Shown: positions 1-64,000 of the stretch, in pieces
How positions within the stretch are numbered: position 1 is the stretch's first letter
Layout: each line of letters begins with the position of its first letter
Made by a program: the position numbers and the translations under genes
Assembly (NCBI GenBank): GCA_011526565.1
Contig: WYBL01000081.1
Location: 62,001-126,000, forward strand
Length of the DNA: 64,000 bases
Direction: 5' to 3'
From: Acidobacteriota bacterium
Lineage (GTDB): Bacteria; Acidobacteriota; Vicinamibacteria; Fen-336
Notes under the pieces: generated by a model
Database searches by the model: none
Seen by the model: only the letters and a program-made list of their open reading frames with translations
What the model was told of the DNA's origin: nothing

Positions 1-2028
1 GTCGCCTCGCATCGTGATCACCCGCCCGCCGACGAAGGCGACGACACCACTCGGCACGTCGGCGGCCTGCTCGAAGCCGAGCGCCACGCCGCTCGCCGGC
101 GGCTCGGGCAGCTTCTCCGGCGCGCCGTCGAGGAAGGCGAAGGCGTCCTTCAGCTCGCGGGTGAACAGCTCGGGTCCGAGGCTCCAGTGCAGCCGCTTCG
201 AGTCGCCCGACCAGTGCAGCCACTCGCCGGCGTCGCGGTCCACCTTCGCCACCGGGATCGACTTCGTCTTCGGGCCCAGCTCCAGCTTGCCGCCGGTCGC
301 CACGAACGGCGTGACGAAGGCGTGGAAGCGCTCGGCGAAGGCCAGCCAGCGGCCGTCCGGCGAGACGCGGAACTCGGTCGCGTTCTCCGAGACCGCGTGG
401 GAGCGCTCGTCGGAGCCGTCGAGCTCGATCGAGATCAGCTCCCGCTTGCCCTCCGCCACGTTGGCGAACAGGAACACGCGGTCGGAGGCCGCGCCGAAGT
501 GGGGCCGCGCGCCGCGCCGCGTCACCCGCGTCGACGGCCCGCCGGCGGCCGGCACCGCGTAGATGCCCGGCTCGCTCGACCACAGCGGCGAGCGTGTGAA
601 GCCACCGCCGACCCTGCGGTAGACCACGGTGCGGCCGTCGGGGGTGAAGGCGGGCTCCACGTAGTGGCCCGGCCTGTCCGTCAGGCTGCGCACGGCGCCG
701 CCGGTCACGGCCACGACCCGCACGCTGCCGAAGCTTTCGTCGTGCCAGGTCGTGTAGACGATCGAGCGGCCGTCGCGCGACCACGCGGGGAAGTGCTCGA
801 AGTGCTCGTTCTGCGTCGTCAGTCGCCGCGGGGCGCCGCCCGCGAGGTCCTTCACCCACAGCACGCCCAGCGCCTGGAAGACGACCTGCTTCCCGTCCGG
901 CGAGACCTCCGCCCAACGCACCATCTTCACGGGGAATCGCTCGGGAGCGACCTCGACCGGGAAGCGCAGCGCTTCCGCGACGCGGTGGGTCGCCTGCACC
1001 CGGAACGGGATGCCCGTCACCTGCTTCGTCGCGAGGTCGACGCGGTGGAGCTTGCCGCCCGCCCACAGCACGATCTGCTTCGAGTCGGGCGTCCACGCCA
1101 TCGACGGGTACAGGCCGTGGATCGACCACGCCTCCTGCATGTCGCGCTCGAGGGCGTCCCACACCGGCGTCTCGCGGCCCGACTCGAGGTCCTTGACGAA
1201 CAGGACGCTCTTCTCGCGCACGCGGCGCACGAAGGCGAGGCGCTTCCCGTCGCGCGACGGCGTCGGCCGCACAGCGCCGCCGGCGCCGGTCACGAACGGG
1301 ATCGTCTCGCCCGTGACGCGGTCGAGGCGCTGGATCACGAAGATCTGGGCGTGCGGGTTCTTGTTGTACTCGAACGTCGAGCCCGGCGTCGTGTCCTGGG
1401 AGTAGTAGAGGTAGCGGCCGTCGGGCGAGAAGGCGGGCTCGTTGAGGTCCTTCTGGTCGTTGGGGCGCTTGACGAGCTGCACGCCGTCGCCGCCGCTCCT
1501 GTGGTAGAGCCACATCTCGCCGGCGCCGAGCGAGCGGCCCGAGGTGAAGTGCTTGCGGGCCGCGATGAAATCGCCGTCGGGCGACCACGCGGGCTGGTTG
1601 AGCAGCCGGAAGCTCTCCTTGCTCACCTGCTTCGGGTTGCTGCCGTCACGGTCCATCACCCACACGTTGTCGCCGCCCGCGTGGTCGGACGTGAAGGCGA
1701 TGCGCCGGCCGTCGGGGCTGAAGCGCGGCTGCATGTCCCACGCCGGGCCGCGGGTCAGCGCCTTCGCCTCGCCACCGGCGATCGGGATCACGTAGAGGTC
1801 GCCGAGCAGGTCGAAGACGATCTCCTGCCCGTCGGGGCTGACGTCGAGGCTCATCCAGGTGCCCTCGGCGACGTCGACCACGACGTCCTTCGCCGGGCCA
1901 TGGTCCGCGCTCACGTCCCACTTGTCGTCCTTCTTCTCGGCGGGGGCGGCGGGCGCCGGCGCCTGCGCCACGAGCGGCGGCGCCAGCAGGGCGGCGAGCA
2001 GGACCGTCACGACGGTCGAACGGGACAT
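1..2028 (-). CDS. PD40/TolB-type beta-propeller amidohydrolase (partial, C-terminus outside window)
   Basis: The 676 visible residues start at ATG 2028 with a GGAGGAG ribosome site just upstream. There is no stop before base 1, so the gene runs off the edge. A Sec signal peptide (MSRSTVVTVLLAALLAPPLVAQ) is followed by many PD40 repeats of the form FSPDGRRIAF, WSPDGDFIAA, FTPDGRTVVY. The visible end (VVAFVGGRVITMRGD) is the typical first strand of an amidohydrolase metal-binding domain. Known proteins of this layout are exported, about 1000-1100 residues, with a propeller followed by a TIM-barrel amidohydrolase; the substrate is not known. It lies 20 bp after the small lipoprotein-like gene at 2049-2534 and probably forms an operon with it. 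Function is from family resemblance; the catalytic residues are not in the window. Confidence 0.8.
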   Translation of the reverse strand, partial: MSRSTVVTVLLAALLAPPLVAQAPAPAAPAEKKDDKWDVSADHGPAKDVVVDVAEGTWMSLDVSPDGQEIVFDLLGDLYVIPIAGGEAKALTRGPAWDMQPRFSPDGRRIAFTSDHAGGDNVWVMDRDGSNPKQVSKESFRLLNQPAWSPDGDFIAARKHFTSGRSLGAGEMWLYHRSGGDGVQLVKRPNDQKDLNEPAFSPDGRYLYYSQDTTPGSTFEYNKNPHAQIFVIQRLDRVTGETIPFVTGAGGAVRPTPSRDGKRLAFVRRVREKSVLFVKDLESGRETPVWDALERDMQEAWSIHGLYPSMAWTPDSKQIVLWAGGKLHRVDLATKQVTGIPFRVQATHRVAEALRFPVEVAPERFPVKMVRWAEVSPDGKQVVFQALGVLWVKDLAGGAPRRLTTQNEHFEHFPAWSRDGRSIVYTTWHDESFGSVRVVAVTGGAVRSLTDRPGHYVEPAFTPDGRTVVYRRVGGGFTRSPLWSSEPGIYAVPAAGGPSTRVTRRGARPHFGAASDRVFLFANVAEGKRELISIELDGSDERSHAVSENATEFRVSPDGRWLAFAERFHAFVTPFVATGGKLELGPKTKSIPVAKVDRDAGEWLHWSGDSKRLHWSLGPELFTRELKDAFAFLDGAPEKLPEPPASGVALGFEQAADVPSGVVAFVGGRVITMRGD

Positions 2029-2048
2029 GGATCTCCTCCGGTCGGGGG

Positions 2049-2534
2049 TCAGGGACGTCGGGCCTGCCGCTCGCGTTCGTAGAGCAGCGCCGAGTGCAGC
2101 GAGTAGAGCTGCAGCAGGGTCGGCATCATCTGCTTGTACTCCGCGCTGTCCCGGGCGAGTTCGCGCCACGCGCAGCCGCCGCCGCTCGCCACCGGCGCGC
2201 ACTCGTAGCGGCGCACGTCGCGGTCGGCCTTGTGCCACTGGAGCTGCTCGCGATCGGTGTGGTCGCCGGACTGGCGCTCCGCCGGGTCGTGGTGGGCGAT
2301 GCGATAGCGGGTCACGGCGTAGACGCCGGGCCGCGCGGGATCGACGTAGAGACGGTACTGGACGCGGCGGCGCGGGTCGACGAACTCGACCTCACCGTCG
2401 CTGCGCTCCCAGCGCGAGACGTCGGGCAGGTCGGCCGGCAGGTGCCCGGCGAGCCGGGCGGTCGCGGCGCAGCCGAGGGCGGAGCCCGCCACCGCCAGGA
2501 CCGCCGCCGTCACGCCGTGCCACCGCCCGGACAT
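2049..2534 (-). CDS. small exported, lipoprotein-like protein of unknown function
   Basis: 161 residues from ATG 2534. The N-terminus is a short hydrophobic segment ending in SALGCAATAR, which looks like a lipobox although Leu is at -2 rather than -3. The remainder is soluble, with WERSDGEVEFVDP and YRLYVDPARPGVYAVTRYRI stretches that look like a beta-rich domain, then a C-terminal helical part. I do not recognise the family. It is upstream of, and probably cotranscribed with, the propeller-amidohydrolase (20 bp gap), and is divergent from rapA with 55 bp between start codons. Confidence 0.6.
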   Translation of the reverse strand: MSGRWHGVTAAVLAVAGSALGCAATARLAGHLPADLPDVSRWERSDGEVEFVDPRRRVQYRLYVDPARPGVYAVTRYRIAHHDPAERQSGDHTDREQLQWHKADRDVRRYECAPVASGGGCAWRELARDSAEYKQMMPTLLQLYSLHSALLYERERQARRP

Positions 2535-2589
2535 CCCGCCTCCGCCTCACCGCCCCCTGGGCAGTTGAGTGTACCCTCGCGGGCCGGCC

Positions 2590-5109
2590 ATGGACTGGAA
2601 GATCGGAGACCTGCTCACCCACCGGCTCAACCCCGAGCTCGGCGTCGGCCGCGTGCGCGCCGTCGAGGCCCGGGCCCTGGTCGTCGAGTTCCCGCGCTCC
2701 AGCACCCGGCTGCGCCTCGCCGACGCCTCGATGCTGGCTCCCGTCGACCTCGGTGTCGGCCGCCGGGTGCGCGTCGTCTCGCGCGGCACCGAGGCGGTGG
2801 TGGCCGGGCCCGGCGCCGACGGGCGCCTGCGCCTCGCCGACGGCAGCGAGGAGCCGCTGTCGAACCTGTGGCCGCTCGCCCTCGAGGGCCTGCTGCTGGA
2901 GCGGCTCGCCCGCGGCGAGCTCGACCCGCTGGAGGACGTGGCGATCCGCTTCGACGCGCTGCACCTGCTCGAGCGGCGCGAGGCGAGGGGGCTCGGCTCG
3001 TTCCTCGGCGGGCGCATCCGGCTGTTCCCGCACCAGCTCCACGTCGCGGAGCGGGCCGCGGCGAGCGACCCCGTGCGCTGGCTGCTGGCCGACGAGGTCG
3101 GCCTCGGCAAGACCATCGAGGCCTGCCTGATCCTGAACCGGCTGCACGGCACGGGGCGCGCCGAGCGGGTGCTGATCGTGGCGCCGGCGACGCTGACCGT
3201 GCAGTGGCTGGGCGAGCTGTGGCGCAAGCACCACCAGGTGTTCACCCTGCTCGACGACGAGCGGCTCGACGACGTGGCGAAGGACTTCGGGCGCGACTGG
3301 AACCCGTTCGACGTGCACCGCCGCGCCGTGATCGCGCTGGAGACGCTGGTCGCCCGCCCGAAGCTGACCGCGCAGGCCGTGGCGGCCGGCATCGACCTGC
3401 TGGTCGTCGACGAGGCGCAGCGCCTGCGGCGGCCGAAGGGGCACCCCGGCGATGCCGCCTGGCGCGCGGTGGCGCCGATCGCCGGCCTCGGCCGCCACCT
3501 GCTGCTGCTCTCGGCCACGCCGCTGGAAGACGACGCGTTCGGCTTCTTCCGCCTGCTGCAGTTGCTGCGCCCCGCCGACTTTCCCGAGGAGCAGGACTTC
3601 GAGGCGCGGCTCGCGAGCGGGGAGCCGCTGCCGCCCTGCACGTCGCAGACCCGGCGCGTCGACATCGGCGGGCTGCCGCCGCGCCGCGGCGTGCGGGTCG
3701 CGATCCCGCCCGCGGCCTGGAGCGAGCGGCTGGGCCTGGAGCGCGAGCTGCGCGCCGAGCCTGCCGCCAACCCGCTGCAGCGCCGACGCAAGGCGGAGCG
3801 CGTGCTGCGCGCGCTGGCGTCCGGCGCCGCGCTCGCGCCGAAGACCGCCCCCGAGGAGGCGGCGCTGCGCGAGCGCGCCGCGGCGGCCGACGAGCGCGAC
3901 CCGCGGCTCGCCTGGCTCGCCGATCAGGCGCCGGAGTGGAAGGCCGCGGGCGAGAAGACGCTGGTGTTCGTCGCCCACGACGAGACGCTCGAGTGGCTGC
4001 GCGGCGCCCTCGGCCACCGCACCGGCCTGGCGACGGCCGTCTTCCACGAGGGGCTGACCCCGCAGCGGCGGGACATCGAGGTGGCGCGCTTCCGCGAGGC
4101 AGGCGGGCCCAGCCTGCTGATCTCGACCGAGTGCGGCGGCGAAGGCCGCAACTTCGAGTTCTGCCGCCGCCTCGTGCTGTTCGACCTGCCGTGGAGCGCG
4201 AGCGCCGTGGAGCAGCGCATCGGCCGCCTCGACCGCATCGGCCGCCTCGAGGACGTGGAGATCGTGTACTTCGCGCCCCCCGCGGGCCTCGCCGCCGAAG
4301 CCGCCGGGGTGCACGAGGCTCTCGGCGTGTTCCGCGAGCCGCTGGCCGGCATCGAGCCGCAGCTCGCGGACGTCGAGCCGACGCTCGCCCGCCTCGCCGA
4401 CGACGCCGAAGCGGCGCTCTCGCCCGACGCACGGGAGGCGCTGGTCGCGGCGGCCCGCGAGGCGCGCAGCCGCATCCGCGAGGCCGCCTACCAGCAGCTC
4501 CACCGCGAGCGCTACGACGCCTCGATGGCGGAGGCGATCCTCGCCCGCGTGCCCGGGGACCTCGACGCGCTCCACGAAGAAGTGGTGACGGCGCTGTGCG
4601 GGCGCCTCGGGCTCCACGTCGAGGCCACCGGCGGCGCGGCGCGCCACGCGATCGAGTTCGGCGGCGAGGCGCTGGTCGACTCGCTGCCCGGGGTGCCCGG
4701 CGGGGCCAGCTTCCTGGGCACGTTCGACCGCGAGGAGGCGGTGCGCGAGGAAGGCCTCGACTTCTTCGCGACCGGCCACCCGCTGGTCGAAGGCGTGCTC
4801 GCCCACCTGGAGGACGCGCCGCTCGGCCGTGTCGGCGCGCTGCGCCTCGCGCTGGGCGCCGAGCGCGGCCTCGGCCTGCTCGCGGTCTACAAGGATGGGC
4901 CGGCGTTCGAGCTGGTGGCGCTCGACCCGCGCGGCCGGCGCCGGCCCGAGTGGGAGGCCGCGCTGCGGCGCCGCCCGCTGCGCTCGCGGCGACTCGACCC
5001 GGCGACGGTGGAGGACCCGGGGTGGGAGCCCGCGATCCGTAAGCTCGGCGCCCGGCTCGACGCGCGGCGCAGCCCGGCGCTGCTGCTCGCGCTGGTGATC
5101 GCGCCCTGA
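2590..5109 (+). CDS. rapA: RapA-type SNF2 ATPase associated with RNA polymerase
   Basis: 839 residues if started at ATG 2590 (MDWKIGDLLTHRL); a GTG at 2569 would add seven residues. Residues 1-90 resemble the tandem Tudor-like N-terminal domains of RapA. Walker A is DEVGLGKTIEA (about residue 168), motif II is DEAQ (about 273), and motif III is LLSATPLEDD. The helicase-C half has the FHEGLTPQRRDIEVARF and EQRIGRLDRIGR motifs. The C-terminal region (FDREEAVREEGLDFFATGHPL) is RapA-specific. E. coli RapA is 968 residues, so this version is somewhat shorter. The family recycles RNA polymerase after termination. Confidence 0.88.
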   Translation: MDWKIGDLLTHRLNPELGVGRVRAVEARALVVEFPRSSTRLRLADASMLAPVDLGVGRRVRVVSRGTEAVVAGPGADGRLRLADGSEEPLSNLWPLALEGLLLERLARGELDPLEDVAIRFDALHLLERREARGLGSFLGGRIRLFPHQLHVAERAAASDPVRWLLADEVGLGKTIEACLILNRLHGTGRAERVLIVAPATLTVQWLGELWRKHHQVFTLLDDERLDDVAKDFGRDWNPFDVHRRAVIALETLVARPKLTAQAVAAGIDLLVVDEAQRLRRPKGHPGDAAWRAVAPIAGLGRHLLLLSATPLEDDAFGFFRLLQLLRPADFPEEQDFEARLASGEPLPPCTSQTRRVDIGGLPPRRGVRVAIPPAAWSERLGLERELRAEPAANPLQRRRKAERVLRALASGAALAPKTAPEEAALRERAAAADERDPRLAWLADQAPEWKAAGEKTLVFVAHDETLEWLRGALGHRTGLATAVFHEGLTPQRRDIEVARFREAGGPSLLISTECGGEGRNFEFCRRLVLFDLPWSASAVEQRIGRLDRIGRLEDVEIVYFAPPAGLAAEAAGVHEALGVFREPLAGIEPQLADVEPTLARLADDAEAALSPDAREALVAAAREARSRIREAAYQQLHRERYDASMAEAILARVPGDLDALHEEVVTALCGRLGLHVEATGGAARHAIEFGGEALVDSLPGVPGGASFLGTFDREEAVREEGLDFFATGHPLVEGVLAHLEDAPLGRVGALRLALGAERGLGLLAVYKDGPAFELVALDPRGRRRPEWEAALRRRPLRSRRLDPATVEDPGWEPAIRKLGARLDARRSPALLLALVIAP

Positions 5110-5200
5110 GCTGCGCCCAGCGCGCTGGATCGTTCAAGCCTTCGGACGCGGGAACGTGACAAGCTCGCGATCGGCGTGCGGGGGCGCGTCGGAGAGCCGC

Positions 5201-7021
5201 ATGAAGAGCACACCGATGGCGTGGGGACTCGCGGCCGCACTCGCCGCGGCGCTGGCACCGCACGGCGCGGCCGCGGACGACGCCGTGGGCCGCGAGCTGG
5301 AGGCGCTGAAGCAGCGGGCGGCGGCGACCCATGCCGACGAGTTCTGGGCCCAGGTGCAGCCGGGCGCGAAGGACCTGCTCGAGCGCGCCGGCCAGGCCTA
5401 CGCCGGCGGCCACCAGCGGGCCGCGCTGTACCGGCTCTCGGCCGCGCGGCAACTGCTGGAGGCGTTCCGCTACGTGTCCGCCCAGCGCGAGACGCGCGAC
5501 CAGCAGGCCGCGTTCGACGCCGAGTGGAAGCGCGCGGGCGAGCAGATCGCGGCGACGCCGCGGGCGACGACCGTGCGCGGCTCCGCGTTCCACCGCGCGC
5601 TCGCCGAGGCCGCGCTCGGCGAGGTCCGCGTCTACCACGAGGCCAGCCTCGAGTACGGCCACGCCACGCAGCCGCTGTTCGGGCTCTTCTACATCGGCCA
5701 GGCCTTCGCCTCGCGCGACACCGACGCCTTCGTGGCGGGGCTCTCCGCCGAGCCGGAGGGCGCGCTGCCCCCGCTGCGCTCCCTGGAACCCGAGCTCGAC
5801 GCGCTCGAGAGCGAGCTGCTGGCCGCCTACGAGCCGCCGCGCTCGATCGACGACCACCCGCGCTTCATCGCCGCCAGCGGAGCGTTGAAGCAGGCCCGCG
5901 AGCTGGACGCGGCCGGGCTGCGCTTCGGCGCGCTGCTGCGCTACCTGGAAGCCGCGCTGCGCTCGGCGGTGCTGCGCGGTCAGCCGCAGCCGATCGACGA
6001 GACCGCGGCGCGGGCGAAAGCCGCCGAGTGGGAGCCACGGCTCGCCGCGGGCGACCACTCGCTGGCCCGCCTGTTCGTCGAGGTGGCGTTGTCGGACAGC
6101 GCGCACCCGGGGCCCGAGGGCCGCGGCCGGCTGACGGCGGGAGTCGTGTTCGCCGACCTGCTGCCGCGTTACTTCGCGTCCTTCGCTCCCGCCCCGCCGC
6201 GGCCGCCGCGGCGGCCCGCCAGGGTCACCGTCACGCTGGTGCGCTGGCCCTACACCTGAAACGTCTCCGATCCAGCAGGTCTGCTGGCACGCGCCGTGGC
6301 GTCTTCGTTCGGGGACGACGTGAAGTTCGTGGTCGAGAACTACGGGGACTCGGAGCTGGCGCAGCGCTTCGGGGTGACGCGCTACCCCGCCATCTTCGTG
6401 GACGACGTGCTGGTCGCCAAGCCGAAGGACTTCGGCTTCTACGGCAAGGGCGAAGGCGGCGGCGACGGCCGCTACACGCCGTGGCGCAGCGCGGCGTCGC
6501 ACGAGCGCTTCCAGGCCGACCTGAAGAAGATGATCGAGCTGACGCTGGCGGGCCGCCGCGACGACGCCCGGTCCCGCGGCGCGGCGCACGAGGCCGCGGT
6601 GTCGCAGGTCGCGAGCCTGCCCGACTTCTCCCTCGTCGACCTCGAGGGGCGGGCGTTGTCGAAGGCCGATCTCGCCGGCCGCGCCGTCGCGGTCGAGTTC
6701 TGGGCCACGTGGTGTCCGCCCTGCCGCGGCACCCTGTCGTGGCTCGGCGAGGTGCAGCGGCGCTTCGGCGACCGGCTGGCGGTGCTGGCGCTGGCGATCG
6801 AGTCGGACGAGGCCGACGTGAAGAAGCTGCTCGCCGAGCTGGGCGTGCCGCTGCGCGGCGCGATGGCCCCGCCCGAGGTCGCGCGCGCGTTCGGCGACGT
6901 CACCTCGGTGCCGACGCTGCTGCTGTTCGACCGCGAGGGCCGCGCGGCGGCCGCCTACTACGGCGCGCCGCCGGGGCTGCACGCGGAGGCGGAGGCGAAG
7001 CTCGCGGAGCTGCTGAAGTAG
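5201..7021 (+). CDS. exported selenoprotein: helical N-domain, Sec-containing thioredoxin fold, TlpA-like thioredoxin (UGA at 6257-6259 read as Sec)
   Basis: I annotate one 606-residue protein starting at ATG 5201 (GGAG upstream) with TGA 6257-6259 decoded as selenocysteine 353. Residues 1-26 are a Sec signal peptide ending GAAADD. Residues 27-335 are helical and not recognised. Before the TGA lies a beta strand, VTVTLVRWPYT. After it, in the same frame, come a helix (DPAGLLARAVASSFG), a strand (DDVKFVVENYG) and the cis-Pro loop VTRYPAIFVDD, so the TGA falls exactly at the thioredoxin active-site position. Neither half makes a complete fold alone. Residues about 470-606 are a TlpA/redoxin domain with WCPPC (C505, C508). 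Direct evidence is the frame continuity and the hairpin after the TGA. Selenocysteine insertion is inferred; no sel genes lie in the window. The alternative is two separate genes, with a second start at GTG 6296 that lacks a ribosome site. Confidence 0.8.
6257..6287 (+). promoter_or_regulatory. bacterial SECIS-like element (UGA plus downstream hairpin)
   Basis: TGA at 6257-6259 is followed after 12 nt by a perfect hairpin: CCAGCA (6272-6277), loop GGTC (6278-6281), TGCTGG (6282-6287). There are 18 nt between the UGA and the apical loop, and the loop begins with GG. The known bacterial SECIS consensus is an apical loop of 3-14 nt with a G among its first two bases, a stem of at least 4 bp, and 16-37 nt from UGA to loop. 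All are met. The element would recruit SelB-Sec-tRNA. Confidence 0.75.
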
Positions 7022-7029
7022 CGCGCGGC

Positions 7030-10000
7030 TCAGCCGCGCGCCGCCGGCAGCGTGAAGCTGAAGGTGGCGCCGCGCCCGGGCACGCTTTCGACCCAGATGC
7101 GGCCGCCGTGGGCCTCGACCGCGAGCCGGCAGAAGTGCAGGCCGAGGCCGGTGCCGCTGCGCGGGTCGCGGCCGGCCGAGAACTTCTCGAACAGCCGCTC
7201 GTGCAGCTCCGGGCCGATGCCGGGACCGCTGTCCTCGACGGCCAGGCGCACGAAGCCTCCGGTGCCGTCGGGGCGCGCGAACACGCGCACCGCGCCGCCG
7301 CCGGGCGTGAACTTGATCGCGTTGCCGACCAGGTTCTGCAGCACCCGCAGCACCAGCGTGCGGTCGGCGTCGGCGGCCAGCATCTCGGGCTGGGCGTCGC
7401 ACGACAATCGCAGCAGCTTGCGCTCGGCCAGCGGCAGCTCGAGCTCCGCGATCTCCTGCAGCAGCGGCAGCAGCGGCACGGTCTCGCGCTCGACCGGCAT
7501 CGCCCCGCCCTCCAGGCGGCTGACGTCGAGCAGCGTCTCGACGAGCCCGAGCAGGCGGTGGCCGCCTCCAGTCGCAGCCCGCAGGATCTGGCGCTGCGCG
7601 TCCGAGAGCTGGTCGCGGGCGGTGGCGGAGAGGATGTCGAGCGAGCCCATGATCGCCGTCAGCGGGTTCTTGAGGTCGTGGACGACGGTGTGGGCCAGGT
7701 CCTCGCGCAGGCGCTCGAGCTGCTTGCGCCCGGAGACGTCCTCGGCGATGCCGGCGAAGCGCAGCAGCTCGCCCTGCTCGCCGCGCACGGGGAACTCGCG
7801 GACGTGGACCCAGCGCACCGGCCCCGACGGGGGAACCACCCGGTACTCGAGCTCGTAGCCGTCGTGCGCCGCGAGCGCCGCCTGCAGCGCGGCGCGGTCG
7901 TCGGCGTGGGCGGCCGCCAGCAGCTCGCCGACGTCGGCCAGCAGCGCGCTCCGCGGCCGGCCCCAGACCCGCTCGTAGGCCGGGCTCGCGTAGAGCACGC
8001 GTTCGCCGTCGGGGGCGCGCAGGAAGAACACGCTCTCGATGTTCTCGGCCAGCTCGCGGAAGCGCTCCTCGCTCTCGCGCAGCCGGGCCTGCGCCGCCCG
8101 CTCCTCGGTCACGTCCTGCGCGAAGCCGATCACGTAGGCCGAGCCGTCCGGCGGCTCGCGCTTGACGTTGCGGTAGCGCCAGACGTGGACGGCGCCGTCG
8201 GCGTCGAGGATGTGCAGCAGGCCCTCGGCCTGGCCCGTCTCGCGGATCTCGCGCAGGTAGGCGTCGAACCCCGGCAGCGCCTCGGCGGGCAGGAACTCGC
8301 GCAGGCTGCGGCCCTGCATCGCCGCGGCCTGGCGGCCGAGCGAGCCGGCCGCCGCGCTGTTGACCGACAGCAGCACGCCGTCGAGGTCGTGGGTGCAGAT
8401 CAGGCCCAGGCTCTGCTCGAAGAGGTCGCGGTAGCGCTCCTCGCTCTTGGCGGCCGCCTGCTGGGCCACCGTGCGATCGGCCAGTTCCTGCCGGGCCTGG
8501 GCGAACAGCCGGGCGTTCTCCAGCGCGATCGAGGCCAGCTCGCCGAAGCGCGCGAGCTGCTCGGCTTCGGCCGGCGTGAAGCGCCGCTGCGAGACCGTGT
8601 CATGGGCCAGGCCGAGCGCGCCCGCGACCCGCCCGCCGAAGCGCAGCGGCACGGCCAGCAGCGCCTGCAGGCGGCCGGGCGGAACCTGGGGCGAGCGACC
8701 GACCCAGGTGTCGTACTCGTCGACCAGCACCGCGGTGCCGGTCTGCCACACCCGGCCGACCGCGCCTTCGCCCGGCTGCACGTGGAGGTCGAGCGGCTGG
8801 CGGCCGAGCGCGACCCGGCAGCGCAGGTGGCTGCCGCCGCCCGCCTCGAGGTAGAGGAAGCCCTCGGGCGCGCCGAGCAGCGCCGCCGCCCGCGAGACCA
8901 GCATCTCGAGCAGCGGCTCGACGTCGAGCCGGTTCATCACCGCCAGCGCGGTCTCGTTGAGGGAGGCGAGGTAGGCGCCCTGGCGCCGCAGCTCGGACTC
9001 GGCCGCCTCCCGCTCGGAGAGCTCGCGCAGCGCCATGTCGTGCAGCCGCGCGTGCTCGATCGCGATGGCGGCGTGGGCGGCGAACGCCTCGGCCGCCCGC
9101 GCGTGCGTCTCGCGATAGGCGCCGGGCTCGCCGCGGTCGAGCACGATCACGCCGGTGACGCGCTCGCCGAAGCGCAGCGGGACGCCCAGCCAGGAGCGGC
9201 GGGCGCCACCGCCGATCTCGTCGCCTTCGGCGATCAGCGGCGCGCCACCGCGCACGACCTCGAGCCCGCGCGGGTCGCCCGCCGGGGCCGGGCCCGCCGG
9301 GCCAGGCCGCGTCGCCAGGCCACGGGCGCCGACCACCTCGAGGCGGTCGCCGCGGAGCTGCTGCACCGAGGCACCGTCGTAGCGCACGACGGCGCCGAGT
9401 TCGGCGAGGATGCGATCGAGCACTTCTTCGAGGCCGATCGCGGAGCCGATCGCCTCGGCCGCACCCAGCAGCCGCACGGCCTCCGCTCGCGAGGCCTCGG
9501 CGCGTTCCTTCGCCTCGGCCAGGCTCTGGGTGCGGTCCTCGACCAGCGCCGTCAGCTCGCGCTCCCGCGAGCGCAGCGCGCGCATCCGCAACTGGTGGGC
9601 CCCGAGCACGAGGGCCAGCAGCGCGAGCCCCGCGAGCACGAAGAAGGCGCGGGTCTCGTGGAAGCGTGGCGGCACGACCAGCGCGAGCGCCGCGCTGCCG
9701 TCGCTCCACGGCCCGTCGCCGTTGCGTGCCGCGACACGGAAGACGTACTCGCCGGGCGGCAGCTTCGTGTACTCCACGAGGCGCCGGTCGCCGGGCGGGC
9801 TCCAGGCCTCGTCGAAGCCCTCGAGCCGGAAGCGGAACTGCACGCGCGACGGTGCGCGCAGGGTGAGCGCAGTGAAGCGGAACTCGACGCGGCCGGGGCG
9901 GGTCGGCGTGCGCAACGCCGCCGCCGGGTGGGCGGCGCCGTCGATCACGACCTCCTCGACGACGACGGTCGGGGCGCGGTCGTCACCCTGCAGGCGGGCC

Positions 10001-11949
10001 GGGTCGAGCACGACGACGCCCTGGGTGGTCGCGAACCACAGGCGCCCCGCGCGGTCGCGGAAGCCCGCCGGCTGGCCCGGGCCCGTGCACTGCGCGCTCT
10101 TCATGCCGTCGGTGCGGTCGAAGGTGCGCGGCGCGATGCGGGCCAGGTCACCGGCGGCGCGCGCGCGCAGCTCGTGCTTGCCCACCCGGGAGATGCCGCG
10201 GCTGGTGCCGAGCCACAGGTGGCCGCTGCCGTCGTCGCGGAGCTGGGTCACGGCGTCGCTCGGCAGGCCGTCCGCGGAGCCGAGCGCTCGGAATCGCTCG
10301 CCCTGGCGCCAGGCGACGCCGCCGTTGGTGCCGAGCCACAGGGTGCCCTCCGAGTCGACGAAGACCGCCAGCACCAGGTTGGAGGGCAGGCCGTGCTCGG
10401 TCGTGAACACTTCGAAGCGGCGGCCGTCGAAGCGCACGAGGCCGGCGCCGTCGGTGCCCGCCCAGAGCGCACCGTCCGCGTCTTCGGCGAGCCCGATCAC
10501 CGAGTTCGCGGGCAGGCCGTCGGCGACCCGGTAGCTGCGCCAGCGGCCCGCCTCGCGGACGGAGAGGCCGTCGATGGTGGCGGCCCACACCCGTCCCGCG
10601 CGGTCGACCATCACGCCGCGCACGTTGTCGTTGGCGAGGCCGTCGGCCGCGCGATGCACGGCGAAGCGCCCGTCGGGAGCGCGGCGCCAGACTCCGGCGC
10701 CGTAGGTGCCGATCCACAGGCCACCCTCGGCGTCTTCGGCCAGCGAGCGCACCGCGATGCCGCGCGGCCACGGAGTCGCCACCGGCTCGAAGCGCCCGTC
10801 GCGCATCCGGTCGAGGCCGCCCGCGGTGCCGGCCCACAGGGTGCCGGCGCGGTCTTCGAGCGTCGTGTAGGCGAAATCGCGCGAGAGCCCCTCGCGGGTC
10901 GTGTACGAGGTGACGCTGCCGTCGCGCAGCCGGGCCAGGCCGGCGCCGTTGGTGCCGACCCAGAGCGAGCCCTCGTGATCGAGCCACAGCGAGTAGACGA
11001 CGTCGGCGGGCAGGCCCTCGGCCGTCGTCGTCGTGGCCAGCCGGCGGCCGTCGAAGCGGGCCAGGCCGCCACCGCTGGTGCCGACCCACAACGTGCCCTC
11101 GCCGTCCTCGCGGACCGCCGCGACGTGGGCCGCGCGCAGCGGCTCGAGACCCGGCGGCAGCGGCTGGACCCGATCCCCGGCGAAGGCGACGAGGCCGCCG
11201 CCCGCCGTGCCCACCCACACGCCGCCGGCGGCGCGTGGGGCGACCGTGTTGAGCAGTTGCGCCGGCAGCCCGTGGCGCTCGTCGATGCGGGCCCAGGTGC
11301 CGTCGGGCGCGCGGCGGCGCAGGCCCTCGCCGAGGGTGGCGGCCCACAGGGTGCCGTCCTGCTCCTGGGCCAGCGCGATCACGACCCGGCCCGCGTCCTC
11401 GATCGGGACCGCCTCGAAGCGGCCGCGATGGTGGCGCACGAGGCCGCCGCCGTTGGTGCCGATCCAGACTGCGCCGTCGCGGACGTCGGCGTGCAGCGCG
11501 CGCACGATGTCCGAGGTGAGTCCCTGCTCGCGCGTGAAGCGCTCGAAGCTGCCGCCGTGCAGGCGGGTCAGGCCGCCGCCGTTGGTGCCGATCCACAGGG
11601 CGCCGTCGCGGTCCTCGCACAGGGCGCGAATGCCGTTGTTGCCCAACTGCGGGGTGTTGGCCCGGTTGTAGACGGTGAAGCGCACGCCGTCGAAGCGGGC
11701 CAGGCCCTCGAAAGTGCCCGCCCACAGGTAGCCCTGGCGGGTCTGCAGCACCGCGTTGACGGTGGCGTTGGGCAGACCCTGGTCGAGGTTCCAGGCGTCG
11801 AGTCCGTACTGGGTGAGGGCCTTGCCGGCGTCGAGGCGGCCCTGCGCGTCCGCGGGAGCGGACACGAGAGCCGCGGCGAGCGCAATCGGGGTGGCGAGTC
11901 GGCGAGGGAGCAAGCGGGGCGTGGCCCTTCGGAGGAGCGGACCCCTCAC
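7030..11949 (-). CDS. hybrid-type sensor histidine kinase with periplasmic two-component-regulator propeller
   Basis: About 1639 residues from GTG 11949; a TTG at 11913 is the alternative, keeping the signal peptide (ATPIALAAALVSAPADAQ). Order: repeated Reg_prop blades (LWIGTNGGGLTRL and variants, residues about 50-600), Y_Y_Y domain (about 695-750), one membrane helix (about 766-786), two GAF domains (about 826-973 and 1000-1153), two PAS domains (about 1173-1406), HisKA with phospho-acceptor His in VVHDLKNPL (about residue 1424), then HATPase_c with NLVGNAIKF and GTGLGLHFC boxes. No receiver or HTH domain follows, unlike the Bacteroides hybrid two-component systems, so a separate response regulator is needed; none is adjacent. 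The ligand is unknown. The gene is divergent from the kinase-like gene at 12007 and convergent with the selenoprotein gene, 8 bp apart. Confidence 0.88.
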   Translation of the reverse strand: MRGPLLRRATPRLLPRRLATPIALAAALVSAPADAQGRLDAGKALTQYGLDAWNLDQGLPNATVNAVLQTRQGYLWAGTFEGLARFDGVRFTVYNRANTPQLGNNGIRALCEDRDGALWIGTNGGGLTRLHGGSFERFTREQGLTSDIVRALHADVRDGAVWIGTNGGGLVRHHRGRFEAVPIEDAGRVVIALAQEQDGTLWAATLGEGLRRRAPDGTWARIDERHGLPAQLLNTVAPRAAGGVWVGTAGGGLVAFAGDRVQPLPPGLEPLRAAHVAAVREDGEGTLWVGTSGGGLARFDGRRLATTTTAEGLPADVVYSLWLDHEGSLWVGTNGAGLARLRDGSVTSYTTREGLSRDFAYTTLEDRAGTLWAGTAGGLDRMRDGRFEPVATPWPRGIAVRSLAEDAEGGLWIGTYGAGVWRRAPDGRFAVHRAADGLANDNVRGVMVDRAGRVWAATIDGLSVREAGRWRSYRVADGLPANSVIGLAEDADGALWAGTDGAGLVRFDGRRFEVFTTEHGLPSNLVLAVFVDSEGTLWLGTNGGVAWRQGERFRALGSADGLPSDAVTQLRDDGSGHLWLGTSRGISRVGKHELRARAAGDLARIAPRTFDRTDGMKSAQCTGPGQPAGFRDRAGRLWFATTQGVVVLDPARLQGDDRAPTVVVEEVVIDGAAHPAAALRTPTRPGRVEFRFTALTLRAPSRVQFRFRLEGFDEAWSPPGDRRLVEYTKLPPGEYVFRVAARNGDGPWSDGSAALALVVPPRFHETRAFFVLAGLALLALVLGAHQLRMRALRSRERELTALVEDRTQSLAEAKERAEASRAEAVRLLGAAEAIGSAIGLEEVLDRILAELGAVVRYDGASVQQLRGDRLEVVGARGLATRPGPAGPAPAGDPRGLEVVRGGAPLIAEGDEIGGGARRSWLGVPLRFGERVTGVIVLDRGEPGAYRETHARAAEAFAAHAAIAIEHARLHDMALRELSEREAAESELRRQGAYLASLNETALAVMNRLDVEPLLEMLVSRAAALLGAPEGFLYLEAGGGSHLRCRVALGRQPLDLHVQPGEGAVGRVWQTGTAVLVDEYDTWVGRSPQVPPGRLQALLAVPLRFGGRVAGALGLAHDTVSQRRFTPAEAEQLARFGELASIALENARLFAQARQELADRTVAQQAAAKSEERYRDLFEQSLGLICTHDLDGVLLSVNSAAAGSLGRQAAAMQGRSLREFLPAEALPGFDAYLREIRETGQAEGLLHILDADGAVHVWRYRNVKREPPDGSAYVIGFAQDVTEERAAQARLRESEERFRELAENIESVFFLRAPDGERVLYASPAYERVWGRPRSALLADVGELLAAAHADDRAALQAALAAHDGYELEYRVVPPSGPVRWVHVREFPVRGEQGELLRFAGIAEDVSGRKQLERLREDLAHTVVHDLKNPLTAIMGSLDILSATARDQLSDAQRQILRAATGGGHRLLGLVETLLDVSRLEGGAMPVERETVPLLPLLQEIAELELPLAERKLLRLSCDAQPEMLAADADRTLVLRVLQNLVGNAIKFTPGGGAVRVFARPDGTGGFVRLAVEDSGPGIGPELHERLFEKFSAGRDPRSGTGLGLHFCRLAVEAHGGRIWVESVPGRGATFSFTLPAARG

Positions 11950-12006
11950 GCTACACGCGAGCGGCCTCGGCCTGCAACCGGTCGCGGCCGGCGTAAGCTC
12001 CTGCCG

Positions 12007-12957
12007 ATGAACGGTGACGTGGTCCTGATCGCCGGCCTGCCCGGCGCCGGCAAGACCACGCTGGCGCAGGGCCACGTCGCGCGCGGCTACGCGCGGCTCA
12101 ACCGCGACGACGCCGGCGGCACGCTGCGCGACCTGCTGCCGGCGCTCGACGCGCTCCTCGCCGCCGGCCGCGACCGCGTCGTGCTCGACAACACGTACGG
12201 CGCGCGCGCCGCCCGCGCCGAGGTGATCTCGGTCGCCCGCGCGCGCGGCGTGCCGGTGCGCTGCGTGTGGCTGCGCACCGGCCTCGAGCAGGCGCAGGTC
12301 AACGTCGCGCGGCGGATGGTCCGGCGCCACGGGAAGCTGCTGGCCGGCGCCGAACTGCGGCGGGCGGGCCGCAGCGACCCCGGCGCCTACGGGCCCGAGG
12401 TGCTGGTGCGCCACCAGCGCGGCTTCGAACCGCCGCGGCTCGAGGAGGGCTTCGCCTCCGTCGAGGAGCGGCCGTTCGTGCCGGAGCCGCCGAAACACGA
12501 CGCACGCGGCGCGATCCTGCTCCGCTACGAGGGCGTGCTGCACCACTCCCGCTCCGGGGCCCGCGCGCCGCGCGACGTCGGCGACGCGGTCGTGCCGGCG
12601 GGGCGCGGCGCTGCGCTGCGCCGCCACCTGCGCGAAGGGCGGTCGCTGGCCCTCGGCTACTCGTGGCGGCCCGAGCGCGCCGGCGGAGCGACGGCCGACG
12701 ACACGTTCGCGGCGCTGCTCGCGCACACCCATCGCGAGCTCGGCGTCGAGCTCGACGCGGTGCTCTGCCCGCACGGTGGCCGCCCCCCGGCCTGCTGGTG
12801 CCAGCCGCCGTTGCCGGGCCTGGCCGCGCTGCTCGTCGAGCGCCACGGCCTCGACCCCGCCCGCTGCCTGCTCGTCGGCGCGGACGCCGCCGATCTCGCC
12901 CTGGCCCGCCGGATGGGCTTCGCCTTCCGCTCCGCCGACCGTTTCTTCCGGGCCTGA
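12007..12957 (+). CDS. P-loop polynucleotide-kinase-like protein with degenerate HAD phosphatase domain
   Basis: 316 residues from ATG 12007. Residues 1-150 are an AAA_33/PNK-type kinase: Walker A GLPGAGKTT (10-18), RLNRDDAG, and DNTYGARAARAEVI. From about residue 168 the protein resembles the HisB-N/GmhB branch of HAD phosphatases. It keeps the zinc-site pattern CPHG...CWC (C254, H256, C263, C265) and the final VGADAADLALARRMGF motif. The first motif, normally DxDGT, reads RYEGV: the nucleophile Asp is Arg173 and the acid/base Asp is Glu175. The usual RKPxPG Lys is also absent (CQPPLPG). The phosphatase half is therefore probably inactive. The layout recalls PNKP-type end-healing enzymes in reverse order; the true substrate is unknown. 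Confidence 0.75.
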   Translation: MNGDVVLIAGLPGAGKTTLAQGHVARGYARLNRDDAGGTLRDLLPALDALLAAGRDRVVLDNTYGARAARAEVISVARARGVPVRCVWLRTGLEQAQVNVARRMVRRHGKLLAGAELRRAGRSDPGAYGPEVLVRHQRGFEPPRLEEGFASVEERPFVPEPPKHDARGAILLRYEGVLHHSRSGARAPRDVGDAVVPAGRGAALRRHLREGRSLALGYSWRPERAGGATADDTFAALLAHTHRELGVELDAVLCPHGGRPPACWCQPPLPGLAALLVERHGLDPARCLLVGADAADLALARRMGFAFRSADRFFRA

Positions 12958-12982
12958 AGAGAGACCCCACAGGTACCCCTGG

Positions 12983-13012
12983 TTGCTTTTCGCGGAACTT
13001 TACTTGTATCTT
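12983..13012 (+). promoter_or_regulatory. candidate sigma70-type promoter of the MarR-arsM operon
   Basis: TTGCTT (12983-12988) and TATCTT (13007-13012) are separated by 18 nt. The -10 lies inside the palindrome at 13001-13019, so a bound repressor would block it. The assignment is by eye; a second -10-like TATAGA occurs at 13018-13023. Confidence 0.4.
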
Positions 13013-13019
13013 ACAAGTA
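13001..13019. promoter_or_regulatory. perfect inverted repeat, probable operator of the Cys-rich MarR regulator
   Basis: TACTTGTA (13001-13008), TCT, TACAAGTA (13012-13019): an 8-bp perfect inverted repeat with a 3-nt spacer, 22 bp before the regulator start codon. MarR proteins typically bind 16-20 bp palindromes at their own promoter. Confidence 0.7.
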
Positions 13020-13040
13020 TAGAACCCTGAGGAGGCGGAC

Positions 13041-13631
13041 GTGGGCCAGAAGAAGCAGAAGGGGCCGGCGAGCGACGAGGCGATGTGCCTGGGACTGCCG
13101 GTGCGCGAGGAGCGCGACGACGAGGCGCGGCGGCTTCTGGACGGCATCCAGTCGCTGGTGCGGCGCTTCGCGGTGGCCGAGCGCGCCGACGTCAACTGCT
13201 GCGGCCTGACGGTCGCCCAGGCGGCGACGATCGAGGCGCTGGCCGTCGTCGGCCCGATGCGGCTCGGCGCGCTGGGCCAGCGGCTGGGGGTGCAGGCCTC
13301 CACCCTGACGCGCAACGTCGATCGCCTCGAGAAGGCGGGGCTGGTGCGGCGCGAGGTCGACCCGGAGGACGCCCGCGCCGCCCGCGTCGCCCTGACGGCG
13401 GGCGGCCGCAAGGCGGCGCGCCAGGTCGAACGCCAGGAGGAGGCCTTCGCGCGCACGGTGCTCGAGCGGATCCCCGCCGAGCGCCGGGCCCATGCGCTGG
13501 GCGCGTTGCAGGACCTGCTGGTGGCCGTGCGGGAGGCGACCGAGAGCTGCTGCCCGGGCGCCTTCGACCACCTGATGACCGATTTCCCGGGGGAGTCGTG
13601 CTGCGGCCCGGCCGCAGACTCGAAGTGCTGA
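13041..13631 (+). CDS. MarR-family regulator with Cys-rich N- and C-termini (probable arsenic responder)
   Basis: 196 residues from GTG 13041, behind GAGGAGG. The winged helix is clear: LGALGQRLGVQASTLTRNVD (recognition) and the wing VRREVDPEDARAARVALT. Unusual cysteines are C16, the pair in DVNCCGLT before the DNA-binding domain, and the tail SCCPGAF...ESCCGP...SKC. The next gene, 11 bp downstream, is an arsenite methyltransferase carrying the same SCCGP motif. As(III) binding by vicinal thiols that releases the operator at 13001-13019 is the simplest reading, but it is inferred from context. Confidence 0.85.
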   Translation: MGQKKQKGPASDEAMCLGLPVREERDDEARRLLDGIQSLVRRFAVAERADVNCCGLTVAQAATIEALAVVGPMRLGALGQRLGVQASTLTRNVDRLEKAGLVRREVDPEDARAARVALTAGGRKAARQVERQEEAFARTVLERIPAERRAHALGALQDLLVAVREATESCCPGAFDHLMTDFPGESCCGPAADSKC

Positions 13632-13642
13632 GGAGGATGGCG

Positions 13643-14557
13643 ATGACGGCGACGAGCGTGGAGACGAAGAAGGCGAAGAGCTGCTGCGGGCCGGAGTGCT
13701 GCGCGGACGAGGCTCCGAAGGCAGAGGCCGCGAAGCCGGCGGCCGCGCCCGAGCGGATGGTCGCGGAGGTCCGCGAGAAGTACGGCCGCATTGCCGCCGA
13801 GGGCGGCTCCTGCTGCGGCCCCAACTCCTGCGGCGGGACCTCCGAGGTCCCGGTCTCGCTCGGCATCGGCTACAGCCCGGAGGAGCTCGCCGCACTGCCC
13901 GAGGGCGCGAACCTCGGCCTCGGCTGCGGCGCGCCGCTCGCGGCGCTCGCCCCGCGGCGCGGCGAGACCGTGCTCGACCTCGGCTCCGGCGCTGGCATCG
14001 ACGTGCTGCTCGCCGCCCGCGCGGTCGGCGAGGAGGGCCGCGCGATCGGCATCGACATGACGCCCGAGATGCTGAAGAAGGCCCGCGCCAACGCGGCGAA
14101 GGTCGGCGCCTGGAACGCCGAGTTCCGCGAGGGCCGGCTCGAGGAGCTGCCGGTCGCCAGCGCCTCGGTCGACGCCGTCACCAGCAACTGCGTGATCAAC
14201 CTGGTGCCCGACAAGTCGAAGGTGTTCGCCGAGGTGGCGCGGGTGCTGAGGCCCGGCGGGCGGCTGGTGATCTCCGACATCGTGCTCGACGGAGCGCTGC
14301 CCGAGCGCATCGAGCGCGACGTCTACGCCTACGTCGGCTGCATCTCGGGCGCCGCACTGCGCGAGCGCTACTTCGGCTGGCTGCGCGCGGCCGGCTTCGC
14401 CGAGATCGAGGTGCTGAAGGACGTCGACTACCTCGCGATGCTGAAGGACACGGCACCCGAGGAGGCCGGCGCGGTGCTCGAGCGCACCGGCACGAAGTGG
14501 GAAGAGATCGAAGGCCGCGTCCGCTCGATCACCTTCCGCGCCCGCAAGGCCGCCTGA
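13643..14557 (+). CDS. arsM: arsenite S-adenosylmethionine methyltransferase
   Basis: 304 residues. ATG 13643 is preferred over ATG 13637 because AGGAGG (13631-13636) would touch the earlier one. The N-terminus has SCCGPECC and SCCGPNSC clusters. SAM motif I is DLGSGAGID (about 111-119). Cysteines C95 (GLGCGAP), C183 (NCVINL) and C233 (VGCISG) match the conserved As-binding cysteines of ArsM, including the 50-residue spacing between the last two. The enzyme methylates As(III) in the cytoplasm to volatile or exportable forms. It is cotranscribed with the MarR gene just upstream. Confidence 0.92.
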   Translation: MTATSVETKKAKSCCGPECCADEAPKAEAAKPAAAPERMVAEVREKYGRIAAEGGSCCGPNSCGGTSEVPVSLGIGYSPEELAALPEGANLGLGCGAPLAALAPRRGETVLDLGSGAGIDVLLAARAVGEEGRAIGIDMTPEMLKKARANAAKVGAWNAEFREGRLEELPVASASVDAVTSNCVINLVPDKSKVFAEVARVLRPGGRLVISDIVLDGALPERIERDVYAYVGCISGAALRERYFGWLRAAGFAEIEVLKDVDYLAMLKDTAPEEAGAVLERTGTKWEEIEGRVRSITFRARKAA

Positions 14558-14565
14558 GAGGATCG

Positions 14566-14596
14566 CCCCGCCGGCCGCGCGCTGCGGCCGGCGGGG
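14566..14596. terminator. hairpin terminator between convergent arsM and the repeat protein gene
   Basis: A perfect 13-bp stem, CCCCGCCGGCCGC (14566-14578) with GCGGCCGGCGGGG (14584-14596), loop GCGCT. It sits between two 3' ends and can serve both strands. There is no U-tract. Confidence 0.6.
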
Positions 14597-14607
14597 TCGC
14601 ACTCAGC

Positions 14608-17600
14608 TCACTCCAGGACGGCGGTCGCCACCGCGCCTTCGACGACCACGACCGTCGGGCCCGCGCGCACCTCGCCGCTCTCGCCGACCAGCTCGATGCG
14701 GTAGCTGCCCGGCGTCACGTTCTCGATCCGGGTGCGGGTGCCGTGGAGGCGGATCTCGGCGATGCCGTTGCACCAGCAGCGCACGTACTCCTCGCCGTCG
14801 GGCTGGATCAGCCGCACCCGCCCCGACATCGGCTGCGCCGACTCCAGCTCCAGCGTGCCGCCCGGGGTCAGCCCGACGCGCAGCCCCTCGCCCGGCGCCG
14901 TCACCGGCAACGTGGCCGTGCCGTAGCCCGTGGCCGACGTCGAGAGCAGATAGCGCCCCGGGGCCAGGCCGATCGTGAGGAAGCCGTCCTGGTCGACGCC
15001 CGAGTGGGCGTTGGCGACGATCCGCCGCGCCGCGTCGCGCACCACGATCAGCGCGTCGAGCGGCCGCTGGTCGCGGGCGTCGACCACCGCCACCTTGAGC
15101 CCCTGCGCGGGCATCAGCGCGATCTCCAGCGCGTCTGCGGGCTGTCCGCGCACCAGTTCGACCTCGCGCACTTCCTGGCCGAAGCCGGCCAGCGACGTGA
15201 CCAGCCGGTAGCGGCCCTCGCGCACGCCGCGCTTGAAGAACGCGCCGTCGGCACCGGTGCGCAGCGTGTCCGCGGGCGTGTTGTCGCGGCCGTCGAGTTT
15301 CCACAGGGAGATCGTGACGTCGGCCAGCGGCCGCTGGTCGTCGGCGGCGATCACGCGGCCGGCGATCGCTGCGCCGGTCACGTCGAGGTCGAGCGTCGCG
15401 CTGCCGGCGACCACGTACTCCGTCTCGTACGAGAGCTCGCGGGCCGAGACCGAGACCTGGTGCAGGCCCGTCTCCAGCCCCACCGCTTCGTACGCGCCGC
15501 TGCCGTCGGTGCGTGCGGTCTGCCCCTCCGCGCCGCCCACGGGCTGGAACGAGACGAAGGCCCCGACCACCGGCTCTCCGTCGCGCACGACGTGGCCGCC
15601 GACCACGACGTCCGCGGCGAACTCGAGCTCGACCTCGGCCTCCGCGCCTGCCGCCAGCGTGAGTTGCCGCGAGCGGCTGGTGCGCATGTTGCCTTCCATC
15701 GTCGCGACCATCGCGCTGACGCGGACGCGGCCGGCCGGCGCCCGCTCGACGCGGAACGTGCCGTCGGCGCCGATCACGCCGTCGCCGCTGCGGCCGTCTT
15801 CGGCCTGGACGTAGACCACCCGCATCGCGGCTTCTCCCGCCGGCATCCCGCTGACGCGGCCGCGCAGCACCGCGGTGCGCGGCTTCTCGATCACCAGCCT
15901 CAGCGCGGGCGACTTCTCCGGGTCGACGTCCTCCTGCTTCGCCTGGCCATCCGCGCCACGGGCCCACACGACGTAGCGCCCGGGCGCCAGGCCCTCGAGC
16001 CGGAAGCGGCCCTCGGCATCTGCCTCCGCGCCCGCGTTCTCGCCGCCGGCCGCCGCCGTGGTCGCCCCCACGCGGGCGTCGGCGACGGGGCGGCCTCCTT
16101 CGTCCACCACGACACCTGCCAGCGACAGGCCGCGGCGCAGGCGGGCGTCCTGTCGCGCTCCCTCGGGCGGCACCTGGACTTTCGCCCGCTCGCTGCGGAA
16201 GCCGGACTTGCGGAACTGCACCTGGAAGGCGCCGGTCGCAACGCCGTGAAGCTCGTAGTCGCCTGCGGCGTCGGTCTCGCCCGAGGCTCCGTCGCGGGCC
16301 TCGACGGCCACCCGCACGTCGGCGAGCGGCTGCCCCTCCTCGTCGAGGACGCGGCCGCGCAGCGTCGCTCCCGCGTCCAGCCGCAGCGCCAGCGGCTCCG
16401 CGTCTTCATGAGCGGCGACGGTGACGTCGTCGACGGTCAGCGGCAGGAAGCCCTCCGCGACCACCACGAGCCGGTACTGCCCCTCGGGAACCTCGTCGAG
16501 CGAGAACGCGCCGCCGCCGAACTCCTCCTCGCGCGCGTACGCATCGGCCATCTCGAACGGCATCGCCCCATCCTCGTCGGCGTCGCGCACCGGGGCCAGC
16601 CGGACCGAGAAGGCGGCGATCGGCTCGCCGTTGCGGCCGTCGACGACGCTGCCGGCGAGCGTGGCCGTGGGGCGCAGCACGAGGGTCACGTCGCTGGCCG
16701 GCGCCTCGACCTCGACCTCCTCGAAATCGAGCGGCGGCGCCTCCGCCGCGGACACGGTGTGCGGCCCGGCGGCGAGACCCTCGAGCACGAAGCGGCCCTC
16801 CGCGTCGCTGACCGCTTCCGCCGCGTCGGCGCGCTGGCTGAACAGCGCCATCATGTCGCCGCCTTCGGCCGTCGGGCGGGCGAACACCGCGACGCCGGCC
16901 ACCGGCTCCTCGCCACGCACCACACGACCCCTGATCTCCACGCCACGGGCCAGCGTGACCGCGCGCGGCTGCGCCTCCGCGGGAACCTGGTCGCGCAGGA
17001 CGAGGGGCCGGAACCCGGGCTTGTGGAAGGCGAGGTGGTGCGGCCGGTTGCCGACGCCGAGCGCGAAGCGGCCGTCGGCGTCGGTCTCGACGTGACCGGG
17101 GCCGCGGAACGCCGCCAGCAGCAGGTGGCTGGGCATGCCCGCCTGCGGGAGCACACCGTCCTCGGCGGCAGCCACGGCGACCCCGGCGAGCGGAGCCCCG
17201 CTCTCGTCGACGACACGACCCGCCAGAGGCACGCCCACCTCGAGCACGATGCGCGCCGTGCCGCCCGCCTCGGGCAGCGGAGCGACGCGCGCCGCGAAGC
17301 CACGCCGCACCGCCATCAGCGCTCCCGCTCCGGGGAGGCGGCCGCGGCGGGTGTCGACGTGGAGCTCGAACCGGCCGTCGCCGTCGCTGAGCGCGGAGCG
17401 GGCGCCGACGAGGTCGAAATCGCTCGCGTAGAACGCGGGCATGCCCTCGGGCACCCACACCACGCTCGCGCCGGCGAGCGGCTGCCCCTTGGCGTCGACC
17501 ACCGTGCCGGCGATGCGCGGCACGGCCTCGAGGTCGGCGTCGCGCCGCGCGGTCGTCGCGCGCCGCAGGTCCTGGGGCTCGGAGCCGCCCGCCGCCTCCT

Positions 17601-18579
17601 GGTAGCCGGTCGCGTGGAGCCAGACGCGGTAGCGGGCCGACGGCAGGCCACGCACCACCCAGGCGCCGGAGGCGTCGGAGAAGGCGCCGGCTTCATCGCC
17701 TTCGTCCGAGTGGACGAGCACCATCACGCCCGCGAGCGGGCGGCCACGGCCGGCCTCGCGGACGACGCCGGCGATCTCGCGCGCGGGAGCGGCCTCGATC
17801 ACGACTTCCCCCGCGGTGCGGCGCGCCACCCCGGCGAAGCCCGCGGCGCGGGCGGAGACGCGGCGCCAGGAACGGGGCGCGTGCGCGATCCGGAAGCGCC
17901 CTTCGCCGTCGGCGATCGCGCGCACCGTGCCGTCGAGCCGGACCACGGCACCGGGCACGCCCGCGCGGGCCGAGCCGGTCACGACGCGGCCGGCGAGCGG
18001 CTGGCCGGGCTTCAGCTCGAAACGCAGGGCCGCAGGCCAACCCCGGCCGGCCTCGAGCACGTCGAAGTCCGGGTGGTGCACGCTGAGGCTCCAGGCCCAG
18101 ACGTCGGGGTCGGGCACGGCGAACGCACCCGCGGCGTCGGTCTCGACCACGCGGACCAGCGCCGGGCGGCCACCGGAGGACCAGACCAGGCGCGCGCCGG
18201 CGACCGGCCGGCCGGCGTGGACCACGGAGCCCCGCTTCTCCACGGCGGGCCGCAGCACCAGCGTGATCGGCCCCTCGCCGCGAGAGACCTCGGCTGCGGG
18301 GGCGAAACCGGCGGCGTCGGCCTCGACCGACGCCAGTGTCGCCGGTCCGTCCAGGCGGAAGCGGCCGTCTGGGCCGCTGCGCGCCGTCGACAGCGGCGCC
18401 GCTGGCGTGCCGTGGAAGAGCTGGACGGCGGCCTCGTCGGGCCCGACCAGCGGGCGAGCGCTCACCACCGCCCCGGCCACCGGCTCGCCGCGGGCGTCGA
18501 TCACCCGGCCGTCGATCGCGGCGGCCGTCACGGGGGCGAGCCCGGCCAGAGCCATTGCGGCGATCCTTCGCACTCGCAT
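14608..18579 (-). CDS. exported protein of about 13-14 tandem CarboxypepD_reg-like domains
   Basis: 1323 residues from ATG 18579 behind AAAGGAAG. A signal peptide (RRIAAMALAGLAPVTAAA) leads into repeated beta-sandwich units of about 80-95 residues, each with a signature such as IDGRVIDARGEPVAGAVV, LAGRVVDESGAPLAGVAV or IAGRVIAADDQRPLADVT followed by DGRFRLEGLAPG-type turns. I count 13-14 copies over the whole length and no catalytic or anchor domain. Such domains are known as carbohydrate-binding-like or spacer folds in surface proteins. A structural or adhesive periplasmic/surface role is likely but not shown. It is divergent from the lipoprotein at 18749. Confidence 0.8.
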   Translation of the reverse strand: MRVRRIAAMALAGLAPVTAAAIDGRVIDARGEPVAGAVVSARPLVGPDEAAVQLFHGTPAAPLSTARSGPDGRFRLDGPATLASVEADAAGFAPAAEVSRGEGPITLVLRPAVEKRGSVVHAGRPVAGARLVWSSGGRPALVRVVETDAAGAFAVPDPDVWAWSLSVHHPDFDVLEAGRGWPAALRFELKPGQPLAGRVVTGSARAGVPGAVVRLDGTVRAIADGEGRFRIAHAPRSWRRVSARAAGFAGVARRTAGEVVIEAAPAREIAGVVREAGRGRPLAGVMVLVHSDEGDEAGAFSDASGAWVVRGLPSARYRVWLHATGYQEAAGGSEPQDLRRATTARRDADLEAVPRIAGTVVDAKGQPLAGASVVWVPEGMPAFYASDFDLVGARSALSDGDGRFELHVDTRRGRLPGAGALMAVRRGFAARVAPLPEAGGTARIVLEVGVPLAGRVVDESGAPLAGVAVAAAEDGVLPQAGMPSHLLLAAFRGPGHVETDADGRFALGVGNRPHHLAFHKPGFRPLVLRDQVPAEAQPRAVTLARGVEIRGRVVRGEEPVAGVAVFARPTAEGGDMMALFSQRADAAEAVSDAEGRFVLEGLAAGPHTVSAAEAPPLDFEEVEVEAPASDVTLVLRPTATLAGSVVDGRNGEPIAAFSVRLAPVRDADEDGAMPFEMADAYAREEEFGGGAFSLDEVPEGQYRLVVVAEGFLPLTVDDVTVAAHEDAEPLALRLDAGATLRGRVLDEEGQPLADVRVAVEARDGASGETDAAGDYELHGVATGAFQVQFRKSGFRSERAKVQVPPEGARQDARLRRGLSLAGVVVDEGGRPVADARVGATTAAAGGENAGAEADAEGRFRLEGLAPGRYVVWARGADGQAKQEDVDPEKSPALRLVIEKPRTAVLRGRVSGMPAGEAAMRVVYVQAEDGRSGDGVIGADGTFRVERAPAGRVRVSAMVATMEGNMRTSRSRQLTLAAGAEAEVELEFAADVVVGGHVVRDGEPVVGAFVSFQPVGGAEGQTARTDGSGAYEAVGLETGLHQVSVSARELSYETEYVVAGSATLDLDVTGAAIAGRVIAADDQRPLADVTISLWKLDGRDNTPADTLRTGADGAFFKRGVREGRYRLVTSLAGFGQEVREVELVRGQPADALEIALMPAQGLKVAVVDARDQRPLDALIVVRDAARRIVANAHSGVDQDGFLTIGLAPGRYLLSTSATGYGTATLPVTAPGEGLRVGLTPGGTLELESAQPMSGRVRLIQPDGEEYVRCWCNGIAEIRLHGTRTRIENVTPGSYRIELVGESGEVRAGPTVVVVEGAVATAVLE

Positions 18580-18748
18580 CGGTCTTCCTTTCGCGGAAGA
18601 ACGCATTCTATTCCCCGATTGGAAACCGCTGGCGGCCAGAGGTTCCGGGTGACGGGCGACACACGCCGGGCGCGGCGCGCGGTCCTACGATCGCGCGCGC
18701 CCTGGCGCTCGCACGGGAGGCCAGCGCGATCCCCGAAGGAGAACGAAC

Positions 18749-19144
18749 GTGAAGACGATGCAAGCGATGGGCACTGGGGCCGCGGTGGCGCTGCTGGCGG
18801 CCGCGACCCTGGCGTGTGGCGGTGGCCAGTCCTCGCAGCCGCCGGCCACCACGGCCCCGGCTCCGACCCAGGCGGCCGCGCCGGCCAGCGCGCCCGCAGC
18901 GGGCGGCGCAGCCGAGTTCGGCGTCGCCGAGTGCGACGAGTACCTCACGAAGTACCTCGCCTGCGTCGACAGCAAGGTGCCCGAGGCGATGCGCGGCATG
19001 GTCCGGCAGCAGCTCGACCAGACCAAGGCGCAGTGGAAGCAGGCGGCGTCCACGCCGCAGGGCAAGGAAGGCCTGGCGATGGGGTGCAAGGCGGCGACGG
19101 ATGCCGCCCGCACCGCGATGCAGGCCTACGGCTGCACGTTCTAG
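18749..19144 (+). CDS. small secreted lipoprotein with paired cysteines
   Basis: 131 residues from GTG 18749, with AAGGAG 8-13 nt upstream. The signal segment ends in a lipobox-like TLACGGG, followed by a Pro/Ala/Thr linker (residues about 25-55). The globular part has ECDEYLTKYLACVDSKVPEAMR, then MGCKAATDA and YGCTF: four cysteines spaced as two likely disulfides in a small helical bundle. I recognise the general type from related bacteria but have no function for it. Confidence 0.75.
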   Translation: MKTMQAMGTGAAVALLAAATLACGGGQSSQPPATTAPAPTQAAAPASAPAAGGAAEFGVAECDEYLTKYLACVDSKVPEAMRGMVRQQLDQTKAQWKQAASTPQGKEGLAMGCKAATDAARTAMQAYGCTF

Positions 19145-19152
19145 GAGACCGA

Positions 19153-19181
19153 GCGCCCGGGAGGCGTGGCCTCCCGGGCGC
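19153..19181. terminator. bidirectional hairpin terminator
   Basis: A 12-bp perfect stem GCGCCCGGGAGG (19153-19164) with CCTCCCGGGCGC (19170-19181), loop CGTGG, between the convergent lipoprotein and rhlE genes. There is no U-tract. Confidence 0.6.
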
Positions 19182-19193
19182 GTCGGAGCCCTC

Positions 19194-20561
<1,368 letters not shown>

Positions 20562-20664
20562 GAGGATCGGTTGCGGTCCTTGTCCGTTCCGGCAGGTTGT
20601 GAGTGCTTTGCTGAAACGGGGATCGCCGGGAAACCGCCGTTCGACGCGGTCCCTTTGGAGCGCG

Positions 20665-20683
20665 GAGAGACGTAGAGTCTCTC
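20665..20683. repeat. short inverted repeat in the leader of rhlE
   Basis: GAGAGAC (20665-20671), GTAGA, GTCTCTC (20677-20683). It lies between the unknown gene (ending 20723) and rhlE (starting 20561). It could be a weak terminator of the upstream gene or a leader hairpin of the helicase; no T-run follows. Confidence 0.35.
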
Positions 20684-20722
20684 ACGGCGAGGCCGAACCG
20701 CGAAATCGACCGCGGGCCCGGC

Positions 20723-21613
20723 CTAGAGGCGGATGCCGTTGACGCGATCGCTGATGCGGCCGTTGACCTTGAGCATCAGGTAGTTGACGTCGTTGGTGAC
20801 GTCCTTGCGCAGCTTGGTGACGTAGCGCGCCGCCGGCGTCGCCTGCACGAACGCGCGGTCCTCGAGCTCGGCCAGCACGCCGTCGACTTCGACCAGCAGG
20901 TGCTTCAGCTCGCGGAAGCGGTGGTTGAGGTCGAGCAGGGCGGGCTCGTCGAGGCCCTCGGGGGCGCGGGCCGGGAAGTCGCGCTCGATGCCGTCGGCCG
21001 CCGCCGTCACGTCCTCGAGCAGCTCCGAGACGTCGCCGAAGAACTCGCGGCGCAGCTCGGCCGCGACCGGCGCCGGCGCCAGCTTGACGAGCCGCGATTC
21101 CAGCTTGCCGAGCTGCTCGCGCAGCGAGTCGCGCAGGAAGCCGACGCCGGAGTGTGGCCGGCGCGGCTCGTCGATCACCAGCAGGTCGCGGCCCAGGTAG
21201 ATCTTGTCCGCGTAGCGGTCCGGCAGGTCCTCGGGCCGCAGCGTGTAGAGCTTGAGCTCGAAGCCGGGCTCGCGGCCGACGAAGCGCACGATCACAAGGT
21301 GCTCGTTGACCGCGACGTAGTAGGAGTTGGTCTCGAGCAGGGCGGAGTGCAGCGCGAGGTTCCACAGCACCAGCCGCTTCAGCTCCGCGATCCGCCCCGG
21401 GTGCTGCTCGAGCAGGGCCTGGAACTGCTCCTGCTCGTCGCGCCGGGCCTCGCCGGTGACCAGGTGGCGCAGCGAGGGCGTGATCAGGACGCGGCAGCGC
21501 TCGAAGAAGAACTCCAGGTGCATGCGATCGAGCACGCTCTCCTGGAAGCGGTCGAGGTGGAACGTCGGCGCCGGCAGCGACTCGCGGGCGGCGATCGTGT
21601 TCAGGCTCTGCAT
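20723..21613 (-). CDS. conserved hypothetical protein, mixed alpha/beta with coiled segments
   Basis: 296 residues from ATG 21613, with AAGGGAGG 5 nt upstream. No signal peptide or membrane segment. The first half contains a beta-rich block (YYVAVNEHLVIVRFVG, ELKLYTLRPEDL, DLLVIDEPRRPHSG). The second half is helical and charged (LREQLGKLESRLVKL, FRELKHLLVEVDGVLAELED) and may form a coiled coil. I do not recognise the family. It lies between nfeD-slipin (55 bp downstream of the slipin 3' end) and rhlE, on the same strand. Confidence 0.65.
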   Translation of the reverse strand: MQSLNTIAARESLPAPTFHLDRFQESVLDRMHLEFFFERCRVLITPSLRHLVTGEARRDEQEQFQALLEQHPGRIAELKRLVLWNLALHSALLETNSYYVAVNEHLVIVRFVGREPGFELKLYTLRPEDLPDRYADKIYLGRDLLVIDEPRRPHSGVGFLRDSLREQLGKLESRLVKLAPAPVAAELRREFFGDVSELLEDVTAAADGIERDFPARAPEGLDEPALLDLNHRFRELKHLLVEVDGVLAELEDRAFVQATPAARYVTKLRKDVTNDVNYLMLKVNGRISDRVNGIRL

Positions 21614-21667
21614 CGGCGCCTCCCTTCACCCGATTCTACGTCCGGGAGGACGCCGCAGCGGTCGTAT

Positions 21668-22435
21668 TCAGGCCTGCGGCTTGTCGGAGCGGCCGCGCGC
21701 CATGAACGCCTCGATCCACTCGATCGGCAGCGGGAAGATGATCGTCGAGTTCTTCTCGGCCGCGATCTCGGTCAGCGTCTGCAGGTAGCGCAGGTGCAGC
21801 GACATCGGCTGCGTCTGCAGCGCCTGGGCGGCCTCGGTGAGCTGGCGCGACGCCTCGTACTCGCCGGACGCGTGGATGATCTTGGCCCGCTTCTCGCGCT
21901 CGGACTCGGCCTGCTTGGCCATCGCCCGCTGCATCTCGTGCGGCAGGTCGACGGTCTTGACGGCGACCTGGGTCACCTTCACGCCCCACGGGTCGGTGTG
22001 CTCGTCGATCACCTTCTGGATCTCGGCTCCGAGGCGCTCGCGCTCGGCGAGCAGCTCGTCGAGGTGAGCCTGGCCCAGGATGCTGCGCAGCGTCGTCTGC
22101 GCCTCCTGGCTGGTGGCGTACAGGTAGTTCTCGACCTGGACGATGCAGCGGACCGGGTCCATCACCCGGAAGTAGACGACGGCGTTGACCTTGACGCTGA
22201 CGTTGTCGCGGGTGATCACGTCCTGCGGCGGCACGTCGAGCACCACGGTGCGCAGGCTGACGCGCACCATGCGGTCGATCGGCCAGGCCACGATCACGAG
22301 GCCAGGCCCCTTCGGCTCCGGCAGGAGCTTGCCGAGGCGGAACACGACGCCACGCTCGTACTCGTTCAGCACCTTCACGGACAGCAGCAGCCAGAAGACG
22401 ATCAGGAACAAGACGACGCCGGGACCGGGACCCAT
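21668..22435 (-). CDS. slipin/stomatin-like SPFH (Band 7) membrane protein
   Basis: 255 residues from ATG 22435. An N-terminal membrane helix ([14 protein letters not shown]) is followed by the SPFH domain: [28 protein letters not shown], then [18 protein letters not shown], and the coiled segment [20 protein letters not shown]. It starts on the last base of the nfeD stop (TGATG), so the two are translationally coupled. NfeD-slipin pairs are known; NfeD cleaves the slipin C-terminus and the pair acts in membrane-domain quality control. Confidence 0.92.
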
Positions 22436-23724
22436 CACGCCCCCCTCTTTTCCACCTTCAGCGTCAACCCCACGACGGCCAGGACGGCGACGGTCTCGCC
22501 TGCCGCGACGGGCGCGTCCGCGCGCGCGCGCCAGCGCTCGCCCTGGATCAGGACCCAGCCCTCGGGCGCCAGCGGCTCGAGTGCGACCGCGGTGCGGCCG
22601 ATCAGGCCGGCGTCGCCGGTCGTGGCCCTCCGGCGCTGGGCGGCGACCACCATCCGCACCAGCACGATCGTCCACGCCGCCAGCAGCAAGGCGCCGGGCA
22701 GCAGCGTGCCCCAGGCGACCCGCAGTTCCGGCAGCGGGGAGTCGACCAGCATCAGGGCGCCGAGCACGACCGAGACGAGGCCGCCCGCGGTCAGCAGGCC
22801 GTAGGACGTCACCTTGACCTCCGCGGCGAACAGGATCACGCCGAGCGCGATCAGCAGCACGCCCGACCAGTTGATCGGCAGGATCTGGCTCGCGAACAGG
22901 AACAGGATCAGGCACAGGGCGCCGAGGATGCCGGGGAACAGGCCGCCGGGATGGCTGATCTCCGCGCCGATCCCGGCCAGCGCGCCGAGCAGCAGCAGGA
23001 ACAGCACCTCGGGCCGCGCGATCCTGTCCGCGATCGCGCGCCGCCAGCTCATCGTCACCACCTGCACGGCCTCGCCCTCGAGCCGCAGCGTGGTCGTGGT
23101 GCCGTCGAAGCGCTTGACCTCGCGGCCTTCGAGGGCGCGGAGGAGCGCGGGGACGTCCGCGACCACCAGGTCCGCGAGGCGGCCCTCGATCGCCTCGCGC
23201 TCGGTAAAGGAGCGGCTCTCGACCACGGCCTTCTCCGCCAGCTCGACGTTGCGGCCGCGGCGCTCGGCCTTCCCGCGCACGTAGGCGGCGACCGCCGACG
23301 TCATCTTCTTCGACATCGTCTCGTCGACGCCGCCGCCCATTGCCGAGACGGGATGCGCGGCGCCGAGACTGGTGCCCGGGGCCATCGCGACCAGGTCGGA
23401 GGCGATCGCGATCACGAAGCCGGCGGAGTCGGCGCGAGCACCCGCGGGCCCGATGAAGGCGACGACCGGCACCCGCGAGTTGAGCAGCTTGTCGACGATC
23501 TGCCGCATGGCGGTCTCGAGCCCGCCCGGGGTGTCGATCCGCAGCACGACCAGCGGGGCCTTCGCCGCTTCGGCTTCGGCGATCGCGCTGATCACGTGGT
23601 CGGCGCTGACCGCGTGCACGACCCCGTCGAGCTCCACGACGTGGACCGCGGCGGCGGCGGGGGCCGCGAGGCACAGGAGGGCCAGGAGGGCTGCCAGATG
23701 CCGCGCGAGACGCGGTGCCTCCAC
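22435..23724 (-). CDS. nfeD: NfeD-family membrane-bound ClpP-class serine protease
   Basis: 429 residues from GTG 23724. A signal peptide ([16 protein letters not shown]) leads into the ClpP/crotonase-like protease: IDTPGGLE, the catalytic Ser in [10 protein letters not shown], and [13 protein letters not shown]. Four or more hydrophobic segments follow (about residues 235-360), and the C-terminal OB-fold NfeD domain ends the protein ([19 protein letters not shown]). This is the long 'NfeD1b' form. It is coupled to the slipin gene by a one-base overlap. No strong ribosome site is seen before the GTG. Confidence 0.92.
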
Positions 23725-23773
23725 GGGTTCAATTTAGGCCCCGGGAGGAGCCGCGTCAACGAAAGTGGACCGC

Positions 23774-23902
23774 GGGTCCCGGTCCTGTTCCTCCTCCTGG
23801 AACAGGCCCCTGATCCCGATCCTGATCCCGGTCCTGGTCCTGGTCCCGGTCCCCGACCAGGAGTGAAGATCACGATCAGGACCCGGATCGCGATCAGGGA
23901 GA
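23774..23902. repeat. GRTCCY hexamer array A (imperfect palindrome)
   Basis: In the gap between nfeD and the AbiEii-like gene, tandem hexamers GATCCC, GATCCT, GGTCCT and GGTCCC run from about 23811 to 23852. Complementary RGGAYC copies (GATCAGGACCCGGATC) occur at about 23874-23890. The two arms can pair. No open reading frame is evident. Related arrays lie at 24861, 26450 and 30438. Confidence 0.75.
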
Positions 23903-23914
23903 CGAAACGCCGGG

Positions 23915-24610
23915 CTACGCGAGATCCGCCAACAGCAGTTCGACTCCCCGATCGACAGCGGGCTGATCGGAGACGTCGAGGCGACGGGCGCAGGACGCGG
24001 CGAAGCCGGGCAACTCCCGGAACTGGGTGATCGCGTGCTTCAGGTCGTCGCGGACTCCCTTGCCATACGCGGCTTCGCTGCGCCGCCAGGCGCTCTCGGG
24101 CGGCGGCCCGCCCCGCGCCCGCAGCACGGCGAGGTCGATCAGGTCGCGGCCGCAGGCCTGACGGTCTGCCCACCGGTCGGAGTTGGCGAGCAACTTCTCC
24201 GCGAAGCAGTCGGCGCTCGCGAGACAGGGCACGGGGCTCCAGGATGGATGCACCGCGGGTTCGAGTTCGATCCGGCCCTCGACCACGAACTCGACCTTGA
24301 GGTCGCCGTCGGCCGTCCGAACGGCGAACCGCACGCCGTACTGGTCCGCGCGCGCGACAGTCAGCGTGCCCGGCGCCTCGCCCGCGAAGAGGGCGCGGCT
24401 CCCCCGCTCGCGGACGAGCGAGCGCAGCCGGGCATATCCCTCGCGGTCGGCGCCCAGGAAGTCCACGTCGCGCGAGAGCCGGTACTCGCCGAACTCGAGG
24501 ACGATCCGGGTGCCGCCTCCGAACGCGAAGCCGGTCGCTGCCAGCAGGTCCGCGTCGAGGGCGGCGAGGACTGCCCCGACGGCGGCGTGTTCAGGCCGCG
24601 TCCAGGTCAC
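23915..24610 (-). CDS. AbiEii-type nucleotidyltransferase (toxin-like)
   Basis: 231 residues from GTG 24610. It has the AbiEii/MNT motif FGGGTRIVLEFGEYRLSRD followed by VDFL, then DLKVEFV as the third acidic strand, and the family helix CFAEKLLANSDRW...RDLIDLAVL. The start overlaps the 3' end of the small gene at 24591-24812 by 20 nt, so the two form a coupled pair like other AbiE-type toxin-antitoxin systems. In characterised relatives the enzyme nucleotidylates tRNA or another target and stops growth during phage infection. Activity here is inferred. Confidence 0.82.
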   Translation of the reverse strand: MTWTRPEHAAVGAVLAALDADLLAATGFAFGGGTRIVLEFGEYRLSRDVDFLGADREGYARLRSLVRERGSRALFAGEAPGTLTVARADQYGVRFAVRTADGDLKVEFVVEGRIELEPAVHPSWSPVPCLASADCFAEKLLANSDRWADRQACGRDLIDLAVLRARGGPPPESAWRRSEAAYGKGVRDDLKHAITQFRELPGFAASCARRLDVSDQPAVDRGVELLLADLA

Positions 24611-24812
24611 GGATCACCGTCCCGTAGCAGGCGGCGAGTTCGCGCAGGTACTCGAGTTCCTCGGGCGACGGCTCCGCCAGGACTCCACGCCAGCGCCAGC
24701 CGGCTTCGTAGCGTCGGAGCGCCTCTTCGGGCTTCAACTCGGTCAGGTCGCCGTGGTCGGACCACGACAGGGCGGCCAGGAAAGGAAGCCGGTCGGGGGG
24801 AGGTTGCTGCAC
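24591..24812 (-). CDS. small protein preceding AbiEii-like gene (candidate antitoxin)
   Basis: 73 residues from GTG 24812. Contains LTELKPEEALRRYEAGWRWRG and PSPEELEYLRELAACYG, two helical stretches with many acidic residues. It lacks the winged helix of classical AbiEi antitoxins. The antitoxin role rests on its position: it is upstream and overlaps the nucleotidyltransferase by 20 nt. Family not recognised. Confidence 0.6.
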   Translation of the reverse strand: MQQPPPDRLPFLAALSWSDHGDLTELKPEEALRRYEAGWRWRGVLAEPSPEELEYLRELAACYGTVIRDLDAA

Positions 24813-24860
24813 GGCTCAATGGTACTCGCCGGCCCTGCTCGGCTCACGGTTCGTCGAGCC

Positions 24861-24960
24861 CGATCCTTGAACCAGGTCCCGGTCCTGGTCCTCCGCTCCG
24901 AGCCGATTCCAACCCCGAGCCGGTTCAGGACCGGGACCCCGACCTCGACCGGGACCAGGG
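24861..24960. repeat. GRTCCY hexamer array B (imperfect palindrome)
   Basis: In the gap between the candidate antitoxin and the MarR gene. Left arm AGGTCCCGGTCCTGGTCC (about 24874-24891); right arm CAGGACCGGGACC and CGACCGGGACCAGGG (about 24926-24959). Same hexamer unit and opposed orientation as arrays A, C and D. Confidence 0.7.
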
Positions 24961-24986
24961 AGTCGCAGTCGGGCGAGAGGCGCGCC

Positions 24987-25016
24987 TTGACAGCGGACCC
25001 ACTTCGGGCTTATTGT
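24987..25016 (+). promoter_or_regulatory. promoter of the MarR-protoglobin pair
   Basis: Perfect -35 TTGACA (24987-24992) and -10-like TATTGT (25011-25016), 18 nt apart. Transcription would start about 8-12 nt before ATG 25033, giving a very short leader. The -10 overlaps the palindrome at 25012-25034. Confidence 0.55.
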
Positions 25017-25034
25017 TTAGGAGTCCTAATCAAT
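25012..25034. promoter_or_regulatory. palindromic operator over the -10 and start codon
   Basis: Arms ATTG-T-TTAGGA and TCCTAA-T-CAAT flank a central G at 25023. Ten of eleven arm positions are complementary; only 25016/25030 mismatch. It runs from the -10 into the MarR start codon, so binding would block both polymerase and ribosome. Autoregulation by the adjacent MarR protein is the likely use. Confidence 0.7.
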
Positions 25035-25704
25035 GAAGACTCCGACACCGCCATCACCCGCCACCCGCCAGGTCGTGACCGGCCTCGCTCGGGTCGGGCT
25101 GTTCCTGAAGACCCAGGCCCGTGAGGGCAGCCTGCCGCGGGGGCTGAGCCCCACCCAGGCCGAGATCCTGGGCCTGCTGGAGCGGCGCTTCCGCGGCGGC
25201 GCGCGGTTGGGCGAGGTCGCGGAGGCGCTGGGCACCACCGCGCCGACCGCGAGCGCCGCCGTCGAGGCGCTGGTGGCCAAGGGGCTGGTGCGCCGGGAAC
25301 GCAGGGCGGAGGACGCCCGCGCCCTGCGCCTGAGCCTGACCCCGCGCGGGCGACGCGAGGCCGTGCGCACCGCCGAGTGGCCCGAGGCGCTGATGGCCGC
25401 CGTCGACGAACTGTCCGGCGTGGAGCGTGGCGTGCTGTTGCGCAGCCTGGTCAAGATGGTGCGCACGCTCCAGGTGCGCGGCGCGATGCCCGTCGCGCGG
25501 ATGTGCGCCGGGTGCCGCTTCTTCCGGCCCCACGCCCATCCCGGGGCGGCTCGGCCGCACCACTGCGACTTCGTCGACGCCCCGTTCGCCGACGGCGACC
25601 TGCGGCTCGACTGCGAGGACCACGAGGCGGCGACGCCAGAGGCCGAACTGCTCGCGTGGTCGGCCTTCGTCGGCGCCGAACGCGGGAGCCCGGCCGCGCG
25701 CTAG
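25033..25704 (+). CDS. MarR-family regulator with C-terminal Cys/His cluster
   Basis: 223 residues from ATG 25033. The winged helix is LGEVAEALGTTAPTASAAVE with wing VRRERRAEDARALRLSLT. The C-terminal 60 residues carry a probable metal or Fe-S site: RMCAGCRFFRP, RPHHCDFVD and LRLDCEDHE. GGAG occurs 9 nt before the start. It lies 54 bp before an exported protoglobin gene on the same strand and has a palindrome over its own start. Sensing of redox state, NO or a metal through the Cys cluster is a reasonable inference. Confidence 0.88.
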   Translation: MKTPTPPSPATRQVVTGLARVGLFLKTQAREGSLPRGLSPTQAEILGLLERRFRGGARLGEVAEALGTTAPTASAAVEALVAKGLVRRERRAEDARALRLSLTPRGRREAVRTAEWPEALMAAVDELSGVERGVLLRSLVKMVRTLQVRGAMPVARMCAGCRFFRPHAHPGAARPHHCDFVDAPFADGDLRLDCEDHEAATPEAELLAWSAFVGAERGSPAAR

Positions 25705-25758
25705 TCGCGCCGCACGTCCCCTCTCGCCGTCCCCTCGAAGTCCCGCTGGAGGCTCGTC

Positions 25759-26421
25759 ATGTCACTCGCTCTCCGTTCGTCTGTGGTGCTCCTCGCCGGC
25801 GCGCTCGCCGCGCCGGTTCAGGCCCAGGAATCGCAGCCGTCGATTCCCGGCTACACCTTCGGCTCGCCCAGCCTGGGCCGCTCTCCCCTCGGCGTCGCCG
25901 AGCTCGAGCTGCTGCAGAAGACCGTCCTGCTCGGCCCCGAAGACGTCGCGGCGCTGCGGGCCTCGAAGGCCGTGCTCGCCGACCAGACCGACGCCATCCT
26001 CGACGTGTGGTACGGCTTCGTCGCGTCGCAACCCCACCTCGTGCGCTACTTCTCGCGGCGCTCCGACGGCCAGCCCGACGCGGCCTATCTCGGCGCCGTG
26101 CGCAAGCGCTTCGCGCGGTGGATCCTCGACACCGCGGACGCCCGCTTCGACCAGACCTGGCTCGACTGGCAGCACGAGCTGGGCCGCCGCCATCATCGCG
26201 TCGCCAAGAACCACACCGATCGCGCGGACAGCGTGGAGATCGTCCACTTCCGTTACCTGCCGGCCCTGATCGTGCCTGTGACGACGACGCTCAAACCCTT
26301 CCTCGCGAAGAAGGGGGCTTCCGCCGAGGAGGTCGAGCGGATGCACGCGGCGTGGGTCAAGTCGGTGACGCTCCAGGTCATCTTGTGGAGCCACCCCTAC
26401 GTGAGGGAGGGGGATTTCTAG
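25759..26421 (+). CDS. protoglobin with a Sec signal peptide
   Basis: 220 residues from ATG 25759, behind GGAGG. Residues 1-22 (LRSSVVLLAGALAAPVQAQ) are a clear signal peptide. The body follows the protoglobin pattern: IPGYTFGSP, DVWYGFVASQPHLVRYF, TWLDWQHELGRRHHRVAKN with the proximal heme His region, RYLPALIVPVTTTLKPFL and VTLQVILWSHPY. Known protoglobins are cytosolic single-domain heme proteins or sensor domains that bind O2, CO and NO. Export to the periplasm is unusual. The MarR gene 54 bp upstream is probably its regulator. Confidence 0.85.
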   Translation: MSLALRSSVVLLAGALAAPVQAQESQPSIPGYTFGSPSLGRSPLGVAELELLQKTVLLGPEDVAALRASKAVLADQTDAILDVWYGFVASQPHLVRYFSRRSDGQPDAAYLGAVRKRFARWILDTADARFDQTWLDWQHELGRRHHRVAKNHTDRADSVEIVHFRYLPALIVPVTTTLKPFLAKKGASAEEVERMHAAWVKSVTLQVILWSHPYVREGDF

Positions 26422-26449
26422 GCCGCGGCAGGCGGGGCCAGATCCCCGC

Positions 26450-26522
26450 CCGGTCCGGGTCCTCGTCCCTGGTCCTGGAGCAGGAGGAGGATCGGGACCG
26501 GGATCACGATCAGGACCGGGGG
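26450..26522. repeat. GRTCCY hexamer array C (imperfect palindrome)
   Basis: After the protoglobin gene. Left arm CGGTCCGGGTCCTCGTCC and CTGGTCCTGG (about 26451-26478), GGAGCAGGAGGAGG centre, right arm GATCGGGACCGGGATC and GATCAGGACCGGGG (about 26490-26522). It also begins the 293-bp gap up to 26714, which otherwise contains two long hairpins. Confidence 0.7.
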
Positions 26523-26548
26523 ACGGACGGCGGCGGTTGGGGTGCGGA

Positions 26549-26601
26549 GCACGGAGCGCGCCGAAGCCGCGGAGGTTCGGCGGCTTCGTCACGCTCCGTG
26601 C
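26549..26601. repeat. two-tier stem-loop upstream of the four-helix-bundle gene
   Basis: Outer stem GCACGGAGCG (26549-26558) with CGCTCCGTGC (26592-26601), 10 bp. Inner stem CGAAGCCGC (26562-26570) with GCGGCTTCG (26580-26588), 9 bp. Both are perfect. It lies between array C and the longer hairpin at 26630. Confidence 0.7.
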
Positions 26602-26629
26602 CGGGTCCCCGGTCGCGGACCGCCGCGAA

Positions 26630-26713
26630 GCGTTTCCTCCTTCGCTAGAGGGCCCTTCGCCCCGCTCGCTGTCGCGAGAGCGGGGCGAAGGGCCCCGCCG
26701 AAGGAGGAAACGC
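26630..26713 (+). promoter_or_regulatory. long hairpin sequestering a ribosome-binding site
   Basis: Outer stem GCGTTTCCTCCTTCG (26630-26644) pairs perfectly with CGAAGGAGGAAACGC (26699-26713). The inner stem is 18 bp, 26650-26667 with 26678-26695 (GGGCCCTTCGCC... with its complement). Internal loops are 5 and 3 nt and the apical loop is 10 nt. The right outer arm contains GGAGGAAA, the ribosome site of ATG 26715, which begins 1 nt after the stem. In RNA the site would be fully paired, which suggests translational control or protection from read-through translation. Confidence 0.7.
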
Positions 26714-26714
26714 G

Positions 26715-27098
26715 ATGGCGACGACGGCACACGACGACAGCCGGACCCGGACGGGGCGAGTGATCGGCCCGGAGCAGTTGCTGGCGTACACGGTGGGGCG
26801 GGGCCGCAGCGGGCGGCGCGACCAGGCGCGGCTGTTCTCGATCGCGCGGGGCAGCGCGTACGAGTGCCAGGCGATCCTGGACATCCTGGAGGACCTGCGA
26901 AGGAACCGCGAGAAGCTGGTAGCAGCGCGGCAGCTCCTGACCCGATGCGTGGCATTGCTGACGGGCCCTGGTGCGGCGAAACGGGTGACACCCGGCAGGG
27001 GGGCCGCCCGTCGTGCGGTCCCCCGTTCTACTTCTGGAGCACCGTCTCCTCGACGTGGACTCCGAGCCCACAGGAACACCAGCACCACTCAGACCTAA
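26715..27098 (+). CDS. truncated four-helix-bundle (S23-type) protein
   Basis: 127 residues from ATG 26715. Residues 35-85 (RLFSIARGSAYECQAILDIL and LLTRCVALLTGP) match the second half of the four-helix-bundle family found in rRNA intervening sequences and retroelement-linked Avd-like proteins. The first two helices of the usual 115-125-residue protein are missing, replaced by a polar, Arg-rich N-terminus. The last 40 residues are Arg/Pro/Ser-rich and may be read-through of non-coding DNA. The ribosome site is buried in a hairpin. It may be a decayed or reshaped copy. Confidence 0.5.
   Translation: MATTAHDDSRTRTGRVIGPEQLLAYTVGRGRSGRRDQARLFSIARGSAYECQAILDILEDLRRNREKLVAARQLLTRCVALLTGPGAAKRVTPGRGAARRAVPRSTSGAPSPRRGLRAHRNTSTTQT
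27028..27090 (-). pseudogene. orphan 3' copy of the downstream small Cys-motif gene
   Basis: On the minus strand, codons W C W C S C G L G V H V E E T V L Q K then TAG (stop 27028-27030) match the end of the gene at 27095-27340 (W C A C G L G V H T E F V E L S D then TAG). Only about 19 codons remain. It lies directly after the intact gene's stop, so it is a remnant of a tandem duplication. Confidence 0.5.
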
Positions 27099-27340
27099 TC
27101 CGACAGCTCAACGAACTCGGTGTGCACGCCCAGGCCACAAGCGCACCAGTGCTCGGCCTCGCTCGCGGTCTCGAACGCGTGCGCCGTCTCACCGCGCGGC
27201 CCTTCGTGTGATGCCCTCCATCTCCGCACGGCCGCCTTGGCACCAGCCTCCGTGCGATGGGCGGAGAGCGTTGTGTGGTTGTCGCACTCCCCGTAGTACC
27301 CGGTTTCCGGCTCCTCGACGACGAGATAGATGTTGTCCAT
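27095..27340 (-). CDS. small protein with WCACGLGVH motif, unknown function
   Basis: 81 residues from ATG 27340 with AGGAG 5 nt upstream. The N-terminus DNIYLVVEEPETGYYGECDN is beta-rich; the middle RTEAGAKAAVRRWRASHEG is helical; the end is HWCACGLGVHTEFVELSD. Cys and His residues in the C-terminal motif suggest metal binding. I do not recognise the family. It is divergent from mcrB, with 80 bp between start codons. Confidence 0.6.
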   Translation of the reverse strand: MDNIYLVVEEPETGYYGECDNHTTLSAHRTEAGAKAAVRRWRASHEGPRGETAHAFETASEAEHWCACGLGVHTEFVELSD

Positions 27341-27420
27341 TCAGCTCCTCTCCTGCAGACACCAAGGCGGGCGAAGGCAGTGTTAGCCTGGCGACTCACC
27401 GCACAAGGACCGGAGGTTCC

Positions 27421-28893
27421 ATGGCAGACAGCCTGAGTGAACTCGCAGAGGTCATTCGCGGGGGCCTGGCAACCGCCCCCAAGGATGGCGTGCGGCCCCT
27501 CCTGAAGAGCCTGTTCGGCGAACGGTTCCACAAACGACACTTCAACGAGAAGATCGACGGCCTGCTCCGCGATGCCTATGGGCTAGCCAGCGGCGCGGCA
27601 GAGGGCGTCCCGTTCGCGGGCCTCCTCCATCCGGACTCCACGCCTTCGGGCGCGTACGGGGGAGCAAGCCTGGCCTGGTTCCCGACCCAGGACGCAGGCA
27701 GCCTGATCACGTTCGTCGTGGGGACGGCTGGGCTGTCGCCGGACGAGGGGATGCTCACGAGGCCGGGCCACCGGCGACGGGTTGTCGCGCTGCGACGGCA
27801 CCTGAAGTCGCTGGGAGTCCGCGCCTGGACAAAGGCGGACCCGTCATCGCTCGGAGAGCCCCTGCCCAAGGCCGCGCGCGACGAGTTCAACGGATTCGAT
27901 CGCGTGTTCCAGCGCTACGGCGGCGAGATCTACTGCATGGCCCACGTCCCCGACAGCGCGGGACTCGCCCGTCAGGTCGTGGGGGCGTTCCTCGACCTCT
28001 ATGCCCACGAGCGGGGCTGGGAGACGCTGAAGGCCTGGAAACCGGAATCGGATGCGTTGCTCGGTGCCGTGTGGAATCGCGCATTCGAGGCGGTCACTCC
28101 CGAACAGGTGAACCGAGTGCTTCGATCGAGGCGGTTCGTGATCCTGCAAGGCCCACCGGGGACCGGCAAGACGCGCCTGGCTGAGCAGGTGCGTCGGGAC
28201 TTCTTCGGCGGCCATGGGCACACGGTACAGTTCCACCCTGCGGTGACGTACGAGGACTTCCTCGTCGGCCTCTCACCCGACGCAAAGGCCAGCCAACTGC
28301 TTTTTGGTGTGCGCGAAGGCCATCTCTTGAAGGCGGCCAGGAAGGCGCGGGAGCGCGACGCACTTCTCGTTCTGGACGAGATCAACCGTGCCGATCTCTC
28401 CAAGGTGCTGGGCGAAGCCGTGTTCCTCTTCGAGCCGAAGGAGGTCGGGGGGGCCGCGGCCCGAAGGGTTCGGCTGACTCACGCCGTGGAAGACAGCGAT
28501 GAGTTCGCGCTCCCGGAAGGGCTCTACGTCCTGGGCACGATGAACACGGCGGACCGCAGCACGGCCCCGCTGGACATCGCCATCCGACGACGCTTCGCCT
28601 TCGTGACGGTCTCTCCGGATCGCTCGGTGATCGAGGCGCAGGGGCTTCCTCTCGCCCTCGAGGCGTTTGACCGGCTGGCCGACGTATTCATCGAGCACGC
28701 CCCGGACGACGCGCTCGACCTCCTTCCCGGGCACTCGTACTTCCTGGCTGGCGACGAAGCCGCCCTGAAGGAACGCTTCCGCTACGAACTCGTACCGTTG
28801 CTCGACGAATACCTCCGGCAGGGCCTCATCGGTCCGGCCGCTTCGGAGCTGCAGGCCGTACGCGATGGGATCGCTGACGCCGCCAGTGCCTGA
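27421..28893 (+). CDS. mcrB: McrB-type AAA+ NTPase of a type IV restriction system
   Basis: 490 residues from ATG 27421 behind GGAGG (5 nt). Residues 1-205 form an unrecognised N-terminal domain, the likely DNA-recognition part. The AAA+ core has Walker A GPPGTGKTRLAEQ (about 244), Walker B LLVLDEINRADLSK (about 318), the McrB-type sensor TMNTADRST (about 373) and the arginine finger IRRRFAF. McrB translocates on modified DNA and recruits the McrC nuclease. The mcrC start lies inside the end of this gene (29-nt overlap). Third codon positions look less G/C-biased than in neighbouring core genes. Confidence 0.88.
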   Translation: MADSLSELAEVIRGGLATAPKDGVRPLLKSLFGERFHKRHFNEKIDGLLRDAYGLASGAAEGVPFAGLLHPDSTPSGAYGGASLAWFPTQDAGSLITFVVGTAGLSPDEGMLTRPGHRRRVVALRRHLKSLGVRAWTKADPSSLGEPLPKAARDEFNGFDRVFQRYGGEIYCMAHVPDSAGLARQVVGAFLDLYAHERGWETLKAWKPESDALLGAVWNRAFEAVTPEQVNRVLRSRRFVILQGPPGTGKTRLAEQVRRDFFGGHGHTVQFHPAVTYEDFLVGLSPDAKASQLLFGVREGHLLKAARKARERDALLVLDEINRADLSKVLGEAVFLFEPKEVGGAAARRVRLTHAVEDSDEFALPEGLYVLGTMNTADRSTAPLDIAIRRRFAFVTVSPDRSVIEAQGLPLALEAFDRLADVFIEHAPDDALDLLPGHSYFLAGDEAALKERFRYELVPLLDEYLRQGLIGPAASELQAVRDGIADAASA

Positions 28894-30319
28894 ACCTCGC
28901 CGCCGCAACCGAGGGGGGACGCTGCGGCGCGTCTCGCACCCATTCCGCGCACAACGCGAGAAGCCGCTCATTCATCTGACGGACCACGGCACGGCGCTCA
29001 TCGTGAATCCAGCGCTCTACGCACCACCCCAACGCGACAGAGGCTGGGGCACCTTCATCGAGGGCTTCGTGCGAGCCAACGAGGCTGCCCTCGCCCGCCT
29101 CGATTGCCGGCTGGAGGTCGCTGCCGAGTCCTTCGGCGCGGCCGTCCGCATCCATCCGGGCGGGCACACGGGCGCCGTACCGCTGCGCTCTGCCCAGTCA
29201 CGGGCGGTGGTCGGCGGGCTGGTCGTTCGCCCGCGATTCGAATGGGCCGGGGTCGGCCGCGTGCTGCGGGAGACGGGGTGGGCCGCGGCACCCGAGTTCC
29301 TCGACATGCCTCTGGTCCCCGGCAGCGGCCGCGAAGTGCCTCCATGGGTGCTCGCCGCTCCGGTGATCGGGCGCCTGGGCGAACTGCTCCGGTCCGCGCG
29401 GCGCGGGTACCAGGACAAGGTGGACGACCTCAGGATGCCGCGGGGGCGCATTCTGTGGCCCGAGTACTCCGGGCGCCGCTTGAACACCGGGCGATGGGAA
29501 AGCCTCCCGTGCCGCTACCCGGATCTGAGTTCCGACCCGAAGCTTCGCCGATGGATCCGGTGGGGACTTGAACGCGTCCGCACGGACCTGGTCACGGCTG
29601 GCGGCCGGGACCCACTTGCGCTTGCGCTCGCGAGGGAGGCGACTCGGTTGGCACAGTCCATCGCCGAGGCGCCGCTCTTCCCGTCCCGACACGACCTGCA
29701 GAAGGTGGAGCGGGTCGACGCGCTGTTCAGTGCCGCCCTCGGTCGTGGCCTGCAAGCGCTCGGTTGGCTCGTGGATGAACGTGGCCTGGGTGGCGGGCGG
29801 GAGATGGACGGGCTTGCTTGGACCCTGAGGCTCGATCGGCTGTGGGAGCTGTACGTCACAGCCCAGCTGGCGCAGCAGGCCCGGATCACCGGCGGCCAAC
29901 TCTTCGCCGGACATCGTGGGCAAACGATATTTCCGCTACGGTGGGACGACCCTGGAATTCGCTCGATGGGCCACCTCTCCCCCGACATCGTCATGCGCCG
30001 GCAGGATGAGCTGCTCATCTACGACGCCAAGTACAAGGCACATCTTGCCGAGCTGGATGCGTCGGGGTGGGCACGAATGACCGACGCGTGGCGCGAATCC
30101 CATCGCGCCGATGTTCACCAGGCCCTCGCCTACGCGGCCCTGTTTGAGTGTCGCAAGGTGACGACGACACTCGTGTATCCCCTGCGACCGGTGACATTCG
30201 AGGCTCTGCGCCTGCGCGGGCGGGACGTCGCCTCCGCGGAATTGCTCCACGGCGGGCGGCAGCTCACTCTGCGGCTGCAAGGCCTGCCCTTCGGCACACC
30301 GTCCCGCTCAGGCGGCTGA
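28865..30319 (+). CDS. mcrC: McrC-type PD-(D/E)XK nuclease subunit
   Basis: 484 residues from ATG 28865, overlapping mcrB by 29 nt. The N-terminal half (RKPL-like start, then GWGTFIEGFVRANEAALARL) matches the McrB-binding part of the 5-methylcytosine restriction McrC family. The C-terminal nuclease core shows SPDIVMRRQDELLIYDAKYK (about residues 372-391), the D...DxK catalytic signature. Together with McrB it would cleave modified foreign DNA. It is the last gene of the island before repeat array D. Confidence 0.85.
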   Translation: MGSLTPPVPEPRRRNRGGTLRRVSHPFRAQREKPLIHLTDHGTALIVNPALYAPPQRDRGWGTFIEGFVRANEAALARLDCRLEVAAESFGAAVRIHPGGHTGAVPLRSAQSRAVVGGLVVRPRFEWAGVGRVLRETGWAAAPEFLDMPLVPGSGREVPPWVLAAPVIGRLGELLRSARRGYQDKVDDLRMPRGRILWPEYSGRRLNTGRWESLPCRYPDLSSDPKLRRWIRWGLERVRTDLVTAGGRDPLALALAREATRLAQSIAEAPLFPSRHDLQKVERVDALFSAALGRGLQALGWLVDERGLGGGREMDGLAWTLRLDRLWELYVTAQLAQQARITGGQLFAGHRGQTIFPLRWDDPGIRSMGHLSPDIVMRRQDELLIYDAKYKAHLAELDASGWARMTDAWRESHRADVHQALAYAALFECRKVTTTLVYPLRPVTFEALRLRGRDVASAELLHGGRQLTLRLQGLPFGTPSRSGG

Positions 30320-30364
30320 CGTGCCAGGCGAAGGGCCGCCGAGAAGAACTCAAATCGGACTTTA

Positions 30365-30388
30365 GTTTTGTCAAATTGCTGACAAAAC
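30365..30388. repeat. AT-rich inverted repeat without an adjacent gene start
   Basis: GTTTTGTCA (30365-30373), AATTGC, TGACAAAAC (30380-30388): a 9-bp perfect inverted repeat in a short AT-rich patch after mcrC. It looks like an operator for a winged-helix regulator, but no gene starts nearby on either strand. It may be the remnant of a lost locus. Confidence 0.5.
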
Positions 30389-30437
30389 GAGGCTTAGGGG
30401 CTGCTCCGGCCCGATTCCGAGTCTCCCGAAGGCCCTC

Positions 30438-30536
30438 CAGGTCCTGGTCCCGGTCCTGGTCCGGGTCTCGGTCGTGTTCCCGCGTCCGGAGCCGGCCCGG
30501 GATCGCGACCCGGGACAGGGACCGGGGTCAGGAACC
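30438..30536. repeat. GRTCCY hexamer array D (imperfect palindrome)
   Basis: Left arm AGGTCCTGGTCCCGGTCC, TGGTCCGGGTC (about 30439-30468); right arm CCCGGGATCGCGACCCGGG, CAGGGACCGGGGTCAGG (about 30497-30533). It sits between mcrC and the VTT-type membrane protein and closes the accessory island on the right. Confidence 0.7.
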
Positions 30537-30547
30537 GGCGAGGCCTC

Positions 30548-31009
30548 TCAGCCCGCCAGGTACCTCGGGAGGTAGAAGACCACCGAGAAGCGGAGGATGC
30601 GGCCGAAGGTGCCGATGGCCATGAAGGTCCAGAAGGACATGTTCAGCATGCCGGCCGCCACGCTGACCGCGTAGAAGGGCGGGAAGCCGGTGATCGCCGA
30701 GAGCAGGACCACCGCGTCCGCGCCCTTCTCGTGGCGGTGGAGCGACTCGCTGGCCTTGTGGATCTTCTCCTTCGCGCGCAGCAGCCAGGGCATCGTGATC
30801 GCGCCCTTGCCGACCTGGTAGAGAATCGCCTTGGCGATCATCTGGCCGAGGGTCGTCGAGGCGATGATCGAGGCGGCCGGGGCCTGGGACAGGGCGGCCA
30901 TGCCGGCGATGTAGACCTCGATGTTGACGAAAGGCACGAGGCCGCTCACGATTCCCACCCCCAGGCTCGAGACGAAGTAGCCGGGGTCCCACGCTCCGAG
31001 GCCGTTCAC
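30548..31009 (-). CDS. small VTT/YqaA-type integral membrane protein
   Basis: 153 residues from ATG 31009. Hydrophobic segments: SSLGVGIVSGLVPFVNIEVY, ASIIASTTLGQMIAKAILY, AVVLLSAITGFPPFYAVSVA and FWTFMAIGTFGRILRFSVV. The G.PP.Y..S...G.......F......GR..R pattern is that of YqaA/DedA-related (VTT) proteins, which act in membrane lipid handling. The gene is divergent from the GMC oxidoreductase, 38 bp apart. Confidence 0.7.
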   Translation of the reverse strand: MNGLGAWDPGYFVSSLGVGIVSGLVPFVNIEVYIAGMAALSQAPAASIIASTTLGQMIAKAILYQVGKGAITMPWLLRAKEKIHKASESLHRHEKGADAVVLLSAITGFPPFYAVSVAAGMLNMSFWTFMAIGTFGRILRFSVVFYLPRYLAG

Positions 31010-31047
31010 GCAAGCACCTCGGCTTCCCAGGAGGACAGAGAAAGAAG

Positions 31048-32613
31048 ATGAGCCCCGGGCGCCGGGACTGGGACGTGATCGTGATCGGGTCGGGCTTCGG
31101 GGGCGCGTTCGTCGCCGACCCGCTGGTGCGCGCCGGCGCGCGGGTGCTGATGCTCGAGCGCGGGGGGCACGTCACGCGCGGCCCCCACAACTGGGCCGCG
31201 CAGGGCTCGATGGACCTGACGCCCTACGCCACCGGCGAGGCCGCGTTCCGCGCCGAGGCCGGCGGGCAGAACCCGGTCATGCACGTGACCGGGTGCGTCG
31301 GCGGCCAGTCGGTGTTCTACGGCGGTGTCTCGTTCCGCATGCGCGAGCGCGACTTCGAGCCGGACCCGGAGATCGTCGGCGACAGCGGCGCGCTGTGGCC
31401 GATCGGCTACGCCGACCTCGAGACGTACTACGCCGACGTCGAGAAGCGGCTCGACGTCGCGGGCATCGCCGGCGCCGACCCGACCGAGCCCGACCGCCGG
31501 GGCGAGCCCTATCCGCAGGCGCCGCCGCCGTTCTCCCCCACCGCGAAGCGGGTCGCCGACGCCGGGCGCGAACTGGGCCTGAAGCCCTTCCCGCTGCCGC
31601 TCGCGATCCACTACAGAAAAGAGGAAGGGCGCGAGGGCTGCATCGCCTGCCCCACCTGCGACACCTTCGCCTGCGCGATCGGGGCCAAGAACGACCTCGC
31701 CACCGGCGTGATCCCCGACCTGGTCCGCCGCGGGCTGGAACTGCGGCCGCACATGGCGGTCGTCGGCCTGCACGAGAAGGGGGGCCGGATCGCCGAGGTG
31801 GAGTGCATCGACCGCACCCGCGCGGTTCGCGTATCCTTCACGGCCGCCACCGTGATCCTGGCGGGCGGGGCGATCGCCTCGCCCCACCTGTTGCTGGCCA
31901 CGGGGCTTGCCGGGAAGAACCCCGCCGCCGACGTGGTGGGGCGCTACCTGTGCCGGCACGTCAACGGCATCGCGCTCGGCTGCTTCGCGAGCCTGCCCGA
32001 CGGCGGCAAGCAGTTCCACAAGCAGGTGGGGTTCCACGATTTCTACTACGGCCACGAACGCATCGGCACGCCGCGCGGGCGGCTCGGCTCGGTCCAGTCG
32101 CTGCAAACGCCTCCTCTCGCGCTGGTCCAGGCCAACGCCCCCCGCCTCGTCGCGCCTTTCCTCGGCCCCGGCGTGCGCCGGCTCACCGGGCTCCTGGTGA
32201 TGGCCGAAGACCAGCCGCGCCCGGAGAACCGGGTGCGGATCGACGCCGGCGCGCGCGACCAGTTCGGCCTGCCGCTGCCGGTGGTGCGCCAAATCTACAC
32301 CGAGCGCGACGAACAGGCGCGCCGCGCGCTGTTCCGCGAGGCCGGCCGGGTCCTGAAGCGCGCCGGCGCGATGTTCGTCTACAACCACAAGATCAGGACG
32401 TTCTCCCACGTCTGCGGCACCGTGCGCATGGGCGACGACCCGAAGCGCAACCCGCTCGACCGCTTCTGCCGCTTCCGCGGCGTGGACAACCTGCACGTGG
32501 TCGACGCCTCTTTCTTCCCCACCGCGGGCGGCGTCAACCCGAGCCTGACGATCGCGGCCAACGCGCTGCGCGTGGGCCAGGCCCTCGTCCACGGCCTGCC
32601 GGCTCAGGCCTGA
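31048..32613 (+). CDS. GMC-family FAD-dependent oxidoreductase
   Basis: 521 residues from ATG 31048. FAD-binding motif IGSGFGGAFV (residues 12-21), GCVGGQSVFYGGVSFR as the second GMC signature region, and the C-terminal HVCGTVRMGDDP...VDASFFPTAGGVNPSLT substrate/FAD motif. An insertion CIACPTCDTFACAIGAKND (about 194-212) adds four cysteines, as in cholesterol-oxidase-like and related GMC members. First gene of an operon with an oxidoreductase (10 bp gap) and an internally duplicated membrane protein. The substrate is unknown; sugars, alcohols or sterols are possible. Confidence 0.87.
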   Translation: MSPGRRDWDVIVIGSGFGGAFVADPLVRAGARVLMLERGGHVTRGPHNWAAQGSMDLTPYATGEAAFRAEAGGQNPVMHVTGCVGGQSVFYGGVSFRMRERDFEPDPEIVGDSGALWPIGYADLETYYADVEKRLDVAGIAGADPTEPDRRGEPYPQAPPPFSPTAKRVADAGRELGLKPFPLPLAIHYRKEEGREGCIACPTCDTFACAIGAKNDLATGVIPDLVRRGLELRPHMAVVGLHEKGGRIAEVECIDRTRAVRVSFTAATVILAGGAIASPHLLLATGLAGKNPAADVVGRYLCRHVNGIALGCFASLPDGGKQFHKQVGFHDFYYGHERIGTPRGRLGSVQSLQTPPLALVQANAPRLVAPFLGPGVRRLTGLLVMAEDQPRPENRVRIDAGARDQFGLPLPVVRQIYTERDEQARRALFREAGRVLKRAGAMFVYNHKIRTFSHVCGTVRMGDDPKRNPLDRFCRFRGVDNLHVVDASFFPTAGGVNPSLTIAANALRVGQALVHGLPAQA

Positions 32614-32623
32614 GCGAAGACCG

Positions 32624-33580
32624 GTGAACGCCCCGCTCCGCATCGCGCTGCTCGGCTGCGGCTACGCCGCGCGGCTGCACGCCACGGCGCTGAAGCCGAT
32701 GGCGGACGCGGTGCGGCTGCTGGCCGCCAGTCGCGAGCGCGCGCGGGCCGAGGCCTTCGCCCGCGAGTGGGGCACGGGCGTGCTCGACTCCTACGAAGCC
32801 GCGATCGCCTCGCCCGAGGTCGACGCGGTCGCGGTGCTGACGCCGCCCGACTCGCACGAGGCGCTGACGATGCAGGCGCTCGCCGCGGGCAAGCACGTGA
32901 TCGTCGAGAAGCCCGCCTTCCCGCGCGCGGCCACCTTCGGGCCCGTCGCCGAGGCCGCGAGCCGCGCCGGGAAGCAGGTGCTGGTCGCCGAGAACTACTA
33001 CTACAAGCCGCTGGCCGTCACCCTGCGCGGGCTGCTGCGCGAGGGGGCGATCGGCGAGCCGCGCTTCGTGCTCGTCAACGCGATGAAGGAGCAGAAGGTC
33101 GACGGCTGGCGGCAGGACCCGGCGGTCGGCGGCGGCGCGCTGTACGAGGGCGGCATCCACTGGGTGAGCCTGATGGCGGGACTGGGGCTGACCGTGAAGC
33201 GCGCGCGCGGCGCCTTTCCCGCTCACGCCGGCGCGCCCGAACGCGCGGCGCTCGCCACGTTCGAGTACGACGAGGGCGCGGTCGGCGCGCTGGTGCACTC
33301 GTGGGAGCAGCCGTCGCCGCTGAAGGGCCTGCGGCTGTCGCGGATCTTCGGCCGCGACGGGTCGGTCGCCTTCGAGTCGAACGGCCTGTTCGTGTTCGTG
33401 TGGGGACGGCGCAAGACGCTGCTGCTCCCCGGCGGCCTGCGCGACCTGACGGGTCGCGGGGCGATGTGGCGCGACTTCCTGGCGGCGATGGCCACGGGAC
33501 GCGCGCCGGAGATGGACCTGGCGCGGGCCCGGCGCGACCTGGAGCTCGTGGAGGAGATCGGCGCCGGCGCCGGCGCCTGA
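32624..33580 (+). CDS. Gfo/Idh/MocA-family NAD(P)-dependent oxidoreductase
   Basis: 318 residues from GTG 32624. Rossmann motif LLGCGYAARLH (about 9-19), and the family signature AAGKHVIVEKPAFP with the catalytic Lys of EKP. It also has GWRQDPAVGGGALYEGGIHW. Acts on a sugar or cyclitol derivative in the cytoplasm. With the GMC enzyme upstream and the membrane protein 33 bp downstream, it suggests a small oxidation pathway, possibly for a sugar or a lipid headgroup. Confidence 0.87.
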   Translation: MNAPLRIALLGCGYAARLHATALKPMADAVRLLAASRERARAEAFAREWGTGVLDSYEAAIASPEVDAVAVLTPPDSHEALTMQALAAGKHVIVEKPAFPRAATFGPVAEAASRAGKQVLVAENYYYKPLAVTLRGLLREGAIGEPRFVLVNAMKEQKVDGWRQDPAVGGGALYEGGIHWVSLMAGLGLTVKRARGAFPAHAGAPERAALATFEYDEGAVGALVHSWEQPSPLKGLRLSRIFGRDGSVAFESNGLFVFVWGRRKTLLLPGGLRDLTGRGAMWRDFLAAMATGRAPEMDLARARRDLELVEEIGAGAGA

Positions 33581-33613
33581 CGGACTTTCGAGAGAAGAGA
33601 CGAAGGAGACGAA

Positions 33614-34438
33614 ATGGACTTTCTGGCCGCCCTCGCGGTGGGGATCATCGCTGGCACCCACACCGCCACCTGGGGCATGTACAAGGACGCCCCGCACGAG
33701 GGCTTCCGCCACTACCCGCGCAGCATCTTCACCGCCGCGGTGCTGGCGCCGCTGATCTACTGGGGCTTCTCGTACGTGCCGCTGCTGGCGTTCGACCCGA
33801 TGAGCGCGCGCGGCATCGTGCTGCTGTTCGGCCTCACCTACTGCGCGGAGCGCGGCGCCACGGAGTTCTACAAGACCTTCGTCCGCTTCGAGGACCAGAG
33901 CAAGTACACGATCCCGATGCAGTTCCACGTGTTCGGCAACGTGATCCCGGCCGGCGGCAAGCGCTGGGCGATCGCCATCGCGCACGTGATCGTCGTGCTC
34001 GTCTCGGTGTTCCTGATCCACCTGCACAACGTGCCGGACGAGCCGATCAGCATCGTCAAGTTCCTGCTGCTGGGCTCGGTGGGCGGCTGGCTGTCGGCCT
34101 TCGGCGGCGCCTTCAAGGACGCCCCGATCGAGGGCTTCCACACCTTCAAGTTCTTCCGCAGCCCGGCGCTGGCCGCGTTCTACTCGTGGCTGCTGTCGTT
34201 CCTGACCGACTCGTACATGATCGGCGCGGTCGGCGGCCTCGGCTACACGGTGGCGACGATCGAGACCTACAAGACGTTCTTCTTCCCGAACGTGCCGCGC
34301 GGCAAGTTCGCGGGCAAGCCGGTGCTGTTCCCCGAGCACCTCGAGACGCGGAAGAAGTTCGTCCCGATCTACTTCGGCATCTGGCTGTTCGTGATCGTCA
34401 GCATCGCCCAGGCGATCCGCGTCCAGTACTTCCTGTAG
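33614..34438 (+). CDS. integral membrane protein with an internal duplication (KDAPxEGF...YKTF)
   Basis: 274 residues from ATG 33614 with AAGGAG 6 nt upstream. About six hydrophobic segments. The motif KDAPHEGF (24-31) recurs as KDAPIEGF (168-175). TEFYKTFV (83-90) recurs as IETYKTFF (216-223). Each half thus carries K-D-A-P-x-E-G-F, an RS pair, two hydrophobic helices and Y-K-T-F, a tandem duplication that should give two-fold pseudo-symmetry. I do not recognise the family. As the last gene of the oxidoreductase operon it might transport or modify the same substrate. Confidence 0.75.
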   Translation: MDFLAALAVGIIAGTHTATWGMYKDAPHEGFRHYPRSIFTAAVLAPLIYWGFSYVPLLAFDPMSARGIVLLFGLTYCAERGATEFYKTFVRFEDQSKYTIPMQFHVFGNVIPAGGKRWAIAIAHVIVVLVSVFLIHLHNVPDEPISIVKFLLLGSVGGWLSAFGGAFKDAPIEGFHTFKFFRSPALAAFYSWLLSFLTDSYMIGAVGGLGYTVATIETYKTFFFPNVPRGKFAGKPVLFPEHLETRKKFVPIYFGIWLFVIVSIAQAIRVQYFL

Positions 34439-34444
34439 GTCTGC

Positions 34445-34477
34445 CGGTGCCGTCGCCAGCTTCCGGCGACGGCACCG
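34445..34477. terminator. hairpin terminator after the oxidoreductase operon
   Basis: CGGTGCCGTCGCC (34445-34457) pairs with GGCGACGGCACCG (34465-34477), 13 bp, loop AGCTTCC, 6 bp after the stop. There is no U-tract. Confidence 0.6.
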
Positions 34478-34501
34478 CGACCACCGTGCTAGCCTCCGAG
34501 C

Positions 34502-34879
34502 ATGGCCACGGTCGCACTGACGATCGAGTTCCCGCTGCGGGTGGTCGTCTACCCGGCGCCCGATCTCGCCGACCAGTGGATCGCCCATGGCCTGGAAACG
34601 GACATCGTGACCCAGGGCGACTCCGCCGAGCACGCGCTCGGAATGATGGCGGAGGCACTGGAGACGCTGGCGGCCCACGACGCGTTGCGGAACCGGTCGA
34701 CGATGCGGCTGCGGCCCGCTCCGACCGAGGTCTGGAACCTCGCGGCCACGGCCACGCCGATGGCCCTCACCGCCCACGTCGAACGCCAGCGGAAGGGGCA
34801 CGAGACGCCGGCCGCGGGTCCCTGGCGGCTGTACGGCCTGCTGAGCCGCAAGGGTCCGGTGGGTGCCGGCGAGGTATAG
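34502..34879 (+). CDS. hicB: HicB-type antitoxin
   Basis: 125 residues from ATG 34502. The N-terminal half, YPAPDLADQWIAHGLETDIV and TQGDSAEHALGMMAEALETL, is the partial RNase-H fold of HicB. The C-terminal part is basic and lacks an obvious DNA-binding helix. It precedes hicA and overlaps it by 17 nt. In most known loci hicA comes first, so the order is inverted. Confidence 0.72.
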   Translation: MATVALTIEFPLRVVVYPAPDLADQWIAHGLETDIVTQGDSAEHALGMMAEALETLAAHDALRNRSTMRLRPAPTEVWNLAATATPMALTAHVERQRKGHETPAAGPWRLYGLLSRKGPVGAGEV

Positions 34880-35087
34880 CCGGCTACGAGCGGCGCTCGC
34901 GGAGATGGGTGTCCGGGTGCACGAGCGCCCGGGCAAGGGCAGCCACGTGATCGTCGACGACGGCAAGGGGCACGCCTACCCCCTGCCCCTGCACCACGGG
35001 AAGCGAACGGAGTTGTCGGACGTCTACATCCGGGGACTGTGCCGCGCCCTTGAGATCGACTACTTCCAACTTCGCAAGCGGCTCTGA
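34863..35087 (+). CDS. hicA: HicA-type mRNA interferase toxin
   Basis: 74 residues from GTG 34863. The dsRBD-like fold with the catalytic His in GKGSHVIV (H28), followed by PLPLHHGKRTELSDVYIRGL, is typical of HicA. HicA cleaves mRNA independently of ribosomes and is neutralised by HicB, encoded just upstream with a 17-nt overlap. Confidence 0.8.
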   Translation: MPARYSRLRAALAEMGVRVHERPGKGSHVIVDDGKGHAYPLPLHHGKRTELSDVYIRGLCRALEIDYFQLRKRL

Positions 35088-35106
35088 AGCAGCCCTCGAC
35101 AGCGCC

Positions 35107-35964
35107 ATGGTCGTGAATGTCGCGGCGGTCGTGCTGATGCTGGCGGCCCCGGTGGCGCCGGGGCCGGTGGCGGCGCTGGCCGCGGCCGAGGAGCTGTACG
35201 AGCGGCGCGCGCAAGGGAGCGACGGGCCCGACTGCGCGCCGGCGACGATCGAGGCGGCGCTCGACGCGTATCGACAGGCGCTCGCCGTGGAGCCCGCGTC
35301 GCTCTCGGCGCGGCGCGGGTTCCTGCGCGCCGTGTTCTTCCGGGTCGGCTTCTGCAAGGTGGAGAAAGGCCCGCGCAGCGCCGCGCTGTTCGAGGAGGCC
35401 AAGCGCCTCGGCGACGACACCGTGAAGCGGCTGCTGGCGGGGCGCGAGGGCTCGCGGCGGGAGCGCCTCGTGGCGGCGATCCGAGCCGAGCCGCTGGCGG
35501 CCGAGCTGTTCCTGTGGACCGCGGCGGCGTGGGGACAGTGGGCCGTCGACCACAAGATCGCCGCGGCCTGGCAGGGCACCGCCGGCAAGATGCGCGACCT
35601 CGCCGAGGCGGTGATCGCGGCGGCGCCGGAGACGATGGACGGCGGCGCCCACCTGATCCTCGGCCGCCTGCACACCGAGGCGCCGAAGATCCCTCTGTTG
35701 ACGGGCTGGGTGTCGAAGGAGAAGGGCATCGCCTCGATCCGCGCCGCGCACGCGATCGCGCCGCGCGCGAAGCAGCACCTGTACTTCCTCGGCGCGGCCC
35801 TTCTCGACCACGACCCCCGCGGTCGCGACGAGGGCCTCGCCCTGCTGCGCCGCTGCGCGGACGAGCCGATCGAATCGCGCCATGCCGTCGAGGACCGCCA
35901 CTACGTGGACAAGGCCCGGCGCAAGCTGGCCGCAGCGGAGGCGACGCGGGCCGCCCTTCGCTGA
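35107..35964 (+). CDS. TAtT-like (TRAP transporter T-component) TPR protein, exported
   Basis: 285 residues from ATG 35107. A signal peptide (VAAVVLMLAAPVAPGPVAALA) leads into TPR-like helical pairs: AALDAYRQALAVEPASLSA, ELFLWTAAAWGQWAVDHKI, AHLILGRLHTEAPKIP, KGIASIRAAHAIAPRAKQHL and GLALLRRCADEPI. The layout fits the TAtT family, periplasmic TPR trimers partnering TRAP transporters. No TRAP transporter genes are near, so it may act elsewhere. Confidence 0.6.
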   Translation: MVVNVAAVVLMLAAPVAPGPVAALAAAEELYERRAQGSDGPDCAPATIEAALDAYRQALAVEPASLSARRGFLRAVFFRVGFCKVEKGPRSAALFEEAKRLGDDTVKRLLAGREGSRRERLVAAIRAEPLAAELFLWTAAAWGQWAVDHKIAAAWQGTAGKMRDLAEAVIAAAPETMDGGAHLILGRLHTEAPKIPLLTGWVSKEKGIASIRAAHAIAPRAKQHLYFLGAALLDHDPRGRDEGLALLRRCADEPIESRHAVEDRHYVDKARRKLAAAEATRAALR

Positions 35965-36046
35965 CGTAAGCTGCCGCCTCCCGCGTGAGTTTGCCGTGCG
36001 TAGCGGCACACGCCGCCGCTGCAGGACGCCGGGAAAGGAGGCCGTC

Positions 36047-36568
36047 TTGCGTGAGCACCTGATCCTGTGGGCACTGAGCGCGACATTGGTCCCGTCGCCG
36101 GCGAAAGCCTGCGAGTCGGCCGGCCAGGCGACGGCGATCGGCGCCGTGCGGGCCCAGCGCGCCGCGTTCAACGAGGCGATCGCGAAGAGAGACATCGAGG
36201 CCGTGGCGGCGACGCTGCATGAAAACGTCATCCTGGTGACGGGCACGGCGAGTGAGGTCTTCACCGGCCGAGCGGCGCAGCGTTCGCTGTGGCAGCGAGA
36301 TTTCGAGAGCCCGGGGCGGGCCGTCTATGTTCGGATGACGGACTGCGTTCGGGTTTCGGAGGTCGCTCCGGTCGCGCTCGAGAGCGGACGTTGGCGTGGC
36401 GTGCGCGAGGGCCAGGCAGACGCTTCCGCAGCCGGGAACTTCGCGGCCGGCGTCTACTCCGCGAAATGGCGCCGCGTGGACGGCACCTGGCTGCTCGAAG
36501 CGGAGATATTCGCAACCGAGACCTGCGGCGGCGATTTCTGCCCGGTGGACGACGGAGACCAGCCTTGA
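36047..36568 (+). CDS. exported NTF2-like (DUF4440/SnoaL-type) protein
   Basis: 173 residues from TTG 36047, chosen because AAAGGAGG (36034-36041) is 5 nt upstream. A signal peptide ends near SPAKACES. The NTF2 fold is seen in AVRAQRAAFNEAIAKRDIEA, LHENVILVTGTASEVFTGRA and YSAKWRRVDGTWLLEAEIF. The end CGGDFCPVDDG carries two cysteines. Most such proteins are enzymes or binding modules of unknown ligand. Confidence 0.7.
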   Translation: MREHLILWALSATLVPSPAKACESAGQATAIGAVRAQRAAFNEAIAKRDIEAVAATLHENVILVTGTASEVFTGRAAQRSLWQRDFESPGRAVYVRMTDCVRVSEVAPVALESGRWRGVREGQADASAAGNFAAGVYSAKWRRVDGTWLLEAEIFATETCGGDFCPVDDGDQP

Positions 36569-36600
36569 GCACGCCCTTCAGGCGCTGAGCGCGCCCTCCC

Positions 36601-36978
36601 ATGTACTACATCGGGCTCGACCCGGAGCATCGGCCGAAGACCTCGGCGCACTCGACCTGGACCCGCACCGAGGCCGCCTGGGTGCGGCTGGCGTCGCGGC
36701 AGCGGCGCTGGCTCGCGCATGCGCCTGCGCTCGTGGCGTTCCTGCTCGCCGGCCTCTACCTCTGGCTGCGATCGCCTTCCGAAGGGGAGCCTCCGCCGGG
36801 CGCCACGGAACTCGGCATCCTGGTGGCAGCCGTGGTCGGGGGCGTCGTGATGTGGGCGACGGACCGGATCTACCGGTGCCCCGTGTGCGAGTTGCGTCCG
36901 CGGAAGTTCCACGAGCGACGCCACGGGAGAGTCGTGGACCCGAAGAGCTGCGAGACCTGCGGCGTGCCGCTGGCCTGA
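36601..36978 (+). CDS. small membrane protein with C-terminal zinc-ribbon-like motif
   Basis: 125 residues from ATG 36601. Two hydrophobic segments (APALVAFLLAGLYLWL and ELGILVAAVVGGVVMWA) are followed by YRCPVCELRPRKFHE...SCETCGVPLA, a CxxC...CxxC pair suited to zinc. Unknown function. It lies 49 bp before the radical SAM gene on the same strand. Confidence 0.65.
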   Translation: MYYIGLDPEHRPKTSAHSTWTRTEAAWVRLASRQRRWLAHAPALVAFLLAGLYLWLRSPSEGEPPPGATELGILVAAVVGGVVMWATDRIYRCPVCELRPRKFHERRHGRVVDPKSCETCGVPLA

Positions 36979-37027
36979 TTCTTCCGCGGGCGCAGCGCGG
37001 CCGGGGAGTAGACTCGCCGCACTCCCC

Positions 37028-38101
37028 ATGTACGCGTTCGACGAGGTCGCGGCGGCAGCGGGCGAGTTCCGCGAGGCGGTGCGCGGGGCGCGCGGGTTCC
37101 GGCCGCTTTCCGTCAAGCTGAAGCTGGTCGACGGCTGCAACCTGCGCTGCGCGATGTGCGACCACTGGCGCCGCGAGCGGCGGGAGCGGCTCACCCTCGA
37201 GCGGCTGCGCGCGCTGTTCGCCGAACTGTCCGCGCTCGGTTGCCGCAAGGTCCACCTGACCGGCGGCGAGCCCGGGCTGCGCGAGGACCTGGAGGCGATC
37301 GTCGCCGCGGGCACCGCGGCGGGACTGCGCGTCACGCTCACGACCAACGCCACGCTGTTCACCCGCGGGCGGGCGCGGCGGCTGGTCGAAGCCGGGCTGC
37401 GCGCGGTGGCCGTCTCGATCGACTCCCCGGTCGCCGAGGTGCACGACCGCCAGCGCGGGCTGCCGGGGTCCTTCGAGAAGGCGGTCGCGGGCCTCAAGAA
37501 CCTGCGCAAGGAGGCGCGACGCGGCAAGCTGACGCTCGCGATCAACACCGTGGTCACCCGCCTCAACTTCCGGACCCTGGGCGGGCTGCCGAAGCTGGCG
37601 CTGCGCACGGGCGCGCGCGCGCTCCGGCTGATGCCCGTCGACGACCACAGCGGCGAGGCGCTGGCGCTCGGCGCCGACGAGATTGCGGAGTACGACGCGC
37701 AGGTCGCGCCGGCGCTGGCCGATGAGGGCCTGCGCCTCGGCCTGTTCGCCGACGCCTCCGAGGCCTGGGTCTTCGGCCGCACGGCTGAAGAGAAGGCCCG
37801 CGCGACGCGTGGCGACTACGCGCTCGGCCACTACGAGCGCCGGCCGTGCCTGGCCCCGTTCACCCATGCCCTCGTCGACCACGACGGGCGGGTGTTCGTG
37901 TGCTGCATGGCGCGCGGCCTGCGGGCGCTGGGGGACGTCACCGAGCGGCCGTTCACCGAGATCTGGCACGGCCCGGCCTACGCGGACACGCGCCGCCAGA
38001 TCCTGACTCCGGCGCGGCTGCCCCCCTGCGCCCGCTGCGACGATTTCCTCGACGAAAACGCGCGCCTGCACGCGATCCTGGACGCTCCCGCCGACCTATA
38101 A
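37028..38101 (+). CDS. radical SAM/SPASM-type protein
   Basis: 357 residues from ATG 37028. The 4Fe-4S motif CNLRCAMC (C37, C41, C44), GGEPGLR (motif for SAM binding), and a C-terminal SPASM-like Cys set (FVCCMARGL, PPCARCDDF). Such enzymes modify peptides or small molecules by radical chemistry. Neighbours are an acyltransferase and a GT4 glycosyltransferase on the same strand, which suggests a role in lipid or surface-glycan formation. The exact reaction cannot be read from sequence. Confidence 0.87.
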   Translation: MYAFDEVAAAAGEFREAVRGARGFRPLSVKLKLVDGCNLRCAMCDHWRRERRERLTLERLRALFAELSALGCRKVHLTGGEPGLREDLEAIVAAGTAAGLRVTLTTNATLFTRGRARRLVEAGLRAVAVSIDSPVAEVHDRQRGLPGSFEKAVAGLKNLRKEARRGKLTLAINTVVTRLNFRTLGGLPKLALRTGARALRLMPVDDHSGEALALGADEIAEYDAQVAPALADEGLRLGLFADASEAWVFGRTAEEKARATRGDYALGHYERRPCLAPFTHALVDHDGRVFVCCMARGLRALGDVTERPFTEIWHGPAYADTRRQILTPARLPPCARCDDFLDENARLHAILDAPADL

Positions 38102-38131
38102 TCCCGGCTCGGTCGGCACAGAGAGTGCAGC

Positions 38132-38872
38132 TTGAGAGACACCCGGCGGCTCCCCCTCCTCCCCGCGCGCCTGGCAGCCCAGGCGTTCCTGCAGCGCTGG
38201 CTCCGCCGCGGCATCATCGCGGGCTTCGGGGCGGGGTTCACCGTTCCCTACATGCAGGTCCTCAACGAGGTGCAGGTCGAGGGCGACGACCTGCTCGAGC
38301 GGCTGCCGCTGCGCAACGTCGTCTTCCTCTCGAACCACCAGACGTACTTCATGGAGGCACTGGCCTTCTTCGACCTCGTCTACGTGCGGCACCTGTTCCC
38401 GCTGGAGCGGCCGATGCTGCGCTTCTCGGCCGCCGAGGAGACGATGAAGAAGAACGTGCTGACCGCCCTGATGCACCTGGCGGGAGGCGTCACGCTGAAG
38501 CGCAGCTTCCGCGAGGGAGGCCACGACGTGAAGCGCGACGTCGACCTCGAGGGCGTGTCCCGGGTGCTGGAGGCGATCCGCGACGGCTGGCTGCTCCACT
38601 ATCCCGCGGGCACCACGCGCCAGGGGGCGCCGTTGCGGGCGGGGGTCGCGCGCCTGCTCCACGACTCGCGCGCCGTCGCGGTCCCGCTCCGGGCCGACGG
38701 CTTCCGGGAGCTGCTGCTGCACCAGCAGCTCCCGGGCAAGCTGTTCCGGGCGTGCCGGCTGCGCCTCCACGAGCCGCTGGACCTCGAGGAGTTCTACGAG
38801 GCTCCTTACACGCGCGAGTCCGGCGAAGCGGTGCTGCGGCAACTGGAAGAGCGGATCGGCGATCGGATCTGA
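38132..38872 (+). CDS. 1-acyl-glycerol-phosphate acyltransferase-like (PlsC family)
   Basis: 246 residues from TTG 38132. Block I reads SNHQTYFMEALAFF, so the usual H-x4-D acid is at x5 and is Glu. Block III YPAGTTRQGAPLRAGVARL replaces the usual EGTR. The fold is otherwise PlsC-like, with an N-terminal amphipathic segment. It acylates a lysolipid or related acceptor at the inner membrane. It follows the radical SAM gene after 30 bp. Confidence 0.72.
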   Translation: MRDTRRLPLLPARLAAQAFLQRWLRRGIIAGFGAGFTVPYMQVLNEVQVEGDDLLERLPLRNVVFLSNHQTYFMEALAFFDLVYVRHLFPLERPMLRFSAAEETMKKNVLTALMHLAGGVTLKRSFREGGHDVKRDVDLEGVSRVLEAIRDGWLLHYPAGTTRQGAPLRAGVARLLHDSRAVAVPLRADGFRELLLHQQLPGKLFRACRLRLHEPLDLEEFYEAPYTRESGEAVLRQLEERIGDRI

Positions 38873-38918
38873 GCGGGGCGGCCCCGCGCCGTGCCACAAT
38901 CCGCGCGACCCCGACCCC

Positions 38919-39269
38919 ATGGCGCCGACGCCCTGCCAGCTCGCGACGGGCTTCCTGCTGCCGCACCCGTGTCCCAACGCCGCGCTCGGCCCCTGCGCGA
39001 AGTGCGGTCGCGAGGTGTGCGAGGAGCACGCGGAGCTGGGCGACGCGGGCCTGCTGTGCCGCGGCTGCGCGACCGGCTCCGACCTGCCGCCGCTGCTGGC
39101 GGGCGCCTCGGAGCGGGCCGGCCTCGGCACCTTCGTCGGCGGGGCGGCCGCGGCGGCCGGCGCCGCCGCGCTGCTGTTCCCGCTGTTCGACGCCCGCGAC
39201 GTGGCGGCGTTCGAGGCGGCGCCGCTGGCGCCCGAAGACGAAGAAGAGCAGTTCGCGGACCTCTCGTGA
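38919..39269 (+). CDS. small membrane protein with B-box-like Cys/His N-terminus
   Basis: 116 residues from ATG 38919. Residues 18-51 carry CPNAALGPCAKCGREVCEEH and LLCRGC, spaced as a small zinc-binding finger. One hydrophobic segment (FVGGAAAAAGAAALLFPLF) follows, then an acidic tail. The stop overlaps the GTG start of the GT4 gene (GTGA), so the two are translationally coupled. Confidence 0.65.
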   Translation: MAPTPCQLATGFLLPHPCPNAALGPCAKCGREVCEEHAELGDAGLLCRGCATGSDLPPLLAGASERAGLGTFVGGAAAAAGAAALLFPLFDARDVAAFEAAPLAPEDEEEQFADLS

Positions 39270-40441
39270 TCCGCGTCGCCCTGCTCGCCGACCGCTTCCC
39301 GCCGGACCCGGGCGGGCTCGCCGTCGCGGCCGCCCGCATCGCCCGCCAGCTCGCCGAGGTCGGCGCGGCCGTCGAGGCCTTCGCCCTGGCGGACGACCTG
39401 CCCCCGGGCGCGCAGCGGCTCGAGGAGATGGGCGAGATGGTGCCCGTGTGGCGCCTCGGCCCGGCGCGCGACGCGGAGGAGACGCAGGCACTGTTGTTCG
39501 AGCGCCTCTGCGCGAGGCACAACGAAGCGCCGTTCGACGTGCTGCACGGCCTCTACCTCGTGCGCTCCGGCTTCCTCGCCGCCTATGCGGGCCGCTACCT
39601 CGGCGTGCCCTCCGTCGTCAGCGCCCGCGGCAACGACCTCGACCGCGCCGTGCACGACCCGTCGCGCGCCGCCCACGTGCTGCGCGCGCTCGACCTCGCC
39701 GACGCCGTGACCGCGGTCAGCGGCGACCTCGCGCGGAAGGCGCGGGCGCTGTCGCCACAGGCCCGGGTCGAGGTGATCCCCAACGGCGTCGACACCTGGG
39801 TGTTCCACCCCGTGGCGCCCGACGAGGGGCTGCGGTCGACGCTCGAGCTCGGCGGCCGCGCCGTGGTCGGCTTCTCGGGGGAGCTGCGCCACAAGAAGGG
39901 GCTGACCACGCTGTTGCCCGCCCTCGCGAAGCTCGCCGAGTCGCGGCCGGTGACGCTGCTGGCCGCGGGCGGGGTGCGCGCCGACGCGGCCGGCTACGTC
40001 GAGCTGTTCCAGCGCCGCCACCCCGAGGTCCGCCTCGCGCTGCTGCCTCACCGCGAGGGCCCGGCGCTGCCGCCCCTCTACGCGCTGATGGACGTGTTCG
40101 TCCACCCGTCGCTGCGCGACGGCATGCCCAACGCGCTGCTGGAGGCGATGGCCTGCGGCCGCCCCGTCGTCGGCGCCGAGGCCGGCGGCATCCCGGACGC
40201 GATGGGCGAAGGCTGCGGCGTTCGCGTGCCGCCGGGCGACGTCGACGCGCTGGCGGCCGCGATCGCGGCACTGCTCGACAACCCGGCACGGGCGGCCGCG
40301 CTCGGAGAAGCGGCGCGCGCGCGGGTCGCGCGCGAGTTCACTCCGGAGCGGGAGGCGCGGCGCTACCTGTCGCTGTTCCGGGAGCTGCGCGAAGCTCCGC
40401 GTAGAGAGAGCGCAGCCGCTCCTGCGCTCGCGACCAGGTGA
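39266..40441 (+). CDS. GT4-family glycosyltransferase
   Basis: 391 residues from GTG 39266. N-domain RVALLADRFPPDPGGLAVAA; C-domain VEVIPNGVDTWVF, VGFSGELRHKKGL, and the donor-binding HPSLRDGMPNALLEAMACG. Typical of retaining GT-B enzymes in lipid-glycan synthesis. It is coupled to the zinc-finger gene. Its last 104 bp overlap, antisense, the 3' end of another GT4 gene. Confidence 0.87.
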   Translation: MIRVALLADRFPPDPGGLAVAAARIARQLAEVGAAVEAFALADDLPPGAQRLEEMGEMVPVWRLGPARDAEETQALLFERLCARHNEAPFDVLHGLYLVRSGFLAAYAGRYLGVPSVVSARGNDLDRAVHDPSRAAHVLRALDLADAVTAVSGDLARKARALSPQARVEVIPNGVDTWVFHPVAPDEGLRSTLELGGRAVVGFSGELRHKKGLTTLLPALAKLAESRPVTLLAAGGVRADAAGYVELFQRRHPEVRLALLPHREGPALPPLYALMDVFVHPSLRDGMPNALLEAMACGRPVVGAEAGGIPDAMGEGCGVRVPPGDVDALAAAIAALLDNPARAAALGEAARARVAREFTPEREARRYLSLFRELREAPRRESAAAPALATR

Positions 40442-41558
40442 AGGCGTGACGGGCGCGATCGGCGGCGCGGCGGGCGAGGCGGGCGGCGAGGTCCGCGTCC
40501 TCCGCCACCCGGCACAGCGCGGCCGCCAGCGCGTCGGGCGCGCCGGGCGGCACGAACAGCGCCTCGCCGTCGCGCACCAGCTCGCGCACGACCGGCAGTC
40601 CCGAAGCGACGACGGGCCGGCCGCAACTCATGTACTCGAGCACCTTCAGCGGGCAGCAGCCCTGCACCACGTTGCGCTCGTCGAGCGAGAGCGGCGCGAC
40701 GCAGACGTCGGCCTGCGCGATCAGCGCGGGCACCGCCTCGTGCGGCACCGCGGGTTCGATCGCGACGTGAGCCTCGAGCCCGAGGTGGCGCACGCGGCGC
40801 AGCAGCTCCTTGCGCTGGCGCTGGCGACCGCGGCCGACGATGCGGAGTCGCAGCGGCACCCGGGAGCGCACGGAGGGCATCGCGTCGAGCAGGGTGCCGA
40901 GGCCCTGCCAGTCGGCGAGGGTGCCGACGTAGAGCGCGACCGGCTCGCGGCCGGCGTCCCGCGGCGGCAGCGGCGTGGCGGCGAACAGGCCGGTGTCGAC
41001 GCCGTTGGGGATCAGGTGCACGCGGCCGGGCCGCGCGCCGCGCGCCTCGAGGAACGCCCGCGAGACCGCCGACACGCAGACGACCGCGTCGGAACGCTCG
41101 AGCAGCCAGCGCTCGAAGCGCGCGAGCTTGGCGGCGGTCGCGGTGCCACGCACGGCCGGGTAGTGGAACGGCATCTCGACGCTGGCGAGGGAGTTGGCCT
41201 CGAACACGCTGCGCGCGTCGCCGCGCAGGACCAGCGGCACGCCGGGCCACAGCGAGCGGAAGTGGTGGACGTCGAACGGGCCGCGCGCGCGGGCCAGCGC
41301 GTCGACCGCTTCGCCGAAGGCCAGCGCGCGCAGCAGGAAGTTGCCGCTGCCGCCGCGGCCGAGCCGGTGATGCTCGGCGCCCGCGGTGACGTCGCGCGGC
41401 GGCTGGCCGGGCGCGATCGGCGTCGCCAGCACCACCTCGTGCCCCGCCGCGACGAGGCCCGCGACGAACGCCAGCACGTGGGTCGACGCGCCTTTCGGGC
41501 TCGGCACCACGTCGAACGCCGCGTACAGGACTCGCGCCACGCCTGCGCAGTCTGCCAT
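40338..41558 (-). CDS. GT4-family glycosyltransferase
   Basis: 406 residues from ATG 41558 (a GTG six codons later is possible). N-domain VLYAAFDVVPSPKGASTHVL; C-domain HLIPNGVDTGLF, ALYVGTLADWQGLGTLLDAM, and CPLKVLEYMSCGRPVVASGL. It is convergent with the other GT4 gene and overlaps it by 104 bp, where both encode their C-terminal helix. It diverges from the membrane protein at 41576, with 17 bp between start codons. Confidence 0.87.
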   Translation of the reverse strand: MADCAGVARVLYAAFDVVPSPKGASTHVLAFVAGLVAAGHEVVLATPIAPGQPPRDVTAGAEHHRLGRGGSGNFLLRALAFGEAVDALARARGPFDVHHFRSLWPGVPLVLRGDARSVFEANSLASVEMPFHYPAVRGTATAAKLARFERWLLERSDAVVCVSAVSRAFLEARGARPGRVHLIPNGVDTGLFAATPLPPRDAGREPVALYVGTLADWQGLGTLLDAMPSVRSRVPLRLRIVGRGRQRQRKELLRRVRHLGLEAHVAIEPAVPHEAVPALIAQADVCVAPLSLDERNVVQGCCPLKVLEYMSCGRPVVASGLPVVRELVRDGEALFVPPGAPDALAAALCRVAEDADLAARLARRAADRARHAFTWSRAQERLRSLYAELRAAPGTATGSAAPPAPE

Positions 41559-41575
41559 CGCCGGGCACGGCCGCG

Positions 41576-42559
41576 ATGAGCGCCGCCCCGGTCGCCCTCG
41601 ACCACGCGCCGGAGGTGGCCGCGCTGCTGCTCGCCGAGCAGGCCGCGGCCCCGCCCCCGCCGCCGGCGTCGCCCGCACGCGGCCCCCGGTGGCGCGTCGT
41701 CGGCGGGCTGCTCGGGACGGCGCTCGCCTTCTACGGGGTCGACCTCGCCTTCTCCTTCTACCCCGCGGTGTTCAGCGCGACGATCCCCGCGCTCTGGCTG
41801 GGCGCGCTGCTCGCGCTCGGCGCGGGGCGCAAGCCGGGCGCGAGCGGCCTCGGCTGCGCCACCGCCGCGCTGGCGGCGACCGGCTTCTTCTTCCTGGGAG
41901 GGCTCGAGTTCGCGATGGGCCTCGGGCCCGGAAGCGTCGGCATCTGGCGCGTCGGCCTGGTGACCGCGCTGATCGTCGCCCTGGGCGCCTGGCGCGACGG
42001 TGCCGAGAAGCCGGAGCCGCCCCCGGACCTGGGCCCGCGCATCACGCCGTGGGTCGAGGTGCTGCGCGCGCTGGCGGCCGACGTCGCACCGGGGCGCCAC
42101 GTCACCGGCGGTCTCGACCTGCGCGGCGCACAGATCCCCGAGAAGCTGGCCCGCTCCGGCAAGGCGCCGTCGGGCGCCGAGGTCTCGATCTACCACGACG
42201 AGTGGCTGCGCCTGCGGCTGCCGCTGCGCGACGGCTCGCAGTTGCGGATCGCCGCGATCGACCGCGTGAAGGCACGCGGCGAGTACTGGAAGCAGGGCTC
42301 GCGCCGGCGCAAGCTGAAGCCGGGGCGCAGCGAGCGGCTCGGCACCGTGGAGGTGCAGCTCGTCGTGCCGCCTGCGCTCTACAGGCCGCGCACGCAGCCT
42401 CCCGGCCCGGCGGCCGTCGGCGAGCTGGCCGCGGGCGCCGCAGTCGTCGAGCAGAACCGGGCCACGATCGCCGCCCGGCTCGACGGCGAGGCCCCCGCCG
42501 CCGCCGACGTCGTGGCGCTGGCCGCGCGCTGCTTCGCGGCGTTCGAGAGGGCGTCGTGA
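41576..42559 (+). CDS. membrane protein of unknown function
   Basis: 327 residues from ATG 41576. An Ala/Pro-rich N-terminus is followed by three or four hydrophobic helices between residues about 40 and 135 (VVGGLLGTALAFYGVDLAFS, IPALWLGALLALGAG, AALAATGFFFLGGLEFAMGL, VGLVTALIVALGAW). A soluble C-terminal domain with YHDEWLRLRLPLRDGSQLRI follows. Family not recognised. The stop overlaps the GTG of the FG-GAP protein (GTGA), so the pair probably works together. Confidence 0.65.
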   Translation: MSAAPVALDHAPEVAALLLAEQAAAPPPPPASPARGPRWRVVGGLLGTALAFYGVDLAFSFYPAVFSATIPALWLGALLALGAGRKPGASGLGCATAALAATGFFFLGGLEFAMGLGPGSVGIWRVGLVTALIVALGAWRDGAEKPEPPPDLGPRITPWVEVLRALAADVAPGRHVTGGLDLRGAQIPEKLARSGKAPSGAEVSIYHDEWLRLRLPLRDGSQLRIAAIDRVKARGEYWKQGSRRRKLKPGRSERLGTVEVQLVVPPALYRPRTQPPGPAAVGELAAGAAVVEQNRATIAARLDGEAPAAADVVALAARCFAAFERAS

Positions 42560-44097
42560 AGGTCACGTGGCGGCGGCTGGTGCTCACCGCCATCGTCCTC
42601 GCGGCAGCACTGCTGATCCCCGGCGGCTTCGTCGCCGAGCGCTCCGGCGCGGGGCCGGAGCGCTCGCGCTTCGAGCGCCTCTACGCCCGCGACGTGCCCG
42701 ACGTGCTGACCATCGAGAAGCCCGCGGGTCTGCGCCCGGGCGAGCGGCCCGCGGAGGACGCTCGCATCCCGCTGGCGGTGGTCGTCACGAAGTCGCGGGT
42801 GTGGGTGCTCGACGACGAGGGCGAGGGACTGCGCAAGCTCGACGTCGCGGCGACGGCGGGCGCCGCCGGGGATGTCGACGGCGACGGCCGCGACGAGATC
42901 CTGGTCGCCGCGACCCTGCCTGCCCGCGTGATCGCCCTCGACACCGCGCTGCGTCCGCTGTGGCAGGCCCCGCTCGACGCGCCGGCGCGGCGGATGCTGC
43001 CGGCCGACTTCGAGGGCGACGGCCGCCGCGAGGTGGTCGTGGCCGACGCGGCGGGCCGGCTGACCGCGATCTCGGCGGGCGGCCAGCGGCTGTGGCAGAC
43101 CGACCCGGCGCCCGGCGGCGCGGCCGAGCAGGAGGCGCGCGGGCTGGACGACGTGCGGCCGGGCCAAGGGCGCAAGCAGCGCCTGCCCGCGGTCGGACAT
43201 CGCGGCGGCACGTTCGCCTTGCTCCGCGGCGACGGCACCGTGGCCGCCGGGGGCAGCGTCTCCGAACTGCGCCGCCTGCGCACCGCGGACCTCGACGGCG
43301 ACGGCGCCTCCGAGCTGCTGATCGGCGACGACGGCGGCAGCCTGCGCGTGATGACCGCGGACGGCGCGGCGTCCTGGTCGTGGGGGCTCGGCGAAGCGGT
43401 CGGCGAGATCCGCGCCTTCGAGCATGACGGCGACCCGGCCGCGGCGGAGGTGGTGATCGGCGGCAAGGGCGGCGCGCTGAAGGCCATCCGCCCGCAGCGC
43501 GGCATCGCGCTGCCCGAGACGCTGTGGGACGCGACGCTCGATCGCAAGATCACGGCGCTGGCGGCGATCGACGTGGACGGCGACGGGCGCGACGAGCTGT
43601 TCGCGGGCACCGAGGCCGGCCTGCTGGTCGCCTTCCGTGCCGACGGAGTCGAGCTCGGTCGCTCCGAGCTGGGCGGCGGCGAGTTGCAGTCGATCCGCGG
43701 CGTGGCCGCCAGCGACGGCCGCATGCTGGTGCTGGCCGCGGCCGGGCGCACGCTCGCGGCCCACGCCCTCCATCGCCAGCCCGCACCCGGCTGGTACCGG
43801 GCGGGGCTGGCCTTCGGGCTGGCGGCGTTCGTGCTGCTGCTCGCGCTCGTCGCCGTGGCCCGCTTCCCGGTCGCCGCGGCGCCGGCTCCGGCGCCGACGC
43901 CGGGCCCGGAGGAGCTGGCGGCGCGGGCGCGCGCCGAACGCGAAGCGCGGATCGCGCGGATCGCGGCGCACGTCGCCCCCGAACGCGTCCGCGAACGCCG
44001 GGCCCAGATCGAGGCGGCGCCGGTGCGGCGTCCCGCTCCCACGGCCCCCCCGGCACCACCGCCGCCGCCGCCGCCCCCTCCGCGTCGCAACTCCTGA
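42556..44097 (+). CDS. membrane-anchored FG-GAP/VCBS-type beta-propeller protein
   Basis: 513 residues from GTG 42556. An N-terminal membrane segment ([17 protein letters not shown]) leads into at least four calcium-loop repeats: [36 protein letters not shown] and [13 protein letters not shown] second membrane helix ([19 protein letters not shown]) follows, then an Arg/Glu-rich helix and a poly-Pro tail of about ten prolines. Predicted as an extracytoplasmic seven-bladed propeller with a cytoplasmic tail. Function unknown. Confidence 0.75.
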
Positions 44098-44159
44098 CAT
44101 CCCGGCGGGAATGGCGCGCCACGCGCTCCCGTTCTACCCTCGTGTCAGGAGGTCCGGCT

Positions 44160-44771
44160 GTGCGTCTGACCGGGTGGCGAGTGGCGATCGGCGTCGGGCT
44201 GGCGTTGGCGGGGGCAGCGGCCGCGCAGGCGCCGCCTTCACGGGCCACGGCGACCTTCGCGGGCGGCTGCTTCTGGTGCATGGAAGGGCCGTTCGAGAAG
44301 CTGCCCGGGGTGCTGTCCGTGACCTCGGGCTACGCGGGCGGCAGCGTGAAGCAGCCGACCTACGAGCAGGTGTCGGCGGGCCGCACCGGGCACGCCGAGG
44401 TCGTGCAGGTGATCTACGACCCGGCCCGCGTCGACTACGAACGGCTGCTGCACGTGTTCTGGCGCAACGTCGACCCGCTGACGCCGAACGCGCAGTTCTG
44501 CGACCGCGGCAGCCAGTACCGCTCCGCGATCTTCTTCCACGACGACACGCAGCGGCAGGCCGCGGAAAAGAGCAAGGGGGAGCTGGCACCGCGCTTCCCG
44601 AAGCCGATCGTCACCGAGGTGGTGAAGCTCGAGGCGTTCTGGCCCGCGGAGGAGTACCACCAGGACTTCTACCGGAAGAACCCGGTGCGCTATCAGTCCT
44701 ACCGGATGGGCTGCGGCCGCGATGCGCGGCTGAAGGAGCTGTGGGGCGCCGAGGCCGGAGGCGCGAAATGA
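44160..44771 (+). CDS. msrA: exported peptide methionine-S-sulfoxide reductase
   Basis: 203 residues from GTG 44160, behind AGGAGG. A signal peptide ([17 protein letters not shown]) is followed by the MsrA active site [15 protein letters not shown] with catalytic Cys, then VTSGYAGG and the [15 protein letters not shown] end. It repairs oxidised Met in the periplasm. It overlaps msrB by ATGA, forming a coupled exported MsrA-MsrB pair. Confidence 0.93.
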
Positions 44772-45355
44772 GCGCGCGGGCGCTGTCGTGGGGGCTGACC
44801 GCGGCGCTCGCGATCGGCGGCTGGCTGGCGCTGGCGCAGTCGCGGCCCGAGACCCGTCCCGTCCCCGTGAAGGACGGCCAGGCGAAAGGATGGCCCGTGA
44901 AGTTCGAGAAGCCGAGCGACGAGGAGCTGAAGAAGCGGCTGACCCCGCTGCAGTACCAGGTCACGCAAGCCGAGGGCACCGAGCCGCCGTTCCGCAACGA
45001 GTACAACGGCAACAAGGCGGAGGGCATCTACGTCGACGTGGTGTCCGGCGAGCCGCTGTTCTCGTCGAAGGACAAGTACGACTCGGGCAGCGGCTGGCCC
45101 AGCTTCACCCGCCCGCTGGAGAAGGACCACGTCACCGAGCGCACCGACTACAAGCTGATCTACCCGCGGACCGAGGTGCGCTCGAAACACGCCGACTCGC
45201 ACCTCGGTCACGTGTTCCCCGACGGCCCGGGCCCCACCGGGCTGCGTTACTGCATCAACTCGGCGGCGATGCGCTTCATCCCGGCCGAGAAGCTCGAGGA
45301 GGAGGGCTACGGCCAGTACCTGAAGCTCTTCGGGCGCGAGCCGAAGGCGAAGTAG
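44768..45355 (+). CDS. msrB: exported peptide methionine-R-sulfoxide reductase
   Basis: 195 residues from ATG 44768. A signal-anchor-like N-terminus ([17 protein letters not shown]) is followed by [39 protein letters not shown] and the catalytic [11 protein letters not shown]. The zinc CxxC pairs are absent, and the optional recycling Cys is Ser (SGSGW). It is translated with msrA and probably uses an exported thiol donor. Confidence 0.92.
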
Positions 45356-45360
45356 AAAAC

Positions 45361-45399
45361 ACGAACGCCCGGGAGCCACGCGGCTGCCCGGGCGTTCGT
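45361..45399. terminator. hairpin terminator between msrB and cspA
   Basis: ACGAACGCCCGGGAGCC (45361-45377) pairs with GGCTGCCCGGGCGTTCGT (45382-45399) with a single bulged G at 45386 and loop ACGC. It lies between convergent genes. There is no U-tract. Confidence 0.65.
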
Positions 45400-45440
45400 C
45401 GTCGTGCCGGGGAGTGCCGCTCCCCGACCGCAGCTCCAAC

Positions 45441-45641
45441 TCAGATCCGGGTCACGTTCTCTGCGCGGGGGCCCTTCGGGCTGTCGACCACGTCGAAGCG
45501 GACGCGCTCACCCTCGTTGAGCGTCTTGAAGCCGTCACCCTTGATCGCGGTGTGGTGGACGAACACGTCCTTGCCGCCCTCACGGGAGAGGAAACCGAAC
45601 CCCTTCGACTCGTTGAACCACTTCACGGTGCCTTCGAACAT
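45441..45641 (-). CDS. cspA: cold-shock domain RNA/ssDNA-binding protein
   Basis: 66 residues. [19 protein letters not shown] holds RNP1 (KGFGFL) and VFVHHTAI is RNP2; the end RAENVTRI is normal. AGGAGG lies 12 nt before the start. The 268-bp gap upstream, to 45909, includes a terminator-like hairpin at 45706-45728, consistent with a structured cold-shock leader. Confidence 0.95.
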
Positions 45642-45705
45642 ACTGCTTGCAGGCCTCCTGGACCTGTTGCCTAGCGGTCCACGTCACCTGCCCGCCGAGA
45701 ACGCG

Positions 45706-45728
45706 AAAAGCCGCCCACCGCGGGCGGC
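45706..45728 (-). promoter_or_regulatory. terminator-like hairpin in the cspA leader
   Basis: Read on the minus strand: GCCGCCC, GCGGT, GGGCGGC, then TTTT (45728 to 45706). A 7-bp GC stem followed by a T-run, about 65 bp before the start codon. It could act as an attenuator or fold as part of a temperature-responsive leader. Confidence 0.5.
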
Positions 45729-45909
45729 CTCCTTTCCGAACGGCAAAGCAACGCCAACTAGTGCGGAAGAACTGTAGGGCAGGGGCCGGACCCCGGTCAA
45801 GAGCTCGCGCGATGGGCAGGCTCACCTTTTTTTGCACCGGCGGCGCCCTGCAGGCGCGTACATTCCCTGGGATTCCCTCTCTCTCGGCGACGAACTTGGA
45901 GGTGCCGCC

Positions 45910-46281
45910 ATGAAGCGGACCGAACGCATCGACCGCAGGCGCTTCACCGTGTCGGCTGCACTCGCCATGCTGGGCGGGGCGACCATCACCGTCTCGGGGT
46001 GCGGAGGCGGGGGCGGGGGCGGGGGCTCGAGCCCGACGTCGCCCAGCGCGCCCGGCGACAAGGTCGGATCGGTGAGCGCCAACCACGGCCACACGGCGAC
46101 CATCACCGCGGCCCAGCTCTCCGCCGGGGCGGCCTTGACGCTCCAGATCCGCGGGACCTCGGACCACCCGCACACGGTCCAGCTCTCGGCGGGTGAAGTC
46201 GGGCAGATCGCGGCCGGGACCCGCGTCTCGAAGAACTCGAGCGTCGACGACGGCCACGACCACACCGTCACCTTCAACTGA
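45910..46281 (+). CDS. Tat-exported His-rich lipoprotein-like small protein
   Basis: 123 residues from ATG 45910. The N-terminus has a twin-arginine motif (DRRRFTVSAALAML) and a lipobox-like VSGC, then a Gly run. The folded part is SANHGHTATITAAQLSAG, ALTLQIRGTSDHPHTVQLS and DDGHDHTVTF: conserved His residues arranged as in copper-binding cupredoxin-like proteins. First of an operon with a YceI protein (14 bp gap) and a beta-barrel protein. Confidence 0.75.
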   Translation: MKRTERIDRRRFTVSAALAMLGGATITVSGCGGGGGGGGSSPTSPSAPGDKVGSVSANHGHTATITAAQLSAGAALTLQIRGTSDHPHTVQLSAGEVGQIAAGTRVSKNSSVDDGHDHTVTFN

Positions 46282-46295
46282 AGCGGGGGCGCACG

Positions 46296-46883
46296 ATGCG
46301 ACGCCGGATCGGGGCGGTGGTGCTGGCGGGCTGCTGGGCGTCGCTGGCCGGAGCGCAGGCTCCGGCGTGGCGGGTCGCCGACGGCGACGTGAAGGTGCTG
46401 GTGCCGATGAAGCCGGGCGGCAGCTTCGAGACGCGCAGCCGCGCGATCTCCGGCGAGATCACGATCGGGGCGGGTTCGCCGCTGTCGCTGTCCGGCGCGC
46501 TGGCGGTGGACCTCGCGACGCTCGACACCGGGATCGCGCTGCGCAACCAGCACCTGCGCGAGAACTACCTCGAGGTCGCGCGCGGCGAAGGCTACGCGCG
46601 CGCGGTGCTGGGCGACCTCGCGCTGCGCGAGGCGACCGGCCCCGGCTTCGAGGGCCGCACGGGCTTCACGGCGAACCTGCGGCTGCACGGGGTCCAGCGC
46701 CCGATCGCGGGCTCGGCGACGCTGCGCCGCGAGGGCGCCGGGATGCGGGTCGAGGCCAGCTTCCCGCTGGCCCTCTCCGACTTCGCAATCACGCCTCCCG
46801 AGTACCTCGGGGTCGGAGTCGGGAACCGGCTGATCGTCAGCGTCTCGTTCGTGGCGATGCCCGCCACCGGGGGAAATCGATGA
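46296..46883 (+). CDS. YceI-family lipocalin-like periplasmic protein
   Basis: 195 residues from ATG 46296. A signal peptide (RIGAVVLAGCWASLAGAQA) is followed by the YceI beta-barrel: FETRSRAISGEITIG, ALAVDLATLDTGIALRNQHL, GRTGFTANLRLHGVQRPI and LSDFAITPPEYLGVGVGNRL. YceI proteins bind isoprenoid chains in the periplasm. The stop overlaps the start of the next gene (ATGA). Confidence 0.9.
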   Translation: MRRRIGAVVLAGCWASLAGAQAPAWRVADGDVKVLVPMKPGGSFETRSRAISGEITIGAGSPLSLSGALAVDLATLDTGIALRNQHLRENYLEVARGEGYARAVLGDLALREATGPGFEGRTGFTANLRLHGVQRPIAGSATLRREGAGMRVEASFPLALSDFAITPPEYLGVGVGNRLIVSVSFVAMPATGGNR

Positions 46884-47995
46884 AGCGCCTGCTGTCCGCC
46901 GCAACGCTCGCCGCCGCGGTGCTCGCGCCCGCGGCAGCGGCCGAGCCGATGTTCCTCTCGCGCCAGTACGCGCGCTGCTCCACTTGTCACTTCTCGCCGG
47001 CCGGGGGCGGCCTGCTCACGCCCTACGGCCGCATGCTCTCGCGCCAGGAGCTGTCGACGACGGGGGCCAGCGAAGACGGTGCGCCCCGGGATCGCGAGCA
47101 CGAGTTCCTGTTCGGGCTGCTGAAGGACGGACTCGGCGACTTCAGCGCAGGGATCTCGCTGCGGCCTTCGCACCTGCGGGTCGAGTCGGGCCCCTTCACG
47201 TCGACTCGCAACTTCGTGATGCAGGCCGACCTGATGCTGGCCTGGCGCCGCGGGCCGTGGACGGTCTACGGCGAGTTCGGCCGCCAGCCGCGCGGCGACG
47301 ACGAGCGCTGGGACAGCTTCGAGCACTGGGTCCAGTACAAGGCCGAAGGCGGCTTCGGCGTGCGCGCGGGGCGCTTCCTCCCGGCCTACGGCGTGCGCTT
47401 CGCGGATCACTCGAGCTTCAACCGCTCGGCGCTGGGCTTCGAGAACCACGAACAGGTGTACGCGGTCGAGCTGTCGCACAGCTCCGACCGCCGCCTGTTC
47501 CAGGTGAGCGTGGGGCCGGGATTCGCCGAGTCGATGCTGGAGGACTACGGCCAGCACGCCTTCACGGCGACCGGGCGCGCCCAGTTCGACCTCTCGCCGC
47601 GCACGGCGCTGGTGGCCTCGGGCCTGTACCGGGGCGAGGCCGCCCAGCGTGCGCGCGAGGGCGCGGTCGGCGTCGCCCTCGGCTTCGCACCGACGCCGCG
47701 GGTCAGCCTGTGGGGCCAGGGCGACCTGCGGTTCCTGGACGGCGCCGGCGGGCAGGCGTGGGTGTTCACGGGCGAGGCGGCGTTCGAAGTCCGCCGCGGG
47801 GTGTGGCTCAAGGCGCTGCCGCAGCTCCGGACCGACTTCGGCGACTTCGGCGGCGGCACCCTGCGGCTGGGCGCCGGGCTCGAGCTGTTCCCGCGCAGCC
47901 ACGTCAACGTGATCCTCAACTGGTACCACGACTCGCTGCGCGGCCGCGGCGGCTCGGCCGACACGCTGCTCGCCCAGCTCCACCTCTACCTCTGA
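46880..47995 (+). CDS. outer-membrane beta-barrel protein with N-terminal CxxCH heme-like motif
   Basis: 371 residues from ATG 46880. A signal peptide (LLSAATLAAAVLAPAAAA) is followed by RQYARCSTCHFSPAGGGLLTP, a CxxCH c-type heme site. The rest consists of amphipathic strands with aromatic girdles (FVMQADLMLAWRRGPWTVYG, GFGVRAGRFLPAYGVRF, ALVASGLYRGE, HVNVILNWYHDSLRG) ending in HLYL, an outer-membrane insertion signature. Fused heme and barrel suggest electron transfer across the outer membrane. With the His-rich and YceI proteins it forms one operon. Confidence 0.78.
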   Translation: MKRLLSAATLAAAVLAPAAAAEPMFLSRQYARCSTCHFSPAGGGLLTPYGRMLSRQELSTTGASEDGAPRDREHEFLFGLLKDGLGDFSAGISLRPSHLRVESGPFTSTRNFVMQADLMLAWRRGPWTVYGEFGRQPRGDDERWDSFEHWVQYKAEGGFGVRAGRFLPAYGVRFADHSSFNRSALGFENHEQVYAVELSHSSDRRLFQVSVGPGFAESMLEDYGQHAFTATGRAQFDLSPRTALVASGLYRGEAAQRAREGAVGVALGFAPTPRVSLWGQGDLRFLDGAGGQAWVFTGEAAFEVRRGVWLKALPQLRTDFGDFGGGTLRLGAGLELFPRSHVNVILNWYHDSLRGRGGSADTLLAQLHLYL

Positions 47996-48092
47996 CCCAG
48001 TGAACCGCGGAGGCCGCCGGAACGTACTTCCGCTATACTCCGCAATTGCCCTGCGCGATTGGAGCAGTCGGGGCGGCAGGTCAGGACACATC

Positions 48093-48827
48093 GTGGCGAG
48101 CGAAAAGAAGAAGTCCGAGGTCGGCATCCCGCGCGTGACGTACACCGGGGAGCGCATCGATCTCGCGGCCGAGGCGCGCAAGGCGCGCGGCCGCCTCAAG
48201 CCGGTCACCGTCGTCTACTCGGTCTACGCGCTGGCCCTGCTGGGCCTCGCGCTGCGCCAGGCCCCGAACCCGCTGACGCCCTTCCTGTGGCTGTTCGCGG
48301 GGTTCCTGACCTGGCCCTTCGTCGAGTACTGGGCGCACCGCTACGTGCTGCACCACCCGTTCCCCGACGGGGCCGGCGCGATCCGCCACTGGGCCCACAA
48401 GACGATGGACCACCTCCACGTCAACCACCACCTGCGGCCGTGGGACGGCGACCACATCAACGGGACGATCAAGGACACCGGCCTCTACGTCGGCTTCGTC
48501 GCCGCGCTGACGTTCCTGGCGCCGCTGCACACGCTGCCGCTGTGGTGGGCCGGCGTCGTGGTGGCCTACGTGGTCGAGGAGTGGGTGCACCACAGCGTGC
48601 ACTTCATGCCGCTCTACAAGCTGCGCGGCCGCTACTGGCGCTACATCACGCTGCACCACACCTATCACCACAGCCCGCGCGGGTCGAACGTGGCGTTCGG
48701 CCTGACCAACGGCTTCTGGGACGCCGTGTTCGGCACCCGCATCCCGCGCGGCGATCGGGCGAGGATCTACGGCCGCAAGCCGCCCCAGGCGCCGCCCACA
48801 GCACCTCCCGTCCGGCGCGCGGCGTGA
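48093..48827 (+). CDS. fatty acid hydroxylase/sterol desaturase superfamily membrane protein
   Basis: 244 residues from GTG 48093. His boxes of the di-iron site: EYWAHRYVLHH, MDHLHVNHHLRP, EEWVHHSVHF and LHHTYHHSP. Four hydrophobic segments between them, as in FAXDC/FA2H-like enzymes. It likely hydroxylates membrane lipid acyl chains at the 2-position or related sites; the exact product is not predictable. A TATACT -10-like box lies about 60 bp upstream. Confidence 0.85.
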   Translation: MASEKKKSEVGIPRVTYTGERIDLAAEARKARGRLKPVTVVYSVYALALLGLALRQAPNPLTPFLWLFAGFLTWPFVEYWAHRYVLHHPFPDGAGAIRHWAHKTMDHLHVNHHLRPWDGDHINGTIKDTGLYVGFVAALTFLAPLHTLPLWWAGVVVAYVVEEWVHHSVHFMPLYKLRGRYWRYITLHHTYHHSPRGSNVAFGLTNGFWDAVFGTRIPRGDRARIYGRKPPQAPPTAPPVRRAA

Positions 48828-48828
48828 C

Positions 48829-48858
48829 CCCCGGGGCGCGCGGATGCGCCCCCCGGGG
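48829..48858 (+). terminator. hairpin after the fatty-acid hydroxylase gene
   Basis: CCCCGGGGCGC (48829-48839) pairs with GCGCCCCCCGGGG (48846-48858), with two bulged C; loop GCGGAT. It starts 2 bp after the stop. There is no U-tract. Confidence 0.5.
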
Positions 48859-48885
48859 TTAGGATCGAAGCAGGAGGAGCCACCC

Positions 48886-50184
48886 GTGCGCCGCTTCGCC
48901 CCGCTCGTCTTCTTCGCCCTCGCGTTCGCGCCGCTCTCCGCCACCGCGCAGACCGACTGCACGACGGGCGGCCAGAACAAGTTCGTCGGCGACGTGATGA
49001 ACCACTGGTACTACTGGTACCGCGAGATGCCGAGCGTCGACCCGGCGACGTTCCCGTCCCCGGAGTCGCTGCTCGAGGCGCTGAAGTTCCGGCCGCTCGA
49101 CACGAGCTTCAGCTACATCTCCGGCCGCGCGGCCGACCAGGCCTTCTACTCCGACAGCCAGTTCATCGGGCTCGGCCTCAGCTACCGCCTCGACCCCGAC
49201 GGCGCGCTGCGCGTGACCCAGGCCTACCCCAACTCGCCCGCGTCGGAAGGCGGGCTCGACCGCGGCCAGGAGCTGCTGGCGATCGGCGGCGTCGACGTCC
49301 AGACGCTGCTCTCGACCGGCCAGCTCGGGGCGGCCTTCGGCCCCAGCGAGATCGGGGTCACGGTCACCATCCGCTTCCGCCAGGCGGACGGCGTCGAGCG
49401 CGAGTCGACGATGGTCAAGCGGCTGGTCGACATCCCGACCGTGTCGCACACCCGGGTGCTCGACGCCGGCGGGCGCCGCGTCGGCTACTTCATGTTCCGC
49501 AACTTCGTGCAGCCGTCGTTCGGGGCGCTGTCGCAGGCGTTCACCGACCTGCTGACGGCGGGCGGCGTCGACGACCTGGTGATCGACCTGCGCTACAACG
49601 GCGGCGGGCTGGTCTCTGTCGCCCAGCACCTCGGCGGCCTGGTCGGAGCGCGCCGCACCGAGGGCCAGATCTTTGCCCAGTTCGTGCACAACGACAAGAA
49701 CAGCACCCGCAACGTGGCCATCGACTTCCCCGCCGCCCTGCTCGACCTCGGGCTGCAGCGGCTGATCGTGATCACGACGCCGTCGTCGGCCTCGGCCAGC
49801 GAGCTGCTGATCAACGCGCTGCGGCCGTTCGTGCCCGTGGTGATCGTCGGCAACAACACCTACGGCAAGCCGGTCGGGCAGTACAGCTTCAACTTCTGCG
49901 ACAAGGTGCTGCACCCGGTCGCCTTCTCGCTGCAGAACGCGCTGGGCCAGGGCGACTTCTTCGGCGGCTTCGCGCCCGACTGCGCCGCGGCCGACGACGT
50001 CGCCCACGCGATCGGCGACCCGGCCGAGGCCTCGCTGGCCGAGGCGCTGCACTACGCCGCGAACGGCCGCTGCTCGGTCTCGAGCGCGAGCCTGGGCGCG
50101 GTGCGCGCGGCCTCCCGCGCCGCCGGCATGCGCGAGGTGCGGCTGCCGGCCGACCCGTTCCGCGAGCTGGTCGGCGCCTGGTAA
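48886..50184 (+). CDS. S41-family (C-terminal processing type) exported peptidase
   Basis: 432 residues from GTG 48886, with AGGAGG upstream. A signal peptide (LVFFALAFAPLSATAQ) is followed by a PDZ-like domain (FIGLGLSYRL, PASEGGLDRGQELLAIGGVD) and the tail-specific protease core: VGYFMFRNF, DDLVIDLRYNGGG, the catalytic Ser in PSSASASELLI and Lys in NTYGKPVGQ. Cys residues in the C-terminal part may form disulfides. Substrate unknown; periplasmic. Confidence 0.87.
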   Translation: MRRFAPLVFFALAFAPLSATAQTDCTTGGQNKFVGDVMNHWYYWYREMPSVDPATFPSPESLLEALKFRPLDTSFSYISGRAADQAFYSDSQFIGLGLSYRLDPDGALRVTQAYPNSPASEGGLDRGQELLAIGGVDVQTLLSTGQLGAAFGPSEIGVTVTIRFRQADGVERESTMVKRLVDIPTVSHTRVLDAGGRRVGYFMFRNFVQPSFGALSQAFTDLLTAGGVDDLVIDLRYNGGGLVSVAQHLGGLVGARRTEGQIFAQFVHNDKNSTRNVAIDFPAALLDLGLQRLIVITTPSSASASELLINALRPFVPVVIVGNNTYGKPVGQYSFNFCDKVLHPVAFSLQNALGQGDFFGGFAPDCAAADDVAHAIGDPAEASLAEALHYAANGRCSVSSASLGAVRAASRAAGMREVRLPADPFRELVGAW

Positions 50185-50190
50185 CGGGCG

Positions 50191-50670
50191 GTGGTGGACC
50201 TCTTCGGCGAGGTCGCGTCCACCCCCGACGACCCCCCGCGGCAGCGGCTGGCGCGGCTCGGCCTCGCCACGCTGGTCACGGCGGCGCTGCTGGGCCTCGC
50301 GCTGCTGCTCGGCGACTGGGCCTACGGCCAGCGCCGGCTGTCGATGCACGAGGGCCGGCTGCAGCGCGCGCTGGACCAGCAGCCGACGCTCTCGGCCCTG
50401 GCTGCGGGCCTCGGCGCCGAGCCCGGCGTCGTCGAGCTCGGCGCGATCGACCCGGTCGCCACGCTGGCGGAGCTGACCGAGGGGCGCGCCGCCGGGCCGC
50501 GCGAAGCGCTGCTGGCACGGGCCCGCGAGGCCGCCGCGCTGCGCCTGTTCCGGGTCGAGGCCGACCTGCTCTACGTCGCGTTCGGCGATGCTGCAGGCCG
50601 CTTCACCGGCTTCGCCATCGTCGAGGTCGAGATCGAGCGGAGCGCGGAGGGCGGCGACCAGAAGCGGTAG
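50191..50670 (+). CDS. small single-pass membrane protein, unknown function
   Basis: 159 residues from GTG 50191. One hydrophobic segment (LATLVTAALLGLALLLG) near residues 25-42, then helical ALDQQPTLSALAAGLG and a beta-like end FTGFAIVEVEIERS. It follows the S41 peptidase after 6 bp and may be cotranscribed with it. The last 100 bp overlap, antisense, the 3' end of the GT2 gene. Confidence 0.55.
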   Translation: MVDLFGEVASTPDDPPRQRLARLGLATLVTAALLGLALLLGDWAYGQRRLSMHEGRLQRALDQQPTLSALAAGLGAEPGVVELGAIDPVATLAELTEGRAAGPREALLARAREAAALRLFRVEADLLYVAFGDAAGRFTGFAIVEVEIERSAEGGDQKR

Positions 50671-51350
50671 CGCAGCAGCGTCCAGATCGCGCTGACGCCG
50701 TCGGTCCAGCGGATCTTCTTGCCCTCCGCGTGGGAGCGAGCCGCGTAGCGGATCGGCACCTCCACGATCGGCAGGCCCGAGCGCAACGCCTTGGCGGTCA
50801 CCTCGGGGCAGAACTCGAAGCGGCGGCAGCGCAGCGGCACGGCCTGCAGCCACTCGCTGCGGAACAGCTTGTAGCAGGTGGCCTCGTCGGTCAGCGGCGC
50901 GCCGTAGAGCGCGCGCACCATCGCCGCCAGCAGCACGTTGACCGCGCGGTTGGGCCACGCCATCGACGGCGGCAGCCCGGCGTGGAACCGGGTGCCGTAG
51001 ACGACCGGCGCGCCCTCCCGCGCCCGCGCCAGGAGCGCCGCGTAGTCCGCGGGGTCGTATTCGAGGTCGCCGTCCTGGATCACGACCCACTCCCCGCGCA
51101 CGTGCGGCAGTCCCGCCCGGATCGCCGCGCCCTTGCCACCGTTGCGTTCCAGGTAGATCACCCGCACCCGCGGGTCGCGGCCTTCGACGCGTTCGCGCAG
51201 CAGCTCGCGGGTGCCGTCGCTCGAGGCGTCGTCGACGATCAGCACCTCGCCCGTCGCCGGCGCAGCCAGCACGCGGGCGAGCAGCTCCTCGAGCGTGGCG
51301 CGCTCGTTGAAGACCGGCATCAGCACGGTCAGGGCGGGTGCGCTGGGCAT
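50571..51350 (-). CDS. GT2-family glycosyltransferase (dolichol-phosphate-mannose-synthase type)
   Basis: 259 residues from ATG 51350. LTVLMPVFNERATLEELL, IVDDASSDGTRELL, GKGAAIRAGLPHVRGEWVV and the metal-binding QDGDLEYDP identify a GT-A enzyme that loads a polyprenyl-phosphate. The usual end is near WTLLRYRFWS; the last 25 residues are an Ser/Ala/Pro-rich extension in the overlap with the convergent membrane protein gene. It may supply the GT-C membrane transferase at 53448. Confidence 0.9.
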   Translation of the reverse strand: MPSAPALTVLMPVFNERATLEELLARVLAAPATGEVLIVDDASSDGTRELLRERVEGRDPRVRVIYLERNGGKGAAIRAGLPHVRGEWVVIQDGDLEYDPADYAALLARAREGAPVVYGTRFHAGLPPSMAWPNRAVNVLLAAMVRALYGAPLTDEATCYKLFRSEWLQAVPLRCRRFEFCPEVTAKALRSGLPIVEVPIRYAARSHAEGKKIRWTDGVSAIWTLLRYRFWSPPSALRSISTSTMAKPVKRPAASPNAT

Positions 51351-51378
51351 CGGGTGATGGGGGCGACGGGCCGGCGCG

Positions 51379-53376
51379 CTACTGGCGCGCTGCGTCGATT
51401 CGCGCGAGGGCCCGGTCCGCCGCTTCGCGGGTGGCGACGTCCCGATCGCGCAGTTCCCAGAGCTTGTCGCGCGCGACCGCCGCGTCGGCTCCGAGCTGAC
51501 CGAGGGTGTCGATCAGCGGAATGCAAGACGACGGACCGGAGCAGTGCGCGAGCTCCGACAGCAGCAGTCGGGCCCCCTGGTCGCCGCTCTGCGCCAGCGC
51601 CAGCCGCGCCGCCTCCCGCAGGTCCGGGTCCGGCTCGCGGGCCACGAGTTGAACCAGGGACCGGATCGCGGGCGCAGAGCCTTGACGGCCGAGGGCGTCG
51701 ATCCCTTCGCGGCGCAGCATCGAGTCGATGCTGGCTGTCGCCAACTCGCCGAGCGCGAGATCGCCGGCGGTGCCGCAGTTGCGCACGGCGTTCAGCAGGG
51801 CGACCTGGACGCCCGGGTCCCGCTCGTCGCGCAGCGCCCCCACCAGAGCCCAGGCAGCGCCGGCTCGCGGGTCGTCGTGCAGCGCGGCCAGCACCTGGGC
51901 GGCTCGCGACCGCATGGGGCCGTCGGCGCTGCGGAGCACGTCGCGAAGGCTGTCGAAGCCGAAGGGGTGGCTGCGGATCTGCTCCAGGACGGCTGCCTGG
52001 TCCCGCTCCCACCCGGGCCCCAGCAACTCGTCCATCCGCAGCTGCGCGGGAGGCGGCGTCGATCCCGCGGCGACCACGCGCTCGGCCTCGGGTGGGCGGA
52101 AGAAGGCGAGGCCTCCGGGCAGAGGCTGGCGTCGTTCGAACCCCTCGAGCCACGCCACCGGCACGGCGAAGTTCAGGTTCTGGCCCTCGGCGAACTGGAA
52201 CGTCGTCCAGCCGACCAGGCGCCCGGAGCTGTCGAACAGCCCGCCCCCGGACGACCCTGGCGAGATCGGCGCCGAAGTCTGGATCAGGGGTGCGCTCTGC
52301 TCGTGGATCACGCGCAGGCTCGACACCAGCCCCTCGCTGAGCGTGAGCTCGAGGCCGTGAGGGGCGCCCACCGCGTAGACCCGCTCGCCGACGTCCGGAA
52401 TCCCCGCGCGCAGCGGCACGGGTGGCGCGGGCAGGTTCGGGACCATCAGCTCGGCCAGGTCGCGAGAAGGGTCGTGCCGCACGACCTGCGCAGGCCACGC
52501 CTTGCCCGCAAAGTACACCTCGACCTGCCGCGCCGGCCCGACCACGTGGCCGTTGGTGATGACGCGGCCGGCGCCGACGACGACGCCGCTGCCCTGGCTG
52601 TCGCGGTCGCCCGGCCCGTCGTGGACGACGACGACCACGGAGGGCGACACCCGCGCGAAGACGCTCCCGGCGTCCGCACCGCCACGGTAGAAGGAGTAGA
52701 CCAGGCTGAGACCCAGCAGCGCGAGGACGGCCGGGGCCCAGGCCAGCATCCGCCACAGGCGTCCCTCGGGGGCCGGTAGCAGCCCGCGGCGACGGCACTC
52801 GCGGATGCCGGCGATGCCGCGCACCAGCATCAGACTGATCAGGCCGCGGATGACGATCGCCCCCGGAGCGACGACACCGAGCGCGAGACCGCCGATGGCG
52901 TCGATCAGGTACAGGGCCAGCGCCGTCACCGCGGCGGCCAGCGAGCCCTTGCGGGTGAAGAAGCCGAGCAGGAGGAACAGTGCCCCGTACATCGCCATGC
53001 CCAGCGCCTCGTCGGGGGCGGAGCCCCAGCGCAGGAGCGCGATCAGGAGCGACAGCCCGGCGACCAGGAAAACGACGTTCGAGGCGGAGTTCAGGCGTTT
53101 GAGCGGGTCGGTGGCCGAACCGGGCAACGGCACCCCGTTGCGCAGCACCTCCAACTCGGGCGCCAGCCAGGTCGGTCCGACCAGCTTCACGCTCAGGGTG
53201 GCGCGGTCGTCGAGCGTGAAGGTGCGCCCCTCGGTCAGTTCCCTGCGGCTGACGATCGTGCCCAACAGGCGGCCCCGCTGCCGCACTTCCAGGTTGCGGT
53301 AGCCCCAGCCGTAGGACAGCTCGAGGTCCCTGGGGGCTCCGCGTCGCGTCGAAAGAAGCTGCTTGGCCATGGGCAT
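51379..53376 (-). CDS. multi-pass membrane protein with trypsin-like protease and HEAT-like repeats
   Basis: 665 residues from ATG 53376; ATG 53370 (MAKQLLS) is also possible. Residues about 1-90 form a soluble cap. Several membrane segments follow (NVVFLVAGLSLLIALLRWG, YGALFLLLGFF, LALYLIDAIGGLALGVV). A chymotrypsin/DegP-like domain has all catalytic residues: ITNGHVV (His), HDPSRDLAELMV (Asp) and ISPGSSGGGLF (Ser). The last 200 residues are HEAT-like helical repeats (RSRAAQVLAALHDDPRAG, LREAARLALAQSGDQGARLL). The combination is uncommon; substrate unknown. It diverges from the GT-C gene by 71 bp. Confidence 0.8.
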   Translation of the reverse strand: MPMAKQLLSTRRGAPRDLELSYGWGYRNLEVRQRGRLLGTIVSRRELTEGRTFTLDDRATLSVKLVGPTWLAPELEVLRNGVPLPGSATDPLKRLNSASNVVFLVAGLSLLIALLRWGSAPDEALGMAMYGALFLLLGFFTRKGSLAAAVTALALYLIDAIGGLALGVVAPGAIVIRGLISLMLVRGIAGIRECRRRGLLPAPEGRLWRMLAWAPAVLALLGLSLVYSFYRGGADAGSVFARVSPSVVVVVHDGPGDRDSQGSGVVVGAGRVITNGHVVGPARQVEVYFAGKAWPAQVVRHDPSRDLAELMVPNLPAPPVPLRAGIPDVGERVYAVGAPHGLELTLSEGLVSSLRVIHEQSAPLIQTSAPISPGSSGGGLFDSSGRLVGWTTFQFAEGQNLNFAVPVAWLEGFERRQPLPGGLAFFRPPEAERVVAAGSTPPPAQLRMDELLGPGWERDQAAVLEQIRSHPFGFDSLRDVLRSADGPMRSRAAQVLAALHDDPRAGAAWALVGALRDERDPGVQVALLNAVRNCGTAGDLALGELATASIDSMLRREGIDALGRQGSAPAIRSLVQLVAREPDPDLREAARLALAQSGDQGARLLLSELAHCSGPSSCIPLIDTLGQLGADAAVARDKLWELRDRDVATREAADRALARIDAARQ

Positions 53377-53447
53377 CCTGGGCCCGCGAGACGGCGGGCG
53401 ACCGCTCGAGAGTTGGAGCGGAAGTCTAACCCTTACCATTGCGGGCG

Positions 53448-56015
53448 ATGCACCGGAACCGGATCGCGACCGCGCTGGCCGTCGCCCTGCTGCTGGGGGC
53501 GGGACTCGCCGTGCAGCTCCACTTCTTCGCGCGCTACCCGCAGCCCGTGCTGTTCGGCGACCCGGCGGGCTACTTCAAGGTGGGCGAGGCGTTCCTGGAC
53601 GCGCTCGCGCGGGTGAGCGCGGGCGAGCCGCCGGCCGACGCCTTCGAGCGGGTCCGCGGCTACTTCTACCTGCTCGGCACCGGCGCGCTGTTCGCGGCGC
53701 TCGACGCCGCGTTCCCGTACGACCTGGTCGCCTGGCGGCGGGTGATGGCCGGCTTCAACACGCTCGCGATGCTGGCCGCGTTCCTGCTCGGGCGGCGGCT
53801 CGCGCGCCACCCTGCCGGCGGTTTCGCCGCGCTCGCGCTGGCGGCGGGTTACCCGCCGTTCGCGGTGCAGACGGGGCGCCTCTACCCCGACCCGGTGACC
53901 GGCGCGCTCTTCGCGCTCTCGGCCTGGATGCTGCTGCGGGCGATCGACCGCGGCTCGCGCCGCGACGCGCTCCTCGCGGGGGCGCTGCTGTGCGCCGCGG
54001 GGGTCGTGCGCACCCAGATCGCGCCCGTCCTGCTGCTGGTCGCGGCGGCGCTGGCCATGGGCTCGTGGCCCTGGTGGCGGCGGGCCGACGGGGCCCGCCG
54101 CGTGGCGATCGGCTTCGCGGCCGGGCTCGCGCCACTGGCCTTGTGCTGGGGGCTCGTCACCTGGGCGGTCGGCGACCGCGACGACGTGATCCAGCTCGGC
54201 AACGTCACGTTCCGCACGCCCTACCCGATGGGCTACTGGATGTTCGTCGACTCCGGCGGCTGGCCGGGGACCTACCGGCTCAAGACCGAGCCGTACTACG
54301 CCGACCTCGCGCGCGCGGCCGAAGCCGACCCCGAGCTGCTGCGCAGCAAGCCGCGCCAGTACCTGTTCACGCTCGGCTGGCTCTGGTCCCGGCCGCAGGA
54401 CGCGGTCGTGCAGCCGCTGGTCAACGCCTACCGCCTCTACGAGCGGCCCGCCAACGACTACAAGTGGGACTACCCCTTCGCCTACGCCCGCCAGGTCGAC
54501 CTCCAGCGCGCGCTCGCCGTGCTGGCGCTGGCCGCGCTCGCCCTGTCGCTGGCCGAGGCGCCGGCGCGCACGCTCGCTTTCGCCTTCCCGCTGGCGCTGC
54601 TGCCGCTCCACGCGCTGGTGTTCTCGTGGCCCCGCTACAACCTGCCGGCGATGCCGATCGTGCTGGCGGCAGCGGGCGCCTTCCTGGCGCGCGCCGCGCT
54701 GGCCCCGCGGACGCGCGAGACCTGGCGGAGCCCGCTGCGGCTGGCGGCCGGCGCCGCCCTCGCGGGGCTCGCCGCCGCGGCCGCGGCCGAAGCCGTCCCG
54801 GGCGGCGCGCGGCTCGCCGGCGAGCTGGCCGTGCTGCTGGCGGTCGCCGCCCCGCTGGCCCTCGCGGCGTCGCTCGGCGGCCGGCGCGGCCCGGCGCTCG
54901 CGGCGTTCGCGCTGGCGGCCGCGCTGCGCCTCGGCCACGTCGTGCAGGACGAGTCGTGGCACGAGCGCCGGATCGAGCTCGGGACCGACGTGCGCGGCGT
55001 CGCCCAGGAGCTGGCGCTGGACGAAGCCGCCGTGCGCGAACTGCGCGCGGCCGACGCGGTGGCGCTGATGGTCGACCTCAGCGTGCCGCGCGGCGACCTC
55101 GGCGCACTGCGGGTGAGCGTGGGCGGCCGCCTGCTCCCGGACGGCGCGTTGCGGCCGACGATGCCGCGGCTGCCCGAGTCGACGGCCACCGGCGGCCGCG
55201 ACTGGCGCGGCTACCCGCAGTGGTGGGCCGCGCTGCTCCCGCGCGAGTGGCTGCCGGAACGGCCGGGGCCGCTGACGGTCTCGATCGAGTCCGGCAGCGC
55301 CACCGGGATCGTGCTGCGCGCCGACCGCTTCGCCGAACAGGACCGTGTCTACGCGGGGCCCTCGTTCGGCGACTGGCCCCACTACGTGCCGCTCAAGCTC
55401 GAGCACGACGGCGACTACCGCCTCCCGGTGCGTCGGCCGCTGCGCAGCGCAGGCACCCGCACGACGCTGTCGCTGGCGGGCCGCGCCCGCCCTGCCTCTG
55501 CCGGCGTCGCCCGCGTGCGGCTGGTCGCCCTCGCCAACGCGGCGGCCGGCACCCGCTGGACGAGCGCGCCGGCCCCGCTCCGCCCCGCGGTCGCGTTCGG
55601 CTTCTTCGCCTGGGCGGGCGTGCGCCACGACGCGAGCCTGTGGATCGACGGCGTCCACGCCCTCGACTTCGTGATCTCGGAGCGCAACGGCGAGTGGCGC
55701 GGCGGCGGCTACCGGCTGTGCCAGCGCGCGCTGGGCGACCGCGGCGACAAGGCCTACTCGGCCTTCGTGCTGGAGGGCCCGGGCCGCGGCGCAGCCCACG
55801 AGGTCGAGGTGCGCTTCACCACGGCCTTCGCGCGGCAGCGCGTGTACTTCGTCGCCGACCGCAGGGGCGCATTCGAGGCGCTCGCGCCCCACTTCGACGC
55901 CTGCGGCGTCGCGGCGGAGACGCCCCGCGTCGCGGGCGTCGCCGAGGTGCTGCACGCCACCCGCAACGCCTACCCCGACGACACCGGGCTGTGGCGGGTG
56001 GAGGGGGTGTACTGA
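53448..56015 (+). CDS. GT-C-type polytopic membrane glycosyltransferase
   Basis: 855 residues from ATG 53448. More than ten hydrophobic helices span residues about 5-480 (IATALAVALLLGAGLAVQLH, FNTLAMLAAFLLGRRLA, APVLLLVAAALAMG, ALAVLALAALALSLAEA). The first loop has the acidic motif FGDPAGYFKVGEAF, typical of PMT/ArnT-like GT-C transferases. A large extracytoplasmic domain follows (about 490-855). It uses a lipid-linked sugar and may transfer it to a surface protein or glycan; donor and acceptor are not predictable. Confidence 0.8.
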   Translation: MHRNRIATALAVALLLGAGLAVQLHFFARYPQPVLFGDPAGYFKVGEAFLDALARVSAGEPPADAFERVRGYFYLLGTGALFAALDAAFPYDLVAWRRVMAGFNTLAMLAAFLLGRRLARHPAGGFAALALAAGYPPFAVQTGRLYPDPVTGALFALSAWMLLRAIDRGSRRDALLAGALLCAAGVVRTQIAPVLLLVAAALAMGSWPWWRRADGARRVAIGFAAGLAPLALCWGLVTWAVGDRDDVIQLGNVTFRTPYPMGYWMFVDSGGWPGTYRLKTEPYYADLARAAEADPELLRSKPRQYLFTLGWLWSRPQDAVVQPLVNAYRLYERPANDYKWDYPFAYARQVDLQRALAVLALAALALSLAEAPARTLAFAFPLALLPLHALVFSWPRYNLPAMPIVLAAAGAFLARAALAPRTRETWRSPLRLAAGAALAGLAAAAAAEAVPGGARLAGELAVLLAVAAPLALAASLGGRRGPALAAFALAAALRLGHVVQDESWHERRIELGTDVRGVAQELALDEAAVRELRAADAVALMVDLSVPRGDLGALRVSVGGRLLPDGALRPTMPRLPESTATGGRDWRGYPQWWAALLPREWLPERPGPLTVSIESGSATGIVLRADRFAEQDRVYAGPSFGDWPHYVPLKLEHDGDYRLPVRRPLRSAGTRTTLSLAGRARPASAGVARVRLVALANAAAGTRWTSAPAPLRPAVAFGFFAWAGVRHDASLWIDGVHALDFVISERNGEWRGGGYRLCQRALGDRGDKAYSAFVLEGPGRGAAHEVEVRFTTAFARQRVYFVADRRGAFEALAPHFDACGVAAETPRVAGVAEVLHATRNAYPDDTGLWRVEGVY

Positions 56016-56067
56016 GTTTCGGGAACTTTCCGGCGCCCGCCGGCGTCGGATCAAGTGGAGGACTGCG

Positions 56068-56289
56068 ATGACCCATCCTGGCACCGCAGCGGTGCTCAGC
56101 TTCGTCGTGCCCGGCGTCGGCCAGATCTACAACGGCGACTTCCTGCGCGGCCTGTTCTGGCTCGTGATCACGCCGGGCTTCTGGCTGGGCACCGGCGGAC
56201 TGCTCGGCTGGGTCTGCCACCTGATCGCGGCCTGGACGGCCTACGGTCGCGGCGAGAAGAAGCGCCGCGCCGAGGCGAGCGCGGCCTGA
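56068..56289 (+). CDS. TM2-domain small membrane protein
   Basis: 73 residues from ATG 56068. AAVLSFVVPGVGQIYNGDFLRG then FWLVITPGFWLGTGGLLGW: a helix, the GxGQxYxG turn and a second helix of the TM2 type, with a basic tail. Function of this family is not established. Confidence 0.75.
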   Translation: MTHPGTAAVLSFVVPGVGQIYNGDFLRGLFWLVITPGFWLGTGGLLGWVCHLIAAWTAYGRGEKKRRAEASAA

Positions 56290-56329
56290 TCCCGGCTCCG
56301 CGCTAAACTCGGCGTTTCGGGAGGCCCCG

Positions 56330-57442
56330 ATGCCGAGTTCCCTCGATCGCCGCAGTTTCGTCCGTGCCTCGCTCGTCGCCGGTGTCGCCGGCGCCGTCGG
56401 CCAGGCCCCGGCCGTGCGCGCGGCCGGGGTGCGGCCGGTGGTGGTCGCTTCGTCCAACGGCAACCGCCACAAGAACGGCGGCACGCAGACGACGGTCGCC
56501 CTCGCCTTCGAGCGGATCGCGAAAGGCGAGGACGTGCTCGACGCGCTGATCGCGGGCGTCAACCTGTGCGAGCTCGACCCGGCCGACGACAGCGTCGGCT
56601 ACGGCGGGCTGCCCAACGCCGACGGCGTCGTCCAGCTCGACGCCTCGGTGATGCACGGGCCCAGGCGCCGCGCGGGCGCCGTGGCCTGTCTCGAGGGCGT
56701 GCGCACACCGTCGCTGGTCGCGAAGGCGGTGATGGAGCAGACCGACCACCACCTGCTGGTCGGCGCCGGCGCGCAGCTCTTCGCGCGCCAGATGGGTTTC
56801 GCGGTCGAGGCCGATCTCAACACCGAGAACTCGCGGAAGAAGTGGCTCGACTGGAAACGGCGGATCGACCCCGAGCACTACCTCGACCCGGCGCAGCGCG
56901 AGGTCGCGGCCGACGCGGCCCGCGAGGCGATGATCGCCCACGGCCGGCTCGACCCGCTGCACGTCTACGGCACGATCAACTGCAACGGCGTCAGCGCCAG
57001 GGGCGAGGTGTGCGGCGTGACCACCACCTCCGGCCTCGCCTGGAAGATCCCCGGGCGCGTCGGCGACAGCCCGATCCTGGGCGCGGGCCTGTGGGTCGAC
57101 GGCGAGGTCGGCGCCGCCGGTTCGACCGGGCGCGGCGAGGCCAACCTGTACAACCTCTCCTCGCACCTGATCGTGGAGAACCTGCGGCGCGGGATGAGCT
57201 GCCTCGACGCCGGCATGGACGCGCTGCGGCGGATCCGGGCCAACACGGTCGAGAAGCGGCTGAGGAACGCCCAGGGCAACCCGGCCTTCTACGTCAACTT
57301 CTACGTCGTCGACGCGAAAGGCGGCTTCGCGGGCGTCTCGATGTACGGCACCTACAAGGGCCGCAAGGTCGAGTACGCGCTGTGCACCGAGCACGGCCCC
57401 GAGACGCGCCCCGTCGAGGCGCTGATCCCCGAGCATCCCTGA
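56330..57442 (+). CDS. Tat-exported N4-(beta-N-acetylglucosaminyl)-L-asparaginase (Ntn hydrolase)
   Basis: 370 residues from ATG 56330. A Tat signal (LDRRSFVRASLVAGVAGAVG) is followed by glycosylasparaginase motifs: SSNGNRHKNGGTQTTV, SVGYGGLPNADGVVQLDAS and DHHLLVGAGAQLFA. The autocleavage site lies in EVCGVTTTSGLAWK, where the new N-terminal Thr becomes the nucleophile. The protein cleaves GlcNAc-Asn from degraded glycoproteins in the periplasm. Family-typical length. Confidence 0.9.
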   Translation: MPSSLDRRSFVRASLVAGVAGAVGQAPAVRAAGVRPVVVASSNGNRHKNGGTQTTVALAFERIAKGEDVLDALIAGVNLCELDPADDSVGYGGLPNADGVVQLDASVMHGPRRRAGAVACLEGVRTPSLVAKAVMEQTDHHLLVGAGAQLFARQMGFAVEADLNTENSRKKWLDWKRRIDPEHYLDPAQREVAADAAREAMIAHGRLDPLHVYGTINCNGVSARGEVCGVTTTSGLAWKIPGRVGDSPILGAGLWVDGEVGAAGSTGRGEANLYNLSSHLIVENLRRGMSCLDAGMDALRRIRANTVEKRLRNAQGNPAFYVNFYVVDAKGGFAGVSMYGTYKGRKVEYALCTEHGPETRPVEALIPEHP

Positions 57443-57471
57443 GCCTGCTCCGCCTCTCCCCGGAAGAACCG

Positions 57472-60400
57472 GTGCTCTGGTCCCAGTTGCTCGCGGGCCA
57501 CGTGCCCGCGCTGACGCGGGCCCGCGGCGCCGACTACTTCGAGCGCGGTCGCGTCGTCGCGCTCAGCGCGCGGCCGCGCGCGCTGCACGCCCGCGTGCGC
57601 GGCACCTGGGTCTACGACGTGCGGATCGAGTTCGGCGACCGCGGCATGGAGGGCAGCTGCACCTGCCCGGCGGGGCTCCAGGGGCCGTGCAAGCACGTGT
57701 GGGCCGCGCTGCTCGAGGCCGAACGCCAGGGCCGGGCGCCGGCGCTCGTCGGGCTGGGGCCGCCGGCGGCCGCTGGCCCGGCCCCGGGCGGCCTGACCCG
57801 CGGCCCCGATCGTCCGCTCGCCTTGTGGCGCGACCGGCTGGAGGCGATCGCCCGCGGCCACGCGAGCCCGCTGGCGATCGAGCGGCCGGGCGCGGCGCCG
57901 GGCGACGAGATCCACTACCTGCTCGACCTGCCGTCGAGCCTCGCCGCGGGCGCTCTCCAGGTCGAGACGGCGCTGGTGCGACGCCGGCGCGACGGCCAGC
58001 CGGGCGAACCGAAGGCGTTCGCCGCGACGCGCGCCGAGGCGGCCCTGCTGCCGGAGGCCAGCGACCGTCGGGCCCTGCTGCTGATGATGGGCGCGCCCCA
58101 TCCCGCGCCCGGCGGGCTGCCGGCCGTCGCGTCGTACCGCGTGGCCGCCGACGCCGTGCCGGTGGTGCTCGAGGCCCTCTCGCACACCGGCCGCGCCCGG
58201 GTGCAGGCGACGCGCGAGTCGGCGCCCGTGACCCTGCGCTGGCAGGCGGCGCCCGAGTTCCGCCTCGGGCTGCGGGTCATGGAGCGGGACGAGGACTACG
58301 TGCTGACCGGCGTGCTGCGCGACGGCACGGTCGAGCGCCCGCTGGCCGATGCGGCGCTGCTGCTGCGCCAGGGCGCGGTCTTCTTCGCGGACGGCCTGGC
58401 CGGGCCGCTCGAGGATCGCGGCCTGTGGCCGTTCGTGCCCGACCTGCGCCAGCACCGCGAGCTGGCCGTGCCGATCCGCCACGGCGCGCGGCTGCTGGGG
58501 GCGCTGGCCGCCGCGGGCCCCGGGCCGCTCGCGGCCGTCGAACTGCCCGAGGACCTGCAGGTGGCGGTCGTGCAGGCCGCGCCGCGGCCGCGGCTCCGCG
58601 TCGACACGGACCCGCGCGACCCACGGCGCCTGATCGCGACGCTCGCCTTCGACTACGACGGCGGGCTCGCTCCCGACGAGGCGGGCGGCTTCCACTTCGA
58701 CGCGGCGACGCGGCGGCTGCTGGTGCGCGACGCTGCCGCCGAGGAGCGCGCGCGCGACCTGCTGCTGGCCCTCGGCCTGCGCCGGGTCCAGGGCGGCGCC
58801 CAGTTCAGCCTCGCCCCGCGCCGGCTGGCAGAAGCCGTGCGCGCGCTGGCGCCACACGGCTTCGTGATCGAGGTCGACGGCCGGGTGCAACGACCGGGCG
58901 GCACCGTGCGCTACCGGGTGTCCTCGGGCGTCGACTGGTTCGACCTCGACGCCGAGGTGGACTTCGGAGACGCGACCGCGAAGCTGCCGGCGCTGCTCGA
59001 GGCGGCCCGCAGCGGCTCGGCCACCGTGCTGCTCGACGACGGCTCGTCGGGCCTGCTGCCGGAGGAGTGGCTCTCGCGCCAGGGCTTCCTGCGCGCCCTT
59101 GGCGAGGTCGAGGACGGGCGGCTGCGCTTCCGCAACGCCCAGGCCGCGCTGGTCGGGGAACTGCTCGAGGACGTGCCGGTGCTCGACGCCGACCAGGGCT
59201 TCCACGAGGCGCGGGCGCGGCTGCGCGCGTTCTCGCGGGTGCGGGCGGCCGATCCGCCGGCCGGCTTCCAGGGCACGCTGCGCCCCTACCAGCGCGAGGG
59301 CCTGGGCTGGCTGCGCTTCCTGCGCGAGTTCGGTCTCGGCGGCTGCCTCGCCGACGACATGGGCCTCGGCAAGACCGTCCAGGTGCTGGCCCTGTTCGCC
59401 GAGCGGCGCGGCGTCTCGCGCCACCCGTCGCTGGTCGTGGTGCCGCGCTCGCTGGTCTTCAACTGGAAGGAGGAGGCGGCCCGCTTCGTGCCGGGGCTGC
59501 GCGTCGTCGACCACACGGGCCTCGAGCGCGGCCGCGGCCCGAGGAGCTTCGAGGACGCCGACCTGGTGCTGACGACCTACGGCACGCTGCGCCGCGACGT
59601 GAAGCTGCTGGAGGCCGTGCGCTTCGACTACGTCGTGCTCGACGAGGCGCAGAACGTCAAGAACCACCGGACCGAGGCCGCGCGCGCCGTGCGGCGGCTG
59701 CGCGCGGACCATCGCCTGGCGCTGACCGGCACGCCGCTCGAGAACCACCTCGGCGAGCTGCGCAACCTGCTCGACTTCCTGAACCCGGGCCTGCTCGGCG
59801 CCTCGGCGGCGTTCCGCAGCGGCGATGCCCCCGGGGACGACGTCGCCCGTCGCGCGCTGGCCGAGGGCATCCGGCCCTTCGTGCTGCGCCGCACCAAAGA
59901 GCAGGTCGCGAGCGAGCTGCCGGCCAAGACCGAGCAGACGCTGCACTGCGCGCTGGAGGGCCGCGCCCAGGCCCTGTACCGGGAGCTGGCCGCCCACTAC
60001 CGGCGCACGCTGCTGGCCCGCGTCGACGCCCGCGGCATGGCGCGCTCGAAGCTGCAGGTGCTGGAGGCGCTGCTGCGGCTGCGCCAGGCGGCCTGCCACC
60101 CGGGGCTCGTCGACCGCCGTCACGCCGAGGTGCCGTCGGCCAAGATCGAGACGCTGGTGCCGCTGCTGCACGAGGTGGTCGCCGAAGGCCACAAGGCCCT
60201 GGTGTTCTCGCAGTTCACCAGCTTCCTGGCGCTGGTTCGCGAGCGGCTGGCGAAGGAGGGCCTCGTCCACGAGTACCTCGACGGCCGCACCCGCGACCGC
60301 GCGGCGCGCGTGCGCCGCTTCCAGGACGACCCGGCCTGCCCGCTGTTCCTGGTCAGCCTCAAGGCCGGCGGCACCGGCCTCAACCTGACGGCGGCCGACT

Positions 60401-60642
60401 ACGTGTTCCTGCTCGACCCGTGGTGGAATCCCGCCGTCGAGGCGCAGGCGATCGACCGCGCCCACCGCATCGGCCAGCAGCGCCACGTCTTCGCCTACCG
60501 GCTGATCGCGACCGAGACCGTGGAGGAGAAGGTGCTGGCGCTGCAGCAGGGCAAGCGCGAGCTGTTCGACGCGATCCTCGGCGAGAAGCTGAGCCTGATC
60601 CGCTCGCTGCGCCGCGAGGACCTGGAGCACCTTTTGTCATGA
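57472..60642 (+). CDS. SNF2-family helicase with N-terminal SWIM zinc finger
   Basis: 1056 residues from GTG 57472. SWIM finger CTCPAGLQGPCKHVW (about 63-77). A long middle region (about 80-590) of unknown fold. Then the SNF2 ATPase: RPYQREGLGWLRFL, DDMGLGKTVQVLAL (about 628), DEAQNVKNH (about 724), LTGTPLENH, VFSQFTSFL, and motif VI IDRAHRIGQQRHVFAYRL. It acts as a DNA translocase; the SWIM domain likely binds DNA or protein. The stop overlaps the ATG of the CNNM-type gene. Confidence 0.9.
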   Translation: MLWSQLLAGHVPALTRARGADYFERGRVVALSARPRALHARVRGTWVYDVRIEFGDRGMEGSCTCPAGLQGPCKHVWAALLEAERQGRAPALVGLGPPAAAGPAPGGLTRGPDRPLALWRDRLEAIARGHASPLAIERPGAAPGDEIHYLLDLPSSLAAGALQVETALVRRRRDGQPGEPKAFAATRAEAALLPEASDRRALLLMMGAPHPAPGGLPAVASYRVAADAVPVVLEALSHTGRARVQATRESAPVTLRWQAAPEFRLGLRVMERDEDYVLTGVLRDGTVERPLADAALLLRQGAVFFADGLAGPLEDRGLWPFVPDLRQHRELAVPIRHGARLLGALAAAGPGPLAAVELPEDLQVAVVQAAPRPRLRVDTDPRDPRRLIATLAFDYDGGLAPDEAGGFHFDAATRRLLVRDAAAEERARDLLLALGLRRVQGGAQFSLAPRRLAEAVRALAPHGFVIEVDGRVQRPGGTVRYRVSSGVDWFDLDAEVDFGDATAKLPALLEAARSGSATVLLDDGSSGLLPEEWLSRQGFLRALGEVEDGRLRFRNAQAALVGELLEDVPVLDADQGFHEARARLRAFSRVRAADPPAGFQGTLRPYQREGLGWLRFLREFGLGGCLADDMGLGKTVQVLALFAERRGVSRHPSLVVVPRSLVFNWKEEAARFVPGLRVVDHTGLERGRGPRSFEDADLVLTTYGTLRRDVKLLEAVRFDYVVLDEAQNVKNHRTEAARAVRRLRADHRLALTGTPLENHLGELRNLLDFLNPGLLGASAAFRSGDAPGDDVARRALAEGIRPFVLRRTKEQVASELPAKTEQTLHCALEGRAQALYRELAAHYRRTLLARVDARGMARSKLQVLEALLRLRQAACHPGLVDRRHAEVPSAKIETLVPLLHEVVAEGHKALVFSQFTSFLALVRERLAKEGLVHEYLDGRTRDRAARVRRFQDDPACPLFLVSLKAGGTGLNLTAADYVFLLDPWWNPAVEAQAIDRAHRIGQQRHVFAYRLIATETVEEKVLALQQGKRELFDAILGEKLSLIRSLRREDLEHLLS

Positions 60643-61949
60643 GCGACGAAGGGCTCGCCGTCGAACTGATCCTGGTCGCGCTGCTGATCCTCTTCAACGG
60701 CTTCTTCGCCGGTGCCGAGCTGGCGCTCGTCTCCGCGCGCCGCTCGCGGCTGCAGAGCCTGGCCCGCGACGGGGATCGCCGCGCGGCGGCCGCGCTGAAG
60801 CTGCTCGACGACCCCGACCGCTTCCTGGCCACGGTCCAGATCGGCGTGACGCTGGTCGGCACGCTGGCCTCGGCCGTCGGCGGCGTCGCCGCGGTCGAGA
60901 AGCTGGAGCCGATGATCGCCGAGCTGCCCTATGCCTGGGCGCGCGCGGTCGCGGAGCCGGTGGCCGTGAGCCTCGTCGTGTTCTGCATCGCCTACGCCTC
61001 GCTGGTCGTCGGCGAGCTGGCCCCCAAGCAGCTCGCGGTCCGCCACGCCGAGACCTTCGCGCTGCTGGTGGCACGGCCGATCGCGTGGCTGGCCGGCTTC
61101 TCGGGGCCGGTGGTCGGGCTGCTCAACGCCTCGTCGGGGCTGTTCCTGCGCCTGTTCGGCCAGCGCGCCCAGCGCGCCAACGCGTTCCACACGCTGGACG
61201 ACCTGCGGGCGCTGGTGCGCGAGGCCGAGGAGCAGGGCATCGCCGAGAAGGGTCTGCTGGCGGGCGCCATCGAGTTCCACGATCGCGACGTGCGCGAGAT
61301 CCTGACCCCGGTCAACCGCATGCGCTTCGTGCGGCTGGGGGCGCCGATCGAGGACGCTCTGGTGGTCGCCCGCCAGACCGGGCACACCCGCTTCCCCGTG
61401 ATCGAGGGCACCGTCGACGACGTGGTCGGCCTGGTGCGGGCGCGCGACCTCTACGAGGCGGCGCGCAGCGGCCGCCGCGCGCTCGATCGCACGCTCGTGC
61501 AGCCGGTGGCGCTGGTGCCGTGGACCAAGATGGCGACCTCGCTGCTCGCGGAGATGAAACGCTCGCACTGCCAGATGGCCGTGGCCGTCGACGAGCACGG
61601 CATGGTCAAGGGCCTGGTCACGCTCGAGGACCTGGTCGAGGTGATCATCGGCGAGATCCGCGACGAGCACGAGGTGCCCGAGGAGCCGGTGAAGCGGCTG
61701 GCCGACGGCAGCCTCGAGGCCGAGGGCTCGGTCCGGCTCGCCGACCTCAACGAGCGCTGGGGCTTCGCGCTGCCCGAGTCGAACGACTACGTGACGCTGG
61801 CGGGCCTCGTGCTGCACGAACTGGGACGGATGGGCGCCGCCGGCGACGAGGTGACGGTCGGCGGCGTGCGGCTGCGGGTGGTGGCGGTCGAGGGCCGCCG
61901 CATCACGCGGGTCGTGCTGCACCCGCCCGTCGCGGCGGCCGTCACATGA
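60639..61949 (+). CDS. CNNM/HlyC-CorC-type membrane protein
   Basis: 436 residues from ATG 60639, overlapping the SNF2 stop (ATGA). N-terminal CNNM/DUF21 membrane domain (LILVALLILFNGFFAGAELA, LATVQIGVTLVGTLASAVGG, AEPVAVSLVVFCIAYASLVV), a CBS pair (REILTPVNRMRFVRLG...GHTRFPVIEG; VDEHGMVKGLVTLEDLVEVI) and the CorC_HlyC C-terminal domain (SVRLADLNERWGFALPESND). The family handles Mg2+ or Co2+ export. It is convergent with the ClC gene, with 8-nt overlap. Confidence 0.9.
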   Translation: MSDEGLAVELILVALLILFNGFFAGAELALVSARRSRLQSLARDGDRRAAAALKLLDDPDRFLATVQIGVTLVGTLASAVGGVAAVEKLEPMIAELPYAWARAVAEPVAVSLVVFCIAYASLVVGELAPKQLAVRHAETFALLVARPIAWLAGFSGPVVGLLNASSGLFLRLFGQRAQRANAFHTLDDLRALVREAEEQGIAEKGLLAGAIEFHDRDVREILTPVNRMRFVRLGAPIEDALVVARQTGHTRFPVIEGTVDDVVGLVRARDLYEAARSGRRALDRTLVQPVALVPWTKMATSLLAEMKRSHCQMAVAVDEHGMVKGLVTLEDLVEVIIGEIRDEHEVPEEPVKRLADGSLEAEGSVRLADLNERWGFALPESNDYVTLAGLVLHELGRMGAAGDEVTVGGVRLRVVAVEGRRITRVVLHPPVAAAVT

Positions 61950-63294
61950 GCTGGCCCAGCGGGTCGCGCTCGGCCTCGTCGCCGTCGTGCAAGCCCTCGG
62001 CCGCGAGCTGGCTCTCGACCAGCGTGCGCGGCGAGTAGCGCCGGGCCAGCAGCGACGCGATCGCGACGGCCAGCATCAGCGGCGTGACCAGGCCGTAGTC
62101 GCCGGTCAGCTCGAAGACGATCACGACTGCCGTGATCGGCGTGCGCAGGAAGCCGGCGAAGAAGGCACCCATGCCGACGAGGGCCCACGCCGCGGGCTCG
62201 ACGGGCAGTCCCGGGGCCAGGAGCAGCGCACCGTGGGCCAGCGCGGCGCCGAGCGCGGCGCCGAGGAACAGGCTCGGCGCGAAGGCGCCGCCGAACAGCG
62301 GCGCCGCCAGCGCGAGCACGAAGCCGGCGAGCTTGGCGAAGAAGGCGAGGCCGGCCGTGTGGGCCTCGCCCGCGCCGTGGAGGAAGGCGCCGATCGTGTG
62401 GTAGCCGGTGCCGAGGATCTCCGGGGCGAGCAGGCCGAGCAGGCCGCACCAGGCGCCGGCCAGCGCCCCGCGCGCGGCGCCGTCGCGGCCGCCGGCCTTC
62501 GGCCACCGCGCGCGCAGCCGCCCGTGCAGCGCGTGGACGAGCCGCGGCACCCATCCGGCGGTCAGGCCGGCAGCCACGCCGAGCAGCGTGAAGCCCGCGA
62601 ACTCCCACGGCTCCGTCCACGTGGCGGGCGCCGCGGGCAGCAGGTGCTGACCGCCGCCGAGCTGCTTCTGCACGACGGCGGCGGCGACCGCCGCCACGAT
62701 CGCGCCGCCCAGCACGCCGCGCGAGGCCGTGCCGATGATCTCCTCGAGCGCGAACAGCACGCCCGCGATCGGCGTGTTGAAGATGGCGGCGATGCCGGCG
62801 GCCACGCCGACCGGGATCAGGCCGCGCTCCACGCGCGGGCCCATGCCGAGCAGGCGGCCGAGGCCGACCGCCACGCCGCTGGTCAGCACGACCGTGGGGC
62901 CCTCGGGGCCGAGCGGCGCGCCGGAGCCCAGCGACAGCGGTGTCGCCACGAAGGTCGTGGCCACGCCGCGGCCGTCGAGGCGGCGCGGGTCCTTCGCGTA
63001 GGCTCCGCGCACCAGGCCGAGCCCGCCGCCGCGCGGCATGAAGCGCGGCACCAGCGCGCCGAGCAGGGCGCCGACGAGCAGCGGGACGCCGACCGCCACC
63101 GCGACCCGCGCGGCCCCGGCCGGCGACGCCAGCACGGCCCGACGCATGGCCTCCTCGGCGGAGACGAGCGCGGCGTGGAAGAGGAAGGCCGCGAGGCCGC
63201 AACTGGCCCCGATCAGGGCCAGCACCGCCAGCAACGGACGACGGGCCTGGCGGCGGACGAAGGCGATCGCGCGGAGCGGGCGGCGGCGGTTCAA
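61942..63294 (-). CDS. ClC-type chloride channel/transporter
   Basis: 450 residues. It starts at TTG 63294, which overlaps the MarR stop (TTGA). GSGAPLGPEGPTVV carries the GxEGP motif with the gating Glu; PIAGVLFALEEIIG and FGGAFAPSLFLGAALGAAL are further ClC signatures. About ten helices. The end is EAERDPLGQLM without CBS domains. ClC proteins exchange Cl- for H+ or conduct Cl-. It is coupled to the MarR regulator upstream. Confidence 0.88.
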   Translation of the reverse strand: MNRRRPLRAIAFVRRQARRPLLAVLALIGASCGLAAFLFHAALVSAEEAMRRAVLASPAGAARVAVAVGVPLLVGALLGALVPRFMPRGGGLGLVRGAYAKDPRRLDGRGVATTFVATPLSLGSGAPLGPEGPTVVLTSGVAVGLGRLLGMGPRVERGLIPVGVAAGIAAIFNTPIAGVLFALEEIIGTASRGVLGGAIVAAVAAAVVQKQLGGGQHLLPAAPATWTEPWEFAGFTLLGVAAGLTAGWVPRLVHALHGRLRARWPKAGGRDGAARGALAGAWCGLLGLLAPEILGTGYHTIGAFLHGAGEAHTAGLAFFAKLAGFVLALAAPLFGGAFAPSLFLGAALGAALAHGALLLAPGLPVEPAAWALVGMGAFFAGFLRTPITAVVIVFELTGDYGLVTPLMLAVAIASLLARRYSPRTLVESQLAAEGLHDGDEAERDPLGQLM

Positions 63295-63827
63295 CGCGCC
63301 CGGCTGCCGCGCGCGCCTCGCGCGCGGCCCGCCGGGCGGCGCTGCGTCGACGACGTCGGGTCGACGTCGAAGAAGGGCGCGTCGAGGCGGTCCGCCTCGG
63401 TGCGTCGCGCGATCTCCTCGAGCGCCGCCCGCAACGCGCGCAGCCGCGCGGGCTTCATCGCGTGCAGCGCGTCGACGAGCGGTTGCTGGACGGGCGGCGG
63501 GCTGGTCTCCACGAGCTTCTGGCCGAGCGCGGTCAGGCTGAGCCGGATGCCGCGGCGGTCCTCGGGGTCGGGCACTCGCGACACGGCGCCGCGCTCGACG
63601 AGGCGATCCACCACCCCCGACACCGTCGACGGGTGCGAGTAGAGGCGGGCCGAGAGCTCGCCCAGCGAGACCCCGGGGTGGTCGGCCAGCAGCCGCAGTG
63701 CCCAGACCTGGGGCCCGGTCAACCGGGTCTGCTTGTGGATCGCCTTCGAGTGCTCCTGGATCGCGCGGAACAGCCTGCGCAGCGCCTGCACGACCGCTGG
63801 TGCGTCTTCACCCTCGACCTGGGCCAT
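63291..63827 (-). CDS. MarR-family transcriptional regulator
   Basis: 178 residues from ATG 63827. A TTG at 63875 would lengthen it into the operator, so I prefer the ATG, although it lacks a good ribosome site. The winged helix is LGELSARLYSHPSTVSGVVD with wing VSRVPDPEDRRGIRLSLT. The C-terminal 25 residues are Arg/Ala/Gly-rich. It is coupled to the ClC gene (TTGA) and diverges from a gene cut by the window end. Confidence 0.85.
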   Translation of the reverse strand: MAQVEGEDAPAVVQALRRLFRAIQEHSKAIHKQTRLTGPQVWALRLLADHPGVSLGELSARLYSHPSTVSGVVDRLVERGAVSRVPDPEDRRGIRLSLTALGQKLVETSPPPVQQPLVDALHAMKPARLRALRAALEEIARRTEADRLDAPFFDVDPTSSTQRRPAGRARGARGSRAR

Positions 63828-63868
63828 AGCGAGGAATGCTAGCGCGATTCCGTCCCTCCATTCGTGTG

Positions 63869-63887
63869 TATCCAAACCATTTGTATA
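63869..63887. promoter_or_regulatory. imperfect palindrome between MarR and the right-edge gene, probable operator
   Basis: The core TATnCAAAnnnTTTGnATA (63869-63887) is symmetric, with mismatches only at the n positions. An adjoining inverted repeat ATACCA (63885-63890) and TGGTAT (63898-63903) suggests a second half-site. It lies in the 86-bp divergent gap, so both genes could be controlled. Confidence 0.6.
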
Positions 63888-63913
63888 CCATGTGTCGTGG
63901 TATGCTGTGAAGG

Positions 63914-64000
63914 ATGCCGACGACTTTCCGCTTCTGGGGCTGCACCGAGCTGGCGCAGAGCCTCGCCGCCCTCGCGGGCGGCGAGCGCGAACTACTCGAG
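63914..64000 (+). CDS. start of an unidentified gene (cut by window end)
   Basis: ATG 63914 opens a frame of 29 codons to the edge (MPTTFRFWGCTELAQSLAAL, then acidic residues). AAGG sits directly before the ATG. Too short to identify. It shares the divergent operator with the MarR gene. Confidence 0.45.
   Translation, partial: MPTTFRFWGCTELAQSLAALAGGERELLE

Follow-up and report, generated by a model that had tools for sequence, protein, structure and literature searches.

The described systems closest to the locus analysed here are the Sec-containing thioredoxins (Sec-Trx, with a UxxC centre) and the PDO/Grx-like proteins of TIGR02187, in which selenocysteine (Sec) ends strand 1 of a thioredoxin-like fold with a cis-proline loop and is specified through a bacterial SECIS element. 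In the UGC-containing TlpA proteins, with their WAxxUGC motif (cd02966, NF041054), Sec lies inside a TlpA/ResA-type domain. TlpA, ResA and CcmG are periplasmic reductases with a CPPC centre, and SelW/Rdx proteins have a small thioredoxin-like fold with a CxxU motif. SelW is a single-domain protein without an export signal.

The window, a 64,000-nucleotide stretch of an Acidobacteriota genome (GCA_011526565.1, contig WYBL01000081.1, positions 62,001 to 126,000), contains a gene that shares features with each of these systems. We conclude that it most probably encodes a selenoprotein in which an in-frame UGA is decoded as Sec, and we put the probability of this reading at about 0.96. Its Sec domain has a SECIS as in Sec-Trx and TIGR02187 and is likely to share their fold, Sec position and cis-proline loop, but it has no resolving cysteine (UxxS), carries a WP(Y/F)TU motif, has nearly no cysteine relatives and scores 13.7 against a TIGR02187 cut-off of 185. 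The TlpA domain keeps its CPPC and Sec sits in a separate domain, in contrast to the UGC-containing TlpA proteins, and NF041054 gives 25.4 bits against its cut-off of 300. The C-terminal domain resembles the periplasmic reductases in its CPPC and, in the model, in its ResA-like structure, but here it is one part of a three-domain selenoprotein, with a ResA subfamily score of 55.7 against a cut-off of 170. SelW/Rdx gives the highest TM-score of the listed fold matches to the Sec domain (TMq 0.54, TMt 0.66), but the CxxU motif is absent from that domain and identity is 12%. The features are collected in Table 1.

Table 1. Features of the selenoprotein gene and of the sigma-factor fusion; positions are those of the window unless a locus is named.
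Feature	Position	Strand	Basis
Shine-Dalgarno-like GGAG	5191..5194	+	sequence; 6 nt ahead of ATG
Selenoprotein gene, 606 codons + TAG, Sec = codon 353	5201..7021	+	translation with TGA = U
Probable signal peptide (MKSTPMAWGLAAALAAALAPHGAAA)	5201..5275	+	inferred from sequence
N-terminal all-helical domain, without known family	5276..6181	+	AlphaFold2 helices; profile and PDB searches negative
Sec-containing thioredoxin-like domain (likely)	6218..6556	+	family alignments, AlphaFold2, Foldseek
Predicted Sec codon UGA, residue 353	6257..6259	+	TGA in 39 distinct homologues; TGC in Cys paralogue L087
Bacterial SECIS hairpin CCAGCA-GGUC-UGCUGG	6272..6287	+	pairing and synonymous lock
Presumed cis-proline P396 (RYPAIFV)	6386..6388	+	Y395 and P396 invariant across family
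C-terminal TlpA/ResA-like thioredoxin domain	6614..6988	+	Pfam Redoxin, AhpC-TSA; Foldseek ResA
CPPC active site C505-C508	6713..6724	+	sequence; C505 and C508 invariant
682-aa ECF sigma factor fused to Cys domain and helical domain	L088:8362-10410	minus	genome G817

The open frame proposed in the first-pass annotation, from ATG 5201 through TGA 6257-6259 to 7021, is reproduced exactly by translation with TGA as U; it closes at TAG 7019-7021, and in homologues sharing from 97% down to about 34% identity the frame likewise continues across this TGA. The two cysteines of the CPPC are the only ones in the predicted 606-residue product and, together with Sec353, its only chalcogen residues. Directly downstream and convergent with this gene lies a very long minus-strand frame (7030-12846) whose translation reads as a two-component-propeller hybrid sensor kinase. 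Farther on, 13041-14557 holds a probable MarR-type regulator with a Cys-rich tail and then an ArsM-like methyltransferase with several CCGP motifs, both recognised from their translations. An Rfam search over the window and a search of plasmids returned no match.

A list of standard-code reading frames divides the gene into 5156-6259 and 6296-7021, as would be the case if the UGA were a true stop, whether between two neighbouring genes, in a pseudogene or through a sequencing error. We regard this as very improbable, since the identical TGA stands at the Sec position in all 39 distinct Sec homologues, which come from independent assemblies of Acidobacteriota and Planctomycetota. These homologues were collected by whole-genome and contig searches with duplicates removed, span 97 to about 34% identity over the protein and derive nearly all from metagenome-assembled genomes. 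The residues on both sides of the codon, TLVRWP(Y/F)T before and xxSDPA after, are near-invariant, and few other stretches of the protein are as well conserved. The first-pass annotation had denied the second half the status of a gene of its own, and indeed no start codon lies between the TGA and the conserved codons that follow it. In several relatives a gene of its own, complete with signal peptide, encodes the Sec-TlpA part; only some 40-110 residues would come before the stop in such split genes, and a product ending at the UGA would consist of just a signal peptide and one strand. The first-pass annotation had also reasoned that homologues ending ahead of the UGA, or carrying a sense codon other than Cys there, would count against Sec; the homologues found keep the TGA, with no such codon among them, and the one sense codon is the TGC of a Cys paralogue. 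Matches without TGA, apart from that copy, start after the codon, and their loci all have the TGA. One actinobacterial hit of the genome scan (L061) proved to be an ordinary thioredoxin and was set aside. A UGA and an RNA signal shared by some 40 related genes therefore argue for a real selenoprotein family.

The source genome also carries the Sec machinery that was to be looked for outside the locus: a tRNA-Sec (selC; 75.1 bits, anticodon TCA), selA (514.6 bits), selB (314.7 bits, its reading frame intact until the contig end cuts the gene) and selD (358.1 bits). The selD gene (L065:1501-2421) itself has an in-frame UGA, in SCAG-U-ASKLGP, and thus encodes a SelD selenoprotein. The family occurs in 16 of 396 Acidobacteriota genomes; selA is present in all 16, compared with 252 of the 396 overall (p = 0.0006, with kinship ignored). 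It is also found in 15 of 18 other family-bearing genomes, some of which are the same organisms reached via another route, and the remaining three, which may be incomplete, show none. Homologues, SECIS conservation and Sec machinery together support the selenoprotein claimed in the first-pass annotation.

The bacterial SECIS model requires a stem of 4-16 bp, a loop of 3-9 nt whose first and last bases pair, a spacing of 16-37 nt, a G within the first two loop positions and a minimum free energy of at most -7.5 (PMC13188914). The claimed perfect 6-bp hairpin was recovered exactly, starting 12 nt past the UGA with 18 nt from the UGA to the loop, and it conforms to the published rules as had been stated (6 bp, GGUC or AGUU loop, 18 nt, -9.7 kcal/mol). 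Its energy is not unusual against shuffled sequences (z = 0.12); being ordinary for its composition, the hairpin owes its significance to conservation. Across the 36 members compared, codons +5 to +9 after the UGA are synonymously locked: Ala is GCA in 36/36, although GCA makes up 8% of Ala codons in these genes, the second Leu is CTG in 36/36 and Gly is GGT in 18/18, against an expected homozygosity of 0.36-0.41 at the hairpin codons. Codons outside the hairpin drift nearer to background usage, and the window gene, with a GC3 of 0.96, nevertheless uses CCA GCA GGT within it. Standard pairs fill 98.8% of the stem pair cells, and the lowest pair is a C-A mismatch in three members. The loop is GGUC in 18 members and AGUU in 18, with no mixed G-C/A-U states; the loop-closing pair can be exchanged only together with a synonymous CTG/TTG change in its distal partner, and at least three such joint changes are placed on a tree built without these columns. 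Because these independent events are too few to give a sign test power, the weight falls on the absence of mixed states and on the synonymous lock. By its pattern of substitution, the SECIS is under selection as RNA.

AlphaFold2 models built on family alignments divide the protein into helical, Sec thioredoxin-like and TlpA/ResA-like parts. The Sec domain (pLDDT 87.4) is predicted as beta-alpha-beta-alpha-beta-beta-alpha, and Foldseek relates it to thioredoxins, PDIs and SelW (best E 2e-3, TM 0.42-0.54), so that it is likely thioredoxin-like in the model. The block holding the Sec loop is among the least confident parts (pLDDT 71); for this reason, and given such modest fold matches, there is less certainty about the precise catalytic geometry around Sec. 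Where the first-pass annotation had drawn one thioredoxin fold with the UGA at its catalytic position, the domain spanning the UGA does model as thioredoxin-like, but the protein has three domains rather than one. The Sec motif, WP(Y/F)T-U-xxS, presents a single chalcogen with Ser at +3 and a cis-proline; it had been described as outside the common CxxU and UxxC forms, and UxxS is indeed found nearly throughout, with UxxC in a single member (L058). The invariant residues near Sec are R, W, P, T, D, A and L, and the family alignments contain no other conserved cysteine in this domain. The best Pfam match is Thioredoxin_3, at 13.5 bits against a cut-off of 24.8; the domain likewise falls under the cut-off of Thioredoxin (PF00085) and is without a CxxC or UxxC centre. 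A PDB sequence search with it gave no significant match, and no NCBIfam model (June 2026) had its curated cut-off reached by the Sec or the helical domain.

The helical domain is modelled mostly at a pLDDT of 84-98 by blocks and has no sequence match in Pfam, NCBIfam or the PDB; the full-length Foldseek list is dominated by the TlpA domain. The latter matches Redoxin (44.8 bits, cut-off 26.6) and AhpC-TSA (40, cut-off 26) in Pfam and ResA in Foldseek (E 3e-8, TMt 0.86), and with such a profile and a CxxC it belongs among the TlpA/ResA-like proteins. Of 396 Acidobacteriota genomes, the helical domain is found in exactly the 16 that have the Sec domain, either fused to it or adjacent. Several relatives (L014-L016, L057, L075, L079, L080 and L082) encode the helical domain separately, immediately upstream, and each Sec-TlpA gene that was read there brings a signal peptide of its own. 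The two genes overlap or adjoin at L015/L078, L016, L057, L075, L079, L080 and L082, and at L015/L078 and L016 the signal peptide of the Sec gene looks Tat-like (MQRRLVLKGL, MQRRDALKSL). No conserved gene neighbour of the family was found among the relatives' loci, and the neighbourhood thus gives no clue to the substrate.

A cysteine at the aligned position is a classical sign of a selenocysteine position, and the first-pass annotation had suggested searching for one at residue 353. Cys relatives are nearly absent from the family, but one was found, in the planctomycetal genome G817, where a TGA copy (domain order Sec-TlpA-helical) and a TGC copy lie 4.7 kb apart. The Cys copy reads VEVVVVRWPFL-C-RLSDPAS at the site, and in the DNA after the codon, cgactctcggacccggccagcatcctgtcc, the hairpin is lost. 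It follows an ECF sigma factor in the order sigma(r2-r4), one hydrophobic segment, Cys domain and helical domain, and may thus be a transmembrane redox sensor. Since it has no TlpA domain, at least one relative works without TlpA.

Comparison strongly supports decoding of the UGA as Sec353 by SelB and tRNA-Sec under the direction of the hairpin 12 nt downstream, and in the model this residue lies in the loop after strand 1 of a thioredoxin-like domain without a resolving cysteine of its own. From this anatomy a mode of action can be proposed. The protein is probably exported, and in the periplasm Sec353 would act as a nucleophile, its selenol attacking an oxidised substrate such as a disulfide, a sulfenic acid or a peroxide-type group. 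Given Ser at +3 and no local cysteine, the natural reductant would be the CPPC domain that the chain itself carries; it would reduce the resulting Se-S or Se-OH and could in turn be recharged by a membrane donor of the DsbD/CcdA type. The constant partner, the helical domain, probably either binds the substrate or keeps the domains together. We consider a Sec-CPPC relay within one chain somewhat more probable than its absence, and would place far less confidence in any specific substrate.

Peroxidase and sensing functions are the main rivals to such a relay, and neither excludes Sec decoding. Gpx- or Prx-like chemistry, in which the CPPC would resolve a selenenic acid, is unlikely: a single chalcogen with Ser at +3 would suit it, the TlpA domain supplies an internal reductant, and Prx-like and Gpx-like proteins are among the other single-Sec redox families that have UxxS or UxxT motifs (PMC13188914). 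Against this, the Sec domain is matched by neither Prx nor Gpx profiles and lacks the Prx signature PxxxTxxU. We give still less credence to the idea that the helical and Sec pair works in the envelope as a redox-sensing or signalling module and not as an enzyme with turnover. The two domains are always paired, and the Cys version, which a single hydrophobic segment joins to an ECF sigma factor, has kept the helical domain; yet this fusion was found only once, the fusion partner of the Sec versions is a CPPC TlpA domain, not a signalling one, and Sec is usually retained for catalysis. That Sec binds a metal or metalloid such as copper, arsenic or mercury for transport or assembly seems improbable. 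TlpA acts in copper-centre assembly, and the C-terminal domain has TlpA/ScoI-type proteins among its structural neighbours, but no second conserved ligand (a Cys, His or Met cluster) lies near Sec and no metal-related neighbour gene is conserved.

The family appears to be new with respect to current catalogues, with an unnamed earlier prediction being possible. In a 2026 inventory table of 119 prokaryotic selenoprotein families we recognised no entry with this motif and architecture, and the main texts of open-access papers on Acidobacteriota selenoproteins held nothing matching. The scarcity of Cys relatives may explain why the family was missed: methods that look for Cys/Sec pairs depend on such relatives, and so, by its authors' account, does deep-Sep (PMC12013277).

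In summary, a family is added to the 119 of the inventory, from phyla with little-studied selenoproteomes, and full-length sequences are now given for genes that come out in two pieces, broken at the UGA, under standard ORF calling. As a tentative generalisation, we propose that in this almost Sec-exclusive family the thioredoxin-like Sec domain makes up an obligate module of the envelope with the helical domain, serving as an enzyme with TlpA and, in the Cys form, as the outward portion of an ECF sigma factor. With the obligate pairing and a Cys version carried by a sigma factor, a new envelope redox system becomes open to testing and, if the proposal is true, it would be a periplasmic redox system of a new type, dependent on selenium and with a branch devoted to sensing.
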